From IMG/VR virus record IMGVR_UViG_3300040809_000525, positions 1 through 23,678 of that record: a stretch of DNA of 23,678 nucleotides; one strand, written 5' to 3'. Of the stretch, positions 1-23,678 are shown in pieces. The stretch comes from a virus. Both the position numbers and the translations under genes were made by a program. The stretch's first letter is position 1. Every line of letters begins with the position of its first letter. The notes under the pieces were generated by a model. It did no database searches. It was not told the DNA's origin and saw nothing but the letters and a program-made list of their open reading frames with translations.

Positions 1-1
1 T

Positions 2-1534
2 AACGATGGTACTAAGGTATACTTTGGTGGAAACCAAAACGATAAAGTATATCAATTAGAAATTCCATCCTCGCGTGCATACGATATTAGATATGCAACT
101 AATGCGGGAATATCAACTACTGTTACTGATACTGCAATTACTGGACTTACATTTAAACCTGATGGTACTAAAATGTATGTTGTTGGATCGACAAATGATA
201 GAGTAGCACAGTATGATCTTTCTACTGCTTGGGATATTGAGACACACTCTGGTGTCAGCACATATTTCCAAACAACTAGTACTCTTCCATCTGAGGTTAG
301 GTTTAATCCTGATGGTGAGTGGATGTACGTACTTGATAACCCTAATGATAGTGTTATTCAATATAAGTTGTCTACACCATGGGAAATTTCAACTGCTGTA
401 AGACACTCTGAGGTTTACCTAAACGCCATTATGAATACTAACTCAAATGATTATACACTTGAGTTTGGAAGAGATGGTACAAGAATGTATATTGCTAATT
501 ATCAAGCTACTTACACTCTGTATCAATTTGACTTATCTCATAACTGGGATATAAGTTCTGCGAAACCAACCAAAACAAAAGGATACCGAGCGTCTAATAG
601 TAATCGTAATGCAAATTCTCCAACTGGAATGGTATTCAATCCTAGTGGAACCGAACTTACATTTGTAGATAATACAAATGATAGACTGCATACATATCAA
701 CTCTCAACACCTTGGGAAATTGATACTATGTATAATGATTCAGTATGGGTAGATTATTCTTATGATGAAAATTTATATTGGGGTTATAATATGTGGGACT
801 TTGTATTTAATTCTGATGGTACAAAGATGTATACGTATTGTGCATATACTAGTTCACCTTATTATGGAATATATGAATGGGACCTCTCAGTTCCATATAT
901 GTTATATTCTGCAAAATCTGGTGGACATGTCAACACATATAGAACTACTGATAAACGATATGGATATGGTGATAATTATCTAGATGGAACTTATATTACC
1001 CAAGCCAATGGAAGCTTGTTCATAAGTTCTGCTAATGATAAACTTTATATTAATACTGGTAATGTAATTTATTATGGAATCTTGCAGTTTGCGCTCAAGA
1101 GTGCTTCTTTCGATATTGAAAGTAATACCAAAGTTGCTGGAAAACTCTCAGCATCTTCTATTGATGTTCCTGTTGCTGATTTTGGAACTCTGAATGTTAG
1201 TGGAGGACTTACAGTACAATCACAACTTTCTAGTGTTGATAGCGGTTCTGCTAATGGGGCTACTGTACTCAACGGAGGATATAATTACTTTAGATATACT
1301 GCTACTGGAAATTATACAATATCATTCAGTGGATTGCAGACAGACAAGGCATGGTTCGGTACTTTAGAATTAACTAATGGTGGTGCATATACTGTGACTT
1401 GGGACTCTGCAATTAAGTGGTCTGGTGGTGTTGCTCCTACTCTAACTTCTTCTGGAACTGATGTTATTCAATTTGTTTCTTCTGACGGTGGACTAAATAT
1501 AAGGGGTATCCTTTCAATCGCAGATAGTCAATAG
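2..1534 (+). CDS. Beta-propeller tail fibre-like protein, 5' partial
   Basis: The frame is open from base 2, so the start lies upstream of the window. The visible 510 residues contain about seven degenerate repeats of the form F-x-P-D-G-T-K-M-Y-V ... QYDLSTxWDI, for example FKPDGTKMYVVG and FNPDGEWMYVL, each about 45-75 residues. Seven such units would make one beta-propeller, although more may lie upstream. The last 140 residues change character: a short SFDIESNTKV stretch, then a Gly/Ser/Thr-rich beta region with TVTWDSAIKWSGGVAP and LTSSGTDVIQF, a terminal module known from cyanophage tail-fibre and structural proteins. It ends 12 bases before the giant adhesin gene on the same strand, so both are probably late virion genes for host contact. 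The repeat and terminal module are seen directly; the fibre role is inferred. Receptor specificity cannot be read from the sequence. Confidence 0.75.
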   Translation, partial: NDGTKVYFGGNQNDKVYQLEIPSSRAYDIRYATNAGISTTVTDTAITGLTFKPDGTKMYVVGSTNDRVAQYDLSTAWDIETHSGVSTYFQTTSTLPSEVRFNPDGEWMYVLDNPNDSVIQYKLSTPWEISTAVRHSEVYLNAIMNTNSNDYTLEFGRDGTRMYIANYQATYTLYQFDLSHNWDISSAKPTKTKGYRASNSNRNANSPTGMVFNPSGTELTFVDNTNDRLHTYQLSTPWEIDTMYNDSVWVDYSYDENLYWGYNMWDFVFNSDGTKMYTYCAYTSSPYYGIYEWDLSVPYMLYSAKSGGHVNTYRTTDKRYGYGDNYLDGTYITQANGSLFISSANDKLYINTGNVIYYGILQFALKSASFDIESNTKVAGKLSASSIDVPVADFGTLNVSGGLTVQSQLSSVDSGSANGATVLNGGYNYFRYTATGNYTISFSGLQTDKAWFGTLELTNGGAYTVTWDSAIKWSGGVAPTLTSSGTDVIQFVSSDGGLNIRGILSIADSQ

Positions 1535-1546
1535 AGAGATTAAAAT

Positions 1547-4500
1547 ATGAGCATTAAAGGTAGTTCTTTTAACAATGTAGATAATAGACTACGTAATTTC
1601 AGAAAACTGGGGGCCAATAGTAGTTATAGTGATGCCTTATCTGGCATTTCAACTATTAGTTCGGTTGTAATTAATGATGCAACTATTTTTAATGCAAGAC
1701 TTTACATAGCATCTGGAATAGGTCTTTATAAAACTTTTAATTCTACTGATAATTTGATGATTGAATCACCATCTGTAATTGATGGTAATTTTACTTGTGT
1801 AGAAAATAAAAATGGAATTTTGTTAGCAGGAACAAATGATGGAAAATTATATTATAGTAGTAATGGAGACCAATTTACTGAAGTAACTGCTGGATTAAAT
1901 GTATCTAGTATTAATTGGGGGTCCGCTAGAATCTGGTCTATAGAGTATGGTCAAGGACTCTATGTTGTGGCTGGAGCAAGTCGTCTTGCATACTCTAGTG
2001 ACTTGGTTAACTGGACTAATGCAAGATTTGGTAGAAGTAGAGTTTCTTCTAAACCAGCAGTTTCAACTTTTGATAAAAATTCAAGTCTTGCTACATGGCA
2101 ACCTGATGATTATAATTACAAAATAATTTTTAATCAAGAAGACTCTAAATGGTATCTTCCAAACCGTGGAAATATTTTATTTACTGATAATATTACTAAT
2201 GCGGAAAGTTGGCAACAAGTATCAGATTCCGATTATTATAGAATTTTTGGCGAACAGTCGGATGCTACTCCCAGTAATCTTACAGGATTGTCTTATCCAT
2301 TAGCACCAGTTGCGGGAATTGCTCTAACTGATAAACTTGTAGCAATGAAGGGATATGGTGGTAGAACGAACTATTTTTATCAACCAGTAGCTTTTAGTAC
2401 CAGCACTTCATTTTCTTTAGATAGTAATATTGGAATGAAGTGGACTGAGTTTAAAGAACCCGACGGTAAGCCAATAAAAATTAAAGATTATTTTTCATCA
2501 TTTTCTCCAAATCATATTTCTGCTGGTCCAGATAATAAGAACATTATCACGGCACACCGCAATTCGGGAAATGGGTATTCTAGAGTTGCAATTACAACAG
2601 ATTTTGTAACATATACAAATTTGGGCCATGGTGCTTATCAAAGAGATTCATTTTTTGGTTATACTTCTGCGATGGTTTCTGGTTCTCAAGAAGACAATAC
2701 TGCCATATTCCAGAAGCCAGATATGGCAGTATTATATAATGCATACTTAAAAGGTGGAAATACAAATTATTATACCAACTATTCACCAGTAGCATCATCT
2801 TATAATGCTGGAAAAGATAAATGGGTAATTGCTTATGATTGGGGTGGTCAATCTGCGTATACACATAATTCCGTAGCAATTTCAACTGATGGTGGCACAT
2901 CATGGAAAGCAGCAGATCATGAAACTGAAAACTCAATCTTTAATAATTATACTTCTTATGTTTATTCTGGAGTAGGAAGCACCGATTATTATGTTTTGGG
3001 TAAGTATAATACAACTAATCGTTCATATGTAGAAGTATCCTATGATGGTGAAGACTGGTATTCTTCTGGTTTTGGGAATCCATCGTCACCCATTAACTGT
3101 TCTGGTGCCTCATATATGGTGTCTGGAATTTCTACATCTGGTAAATATTTTTCTGGATATGCTAATGGAAGTATATTTGCAACTGAGAATCCATATGTTA
3201 ATATTGACAGAGTTTCGATTCCAGTTAATCCAAATAACTCATTAGAACCAGATAGTCTTGTATTATGTCTTCCTTTGAATACTGCTAGAGATGTCAATGA
3301 TATTTCTGGTATCATGACTTCTTATAATGGAAGTTCTTTTAATAAAACTGTAACAAATAATAATAGTGTTTCAATCTCTTCCACAATCAGTAAGTATTAT
3401 GGTTCTAGTGCTTCTTTTAGTGGGGTAAGTCAAAATCTAACAGTACCAGCAAGTACAGATTTTACATTAGATGGTGAATTTACTGTAGAGTTTTGGATAT
3501 ATCTAAACACAATTGTTTTAGATAGTCAACATCCATCACCGATTACTTTTTCACAATCTGGAGGTAATAAGGGACAAATATATCTAAATGTTAGTAATAA
3601 TTATTTTAGTTTATGGAATGGTAGTTCAAATGTTGTAAATACAGGGAATAATTCGGTTACAACTGGAACATGGTATCATGTTGCTGTAACAAGAGATTCA
3701 TCAAACAATTGTAGAATATTTTTGGATGGTGTGCTAAAAGACACGGCATTAAGCACATTTACTTTTGGAAATGCAAGTGGGGATTTGAGAATTGGAAGTT
3801 TTAATGGAACAGGTGGAGATGTTAATGGTTACATGAATGACCTTCGTATCTATAAGGGATACGCAAAATATACAGAGAACTTTACTCTACCAAAACTTGC
3901 TGATTATTTCCAGTATCTGACATTCTCAGCACAACTGAATACTGTAAATCAAGAAAATTCATTAACCTATGTTAATACTTATGAGTTATCTGCTGGTATT
4001 GGAACCACAGCAACAATACTAACAAATACATCTGTAGGTACTGATAGAAACGCAACAAATAGTGCCGGTATTGCAACTTATCTTCACGATGTTAATGCTG
4101 GTATTGGGTCTACTGCAATTACAAGTACACTTTATGGTAACGCTGGATCCGCTACTACCATCGGAATCAGCACTTATAAGTTTGGTACATCAAGTGTTAG
4201 ATTTACTGGTGCTTCTAATAGTAGATTAACTGGACCATCTAATGCATTTGAAACGGATGATTTTACTATTTCATTATTCTACCATGCTCAAGGGTCGGGT
4301 CAAAATAATTATAACGCAATATACGACCAAAGACCAGCAGGAACAAATGGTGCTTATCCAACGATTTATTCTTATAATCAGGGACCGGTGAGATATTTTG
4401 TGTCAAGTGGAGACAGAATTACTGGCACCACAAATATGACAGTTGCAAGTGGATGGCATCATATTTGTATTCAAAGAAATTCTGGAGTTACAAGATTATT

Positions 4501-7500
4501 TGTTGATGGAACTCAAGAGGGATCGAGTTATAGTGATTCTAATAATTATGTCTCATCCACCATTGTCATGGGAGATTTTGTATTTTCAAACTCTTATAAT
4601 ATGAATGCAAATCTTGATGATTTGGTTATATGGAAAGGTGTTGCTAATTATGCTATTGGTGCTGGCAACACAATTCAGGTTCCAACATCTCAATATGATA
4701 TCAATACAGACCCAAATAGTTCATACGTTGTTATTTCATCAACATTTGAAGACACCCCAGTAGGTACTACAAATATTGCTTATGAAGCAAATGTTCCAAG
4801 GGGTATAGCACTCTTTAATGGTACAACTTCTGCTATCACTGGAACAGCAACGACTGCGTTTTATTTTGGAAAAGAAGATTATACAATTGAATGTTTCTAT
4901 TATAAAAACACAACCGATACATCAGATAATGAGTATCTATTTGATGGAAGAGTAGATAATAATACTCGTATTCGACCAACTGTTTATAGTTTACAAGCAA
5001 GTGGAGGTCCAGTTACATTTAATTTAAATGGTGCTGCTAGAATTTACGGGCAAAATATAGGAGGATCTGCTTTTGGATCTAGTGATGCTCTTGGAATTAC
5101 AACTGATCCAAGATTTGATTTACAAGGAAGAAGTAATCTAAACAAATGGAATCATATTGCTCTTTCTAGAAAGGATGGAATCACAAGACTCTATCAAAAC
5201 GGAAAGATACAGGGGACTTATACAGACACCAATAGTTATGATGGACCTGGAATGAGAATTGGAAACTATTGGAATGGTTCAAATGCTTTTAATGGTTATA
5301 TTCAAGATTTCCAGGTTTATAAAGGTTATGCGAAGTATTATCCTCAACAAAACTCACAAAATGATAAGGATAATTGGGTCGAATTGCTTAATACCACACC
5401 ACCATCTGCACTTTTAGTCACCTCATATGTACATTCAGTTAGAGGAATGGATGTAAAAGATGTGAATGGAGTTGATACTTTTGCATATGCTTGCAATAAA
5501 CATGTTGGAATAAGCACTAGAGTTATATCAAATCCAATTGGATATGGAAATACACTCAATACTAATGTCTTTTATAGCAATAGAGTCGTTGGTATTGGTA
5601 CAACGTCTAAAATAGGATCTTCATCGATAAAATTTGATGGTAATTCTTACTTATCAATTTACCCACAACCAGATGATTTAGATTTTTCAACTCGTGATTT
5701 TTCAATAGAATTTTGGGTATACTTTAATACTGTTGGAACTGTTGTGTTGTGGGATCAACGTCCAAATGTAAATGGATTTTATCCAATGATTTATACAAAT
5801 TCTGGTGTCTTGACCTATTATGTCAACACAGCAGCAAGAATCACTGGATCAACTTTAAGTACTGGTCAATGGTATCATATTGCCGTTGCAAGGACGAATG
5901 GCGTTACTAAAATGTTCTTGGATGGAACACAAGATGGTAGTAGTTATGTTGATGATAATGATTATTTTACATATCACCCAACAGCACGGTCATCTGGAGG
6001 ATTTAGTGCAATTGTAGGTGCTCAATATAACTATGCATCCAAACTAAATGGATTTATGAATGGACTGAGAGTTTATAATGGATATAATGCAGGATATTCT
6101 ACCAATTTTACACCTCCAACGTCTACATTGACAATTTCTGGTGATTCTACTGATGAAAAATTAAAAATACTTGCCAACTTTAATGTTGGAGATGGATATA
6201 ATGATTTACTTTCATATCAACATTATGGAAAAAGAACAGGAGTTAATTCCGGATTAACTACTTATAGTAGTGGTTTTTGGAATCAACCCGTATCTACTTA
6301 TACTGTATACTACCCTCAAGTTGGATTTGGAACTACATCAAAGTTTAATCAATCATCCGTTGCATTTAATGGAAATAATTACTTAACCTTTACCGACAAC
6401 AGAGGAAATAAATTTTCTAGAGGACCTGAAGATGATTTTTCTATGGAATTTTGGTTCTACTTGGAAACAGATGCAAATACAAAACAAACTATTTGGGATA
6501 GTAGACCAGCTGCTAATGGATTTTATTCTAGAATTTTTATAGATACAAATGGATTTTTGAATTATAGTGTTTATAGTAATAGTAGTGGATATGATGTACA
6601 AGATGGAGCTATCATAGTTGGTGTTACTACAATTACTGGTGGAACTTGGAATCATGTAAGTATTCAAAGAGATGAAAATGTAACAGCATTGTACTTAAAT
6701 GGTGTTCAAGAAGGACAATTGGCAGCTGATAGTATTTCATATTGGACTTCTGCTACTTCATCTAATCCCGCTTATCTTGGTTGTGATTATAACAAAGTAA
6801 ATTACCTAACAGGATCAATCGAAGATTTTAAAATATATAATGGTGCTGTTGGATATGGATTTACGGTTGGAATAAACACGGGATTACTAACCAATCCTGG
6901 TGTATCTACAATTACAGCTTCTCCAAATATAGATAAATGGGGAAATGGAAGTCTTAGCGTCAAAAGCAACACACATGTCAATTTTCCATCTACATCAGAG
7001 CCATGTTCTCTCAATGGAAAATATACGATAGAATTTTGGGCTTATTTTGACACTGTAGGTGCTATCATTACATATGGTGGGAGACGACAGAACAATACTG
7101 GTGGATTTATAGATGGTATTCAAATTAGAAGTGGACTTATTTTATTTGGATCTAATTATTCATATTTAAACGCAAGTCAAACCCCATACTCCACGAAGAC
7201 GATTCCTGCTTTTGCAACTGGTTCTTGGAATCATTATTGTCTCCAATATGATGGAAATGATGCTGTTTGGTCTATTGATGGTGTTGGAATTAGCACGTTT
7301 AACCTAGGTCAAAGAATTATACAAGTTTATCCAAAAAGAGTCTACATAGGTGGTGGCGGACTTCCAATATATAACTTTAGTGCAGGCACACAAGCTTATG
7401 TTTCAGACTTTGTATCTTATGCTGGTACATGTAAATATCCATCTGCCTTTGAAGGTTCTACTTTTTCTCCCCCAAGTTCTCAATATGACATTGAAACTGA

Positions 7501-10500
7501 TTCTTTAAAAAACTTTGTAAGTATAGCAGCAACATTTACTGGTTCAGAAGGATCTAATACACATAATTATTATAGAACAAAAAGATATACTAGTGTTCCT
7601 GCATCATCTCAAGTTGCATATGGGGATTCTAATTATAAAAATTTGGCTTTATTGTCAAACTTTAATGGAGATCTCACATATCATTCATATGGAGCAGAAG
7701 ATTATTTTTATCCTTTAGATTTAAGTTCTGTTGTTACTGGAAGTATAGTACAACTTCACAAATTTGATAATAAATTTGTAGCTCTTGGGGATTATGGTTT
7801 TGTCGGAGTTTCTTCTGATGGAAATTATTGGGATGTAGCTTCTAGAAGAGGAAGAGCCAACCTTACTTCAAGAACTCCCTCAGGAATAACTAGTTTCTTT
7901 ACACCAAACAATACTCAATTTTATGATATTGTTTCGATTGGGTCTACAATTGTTACCACTGCTCCAGGTGGTGTCACTCTATTTTCTGAAGACTCTGGTG
8001 CAGATGAGTTTAGAAAATCTTGGGTTGGAAACAGTTTAGTTCGTCCCAACAGTGCTAATATTTATTCAAATTCATTAAATGGTGGATACACTATCGCATA
8101 TAATCCTAACACACAAGAATGGTTGCGTAATGATAGGTATAGTTATACTTATACTGGATGGAGTAACTTATACAGCACATATTATGCAAAAGGAATGCCA
8201 AATGTTGGATTAGGAACAACGACTCCATATAATTGGACTAGTATTGGTCAAAGATTCTTTGGTTTGCTTGGTGAATCTGGAAAAACTATAAACAAAATTA
8301 AATATGAAGATAATAAGTGGATTCTTATTGGATCTGTTGCAACAGGATCAAGTTATTATAGAATAGGAATTGCAACAGATTTGCTTAATATTGATGATAA
8401 TATGAAATTGACATCATTCTCATCTAAGAAGTTTAAGGATATTCAATACGATCCTGATAAAGATGCTTTTATAATTACAAGTCAACAACCAGAAAATAGA
8501 AATTCTTTAGGAAAGGATATTCTTATTCAAGATATTGGATTTAATACAGTATATAATGATACACAAACTCAAAGACAGTTTATGGATGATAGATACCGTA
8601 GTGTTTCTGGATTTGGAGTTACTGATAGGGCTTTCTCTGGAAAATCCTATGTCCATAGTTTGCAATTTCCAATTAGCACTAGTCCATATCTATTGTATGA
8701 TCAAATTTCTCAACAACAAACTGGAAGAGGTCCATGGATAAAAAGTGCTAGAATAGAAGGATATTTTAAACCTGCTGTTGTTGGTATTCATACATTTAAA
8801 TTAGTCGGTAATAATCTTTGGACCAATAGCATGGAATTTTCCTTTGATGATATGGCAGCAACACTTGCTGGAACTCTAGATACATATACCACAGAATCAC
8901 TGGACACATCGACATATTATAGATTCTCTATTGATTCAAGATACTTGTGGAGTACTGGTGGACTTCAATATGCATCTCCAAATACTGATTTTACATATGA
9001 TGTTACTGGACTTGTTTTTGCTCAAGCTGGAGTTGGAACAACAGGAGCATTATTGAATGAAGTTCCATATTATGAATATGGAGATGTTATTACTAATCAA
9101 TATTCATCGACCGATGTAATTTACACCCATAAACCTTTAAATGGAACACTAAAAGGACCAGATGGATATGTTTTATACGGTGATAGAGGATTTGTTGGAT
9201 TTGGAACGAACTTAGAAAATATTCGTAATTTCAAGAGAGAATCATATAAATCAGTCAACAATCTAACATCAAGTGGAATAGGAACAGTAATTTATAATAT
9301 TTTTGGTACAAACAATATTATTTCTGGAATTTATACTGGTGGTAAATATGTTTTGTTTGATTCTGCTGGAACGTCAGGAATCTCCACAAATGGTGTGGAT
9401 TGGGAGTCTTCTAGTGTAAGTGAGGTAACGGCAGGTAATATTACATCTGTAGGAATTTCTTCATCTGGAAAAATTATTTTAGCTGGAAGTGATAATTTAG
9501 TTGGAATAACTACAGATTTTTCCACCTATACGGTTGGACATGCTACAACGTCTGTGACTGATGTAGATTTTGATGTTGTTTCTGGTGGTATTGCCGTTTC
9601 TGCTGCTTCTTCGGCATATGGTGGATCTAGCGTATTCTTCAATAATGCAGGTACATTAAAACTTAATACAAATCCTCTTTCCAATCTTGGAACTGGAGAC
9701 TTTACCATTGAAGGTTGGTTTAATGCTTTAGATGCTGGAAGCAGACATGTTATAAGTGCTGGTGGATATGGAAATGGCTACTCAGATCATTTAATTTATA
9801 GGACTAGCGGTACTTGGTATTATTATTCTACAACTGCTTCAGGATCTTGGAATACTGCCAGCGCACAATCATTCGGTGCTGTTGCGAATGACACTTGGGT
9901 TCATTTAGCAGTAGAGAAAAAAGGATCAACCTTTAGACTTTATAGAGATGGTGTTGGTGTAACTACATTTACAGCAAGTCCTTCATATTCTGGTGTGAGA
10001 CCACTTCGGATCAGTACGTATGATGATACTAATGCTCCTCATTATGGATATATTCAAGATTTTAGGATCTATACTAAAGCAAAATACAATTCCTCAGGAT
10101 CAGGAGTAGGAAACACATTTACTCCACCAACATCTTTTGTTGATGTACTATCAGATCCTGATTCTTCAAATGTTGCCGTAGCAGCATCATTCTCTGGTAC
10201 ATCTGGTTCAACTCCAGTATATGATAAATTTGGAAGGGTTTCTAACTTAAGTAGTATTCCTTCTAGTTCTACTGTAACTGCAGTTGGTGGAATTGGAACT
10301 GTGAATATGATAGGATTATCAAATGGAATTATCCATACAACTGATGATACGCTCGGAACCTCCTCAGCTCTATTTCCATATACCGATTCATATGCTGAAA
10401 ATACTCCATATCTTTCTTCTTACGGAGGTGTTCCTACATTATCATCTGCTCAAACTAAGTTCCAACCAACTAGTTTATATTTAAATGGTGGCGTTAATAT

Positions 10501-11272
10501 GAGAGTGAATTTGACTAATATTTTTACACTACAAAATGATTTCTGTATCGAATGGTGGTCATATTATACTGGTGGTAATACCATGGTGGAATACATTCAA
10601 TACAACACCGGTTTTATGATAAGAAGTAATGCATATTATGGTGATGGTAGTGGAGGATCTGCCAACACTTGGAATCATCATGCTGTTATTAGAAAAGGTG
10701 GAAGCAAATATTTCTATGTAAATGGAGTAAGTGCAGGTGCTGCTCCTTATCTTAGTGGTTCTAGTGGATATCTTCAAATTGGATCATCTTCACATACTAC
10801 GGGTCAATATGTATCTGGTTATATGTCGGACTTGGTTATAACTGTAGGAAACTCAAGGTACGATGTTACTGGTGGAGCATCCTTCACACCCCCAAGTGCT
10901 GCATACGATTCAAGCACTGATGCATATATTGATTATGTGGTACATTATTCAACATTCACTGGTGTTGATGGAACAACTGGATATCCAACTTATGCATCTG
11001 GACTAACAAGAGTTTATAGTCCAGATCCATTTGCAGGAAACCAGATTAATAAGATAGTTGGAATCGGATCTTATGTTGTTGGTATTGCTAGTAATGGATA
11101 CTATGCATATGCACGTCAAGATAATATTAATAAGTGGTATTCTGGTAAAATGGGAGATTCTGATTTAGTTGGAGTTACTGGTATAGGAATAAGTACTATT
11201 GGCATTTCTACAAATGCGTCTGTAGCAGCTATAAGTACTACTGGAAATATTTACATTTCTGGATTGGATTAA
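1547..11272 (+). CDS. Giant multi-LamG / propeller adhesin, probable tail fibre
   Basis: This 3241-residue protein is probably a virion adhesin binding host-surface glycans. From the N terminus: residues about 30-560 are sialidase/BNR-like, with repeated 'SSNG-D-F/W' turns such as YYSSNGDQFTEV and AISTDGGTSWKAA. Five LamG/concanavalin-like sandwiches follow at about 568-783, 878-1035, 1085-1265, 1353-1524 and 1598-1771, and a sixth at 1796-1975. They are recognised by FTVEFWIYL, TWYHVAVTRD, IFLDG and MNDLRIYKG-type strands. A second BNR-like stretch covers about 2060-2340, then a PA14-like segment (GYFKPAVVGIHTFKLVG) at 2390-2500 and a third BNR-like stretch at 2587-2682. LamG 7 (2691-2845), LamG 8 (2970-3117) and a Gly/Ile/Ser/Thr-rich tail complete it. 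Most LamG units end in a linker like FTPPSSxYDxxTD. No signal peptide is apparent. The ATG follows a weak GAGA-type ribosome site. It sits between a propeller fibre gene and a small acidic gene. Domain calls come from motif reading; the adhesin role is inferred. Confidence 0.8.
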   Translation: MSIKGSSFNNVDNRLRNFRKLGANSSYSDALSGISTISSVVINDATIFNARLYIASGIGLYKTFNSTDNLMIESPSVIDGNFTCVENKNGILLAGTNDGKLYYSSNGDQFTEVTAGLNVSSINWGSARIWSIEYGQGLYVVAGASRLAYSSDLVNWTNARFGRSRVSSKPAVSTFDKNSSLATWQPDDYNYKIIFNQEDSKWYLPNRGNILFTDNITNAESWQQVSDSDYYRIFGEQSDATPSNLTGLSYPLAPVAGIALTDKLVAMKGYGGRTNYFYQPVAFSTSTSFSLDSNIGMKWTEFKEPDGKPIKIKDYFSSFSPNHISAGPDNKNIITAHRNSGNGYSRVAITTDFVTYTNLGHGAYQRDSFFGYTSAMVSGSQEDNTAIFQKPDMAVLYNAYLKGGNTNYYTNYSPVASSYNAGKDKWVIAYDWGGQSAYTHNSVAISTDGGTSWKAADHETENSIFNNYTSYVYSGVGSTDYYVLGKYNTTNRSYVEVSYDGEDWYSSGFGNPSSPINCSGASYMVSGISTSGKYFSGYANGSIFATENPYVNIDRVSIPVNPNNSLEPDSLVLCLPLNTARDVNDISGIMTSYNGSSFNKTVTNNNSVSISSTISKYYGSSASFSGVSQNLTVPASTDFTLDGEFTVEFWIYLNTIVLDSQHPSPITFSQSGGNKGQIYLNVSNNYFSLWNGSSNVVNTGNNSVTTGTWYHVAVTRDSSNNCRIFLDGVLKDTALSTFTFGNASGDLRIGSFNGTGGDVNGYMNDLRIYKGYAKYTENFTLPKLADYFQYLTFSAQLNTVNQENSLTYVNTYELSAGIGTTATILTNTSVGTDRNATNSAGIATYLHDVNAGIGSTAITSTLYGNAGSATTIGISTYKFGTSSVRFTGASNSRLTGPSNAFETDDFTISLFYHAQGSGQNNYNAIYDQRPAGTNGAYPTIYSYNQGPVRYFVSSGDRITGTTNMTVASGWHHICIQRNSGVTRLFVDGTQEGSSYSDSNNYVSSTIVMGDFVFSNSYNMNANLDDLVIWKGVANYAIGAGNTIQVPTSQYDINTDPNSSYVVISSTFEDTPVGTTNIAYEANVPRGIALFNGTTSAITGTATTAFYFGKEDYTIECFYYKNTTDTSDNEYLFDGRVDNNTRIRPTVYSLQASGGPVTFNLNGAARIYGQNIGGSAFGSSDALGITTDPRFDLQGRSNLNKWNHIALSRKDGITRLYQNGKIQGTYTDTNSYDGPGMRIGNYWNGSNAFNGYIQDFQVYKGYAKYYPQQNSQNDKDNWVELLNTTPPSALLVTSYVHSVRGMDVKDVNGVDTFAYACNKHVGISTRVISNPIGYGNTLNTNVFYSNRVVGIGTTSKIGSSSIKFDGNSYLSIYPQPDDLDFSTRDFSIEFWVYFNTVGTVVLWDQRPNVNGFYPMIYTNSGVLTYYVNTAARITGSTLSTGQWYHIAVARTNGVTKMFLDGTQDGSSYVDDNDYFTYHPTARSSGGFSAIVGAQYNYASKLNGFMNGLRVYNGYNAGYSTNFTPPTSTLTISGDSTDEKLKILANFNVGDGYNDLLSYQHYGKRTGVNSGLTTYSSGFWNQPVSTYTVYYPQVGFGTTSKFNQSSVAFNGNNYLTFTDNRGNKFSRGPEDDFSMEFWFYLETDANTKQTIWDSRPAANGFYSRIFIDTNGFLNYSVYSNSSGYDVQDGAIIVGVTTITGGTWNHVSIQRDENVTALYLNGVQEGQLAADSISYWTSATSSNPAYLGCDYNKVNYLTGSIEDFKIYNGAVGYGFTVGINTGLLTNPGVSTITASPNIDKWGNGSLSVKSNTHVNFPSTSEPCSLNGKYTIEFWAYFDTVGAIITYGGRRQNNTGGFIDGIQIRSGLILFGSNYSYLNASQTPYSTKTIPAFATGSWNHYCLQYDGNDAVWSIDGVGISTFNLGQRIIQVYPKRVYIGGGGLPIYNFSAGTQAYVSDFVSYAGTCKYPSAFEGSTFSPPSSQYDIETDSLKNFVSIAATFTGSEGSNTHNYYRTKRYTSVPASSQVAYGDSNYKNLALLSNFNGDLTYHSYGAEDYFYPLDLSSVVTGSIVQLHKFDNKFVALGDYGFVGVSSDGNYWDVASRRGRANLTSRTPSGITSFFTPNNTQFYDIVSIGSTIVTTAPGGVTLFSEDSGADEFRKSWVGNSLVRPNSANIYSNSLNGGYTIAYNPNTQEWLRNDRYSYTYTGWSNLYSTYYAKGMPNVGLGTTTPYNWTSIGQRFFGLLGESGKTINKIKYEDNKWILIGSVATGSSYYRIGIATDLLNIDDNMKLTSFSSKKFKDIQYDPDKDAFIITSQQPENRNSLGKDILIQDIGFNTVYNDTQTQRQFMDDRYRSVSGFGVTDRAFSGKSYVHSLQFPISTSPYLLYDQISQQQTGRGPWIKSARIEGYFKPAVVGIHTFKLVGNNLWTNSMEFSFDDMAATLAGTLDTYTTESLDTSTYYRFSIDSRYLWSTGGLQYASPNTDFTYDVTGLVFAQAGVGTTGALLNEVPYYEYGDVITNQYSSTDVIYTHKPLNGTLKGPDGYVLYGDRGFVGFGTNLENIRNFKRESYKSVNNLTSSGIGTVIYNIFGTNNIISGIYTGGKYVLFDSAGTSGISTNGVDWESSSVSEVTAGNITSVGISSSGKIILAGSDNLVGITTDFSTYTVGHATTSVTDVDFDVVSGGIAVSAASSAYGGSSVFFNNAGTLKLNTNPLSNLGTGDFTIEGWFNALDAGSRHVISAGGYGNGYSDHLIYRTSGTWYYYSTTASGSWNTASAQSFGAVANDTWVHLAVEKKGSTFRLYRDGVGVTTFTASPSYSGVRPLRISTYDDTNAPHYGYIQDFRIYTKAKYNSSGSGVGNTFTPPTSFVDVLSDPDSSNVAVAASFSGTSGSTPVYDKFGRVSNLSSIPSSSTVTAVGGIGTVNMIGLSNGIIHTTDDTLGTSSALFPYTDSYAENTPYLSSYGGVPTLSSAQTKFQPTSLYLNGGVNMRVNLTNIFTLQNDFCIEWWSYYTGGNTMVEYIQYNTGFMIRSNAYYGDGSGGSANTWNHHAVIRKGGSKYFYVNGVSAGAAPYLSGSSGYLQIGSSSHTTGQYVSGYMSDLVITVGNSRYDVTGGASFTPPSAAYDSSTDAYIDYVVHYSTFTGVDGTTGYPTYASGLTRVYSPDPFAGNQINKIVGIGSYVVGIASNGYYAYARQDNINKWYSGKMGDSDLVGVTGIGISTIGISTNASVAAISTTGNIYISGLD

Positions 11273-11273
11273 A

Positions 11274-11281
11274 AATAAATA
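11274..11281 (+). promoter_or_regulatory. T4-type late promoter, AATAAATA
   Basis: AATAAATA matches the T4-like late consensus TATAAATA at seven of eight positions and the NATAAATA form described for marine cyanophage. It lies directly after the stop of the giant adhesin gene and 16 bases before the next ATG, as expected for a late promoter serving the small gene downstream. The gp33 gene in this window would be part of the machinery that uses it. Confidence 0.55.
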
Positions 11282-11297
11282 CTAAAAAAGATTAAAT

Positions 11298-11771
11298 ATG
11301 TCTATTACACACGACTGGTCAATTAATTCTGTCCTTAAGTTTCTTGATAATGAAGGGACTGTTTATCGAGTATTTTTTGAATTATATTCATATGATGAAG
11401 AAGATCCTAAAATTTTACAAATAAAAACTTTATCATTTGTAGATTTAGATATACATCATATAGATAATTTTATTCCATTTGATGAGTTGACAAAATCACA
11501 AGTTCTTCAATGGGTTTTTGATAAATTAGTAAAATATCAAATTGTCAATGATGATTCCGATGAAACAAAGTATGAATATGAAATATATCATGAAAAATAT
11601 ATAGAAAATATTAAAAATCCTACTTATCTCACACCAGAACTTCCAAACACTGTTATTGGGTATATAAATGAATCTCCTCCATCAGAGTTAATAACTGAAC
11701 AAGATTCTGAGGACAGTAGTGTTGCTCCACAAATCCAATCAGATCCAACACCAGAGTCTTCATCACCCTAG
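11298..11771 (+). CDS. Small acidic protein downstream of the adhesin gene
   Basis: 157 residues. The N-terminal half begins THDWSINSVLKFLDNEGTVY and is predicted to be a compact beta/alpha fold. Similar W-I-x-x-L-x-F-x-D-x-E-G-x-V-Y openings occur in small conserved phage proteins, but I cannot name the family with certainty. Residues about 100-130 contain PTYLTPELPNTVIGYINE; the last 30 are acidic, Ser/Pro-rich and probably disordered. It is AT-rich like the adhesin gene and has its own late promoter motif just upstream. Position next to a giant fibre gene would suit a fibre-attachment or folding partner, but that is inference from location only. No membrane segment or catalytic motif is visible. 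Confidence 0.7.
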   Translation: MSITHDWSINSVLKFLDNEGTVYRVFFELYSYDEEDPKILQIKTLSFVDLDIHHIDNFIPFDELTKSQVLQWVFDKLVKYQIVNDDSDETKYEYEIYHEKYIENIKNPTYLTPELPNTVIGYINESPPSELITEQDSEDSSVAPQIQSDPTPESSSP

Positions 11772-11809
11772 TATCTTTGGAACTGAATACTCTTTTTGCG
11801 GGGAAAAGG

Positions 11810-11818
11810 TGTTATAAT
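11810..11818 (+). promoter_or_regulatory. Extended -10 sigma70 promoter before glutaredoxin
   Basis: TGTTATAAT combines the extended -10 TGn with a perfect TATAAT hexamer. No good -35 box stands 17 bases upstream, which is usual for extended -10 promoters. RNA would start near 11825, giving a leader of about 54 bases. The leader contains a run of seven C and TATAAATT at 11848-11855, one base from the late consensus, so early and late initiation may both occur. Confidence 0.55.
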
Positions 11819-11878
11819 AATGAGGATAATACCATCCCCCCCTTTTATATAAATTATTGTAAATCTTATTAATCTCTT

Positions 11879-12121
11879 ATGAATTTTGCTGTATATTCAA
11901 AAGACAACTGCCCATATTGCTATAAGGTCAAGCAGGTATTAGAATTGACAAACAGCAACTATGTGGTCTATAATCTTGGTGAACATTTTACTAAGGAAGA
12001 ATTTTATTCTGAGTTTGGAAAAGGTTCCACATTCCCACAGGTAGTATGTGACGACAAAAAATTGGGAGGTTCTGTTGACACAATCAAATTCCTCAAAGAG
12101 CAACAAGTCATCAAGTCCTAA
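11879..12121 (+). CDS. grx: Glutaredoxin
   Basis: 80 residues, the normal length for a small phage or bacterial glutaredoxin. It reduces disulfides with glutathione; in phages of this group it is thought to supply electrons to ribonucleotide reductase for dNTP synthesis. Visible features: an N-terminal beta strand (MNFAVYSK), the dithiol active site CPYC at residues 11-14, the cis-proline motif TFPQV at 51-55, and the GG pair at 63-64 that contacts glutathione. It lies alone between an extended -10 promoter and a structured untranslated stretch. There is no strong Shine-Dalgarno before the ATG. No ribonucleotide reductase gene is in this window. Confidence 0.93.
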   Translation: MNFAVYSKDNCPYCYKVKQVLELTNSNYVVYNLGEHFTKEEFYSEFGKGSTFPQVVCDDKKLGGSVDTIKFLKEQQVIKS

Positions 12122-12129
12122 CATAAATA
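12122..12129 (+). promoter_or_regulatory. T4-type late promoter, CATAAATA
   Basis: CATAAATA starts at the base after the glutaredoxin stop codon and fits NATAAATA exactly. It would drive a transcript through the structured leader into the membrane-protein gene at 12313. Confidence 0.5.
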
Positions 12130-12138
12130 AATCAGATA

Positions 12139-12300
12139 ACCACAGAAATCGTGGTATTGAGTTTCTACTTAATGGAGGTAAGAGAAAGCAAACCAACCCA
12201 TTTCACATCATCTTCGAAAAGATGGTTTGCTTTCTGAACAGGGAAGTTACTATCTATTTCGAATTTTCCTTTAAGTCAAGGAAGAGAAAAGTAATTCCCA
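12139..12300 (+). ncRNA. Candidate structured leader RNA (unrecognised)
   Basis: The roughly 190-base gap after glutaredoxin holds several inverted repeats. There is a 5-bp hairpin (ACCAC/GTGGT, 12139-12155). A perfect 13-bp inverted repeat, AGAAAGCAAACCA at 12183-12195 with TGGTTTGCTTTCT at 12223-12235, encloses a nested CATCTT-CGAA-AAGATG hairpin that competes with it for two bases. GGGAAGTTAC at 12241-12250 pairs with GTAATTCCC at 12291-12299 (one bulge) and encloses TTCCTT/AAGGAA at 12266-12283. The last arm ends next to the GGAG ribosome site (12301-12304) of the following gene. There is no U-run after the 13-bp stem, so it is not a standard terminator. It could be a cis-regulatory leader, a processing site or a small RNA. 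I do not recognise an established RNA family. Confidence 0.4.
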
Positions 12301-12312
12301 GGAGAAAGAAAA

Positions 12313-12543
12313 ATGTTAGCAGTTAGTCTAGTCTTTGGTTCATTTTTGACTATTCTATTTCTTGTAGTGGGTCTTGTGATTGGGTGGACTGCTAGAGAAT
12401 ATATGATGAACTATCGGGAAGTACCAAGACCTCACCCCGAAATGTTTGATAACCAAGGAAACTTGATTCCAGATGAGGTGATTGCATTTAACTTTGAGAA
12501 CTATCATGACTACGAAATCAACGACGACGAAGACGACGAGTAA
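12313..12543 (+). CDS. Single-pass membrane protein, small
   Basis: 76 residues: one N-terminal hydrophobic helix of about 24 residues (LVFGSFLTILFLVVGLVIGW), a charged turn, then a soluble domain ending in the acidic tail NDDEDDE. The GGAG at 12301-12304 with eight bases of spacing fixes the ATG. Its last 38 bases overlap the next gene in another frame. Small membrane proteins of this shape occur at comparable places in other T4-like cyanophages, but no function is known to me. A holin role cannot be excluded, though a single helix with a long acidic tail is not diagnostic. Confidence 0.75.
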   Translation: MLAVSLVFGSFLTILFLVVGLVIGWTAREYMMNYREVPRPHPEMFDNQGNLIPDEVIAFNFENYHDYEINDDEDDE

Positions 12544-13117
12544 ACCAAAGGCGGAAGTTGTTAAAGGTCCATCACAGACTCTTCCCAATCTTCCAAAAAA
12601 TCCTTTTGTTTTTGAAATTTTGGATATTGTTTCCAAACAAAAAACTAAGGCAAAGAAAATTGCTGCACTCAAAAAATATGAGGAAGTTCCTCTCAAGACT
12701 ATCTTAATTTGGAATTTTGATGAAAGTGTGGTGTCTGCTCTCCCACCTGGGGATGTACCTTACTCTCAATATGATGAACAGACGACACAAAGTGGAACTT
12801 TAAGCACAAAGTTGACGGAAGAGATTCGTCGTATGCATGAGACTGGATCTTTCTCCCTTGGTGTTAGTGATAAACAAGGGCGAACAACAATTCGTAGGGA
12901 ATTTAAAAGATTTTATCACTTTGTCAAAGGCGGTAATCCTGCTCTGAAGTCTCTTCGTAGGGAGTCTATGTTTATCAATCTTCTTGAAGGTCTTCATCCT
13001 CTTGAAGCTGAGATTATGTGTCTTGTGAAAGACAAAAAACTTTCTGATATGTATAACATTACACGGGAAATTGTTGCTGAAGCATATCCCGATATTAAGT
13101 GGGGTGGTCGTTCCTGA
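12506..13117 (+). CDS. Conserved T4-like phage protein, DUF6433-like
   Basis: 203 residues from the ATG at 12506. An earlier in-frame ATG at 12482 exists but lies deeper in the preceding gene, and the 12506 start gives the basic Thr/Lys/Ser-rich N terminus MTTKSTTTKTTSKPKAE. The body contains NPFVFEILDIVSKQKTKAKK, then LKTILIWNFDESVVSALPPG and VPY, which recall a protein family conserved across T4-like phages (DUF6433, recognised from memory). The C-terminal half carries LEGLHPLEAEIMCLVKDKKL and ends in a Trp-Gly-rich tail. Function is unknown; the family appears soluble and helical. It overlaps the next gene by one base (TGATG), suggesting coupled translation. Confidence 0.8.
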   Translation: MTTKSTTTKTTSKPKAEVVKGPSQTLPNLPKNPFVFEILDIVSKQKTKAKKIAALKKYEEVPLKTILIWNFDESVVSALPPGDVPYSQYDEQTTQSGTLSTKLTEEIRRMHETGSFSLGVSDKQGRTTIRREFKRFYHFVKGGNPALKSLRRESMFINLLEGLHPLEAEIMCLVKDKKLSDMYNITREIVAEAYPDIKWGGRS

Positions 13118-13377
13118 TGGGAAAGGGTATCAATATTATTCATACAAATTGTGACCCAATTGCTGCTGATGACAAGAGTCTTCCAAGAGATTCTTATTTG
13201 GTGACTTATGGCGATAATGAGCAGCAAAAATATGATGTTGTCCAAGGACTTCAATCTGATATCTTTGATCATTATTGGGATAAGTATCGTGATGTGAGAG
13301 GATTGAAATGGACAGAGGGAACAATTAATCCTAAGATGTGGGGTTATAAACCTTCTGATTCCAAAAAGAAGAAGTAA
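13117..13377 (+). CDS. Hypothetical cyanophage protein
   Basis: 86 residues from the ATG that overlaps the previous stop as TGATG, which I prefer to the upstream in-frame ATG at 13099 inside the previous gene. It is Trp/Tyr/Asp-rich (FDHYWDKYRDVRGLKW) with a C terminus PKMWGYKPSDSKKKK that is strongly basic. No enzyme motif, membrane helix or cysteine pair is seen. The coupling to the DUF6433-like gene suggests co-expression and perhaps a shared complex. Function unknown. Confidence 0.75.
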   Translation: MGKGINIIHTNCDPIAADDKSLPRDSYLVTYGDNEQQKYDVVQGLQSDIFDHYWDKYRDVRGLKWTEGTINPKMWGYKPSDSKKKK

Positions 13378-13430
13378 TTTCCCAGATCGTCGGAAAAAAC
13401 TCCGGTAAAATTTTTGACTCGTAGGGTCGC

Positions 13431-13459
13431 TTGACTAAATACCAATAACGAGGTACAAT
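13431..13459 (+). promoter_or_regulatory. Sigma70 promoter of the riboswitch cassette, with internal late motif
   Basis: TTGACT (13431-13436), 17 bases, then TACAAT (13454-13459). RNA is predicted to start about seven bases on, near 13466, immediately before CGTTCATCC. The spacer also contains ACTAAATA at 13434-13441, a weaker match to the late consensus, so the same site may fire early and late. The -10 lies inside a small perfect hairpin sequence, GAGGTACAATACCTC (13450-13464), which would not be in the early RNA. Confidence 0.7.
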
Positions 13460-13476
13460 ACCTCTACGTTCATCCT

Positions 13477-13662
13477 ATGATATTACCTCTACTGCTGGCA
13501 CTGTCCTCTCCAAAACCATCATTACTTCTTACTTGTGAGCAGTTTGATTGGTTGGTAGAAAGAACTTTGGATACTAAGTCTCTTTCTCTTCCACAGAAAG
13601 TAGACTTTATTCAGAGTTATTCTAAATGGACAGATCCCTCATGTTTTGAGGTAAAGGAATAG
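13477..13662 (+). CDS. Small protein encoded inside a riboswitch loop
   Basis: 61 residues. It opens with a short hydrophobic stretch (MILPLLLALSS) that may be a membrane anchor or weak signal, then LLLTCEQFDWLVERT and a C-terminal KWTDPSCFE; cysteines are at residues 20 and 56. Small cyanophage proteins with a similar LLTC...TDPxC pattern are familiar, but their function is unknown. From the predicted RNA start the leader is only about 11 bases and contains no Shine-Dalgarno, so translation would be nearly leaderless on the early transcript. The ATG overlaps TCCTAT and the TAG stop overlaps ATAGGA, two segments that can pair as a stem of the riboswitch. Coding status is likely but not proven. 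Confidence 0.6.
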   Translation: MILPLLLALSSPKPSLLLTCEQFDWLVERTLDTKSLSLPQKVDFIQSYSKWTDPSCFEVKE

Positions 13663-13746
13663 GACGCAAGTAGGACGACGCGCAACGGATCCGTTGATTC
13701 GCTATTCGCAAATAGCGAACGCAAACGCCGCCCGAAGGAACGGGAT
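13663..13746 (+). promoter_or_regulatory. Glutamine riboswitch, Downstream-peptide/glnA type
   Basis: The conserved blocks GACGCAAGTAGG (13663-13674) and CCCGAAGGAACG (13731-13742) match the glutamine-II riboswitch signature (GACGGAAGUAGG ... CCGAAGGAACG) described in cyanobacteria and cyanophages. Between them are a 14-base palindrome centred on GGATCC (13683-13696) and a 9-bp hairpin, TTCGCTATT/AATAGCGAA, with loop CGCA (13698-13719). The expected 5' arm CGTTC is found at 13467-13471, far upstream, with TCCTAT (13473-13478) pairing ATAGGA (13659-13664). A compact alternative uses CCGTT (13691-13695) with AACGG (13739-13743). The element precedes a short YRG-motif peptide, as the Downstream-peptide motif does. 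The core call is by recalled consensus; which 5' arm is used is open. Confidence 0.65.
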
Positions 13747-13777
13747 TTAACACATCTCATTTCTTTGGAGTAAAACC

Positions 13778-13924
13778 ATGTCCCAAGTTACTTATCGTGG
13801 CAACAAGTACGATACCGAACAACACAATGCTGAGGTTCTTGCCGAAGCAAAGCGTGTTCGTGAACAGGAGAACTTTGCTCTCATGTATCGTGGCGTAAAA
13901 GTCAATCGTACAATGGTAAAGTAA
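13778..13924 (+). CDS. Riboswitch-controlled YRG peptide (downstream peptide)
   Basis: 48 residues, strongly supported by GGAG at 13767-13770, seven bases before the ATG. The peptide has two copies of a Tyr-Arg-Gly motif: VTYRGNKYDTE near the N terminus and LMYRGVKVNR near the C terminus, with a charged helical middle (AEVLAEAKRVREQENF). Short proteins with (T/M)YRG motifs, resembling the DUF4278 style, are what follows this riboswitch class in cyanobacteria and cyanophages. In cyanobacteria a related riboswitch controls a glutamine-synthetase inactivating factor, so a role in adjusting host nitrogen metabolism is plausible but inferred. It is followed after one base by a membrane peptide gene. 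Confidence 0.8.
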   Translation: MSQVTYRGNKYDTEQHNAEVLAEAKRVREQENFALMYRGVKVNRTMVK

Positions 13925-13925
13925 A

Positions 13926-14015
13926 ATGATTGCAGGAATAGTGGGTTCATTCACTGCATTTTCTGCAGCATTTATGCTTCTAATCTATGCGGAAGTTAAA
14001 TTACTGAGTAAGTAA
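13926..14015 (+). CDS. 29-residue membrane peptide
   Basis: Only 29 residues, starting one base after the stop of the YRG peptide, which suggests translation by reinitiation. Almost the whole peptide is one hydrophobic helix (IVGSFTAFSAAFMLLIY) followed by a short charged end (AEVKLLSK). A terminator begins six bases after its stop, making it the last gene of the cassette. Single-helix miniproteins of this size often modulate a larger membrane complex, but nothing in the sequence names a partner. The tight placement between a real gene and a terminator favours genuine coding. Confidence 0.6.
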   Translation: MIAGIVGSFTAFSAAFMLLIYAEVKLLSK

Positions 14016-14020
14016 GATAC

Positions 14021-14049
14021 AGAGGGTTCTTGACGAACCCTCTTTTTTT
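14021..14049 (+). terminator. Rho-independent terminator
   Basis: AGAGGGTTC, loop TTGAC, GAACCCTCT, followed by a run of T to 14049. The 9-bp perfect stem and U-tract form a textbook intrinsic terminator closing the riboswitch cassette. Confidence 0.9.
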
Positions 14050-14058
14050 GTGTAAAAT
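14030..14058 (+). promoter_or_regulatory. Sigma70 promoter embedded in the terminator
   Basis: TTGACG (14030-14035) begins in the terminator loop, followed by 17 bases and TAAAAT (14053-14058). RNA would start near 14065, just after the ATG at 14062, so it decides in favour of the in-frame ATG at 14080 for the next gene. Confidence 0.65.
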
Positions 14059-14079
14059 GAGATGAGAGAACACTATCTT

Positions 14080-14244
14080 ATGGACAAAGACAAACTAAAA
14101 CTGATTGTCCGTAATCTAGAGTTGTTGGTTGATTCTCTGAAAGCGGAAGTGTATTCTGATACACAGAGTTATTTGGAATACAAAGACCAAACACTACATG
14201 ATTACGACGAAATCTTTGATGACGATGATGGGTATCCAGACTAA
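14080..14244 (+). CDS. Small acidic hypothetical protein
   Basis: 54 residues from ATG 14080. The upstream in-frame ATG at 14062 would add six residues but lies ahead of the predicted RNA start. The protein begins MDKDKLKLIVRNLELLVDSL, an amphipathic helix, and ends in the acidic Tyr/Asp-rich tail DYDEIFDDDDGYPD. Proteins with this helix-plus-acidic-tail plan are recurrent in cyanophages; function unknown. Its stop overlaps the next ATG (TAATG), so the pair, and then thyX, are probably translated together. Confidence 0.72.
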   Translation: MDKDKLKLIVRNLELLVDSLKAEVYSDTQSYLEYKDQTLHDYDEIFDDDDGYPD

Positions 14245-14408
14245 TGGTTAGTAGAGCAAAAAAACTTGTAAAGCTGCTTGAGCGACTAATCAAGCAAGAT
14301 CATCTCTATACTGACGATAAGATTCGTGAGATGAAAGTCCAACTTAGGGAGTTGAAAGAGCAACTCGCAGAAATCGAAAAGAAAACATCAAAAGGATTTG
14401 GAGAATGA
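14244..14408 (+). CDS. Small coiled-coil protein upstream of thyX
   Basis: 54 residues, overlapping the previous stop by one base and the thyX start by four (ATGA). Nearly the whole protein is charged and helical, rich in Lys, Glu and Leu (LVKLLERLIKQ, then REMKVQLRELKEQLAEIEKK), consistent with a short coiled coil. The two overlaps argue strongly for a real gene in an operon with thyX. No domain is recognised. Confidence 0.72.
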   Translation: MVSRAKKLVKLLERLIKQDHLYTDDKIREMKVQLRELKEQLAEIEKKTSKGFGE

Positions 14409-15040
14409 GCGTAAAACTGGTTAGTGTAACTCCTGATGCGGAGCAGACGATGGCATATGTTGCTAGAGTCTCTAATCCAAATAATCAGGAAAACCCCAAC
14501 TATGCAAAACTGTTGGGTTATTGTATCAAGCACAACCACTGGTCTGTGTTTGAGCAGAGTTTTATGACTCTGGAGATTGAAACTACTCGTGGACTGGCAG
14601 CTCAGATCCTCCGGCATCGGAGCTTCACATATCAAGAATTTTCACAACGCTATGCTGATTCTTCCCTACTCGCGGAGACGATTCCAGTCCCAGAACTTCG
14701 TCGTCAGGACACCAAGAATCGTCAGAATTCTATTGATGACTTGGATCCAGAGTTTGTGGAGTTGACTAACAAGCAGATTGAAACTTACTTTGCTCAAGGT
14801 ATGAGTTTGTATCAGCACTTGCTTGATAATGGTGTTGCAAAAGAGTGTGCTCGTTTTGTGCTTCCTCTGGCAACTCCTACTCGCTTGTATATGTCAGGAT
14901 CTTGCCGAAGCTGGATTCATTACATTCAACTGCGTTCTGCTAATGGTACCCAGAAGGAACATATGGAGATTGCAGAGGCATGTAAGCAAATCTTTGCAGA
15001 ACAATTTCCCACAGTTGCAGAAGCACTGGAATGGGTCTAA
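14405..15040 (+). CDS. thyX: FAD-dependent thymidylate synthase ThyX
   Basis: 211 residues, typical ThyX length. It converts dUMP to dTMP using methylenetetrahydrofolate, NADPH and bound FAD, feeding phage DNA synthesis. The ThyX signature RHRx7S is present as RHRSFTYQEFSQRY (residues 70-83), with the other conserved blocks HWSVFEQ (45-51), ECARFVLP (147-154) and RSWIHYIQLR (168-177). AAGGA at 14392-14396 with eight bases of spacing supports the ATG, which overlaps the upstream stop as ATGA. ThyX is common in marine cyanophages, whose hosts also use it. A late promoter overlaps its stop. Confidence 0.95.
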   Translation: MSVKLVSVTPDAEQTMAYVARVSNPNNQENPNYAKLLGYCIKHNHWSVFEQSFMTLEIETTRGLAAQILRHRSFTYQEFSQRYADSSLLAETIPVPELRRQDTKNRQNSIDDLDPEFVELTNKQIETYFAQGMSLYQHLLDNGVAKECARFVLPLATPTRLYMSGSCRSWIHYIQLRSANGTQKEHMEIAEACKQIFAEQFPTVAEALEWV

Positions 15041-15043
15041 ATA
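15036..15043 (+). promoter_or_regulatory. Late promoter, TCTAAATA form
   Basis: TCTAAATA, one base from TATAAATA, overlaps the thyX stop and lies 21 bases before the next ATG. The same 8-mer recurs before late genes at 21945, 22793 and 22827 in this window, which raises confidence in it. Confidence 0.55.
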
Positions 15044-15064
15044 CAATATCTTGAATTTCTAACA

Positions 15065-15313
15065 ATGGCAACATATCCCGTAGTGAATAAGACCACTGGT
15101 GAGCAAAAAGAAGTTGTGATGAGTATTCACGACTGGAATCAGTGGTTAGAAGATAATCCAGACTGGACACGCGATTGGTCCGATCCATCCACTGCACCGA
15201 TGGCTACCGACGTTGGTGAATGGAGAGATAGACTCGTCGCAAAGAATCCTGGATGGAACGATGTGCTTGGAAAAGCAGCACAAATGCCTGGTTCTAAAGT
15301 TAAAAAAATCTAA
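15065..15313 (+). CDS. Conserved hypothetical upstream of phoH
   Basis: 82 residues, Trp-rich: HDWNQWLEDNPDWTRDWSDP followed by VGEWRDRLVAKNPGWNDVL and a basic end GSKVKKI. This DNP-W ... VGEWRD ... NPGW pattern is familiar from small proteins next to cyanophage late genes, with no established function. There are no cysteines, so no zinc ribbon. Its TAA overlaps the phoH ATG by one base, indicating coupled translation, and a TCTAAATA late promoter stands 21 bases upstream. Confidence 0.75.
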   Translation: MATYPVVNKTTGEQKEVVMSIHDWNQWLEDNPDWTRDWSDPSTAPMATDVGEWRDRLVAKNPGWNDVLGKAAQMPGSKVKKI

Positions 15314-16071
15314 TGGCAAGAAGAAAAAGAGCATCTGCAGAGCAACCTATTGGGGTTGGACTCACGACAAAGCAGATGAAGAGAAAGAAACCTCTGAGTT
15401 CTGAGTACTTGGTGGAAATTGATCCACTTACTGACAATCAAAAAACTCTTTTCGATTCATACCGAGAAGGAAAGCACTTGATTGCTTATGGTTGTGCAGG
15501 TACAGGAAAGACGTTTATTACCCTCTACAATGCACTTCGTGATGTATTGGATGAAAGAACACCTTATGAGCGTATCTACCTTGTACGTTCGCTTGTAGCG
15601 ACCAGAGAGATTGGTTTCCTTCCTGGTTCACATGAAGATAAGGCAGACATTTACCAGATTCCATATAAGAATATGGTGAAGTATATGTTCCAGATGCCTT
15701 CTGATGCTGACTTTGAGATGCTCTATGGAAATCTCAAATCACAAGAAACCATCAAGTTCTGGTCTACTTCATTTCTTCGTGGAACCACTCTTGATAATGC
15801 AATTGTGATTGTTGACGAATTCCAGAATCTTAACTTCCACGAACTTGACAGTATTATCACCCGTGTTGGTGAAAATACCAAAATTTGTTTCTGTGGTGAT
15901 GCTGTTCAGTCAGACTTACAGAAGACAAATGAGCGTAATGGTATCGTAGACTTTATGAATATATTGCGTAAAATGCCATCGTTTGATATAATTGAATTTG
16001 GTGTAAATGACATCGTTCGCTCTGGACTTGTCAAAGAGTATATTCTAGCAAAAATGGATTCTGGGTTTTAA
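15313..16071 (+). CDS. phoH: PhoH-like P-loop ATPase
   Basis: 252 residues, the length of cyanophage PhoH. A basic leader (MARRKRASAE) precedes the PhoH core: DNQKTLFDSY, Walker A GCAGTGKT (residues 60-67), Walker B AIVIVDEF (163-170) with the DE pair and QNL after it, and the CGDAVQSD block (194-201) typical of PhoH and helicase-like ATPases. PhoH is widespread in marine phages; it is linked to phosphate starvation in bacteria and some homologues bind or unwind RNA, but its phage role is unsettled. It is coupled by a one-base overlap to the gene before. The next gene starts one base after its stop but differs sharply in composition. Confidence 0.94.
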   Translation: MARRKRASAEQPIGVGLTTKQMKRKKPLSSEYLVEIDPLTDNQKTLFDSYREGKHLIAYGCAGTGKTFITLYNALRDVLDERTPYERIYLVRSLVATREIGFLPGSHEDKADIYQIPYKNMVKYMFQMPSDADFEMLYGNLKSQETIKFWSTSFLRGTTLDNAIVIVDEFQNLNFHELDSIITRVGENTKICFCGDAVQSDLQKTNERNGIVDFMNILRKMPSFDIIEFGVNDIVRSGLVKEYILAKMDSGF

Positions 16072-16072
16072 T

Positions 16073-16774
16073 ATGTTTTTTCCTGTAACATGTGTGGATG
16101 ATTTTTATGATGATGTTGACAACGTTAGGGATTTTGCTCTCTCGTTAAAATACTCAAAAAATTTTAATGATAATTTTCCAGGAGAAAGAACTGAGTGTTT
16201 ATCTACCATAGATAAAACTTTTTTTGATTATTTTTGCACTAAACTTTTTTCTTTATTTTTTGATCTTAATCAAACTGAGATTAATTGGGAATTAAATACA
16301 CATTTTCAAAAGACATATCAATATGATTCACCTGAAAAATATTTTTTAGATGTAAACTCTGGATGGTGTCATTTAGATATACGATGCATATTGGGAGGAG
16401 TAATTTATTTAAATCAAAATCCTAACCCAGATGCAGGTACTATCATTTGCAAATTAAACAATAATAATTATAAACCTTTTGAAAATACAGAATGGGTAAG
16501 TGCCAGAAACAATTTTTATAATAAAAAATCAAATGATATTGAAAAATACGTAAACGTAAAGAAAAATCATCATAAAAATTTTGATACAACTTTGGAGTTT
16601 AAAAATGAGTATAACAGAATGATCTGTTATGATTCAGATTACTGGCATAGAGAATCTCAATTTTCAATGCCAGATGAAGATTTTAGATTAACTCAAGTTT
16701 TTTTTATTACAGAAATGCAGTGCAAAAACCCGACTCTTCCACCCTATTTGAGATCTAAAAAATATGTCATTTAA
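16073..16774 (+). CDS. Putative 2OG/Fe(II) oxygenase, DUF6445-like
   Basis: 233 residues. The strand pattern suggests a double-stranded beta-helix oxygenase. WCHLDIRC gives a candidate HxD pair (His100, Asp102), LGGVIYLN is the following strand, DYWHRE offers the distal iron histidine (His192), and FRLTQVFFI supplies a candidate 2-oxoglutarate-binding arginine (Arg205). The order and spacing (HxD, about 90 residues, H, 13 residues, R) suit the family, and the LGGVIYLN/NRMICYDS/RLTQVFF blocks resemble DUF6445 proteins. The substrate is unknown; prolyl, nucleobase or metabolite hydroxylation are all possible. The gene is visibly richer in A and T than phoH before it and the nuclease after it, which suggests later acquisition. 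Its last 11 bases overlap the nuclease gene. Confidence 0.65.
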   Translation: MFFPVTCVDDFYDDVDNVRDFALSLKYSKNFNDNFPGERTECLSTIDKTFFDYFCTKLFSLFFDLNQTEINWELNTHFQKTYQYDSPEKYFLDVNSGWCHLDIRCILGGVIYLNQNPNPDAGTIICKLNNNNYKPFENTEWVSARNNFYNKKSNDIEKYVNVKKNHHKNFDTTLEFKNEYNRMICYDSDYWHRESQFSMPDEDFRLTQVFFITEMQCKNPTLPPYLRSKKYVI

Positions 16775-17447
16775 TCATGTTGATATTAGTCTCCCTCAAC
16801 TTGAGAGGGAGACCATTGATGGGGTCAGATATTACTCTGTTCCCGATGAAGAAGAACTTCTCCGACTGGTCTCCATCACTTCGGTGACCAGTCATTTTAA
16901 TAAGGAGATCTTTGTCAAATGGCGCAAGAAAGTTGGTAATGAAGAAGCAGACCGTATCACGAAAGCAGCAACAAGTCGTGGTACAGACATGCACACACTA
17001 GTAGAACATCACCTTAAAAACGAGGATCTACCAAAAGTCCAACCGATTTCCGATTTTCTTTTTAAGATTGCAAAATCAGACCTCAATCGTATAAATAATA
17101 TATACGCACTTGAAGGTTCCCTATATAGTAAGCAACTAGGCATTGCTGGAACCGTTGATTGTATTGCTGAATATGATGACGAACTAGCAATAATCGACTT
17201 TAAGACTTCCAAAAAACCAAAACCACGCGAGTGGATCGACCACTATTTTGTACAGTGCATGGCATATGGTTGTATGCTGTACGAACTGACTGGTATTTCA
17301 GTCAAAAAACTTGTAATCATTATGGCTTGTGAAAATGGAGAATGCGTCGTCTATGAAGAACGAGACAAAACAAAGTACATCAAACTTCTCACCCAATATA
17401 TTGGAAAGTTTGTTAGAGATAAACTGGAACTCTATGGAACAGAATAA
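16764..17447 (+). CDS. PD-(D/E)XK exonuclease, Cas4/RecB/MGME1-like
   Basis: 227 residues. The RecB-family nuclease motifs are in order: a helix with RGTDMHTLVEHHL (His77), EGSLYSKQLGIAGTVD (Glu118, Asp132), IIDFKTSK (Asp145, Lys147) and QCMAYG (Gln164, Tyr168). These bind metal and cut DNA. No iron-sulfur cysteine cluster is evident, so it resembles the MGME1/phage exonuclease branch more than classical Cas4. Cyanophages commonly carry such a gene beside the replication cluster; roles in recombination, replication or degrading host DNA are plausible. It overlaps the gene before it by 11 bases and gp33 after it by 14. Confidence 0.85.
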   Translation: MSFNHVDISLPQLERETIDGVRYYSVPDEEELLRLVSITSVTSHFNKEIFVKWRKKVGNEEADRITKAATSRGTDMHTLVEHHLKNEDLPKVQPISDFLFKIAKSDLNRINNIYALEGSLYSKQLGIAGTVDCIAEYDDELAIIDFKTSKKPKPREWIDHYFVQCMAYGCMLYELTGISVKKLVIIMACENGECVVYEERDKTKYIKLLTQYIGKFVRDKLELYGTE

Positions 17448-17694
17448 AGAACTAGAACAGGCTATCGAAAGCAAATTTTTAACACCTTCTAAGTTTGCTT
17501 TGGAGATTGAAAAGATTGTAATTGAGGAAAACTTTAACTACATCGATGCTATTTGTCACTATTGCGAAATCAATAGTCTTGAAGTAGAATCGGTGACGAA
17601 ACTGATTTCTAAACCACTGAAAGAAAAGTTGAAATGGGATGCTACCCGTCTTAACTTTATGAAAAAAACTTCGAGAGCAAAGCTTCCTCTATGA
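17434..17694 (+). CDS. 33: Late-promoter coactivator gp33
   Basis: 86 residues from ATG 17434. A longer reading from 17329 exists but lies inside the nuclease gene and adds unrelated sequence. gp33 links the sliding clamp to RNA polymerase and, with gp55, activates late transcription. The visible blocks FALEIEKIVIEENFNYIDAI and HYCEINSLEVESVTKLISK match my recollection of cyanophage gp33, and T4 gp33 is similarly small (about 112 residues). The strongest support is synteny: T4 also has 33-59-32 in this order. It overlaps both neighbours by a few bases. The late motifs in this window would be its targets. Confidence 0.75.
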   Translation: MEQNKELEQAIESKFLTPSKFALEIEKIVIEENFNYIDAICHYCEINSLEVESVTKLISKPLKEKLKWDATRLNFMKKTSRAKLPL

Positions 17695-18287
17695 CCGTGA
17701 CACCCTTTGAAACCTACCAACATTATTTGTCACTAAAAAATCATTTCACAAACCCAAAATACGACTTCTTTAAGTACGGTGCAAAGACTCGCGCCAGTGT
17801 TACTTCTTTCAACAAACGGAAGGACAAATACTGGTTCGAAAAGACTTCCCGCAAGTATTCTGATAAAGAAGTCGTAGATTTTTTAGTATCTAATTTCACT
17901 GCCACCGATAACCCGCAAAACCTATGGATTGGAGAAATTATCAATTCTGGCGAAAGAAATTACGCAGATTGGATGAAACGCCAACAGAGTTTGACATACT
18001 TGTTCAAAGAGCAAAGCAACGAATTGTTATCGGAGAACGAGTTAGAGACTTTGTTCAACTGTACCAAGGGACATCCTCTAATACTCAAAAAATTTCTAAG
18101 CGGGAGCGTATCGCTAGAAACCTTGACAATCTTCGACAAAGTATTCCATTTCTCAAAAAACTTTGATAAGAAGTTAGATGATCCGGTGTGGGAATCCGTC
18201 AGTCTGAAAATGAAGAAGTATTCTCCGTTTCTAAATATTGATATGTTCCAATACAAGAAAATTTTACGGTCTATTATCAATGAGTGA
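17691..18287 (+). CDS. 59: Helicase loader gp59
   Basis: 198 residues (T4 gp59 is 217). It loads the replicative helicase gp41 onto gp32-coated forked DNA. The N-terminal half shows the family blocks PKYDFFKYG (22-30), KRKDKYWFEKTSRKY (42-56), FLVSNF (64-69) and NLWIGEI (77-83), close to the T4 arrangement; the C-terminal half is helical and basic. The ATG overlaps the gp33 stop as ATGA and its own stop overlaps the next gene by eight bases, so translation is coupled through the cluster. Confidence 0.85.
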   Translation: MTVTPFETYQHYLSLKNHFTNPKYDFFKYGAKTRASVTSFNKRKDKYWFEKTSRKYSDKEVVDFLVSNFTATDNPQNLWIGEIINSGERNYADWMKRQQSLTYLFKEQSNELLSENELETLFNCTKGHPLILKKFLSGSVSLETLTIFDKVFHFSKNFDKKLDDPVWESVSLKMKKYSPFLNIDMFQYKKILRSIINE

Positions 18288-18612
18288 CTTTTTTAAATCT
18301 GATATTATCCAAGACGAACTAACTGAGATTAATAATCTTCAGGAGGAAATCTATGGTAGCATCCTAACCTTTGGTGGTATGGATAATGAGACCAAAAGGG
18401 AACATGTTGAGATGTTACAGACCTTGCTAGAAAAGCAAAGGATCATGTATACTAGATTGTCCCTTTCAGACGACCCACAAGCGGTTGAGATGAAAGAGAA
18501 CCTACGCAAATCAGTAGCACTGATGGGTTTCCCACCAGACACTGATATGTCAATTTTATTCGACAGTATGAAAGAAACAATTGAATCCCTCAAAGACTAT
18601 CTTGACGACTGA
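18280..18612 (+). CDS. DUF1825-like protein of cyanobacterial type
   Basis: 110 residues from ATG 18280. A longer in-frame reading from 18238 lies within gp59 and is not needed. The protein starts MSDFFKSDIIQDELTEINNLQEEI and is helical throughout, with QTLLEKQRIMYTRLSLSDDP and VALMGFPPDTDMSILFDSM. This matches DUF1825, a short family found mainly in cyanobacteria and their phages; function is not established. It sits between 59 and 32, which are adjacent in T4. Its 3' end contains the -35 box of the gp32 promoter. Confidence 0.75.
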   Translation: MSDFFKSDIIQDELTEINNLQEEIYGSILTFGGMDNETKREHVEMLQTLLEKQRIMYTRLSLSDDPQAVEMKENLRKSVALMGFPPDTDMSILFDSMKETIESLKDYLDD

Positions 18613-18630
18613 GGGCATCCTTGCTATACT
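18602..18630 (+). promoter_or_regulatory. Sigma70 promoter of gene 32
   Basis: TTGACG (18602-18607), 17 bases, TATACT (18625-18630). The -35 lies inside the last codons of the DUF1825 gene. RNA would start near 18637, leaving a leader of about 39 bases. This gives gp32 its own early supply, separate from read-through from gp33-gp59. Confidence 0.75.
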
Positions 18631-18639
18631 ATCCGAGTA

Positions 18640-18673
18640 AATCCCCCGAATCCAAACTAATCCGAGGTAATCC
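18640..18673 (+). repeat. AATCC repeats in the gene 32 leader
   Basis: AATCC occurs at 18640, 18649, 18659 and 18669, steps of 9, 10 and 10 bases. A longer unit, ATCCGAGTAAATCC at 18631-18644 and ATCCGAGGTAATCC at 18660-18673, flanks it. The leader has little self-pairing, and its GAGG ribosome site is at 18664-18667. T4 gp32 represses its own mRNA by cooperative binding to an unstructured leader, so these repeats are a candidate gp32 operator. Confidence 0.5.
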
Positions 18674-18675
18674 AA

Positions 18676-19605
18676 ATGTCTTTCGCAGACCTTAAAAAGC
18701 AATCCAAACTGGGCTCCCTGACCGCAAAACTGGTCAAGGAAGTCGAAAAGATGAATAACAATAGCGGTTCCAGCGGCGATGATCGCTTGTGGAAACTGGA
18801 ATGTGATAAGAGCGGCAACGGTTATGCCGTTATCCGTTTCCTCCCTGCTCCCGAAGGAGAGGACCTTCCTTTCGTGAAACTCTACAGTCACGCCTTCCAA
18901 GGTCCTGGTGGTTGGTATATTGAGAACTCCCTGACCACTCTTGGTCAGAAGGATCCTGTGTCTGAGTACAACACGATGCTGTGGAACAACGGCACCGATG
19001 CTGGTAAGGAAGCAGCACGCAAGCAGAAGCGCAAACTGACCTACATCGCTAACATCTATGTGGTCAAGGACCCTGCTAACCCTGCTAACGAGGGTAAGGT
19101 GTTCCTGTTCAAGTTCGGTAAGAAGATCTTCGACAAACTCACTGCTGCCATGCAACCTGAGTTTGAAGATGAGGAAGCAATTGATCCCTTTGACTTCTGG
19201 CAAGGTGCTAACTTCAAACTGAAAGCAAAGAACGTTGCTGGTTACCGTAACTATGACTCTTCCGAGTTCGCACGTCCTGATGCTCTCCTGGACGATGATG
19301 ATGCTATGGAAGCAGTCTGGAAGAAGGAATATTCTCTCGCTGAACTTGTTGCTGCTGACCAGTTCAAGGACTATGATGCTCTGAAGAAGCGTCTTGATTA
19401 TGTTCTGGGTGTTCGTGGTGTTCCTAAGATGCAGGACCCCGAAACTGTTGAGATGGAAGAGTCCTGGGAGCGTGAGCGTCGTGGTGAGTCTGCACCCGAG
19501 GTTCCCCAGTCTATGAAGGATGAACTGAGCAGTCTCTCTTCGAGTTCTTCTTCTGAAGAAGAAGATGATGCTCTGTCCTACTTCGCACGTCTTGCTGAAG
19601 ATTGA
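18676..19605 (+). CDS. 32: Single-stranded DNA-binding protein gp32
   Basis: 309 residues (T4 gp32 is 301). It coats ssDNA in replication, recombination and repair and recruits gp59. The N-terminal basic region includes LKKQSKLGSLTAKLVKEV. The OB core carries YAVIRFLPAP, FVKLYSHAF, GGWYIEN, RKLTYIANIYVVKDP, EGKVFLFKFGKKIFDKL and FWQGANFKLKAKNVAGY, all close to T4. The C terminus is acidic and Ser-rich (SSSSSSEEEDDALSYF), matching the T4 tail that contacts replisome partners. The T4 zinc ligands are mostly lost: the histidine remains (His72) but the three cysteines align with Ser85, Asp93 and Ser96. GAGG at 18664 sets the start. The gene is visibly richer in G and C, with regular codon choice, as expected for very high expression. 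Confidence 0.95.
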   Translation: MSFADLKKQSKLGSLTAKLVKEVEKMNNNSGSSGDDRLWKLECDKSGNGYAVIRFLPAPEGEDLPFVKLYSHAFQGPGGWYIENSLTTLGQKDPVSEYNTMLWNNGTDAGKEAARKQKRKLTYIANIYVVKDPANPANEGKVFLFKFGKKIFDKLTAAMQPEFEDEEAIDPFDFWQGANFKLKAKNVAGYRNYDSSEFARPDALLDDDDAMEAVWKKEYSLAELVAADQFKDYDALKKRLDYVLGVRGVPKMQDPETVEMEESWERERRGESAPEVPQSMKDELSSLSSSSSSEEEDDALSYFARLAED

Positions 19606-20189
19606 AGTCTGATTACACAATAGACCGTGTAACCAAGTCTGATGCCGCAGATTTACTTCTGCGGTATCATTATCTTAAAGATATTTCGAAAGGTTTCAAA
19701 TCTGGTTATAATTACGGTCTATACAAGAAAAATGACTTTTCACCTCTAAATATTGGAGGTATTCAGGGAGTCTGCATCTTTACTGGACTCCCTGTTCCAG
19801 AAATTGCAAAAGGCGCATTTGGACTAGAACGTAATGAGCAACAAGGACTCTTCGAACTCTCAAGACTCTGCATCCACCCCGATACTCAGCAGAGAGAGTA
19901 TAATATCACTTCTTGGTTCGTTTCAAAGGCGATTAAGAGACTTAGAAAAGACACAGAAGTTAAAGCAATCATCTCATACGCTGATAGTGACCGCCATAGT
20001 GGTACAATCTATCGCGCTTGTAACTTTATGTATTGTGGATTATCAGATGCAAAAAAAGATTTCTACTATGCAGACGGAACTAAGCACTCTCGTGGCAAAG
20101 TAAAAGGTGCTGAGGGAGAATGGAAAGACCGCTCCCGCAAGCACCGATATGTAATGGTGTTTGATAAGAATCTCGACCTATTGTGGTGA
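19602..20189 (+). CDS. Mom-like GNAT-fold protein
   Basis: 195 residues, starting with TTG that overlaps the gp32 stop (TTGA); no better in-frame ATG or GTG exists nearby, and GAAG just upstream may serve as ribosome site. The blocks GGIQGVCIFTGLPVPEIAKG (52-71), GLFELSRLCIHP (82-93), SWFVSKAIKRL (104-114), AIISYADSDRHSGTIYRACNF (part of 122-142) and a basic C terminus with KHRYVMVFD resemble the Mu Mom family and related acyltransferase-fold phage proteins. Mom modifies adenine in DNA to block restriction, so DNA modification or another acyl transfer is possible; the activity here is inferred. It ends 12 bases inside the opposite-strand gp53 gene. Confidence 0.75.
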   Translation: MKSDYTIDRVTKSDAADLLLRYHYLKDISKGFKSGYNYGLYKKNDFSPLNIGGIQGVCIFTGLPVPEIAKGAFGLERNEQQGLFELSRLCIHPDTQQREYNITSWFVSKAIKRLRKDTEVKAIISYADSDRHSGTIYRACNFMYCGLSDAKKDFYYADGTKHSRGKVKGAEGEWKDRSRKHRYVMVFDKNLDLLW

Positions 20190-20828
20190 GGTATTTCTAG
20201 TATTCTCTGTTATAGCAAGTCTTCTATTGACAAACTGAGAAGATTTTTCATAATGCATAATTCTTCTCATGTCACCAATATAGAGTTGTAAGTAATCTGG
20301 TTTTAAGATGTAAATGAATCTCTTATCATCATTCAATCTTGTCTCATATTCGTAGTTTGTAATTCCAGTTACTGGATTCAAATTCAATAATGTATTGCTT
20401 GGATTTGGAATAGTAAAGTTTGAGTCAACAACTTTACCTTTAGGAAGAATAACTCTTCCAGATGAATCTTTTACCTCAGTTGTCTCATAAAAACGAATCG
20501 CATTCAAATCTGTACCATACTTGTTCTCAGCGTAACGATATAAGTCTGCATCAGGAAGAGGCCACTGGTCATGCAAATTTACAATACCAGCAGACATCAT
20601 AACAACCCAATCTAAATCACTAGACCCGTACAGTTGCTCAGCGATTGTGTCGGGTCTTTCTCCATGTCCAATCTCATACTTATTAAACAGAGTAAAAACA
20701 TTTTGTAAGTCATCACGAAGTTTGACTCTTCTGAATAAATTTTTAACTCTTACATACTCAGTCGAGGAAGTTTTAGTTGATAATGGTGACTGGTAATATA
20801 AGTCTGGTAGTTCTCTGAAGTAAGACAT
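20178..20828 (-). CDS. 53: Baseplate wedge protein gp53
   Basis: 216 residues (T4 gp53 is 196). It is part of the baseplate wedge and helps join six wedges around the hub. The family signature HGERPDTIAEQLYGSSDLDWVV begins at residue 55, with the LysM-like fold seen in T4 gp53, preceded by RRVKLRDDLQNVFTLFNKYEI. A C-terminal YIGDMRRIMHY region follows. The ATG overlaps the gp48 stop by one base (TAATG). Its 3' end overlaps the Mom-like gene on the other strand by 12 bases with no terminator between. Confidence 0.88.
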   Translation of the reverse strand: MSYFRELPDLYYQSPLSTKTSSTEYVRVKNLFRRVKLRDDLQNVFTLFNKYEIGHGERPDTIAEQLYGSSDLDWVVMMSAGIVNLHDQWPLPDADLYRYAENKYGTDLNAIRFYETTEVKDSSGRVILPKGKVVDSNFTIPNPSNTLLNLNPVTGITNYEYETRLNDDKRFIYILKPDYLQLYIGDMRRIMHYEKSSQFVNRRLAITENTRNTSPQ

Positions 20829-21928
20829 TAGTAACCAACTCCTCCTACATTTTCATAATCTTCGGTATAAAGTGGGTTCAGTTCTTGGAAGTCAAGTTGC
20901 ATCGTAATATGAACTGGTGTTCCATCATAATACGTTGCATATGTATTAGATCCTGTATAGTTAACGAGGACATTTGTGAGTGCCATCGGTAAAAACCTAT
21001 TCAGGAATGGATGAGGACTATTTCCTTTTCTATACTCTAGTTGAAATACTTTCGGTGTCTTAATAAAGACTCCTTGCAAAGTAGATGACTCTGAAGTTTT
21101 TGATGGTGTCATAGACTTTTTCAAAGTTCTAATAATATTCTTTATTTCTTCACCTTCCCTTACACTTCTAGCAACAAAGTTAAACGTAAAACTAAAGGTT
21201 CTAATATTGACACCCTGGAATAATAATTCCATATTTGGGTTAAATACTTGACCAGTAGCCCTTGCGATTAGTCCAGTAGCACTTACATTGCCACCAAGAG
21301 CACCATAGGCTTGACCAGCGACAGCAGCAATTAAAGCATTTTTTGCTCCTGGGTCTTGCACTAGCTCATTTATTGCTGCTCCTCCCAACTCAAAATATTT
21401 TCTCACCGCAGCACCTGGATCCTTGAGAGCGTCAGCACCAAAAGCAAGACCAAAAGCAGATAATGGATCAAGACTATCTTCACCCCAAGTAACTGAGTTG
21501 GTATCAGTTAGATTTTGTGGTATTGGTAAGTATATGTATCCGTTTATTTTTTCTCCATTTTTTTGAAATCTTTCTGTTGCTGTTTGTGATGATAGATTTA
21601 TTTTCCCAATATCTTCAGCAGTTACTGACTCATCAGTAATCTTTCCCTGTTTATCTTTTTTTACAATGTTTCCTTTTTCATTCTGACCAAAAGAAATACC
21701 ACCTAAGTTTAATCCAACTTTTTCATAATCTAAGACCTTTATTTTCAAATAGTCTGTGCTATTGTCAAGTCTAGCAAGAGGATATCTGTATGAATATTTT
21801 TTTGGTCTAGAAGCACTACCACCTCCACCATTCACATTTCCACTACTTGCGTTAGGTGCAGTATTTGTCTTTTTTGCAGGAGGATAACCCCTCCTTCTTG
21901 CTGCTTCTCTTGGGTCGGTTACTGCCAT
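20828..21928 (-). CDS. 48: Baseplate tail-tube cap gp48
   Basis: 366 residues (T4 gp48 is 364). It sits on the hub and, with gp54, starts tail-tube polymerisation. A basic, low-complexity N terminus with a Gly linker (about residues 30-40) leads to YSYRYPLARLDNSTDYLKI, YIYLPIPQNLTDTNSVTWG, an Ala/Gly-rich middle (about 165-230), and the tube-like C-terminal domain: LFQGVNIRTFSFTFNF, IIRTLKKSMTP, GVFIKTPKVFQLEY and TPVHITMQLDFQELNPL. These match the T4 gp48 family. A TCTAAATA late promoter lies upstream within the preceding gene's end. Confidence 0.88.
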   Translation of the reverse strand: MAVTDPREAARRRGYPPAKKTNTAPNASSGNVNGGGGSASRPKKYSYRYPLARLDNSTDYLKIKVLDYEKVGLNLGGISFGQNEKGNIVKKDKQGKITDESVTAEDIGKINLSSQTATERFQKNGEKINGYIYLPIPQNLTDTNSVTWGEDSLDPLSAFGLAFGADALKDPGAAVRKYFELGGAAINELVQDPGAKNALIAAVAGQAYGALGGNVSATGLIARATGQVFNPNMELLFQGVNIRTFSFTFNFVARSVREGEEIKNIIRTLKKSMTPSKTSESSTLQGVFIKTPKVFQLEYRKGNSPHPFLNRFLPMALTNVLVNYTGSNTYATYYDGTPVHITMQLDFQELNPLYTEDYENVGGVGY

Positions 21929-21939
21929 TATAGGACTTT

Positions 21940-22356
21940 CTAGTTATTTAGACGAATGTTAGCAAAACTCAAAGCATTTAAATCTTTCACTTCTGCTGGA
22001 TAAACCTCATAAAGACCACCAGCAACTTCACTCCAAGTGTATTGTCTCATTTGACGCCAGTGAAAGTTTTCCCCACGAAATCCCCAAGGAAAGATATCAG
22101 TTACAGCAACAAAAGGATTTTGGTCATAGTTTATCATAGGTGTTTTGGCATTATATACAAAAATGTATAACTTACCAGGTTGAACGGATTGTTTTGAAAT
22201 CTCAGATTGTTTCAAGGTTTCCATCAATTCAACCATAATATCATCAGGGTCTTCAATACCAATCAGGTCATTCACTATTCCACGAATACGATTACGATTA
22301 GTATCAGTATCTGTTGGTCTTTTAGTTTTTTGTTGGGTGACCTTTTTTCTAGGCAT
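21940..22356 (-). CDS. Small virion-associated protein
   Basis: 138 residues. The N terminus is basic (MPRKKVTQQKTKRP), followed by a helical stretch and then PGKLYIFVYNAKTP, YDQNPFVAVTDIFPWGFRGENFHWRQ (part) and a C-terminal SFANIRLN. The GKLY ... YDxNP ... GFxGxNxHx pattern occurs in several small T4-like cyanophage structural proteins, some labelled DNA-end-protector or virion proteins; I cannot decide which. It lies between gp4 and gp48, overlapping the gp4 stop by one base, so it is expressed with late head/baseplate genes. No enzyme motif is visible. Confidence 0.75.
   Translation of the reverse strand: MPRKKVTQQKTKRPTDTDTNRNRIRGIVNDLIGIEDPDDIMVELMETLKQSEISKQSVQPGKLYIFVYNAKTPMINYDQNPFVAVTDIFPWGFRGENFHWRQMRQYTWSEVAGGLYEVYPAEVKDLNALSFANIRLNN
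21945..21952 (-). promoter_or_regulatory. Late promoter for gp48, TCTAAATA
   Basis: TCTAAATA on the minus strand lies inside the last codons of the 138-residue gene and 16 bases ahead of the gp48 ATG. It matches the late consensus except at the second base. Confidence 0.5.
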
Positions 22357-22793
22357 TATTTGATACCTAATTCTTTTTCTGTAAAGACCTTAAATTCAAA
22401 TCCTCTATCCAAACACCATTCTCTTGCTGCTTCCCACTTTGCTTGATTTCTAGCATATTCATAAACCTCACGCAGATAACCTTTGGTTTGACTCTTTGGT
22501 TTCTCTGGTGGTAAAGTTTGTCTTTGAGGTTTGATTTCAATAATATACTTTTTTACCTTTCCATTTGCTTCCTGGACTTTGATATAAAAATCTGGGAAAT
22601 ATCGATGTGCTTTATTATCTACTGGTGACCTATACCACACAAACATTTCCTCACTACCCCATTCCAAGATACTTGGTGTCATGTCACAATATCTCATAAA
22701 CTTACGCTCCCATAGAGAGCGATAGATGATATTCTGAGAATTACCGATGTATTTTTTGGGGTATGATGGTTGATATTTTCCTTTATATGCCAT
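22356..22793 (-). CDS. 4: Head completion nuclease gp4
   Basis: 145 residues (T4 gp4 is 150). It acts at the head-tail junction after DNA packaging; it has an endonuclease fold related to TnsA. The PD-(D/E)XK elements are visible: YRSLWERKFMRYCD (Glu29), ILEWGSE (42-48), HRYFPDFYIKV (Asp68) and YIIEIKP (Glu86, Lys88), then a helix with KWEAAREWC. The start ATG is immediately adjacent to a late promoter pair shared with the tail-tube-fold gene on the other strand. In T4 gene 4 also lies beside 53. Confidence 0.88.
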   Translation of the reverse strand: MAYKGKYQPSYPKKYIGNSQNIIYRSLWERKFMRYCDMTPSILEWGSEEMFVWYRSPVDNKAHRYFPDFYIKVQEANGKVKKYIIEIKPQRQTLPPEKPKSQTKGYLREVYEYARNQAKWEAAREWCLDRGFEFKVFTEKELGIK

Positions 22794-22800
22794 CTAAATA
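22793..22800 (+). promoter_or_regulatory. Late promoter for the tail-tube-fold gene
   Basis: TCTAAATA on the plus strand, overlapping the first base of the gp4 start codon on the opposite strand and 34 bases before the GTG at 22835. Confidence 0.55.
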
Positions 22801-22826
22801 CTTAATAATGTAATACTCGTATAAGG

Positions 22827-22834
22827 TATTTAGA
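22827..22834 (-). promoter_or_regulatory. Late promoter for gp4
   Basis: TCTAAATA on the minus strand, directly abutting the GTG of the plus-strand gene and 33 bases before the gp4 ATG. It faces the plus-strand copy across 26 bases. Confidence 0.55.
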
Positions 22835-23617
22835 GTGCCAGCACCTAGACCAAGAAAGATATCAGATTTCAAACCAACTCTAACTAGACTCGCACAAACT
22901 TCTCATTATGAGTTGTCTTTTGGTGGGTTACCTACACCACTAAGACAACATTTAAATGTGAGAGGAGTTGGATATCGTTTTATTACTGAAACTTCAGGAC
23001 TTCTTTGCAGTGCTGCTGTGATACCTGGAAGTTCTCTTGCAACGGCAGATATCGTTGGAAACTTTATGGGTGTCTCTGAAAAGATGGCACATACAAGAGC
23101 ATTTACAGAAATTCAATTAGAATTTTATGTTGACTATCAATATAAAACTATAAAATTCTTTGAGCACTGGATGGAGTTTATTTCTAGTGGATCTGGTGAA
23201 TCGCAAGCACAAGATGGATATTACTTCAGAATGGTATATCCAGATGACTATAAGTGTAATCAGACTAAATTAATCAAGTTTGACAGGGATTATGATAATG
23301 CTATAGAATATACTTTCTATGGAATGTTCCCAGTTTCTATGAATTCTATTCCTGTCAATTATGGAAACTCTGAGATATTGAAAGCCACAGTGACATTCAA
23401 TGTTGATAGATATGTTGCTGGAAGGTATGATAGTTATTCCTTGTATAGAGGAAACTATGGTAACATAGAATCAAATGAGAATTCTGGAAGTGTTAATAAT
23501 GACTTTGCAAACTACGAAGCAAGTAGAGCATTTATTAATCCATCATATTCAAATTCTACCAATCAAATACTCACGGATGCTGGTAGAAACTTAATTGAGA
23601 ACCCTCTGGGACAATAA
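22835..23617 (+). CDS. Tail-tube-fold structural protein (gp19/gp54 type)
   Basis: 260 residues from GTG; AAGG at 22823-22826 is the only ribosome site, and an in-frame stop at 22811 excludes an earlier start. The body has features of the phage tail-tube fold: GLLCSAAVIPGSSLATADIVG, then FTEIQLEFYVDYQYKTIKFFEHW (part), YYFRMVYPDD, and IEYTFYGMFPVSMNSIPVNY followed by ATVTFNVDRYV. The last 55 residues are Asn/Ser/Tyr-rich. In T4 both the tube protein gp19 and the tube initiator gp54 have this fold. Neighbours gp48, gp53 and probable gp26 favour a gp54-like baseplate role over the major tube protein, but the sequence alone does not settle it. Confidence 0.8.
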   Translation: MPAPRPRKISDFKPTLTRLAQTSHYELSFGGLPTPLRQHLNVRGVGYRFITETSGLLCSAAVIPGSSLATADIVGNFMGVSEKMAHTRAFTEIQLEFYVDYQYKTIKFFEHWMEFISSGSGESQAQDGYYFRMVYPDDYKCNQTKLIKFDRDYDNAIEYTFYGMFPVSMNSIPVNYGNSEILKATVTFNVDRYVAGRYDSYSLYRGNYGNIESNENSGSVNNDFANYEASRAFINPSYSNSTNQILTDAGRNLIENPLGQ

Positions 23618-23623
23618 TAAATA
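23616..23623 (+). promoter_or_regulatory. Late promoter, AATAAATA
   Basis: AATAAATA overlaps the stop of the tail-tube-fold gene and lies 26 bases before the next ATG, fitting NATAAATA exactly. Confidence 0.55.
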
Positions 23624-23649
23624 ATCTTAACTGAACTTTTTGGGTTGTT

Positions 23650-23678
23650 ATGCCTTTACCAAAAATATCTACACCAAC
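23650..23678 (+). CDS. 26: Start of a probable gp26 baseplate hub gene, 3' partial
   Basis: Only the first nine codons (MPLPKISTP) and part of the tenth are in the window. Cyanophage gp26-like baseplate hub proteins start in this way (MxLPKxxTPTYEL), and the location after a late promoter in a baseplate block fits. The call rests on a very short stretch and context. Confidence 0.5.

Follow-up and report, generated by a model that had tools for sequence, protein, structure and literature searches.

Riboswitches are normally read as leaders lying 5′ of the genes they control, and open reading frames (ORFs), for example endonuclease genes, are found lodged in the peripheral loops of self-splicing introns. 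Glutamine riboswitches are known from marine phages (PMC9964418, PMC9004378, PMC9602691), tandem glnA RNAs have been described (PMC2864571), and a review places cyanobacterial IF17 (gifB) under the control of a glutamine riboswitch and describes inactivating-factor synthesis as stimulated by high glutamine (PMC7760959). A translated ORF inside an aptamer has been reported for the M. tuberculosis metE B12 riboswitch, where the regulatory upstream ORF (uORF) uMetE2, 48 nt long with a UUG start, lies in the P9-P10 extension and its translation lowers MetE (PMC11260477, 2024); an Mbox with a small upstream ORF has also been described (PMC12810186).

The locus analyzed here lies in a 23,678-nt stretch of virus DNA (IMG/VR record IMGVR_UViG_3300040809_000525), hereafter the window. 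It resembles the glnA-type RNA of Rfam family RF01739 in its order of CGUUCA, P2, ACGNAAGUA, P3, and GAAGGAACG upstream of a small gene and differs from it in a nested second half inside P3, a C for a G in the core of the window element, and a gene that forms the loop of P2. The same CGUUCA-P2 start is found in RF01704 (glutamine-II/Downstream-peptide), but the peptide of that family is described as lying downstream and not in a loop (PMC2864571). Like metE/uMetE2, the locus has a short ORF inside an aptamer, recognized here from sequence alone; unlike the metE uORF, the phage ORFs encode conserved proteins of about 50 to 70 aa, start within a stem, and occupy two loops in many phages. As with intron-loop ORFs, a protein gene sits in the loop of a structured RNA, but the proteins encoded in the two loops, P2 and P2′, matched no endonuclease family in PHROG and Pfam searches. 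Searches of open PMC papers turned up no description of conserved genes lying within the stems and loops of a riboswitch. The original prediction knew of no description of such an arrangement; a short translated ORF within an aptamer is known from metE (PMC11260477).

Results

The gene-bearing element in the window

Rechecking the window sequence reproduced the motifs, coordinates, and 61-codon frame of the original prediction. On the plus strand, the P1 5′ strand CGTTC (13467–13471), which is constant in relatives, is followed by the P2 5′ strand TCCTAT (13473–13478), and the string CGTTCATCC occupies 13467–13475. The embedded ORF (13477–13662), assigned by translation and protein similarity to what we call family A, has 61 codons running from ATG at 13477 to TAG at 13660–13662. 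Its start codon has its first two bases inside the P2 5′ strand, as TCCTAT(G), and its stop codon lies inside the P2 3′ strand ATAGGA (13659–13664), bearing out the proposal that the gene starts in one arm and stops in the other. Pairing tests described below place an extension of P2 within the coding sequence, with TTACCTC (13483–13489) as the 5′ strand and GAGGTAA (13648–13654) as the 3′ strand. There follow on the plus strand the core joining segment CGCAAGTA (13665–13672; glnA consensus CGGAAGUA), the P3 5′ strand GGACGACG (13673–13680), with two-sided changes at four of six P3 pairs in relatives, the inner hairpin Pi, CAACG-GATC-CGTTG (13683–13696), which is GAACG...CGTTC in most relatives, the inner hairpin P2′ (13698–13719), a second insertion site in other phages, the P3 3′ strand CGCCGCCC (13726–13733), placed by paired-change alignment, and the P1 3′ strand GAACG (13738–13742), placed by sequence. 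The core strings GACGCAAGTAGG and CCCGAAGGAACG are at 13663 and 13731, and a nested second half, CGTTG-P2′-ACGCAA, spans 13692–13725. The core, P2, and the ORF as P2 loop had been recognized in the original prediction, which missed the nested half, the short P2 hairpin that ORF-less relatives have at this position, and the existence of two insertion sites. In the window, the centroid fold contained P2 and its coding-end extension and lacked P1 (z −4.8), and single-sequence folding did not recover P1 across the insert. Elsewhere in the window, a 3241-codon frame (1547–11272) has segments that look alike by eye and is perhaps a tail or fibre protein.

A sigma-70-type promoter, TTGACT and TACAAT separated by 17 nt (13431–13459, plus strand; 10 of 12 matches), predicts transcription from about 13466, one base 5′ of P1. 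A −10 box with no more than one mismatch stood shortly 5′ of CGTTCA in 213 of 238 distinct upstream regions (20% in shuffles), its end mostly 7, 8, or 10 nt from CGTTCA, and a −35 box with at most two mismatches was also present in 177 of the 238 (4% in shuffles). Because the predicted start falls at P1, the outer AUG would lie only about 11 to 14 nt from it, which leaves no room for a Shine-Dalgarno sequence; in the window, this leader would be about 11 nt long and have none. The −10 box of the window is surrounded by an inverted repeat, GAGGTA CAA TACCTC (13450–13464), whose arms change in step across loci (GGGTA/TACCC, AGGTC/GACCT, TAGAG/CTCTA, and TATGG/CCATA in other phages); the longest inverted-repeat arm in the last 30 nt was 5 to 6 in 176 of the 238 regions and most often 3 to 4 in shuffles.

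Downstream on the plus strand, a gene for a 48-aa YRG protein near DUF4278 (13778–13924) is preceded by GGAG at 13767–13770. Its match to DUF4278 scored 24.1 bits against a cut-off of 25.3, and a YRG protein is encoded in some frame of the downstream 195 nt in 247 of 252 elements. An intrinsic-terminator-like hairpin with a T run (14021–14043, plus strand) probably ends the transcription unit. At 14021–14058, a promoter-like TTGACG...TAAAAT is overlapped by this hairpin, so termination of this unit and initiation of the following one may be interleaved.

Relationship to known glutamine riboswitch families

No Rfam family reached its gathering score within the window. The original prediction had named RF01739 and RF01704 as the models to search, and neither match reached gathering: at relaxed thresholds, RF01739 matched only the inner half, at 13690–13746, with 16.5 bits (gathering 35), and RF01704 gave 13.8 bits (gathering 33). 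The window is therefore not filed as a member of RF01739. Matches to GOLLD, miRNA, and snoRNA models at the same relaxed thresholds were rejected as chance-level. The window core CGCAAGUA has C for the G of glnA CGGAAGUA, and, set against the RF01739 core GACGGAAGUAGG ... CCGAAGG, the window strings GACGCAAGTAGG and CCCGAAGG are one base off consensus. The P2 hairpin that directly follows CGUUCA in RF01739 is present, with two-sided pair changes in both short and ORF-bearing elements.

RF01739 gathering was reached by three of 20 related sources (L179, L052, and L021), the other 17 falling below it. The match covered the whole L179 element, P2 included, at 45.3 bits and the whole L052 element at 42.9 bits, and whole-element matches to L004 (32.9 bits) and L006 (31.6 bits) were just under the cut-off. 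On the local inner fold, the model gave 35.5 bits for L021 and about 33 bits for L001, L002, and L012; as a local inner fold suffices for an RF01739 match in some relatives, the remote 5′ half may not be needed. RF01704 matched the outer halves of L251, L252, and L547 at 26 to 29 bits (gathering 33). A covariance model, R1, was built from 31 of 59 short-P2 elements hand-picked for variety, with L097 left out because its parse reached too far 5′; it detected the core in the window with 80.1 bits (E 1.3e-18). The 180-nt insert is absent from the model, so R1 puts the 5′ strands of P1 and P2 just upstream of the core, and its match is evidence for the core only. Judged from its sequence, the window RNA is built like RF01739 and probably works like it.

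ORFs in the outer P2 loop

When used as a query, the 61-aa protein identified 34 IMG/VR loci. The sequence CGTTCATC(C/T)(C/T) stood directly 5′ of the ATG in all 34, and the frame ended in TA(G/A)GACGCAAGTAGG in all 30 assessable loci, L018, L038, L039, and L040 being cut by a contig end; both counts support the earlier reading of the gene as the loop of a riboswitch-like element. In core pattern scans, P2 was 10 to 40 nt or 186 to 228 nt long, apart from a single ORF-less P2 of 438 nt. L103, whose long P2 insert is not an ORF, was excluded from the tests of arms and stems, and L096 (1174 nt) was rejected as a long-P2 element, being a mis-parse inside another gene. The outer ORFs fall into families A (the window family, 60 to 62 aa), B (59 aa), and C (66 to 69 aa) and are broken in L243 and L446. 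The family C frame mostly stops 5′ of the P2 3′ strand, and six P2 pairs form in 45 of 45 distinct family C ends.

Profile searches provided 160 listed relatives (80 of 214 matches and 80 of 271). The riboswitch halves flank the ORF in 148 of these under a strict pattern test and in 145 under a looser one. Among the 12 that fail the strict test, six are truncated by the 3′ contig end and one by the 5′ end, L319 is free-standing, and four belong to family C (L363, L367, L368, and L413). The latter four keep the gene beside a decayed riboswitch: CGTTC reads AGTTC in them, and where the 3′ half would be there is a terminator-like hairpin. Such loss, taken with the weak Rfam scores and the one-base change in the core, could mean that ORF insertion destroyed sensing in general and that only sequence remnants persist. 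We regard this as highly improbable, given that the 148 loci with both halves were found through their proteins, regardless of the RNA, and that the CGTTC motif has become AGTTC in the four loci that lost the 3′ half. Two further loci hold remnant frames, of five family C codons in the 24-nt P2 of L179 and of eight codons, broken, in a shortened P2′ of L504, which suggests that the gene was lost and the loop reverted to a hairpin.

Short-P2 relatives and the nested fold

BLASTN of positions 13370–14070 against phage genomes matched 12 records, all from Synechococcus phages, of which six were examined. ORF-less relatives have a compact RNA at the same place with a P2 hairpin of 10 to 40 nt. Its 5′ half reads CGTTCA, P2, ACG(C/G)AA, P3 strand, (G/C)AACG, and a 3- to 5-nt loop, and its 3′ half reads CGTT(C/G)A, P2′, ACGCAAA, P3 strand, and GGAACG, followed by the small gene. 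The database record of S-CREM1 labels its copy a glnA riboswitch; this copy scored 33.5 bits on the inner half in an Rfam 15 scan, and a score of 44.0 bits is given in PMC9964418. Among 59 short P2 hairpins chosen without any pairing requirement, 233 of 236 cells were paired at the first four positions, compared with a mean of 176 and a maximum of 190 for shuffled partners. Over 155 short-outer-hairpin elements, the third P2 pair failed in nine and the fourth in 20.

In an alignment of 31 hand-picked elements, a nested fold paired 97.3% of cells and had 12 pairs with two-sided changes, none of them in P1; a tandem fold had seven, all in the P2 and P2′ hairpins common to both folds. The closing pair of Pi, for which no complementarity was demanded, was G-C in 268, C-G in 11, and mismatched in none of 279 distinct contexts. 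A plain tandem in which each half has its own P1 fits most elements no worse than the nested fold but was rejected, as it breaks one pair per P1 in elements of the CAACG/CGTTG type (four of 139 elements, L097 and L103 left out; 11 of 279 contexts). The outer CGTTC and GAACG are of the usual form in the four parsed C-G elements (window type, L181, S-CREM2, and S-PRM1), as nesting predicts, the parser having demanded both strings, and GAACG was found in 141 of 141 elements under a relaxed parse. Both P1 strands, CGTTC and GAACG, are present in the window, and their constancy in parsed elements is partly parser-imposed, so covariation says nothing on P1. The inner matches to RF01739 leave a tandem-like inner fold possible. 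From the sequences, the element appears to combine a canonical half with a circularly permuted half that shares its P3.

A second site in the inner loop and its spread among phages

The sequences support the same design at a second position, the P2′ loop of the inner half. The family B protein, besides its outer occurrence, matches 41 phage records, and it lay in the P2′ loop in all 14 phage regions examined (S-RSM4, S-RIM8, S-RIM32, S-RIM50, S-WAM1, S-WAM2, S-H9-1, S-H25, S-B64, S-SCSM1, S-PRM1, S-M1, QB2, and WH25-B), flanked 5′ by GGAACGGAGCGTTCATCCT or a variant and 3′ by GGACGCA(A/C)ACGA(C/T)TGAAGGAACG. A scan for inner starts returned 113 distinct contexts holding several different small proteins; the 3′ core followed within 900 nt in 103, and the contig end cuts the other 10.

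A parse of 544 loci that demanded the core strings and Pi and no P2 or P2′ stem yielded 270 distinct elements from 454. An insert of at least 140 nt, nearly always a small ORF, was present in 204 of the 270. Inserts were in P2′ only in 96 elements, in P2 only in 82, in both in 24, and in neither in 59, with P2 not assessable in eight and one intermediate case; these proportions are shaped by the search patterns, and without the core scan demanding GGAT, neither site was filled in seven of 197. Both sites are filled in P-SSM4, P-HM2, S-TIM5, and P-RSM4 and the inner site in S-CAM8, S-SSM2, and S-CAM9. One outer protein matches 54 phage records, four of them examined, and inner proteins match 311 (two examined), seven (one examined), and 11 records (P-SSM4 and P-RSM4 among those examined). 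None of the 21 regions examined from cultured phages that contain an embedded ORF has a riboswitch annotation; the ORFs themselves are either unlisted or entered as hypothetical or unknown proteins, in many cases with a start codon placed further downstream. The P-SSM4 locus (L545) also has a manA RNA (RF01745, 184 bits) at 616–801, about 100 bases upstream of its double-ORF element. The joint profile of families A and B found no relative among genome contigs. A DNA pattern gave six matches there, two in Paenibacillus that are unlike the element and four resembling it, in a Saprospiraceae MAG, Nonlabens, and two Euryarchaeota MAG contigs, which are presumably phage sequence.

Fit between the embedded genes and the RNA

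Of 98 distinct outer proteins, 91 share one offset for their ATG. Counted from the closing A of P2, outer stop codons fall from −16 to +7 nt in 103 of 105 inserts, the other two being broken frames, and inner stops fall from −4 to +14 nt of the corresponding A in 121 of 122 ORFs. The stop in 76 inner elements is a TGA 11 nt past the closing A, within the core, so the core itself encodes the last residues of the inner protein; the C-terminal ends are DAND in 66 and DAHD in 14 of 113 distinct proteins. This placement of starts and stops in stems and core suggests that the RNA may act either as a folded sensor or as a template for translation.

The first four P2 pairs formed in 105, 105, 105, and 98 of 105 outer inserts and the first four P2′ pairs in 122, 122, 121, and 120 of 122 inner inserts, some scans having fixed one arm (the P2 3′ arm or the P2′ 5′ arm). 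In protein-found loci only, where no arm was selected, the counts were 44, 44, 44, and 41 of 44 for the outer site and 27, 27, 27, and 26 of 27 for the inner site, with inner arms TCCT/AGGA, TCTA/TAGA, and TCCC/GGGA. The TCCTAT/ATAGGA pairing first proposed for the window recurs in compensated form in relatives as TCTTAT/ATAAGA, TCCGAT/ATCGGA, TCTCAC/GTGAGA, and TCCCAT/TTGGGA. Uncompensated change, which the original prediction held would refute the arrangement, is mild: the fourth pair fails in seven of 105 outer inserts, three of them TCCCAT/ATAGGA. Permuted partners reached the agreement observed among distinct 4-bp arm pairs in one of 2000 trials for the outer site and 223 of 2000 for the inner site, the latter not significant, and among distinct 6-bp pairs in four and none of 2000, respectively.

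Pairing continues beyond the arms into the insert ends (first 32 and last 36 nt), where it is better than in base-shuffled ends. Mean duplex energies were −23.5 vs. −13.8 kcal/mol shuffled for family A outer inserts, −16.1 vs. −9.1 for family B inner inserts, and −17.2 vs. −13.5 for family C outer inserts. When partners were swapped within a group, the true mean was never matched (0 of 2000 in each of five groups), although the difference in family C was small (−17.2 vs. −16.7). In the coding-end extension, family B has one third-codon position with double changes in 16 of 66, and family C has no extension pair with double changes. The shuffle tests ignore relatedness, and the loci are related, so their counts are not independent.

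GGAG stands just 5′ of the inner start in 102 of 122 inner inserts and in none of 74 short inner hairpins (147 minus 73 from the scan demanding GGAT); among profile-found loci, the counts were 15 of 27 with an inner insert and none of 14 without. It is absent in 20 of the 122, 12 of these among the 27 profile-found. The GGAG in Pi and the stop codons in the cores, together with inner halves that can match RF01739 alone and a P1 whose pairing is putative, its strands being constant in parsed elements, would also fit a small operon with repeated intergenic signals, in which the riboswitch-like pieces are start, stop, or processing signals or local hairpins and no long-range P1 or P2 forms. We consider such an operon improbable: the P2 arms are complementary across the ORF, in family C too, where the 3′ arm lies mostly past the stop (all six P2 pairs form in 45 of 45), and the nested fold as a whole is backed by P3 and Pi.

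The embedded proteins

The window protein has a hydrophobic N terminus, Cys20, and Cys56 and a weak PHROG match to phrog_13397 (E 3.8e-05). Families A and B align, B members being 26 to 31% identical to the window protein, with C20, W25, L26, T52, P54, C56, and F57 invariant; the family C profile and the A/B profile did not match each other. When BLAST matches are clustered by single linkage with no correction for composition, 197 of 209 proteins fall together, which we do not take to show that all are homologous. At least two cysteines occur in 208 of 209 embedded proteins of at least 35 aa, and the start is on average hydrophobic in both BLAST clusters. In PHROGs, family B corresponds to phrog_13397 and others to phrog_504 and phrog_6471, with no function assigned. 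An AlphaFold model of the window protein (pLDDT 84.9) has helices at residues 3–9, 20–32, and 38–49 and matched no PDB structure at an E value of 0.001 or below.

The embedded ORFs are under purifying selection. Median dN/dS in equal-length groups was 0.16 and 0.33 in family A, 0.23 and 0.08 in family B, and 0.28, 0.57, and 0.17 in family C, that is, 0.08 to 0.33 in six of seven length groups; the family C group at 0.57 probably mixes unaligned indels.

A third insertion site is occupied in L032 and L033, which also have family A in P2: the Pi loop holds a 201-aa homing-endonuclease-like ORF (phrog_314, E 1.1e-06; no Pfam match) that reads on through the inner half and, in L033, lies between model matches at 3153–3262 and 3734–3814. 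This ORF, the several different proteins found in the same loops, and the persistence of family C in the four loci where the riboswitch decayed would fit genes that merely hitch-hike, using insertion-tolerant loops and the promoter of the riboswitch for a function of their own without ligand control, RNA and protein both being functional. We hold this to be unlikely, since the outer proteins nearly all share one start site in P2, pairing runs into the coding ends, stops are supplied by the core, and the Shine-Dalgarno-like loop occurs only with inner ORFs. These features point to a fitting of gene to RNA beyond passive lodging.

Discussion

The sequence data support the arrangement and the fact that it is conserved, a P2 that pairs across the gene and extends into both ends of the coding sequence, and purifying selection on the embedded ORFs. 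On this basis, we favor, with modest confidence, the reading of the locus as a gene-bearing riboswitch, presumably glutamine-sensing, whose folding would toggle between the embedded and the downstream gene. We infer glutamine as the ligand, translation of the ORFs, mutual exclusion, and the direction of control. In the proposed mechanism, the glnA-type RNA would begin at the first transcribed bases, with the gene held in the P2 loop, its start codon in the P2 5′ strand and its stop in the 3′ strand. At high glutamine, the aptamer would fold, burying the start codon in P2 and turning the embedded gene off, and the downstream YRG gene would be on. At low glutamine, ribosomes would start at the 5′-proximal AUG of the outer ORF, or at GGAG and AUG of the inner ORF, and melt P2 and the core, so that the embedded protein would be made instead. 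A single RNA would thus switch between two gene products.

We tentatively propose, as a possibility somewhat short of an even chance, that these loci of marine T4-like phages represent a class of glutamine-sensing, gene-bearing riboswitches, each with at most two loop genes whose start codons lie in stems and whose stop codons lie in stems or the binding core, in which ligand-dependent folding and translation exclude each other and one transcript toggles between embedded and downstream proteins. Here the sensor itself houses conserved genes, at two different loops and in many cultured and uncultured phages, with coding ends and RNA stems that fit each other. Short genes and riboswitches can in this way hide each other from annotation. 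If folding and translation are indeed exclusive, the element would give these phages a compact switch, one RNA with two outputs, linked to the nitrogen status of the host.
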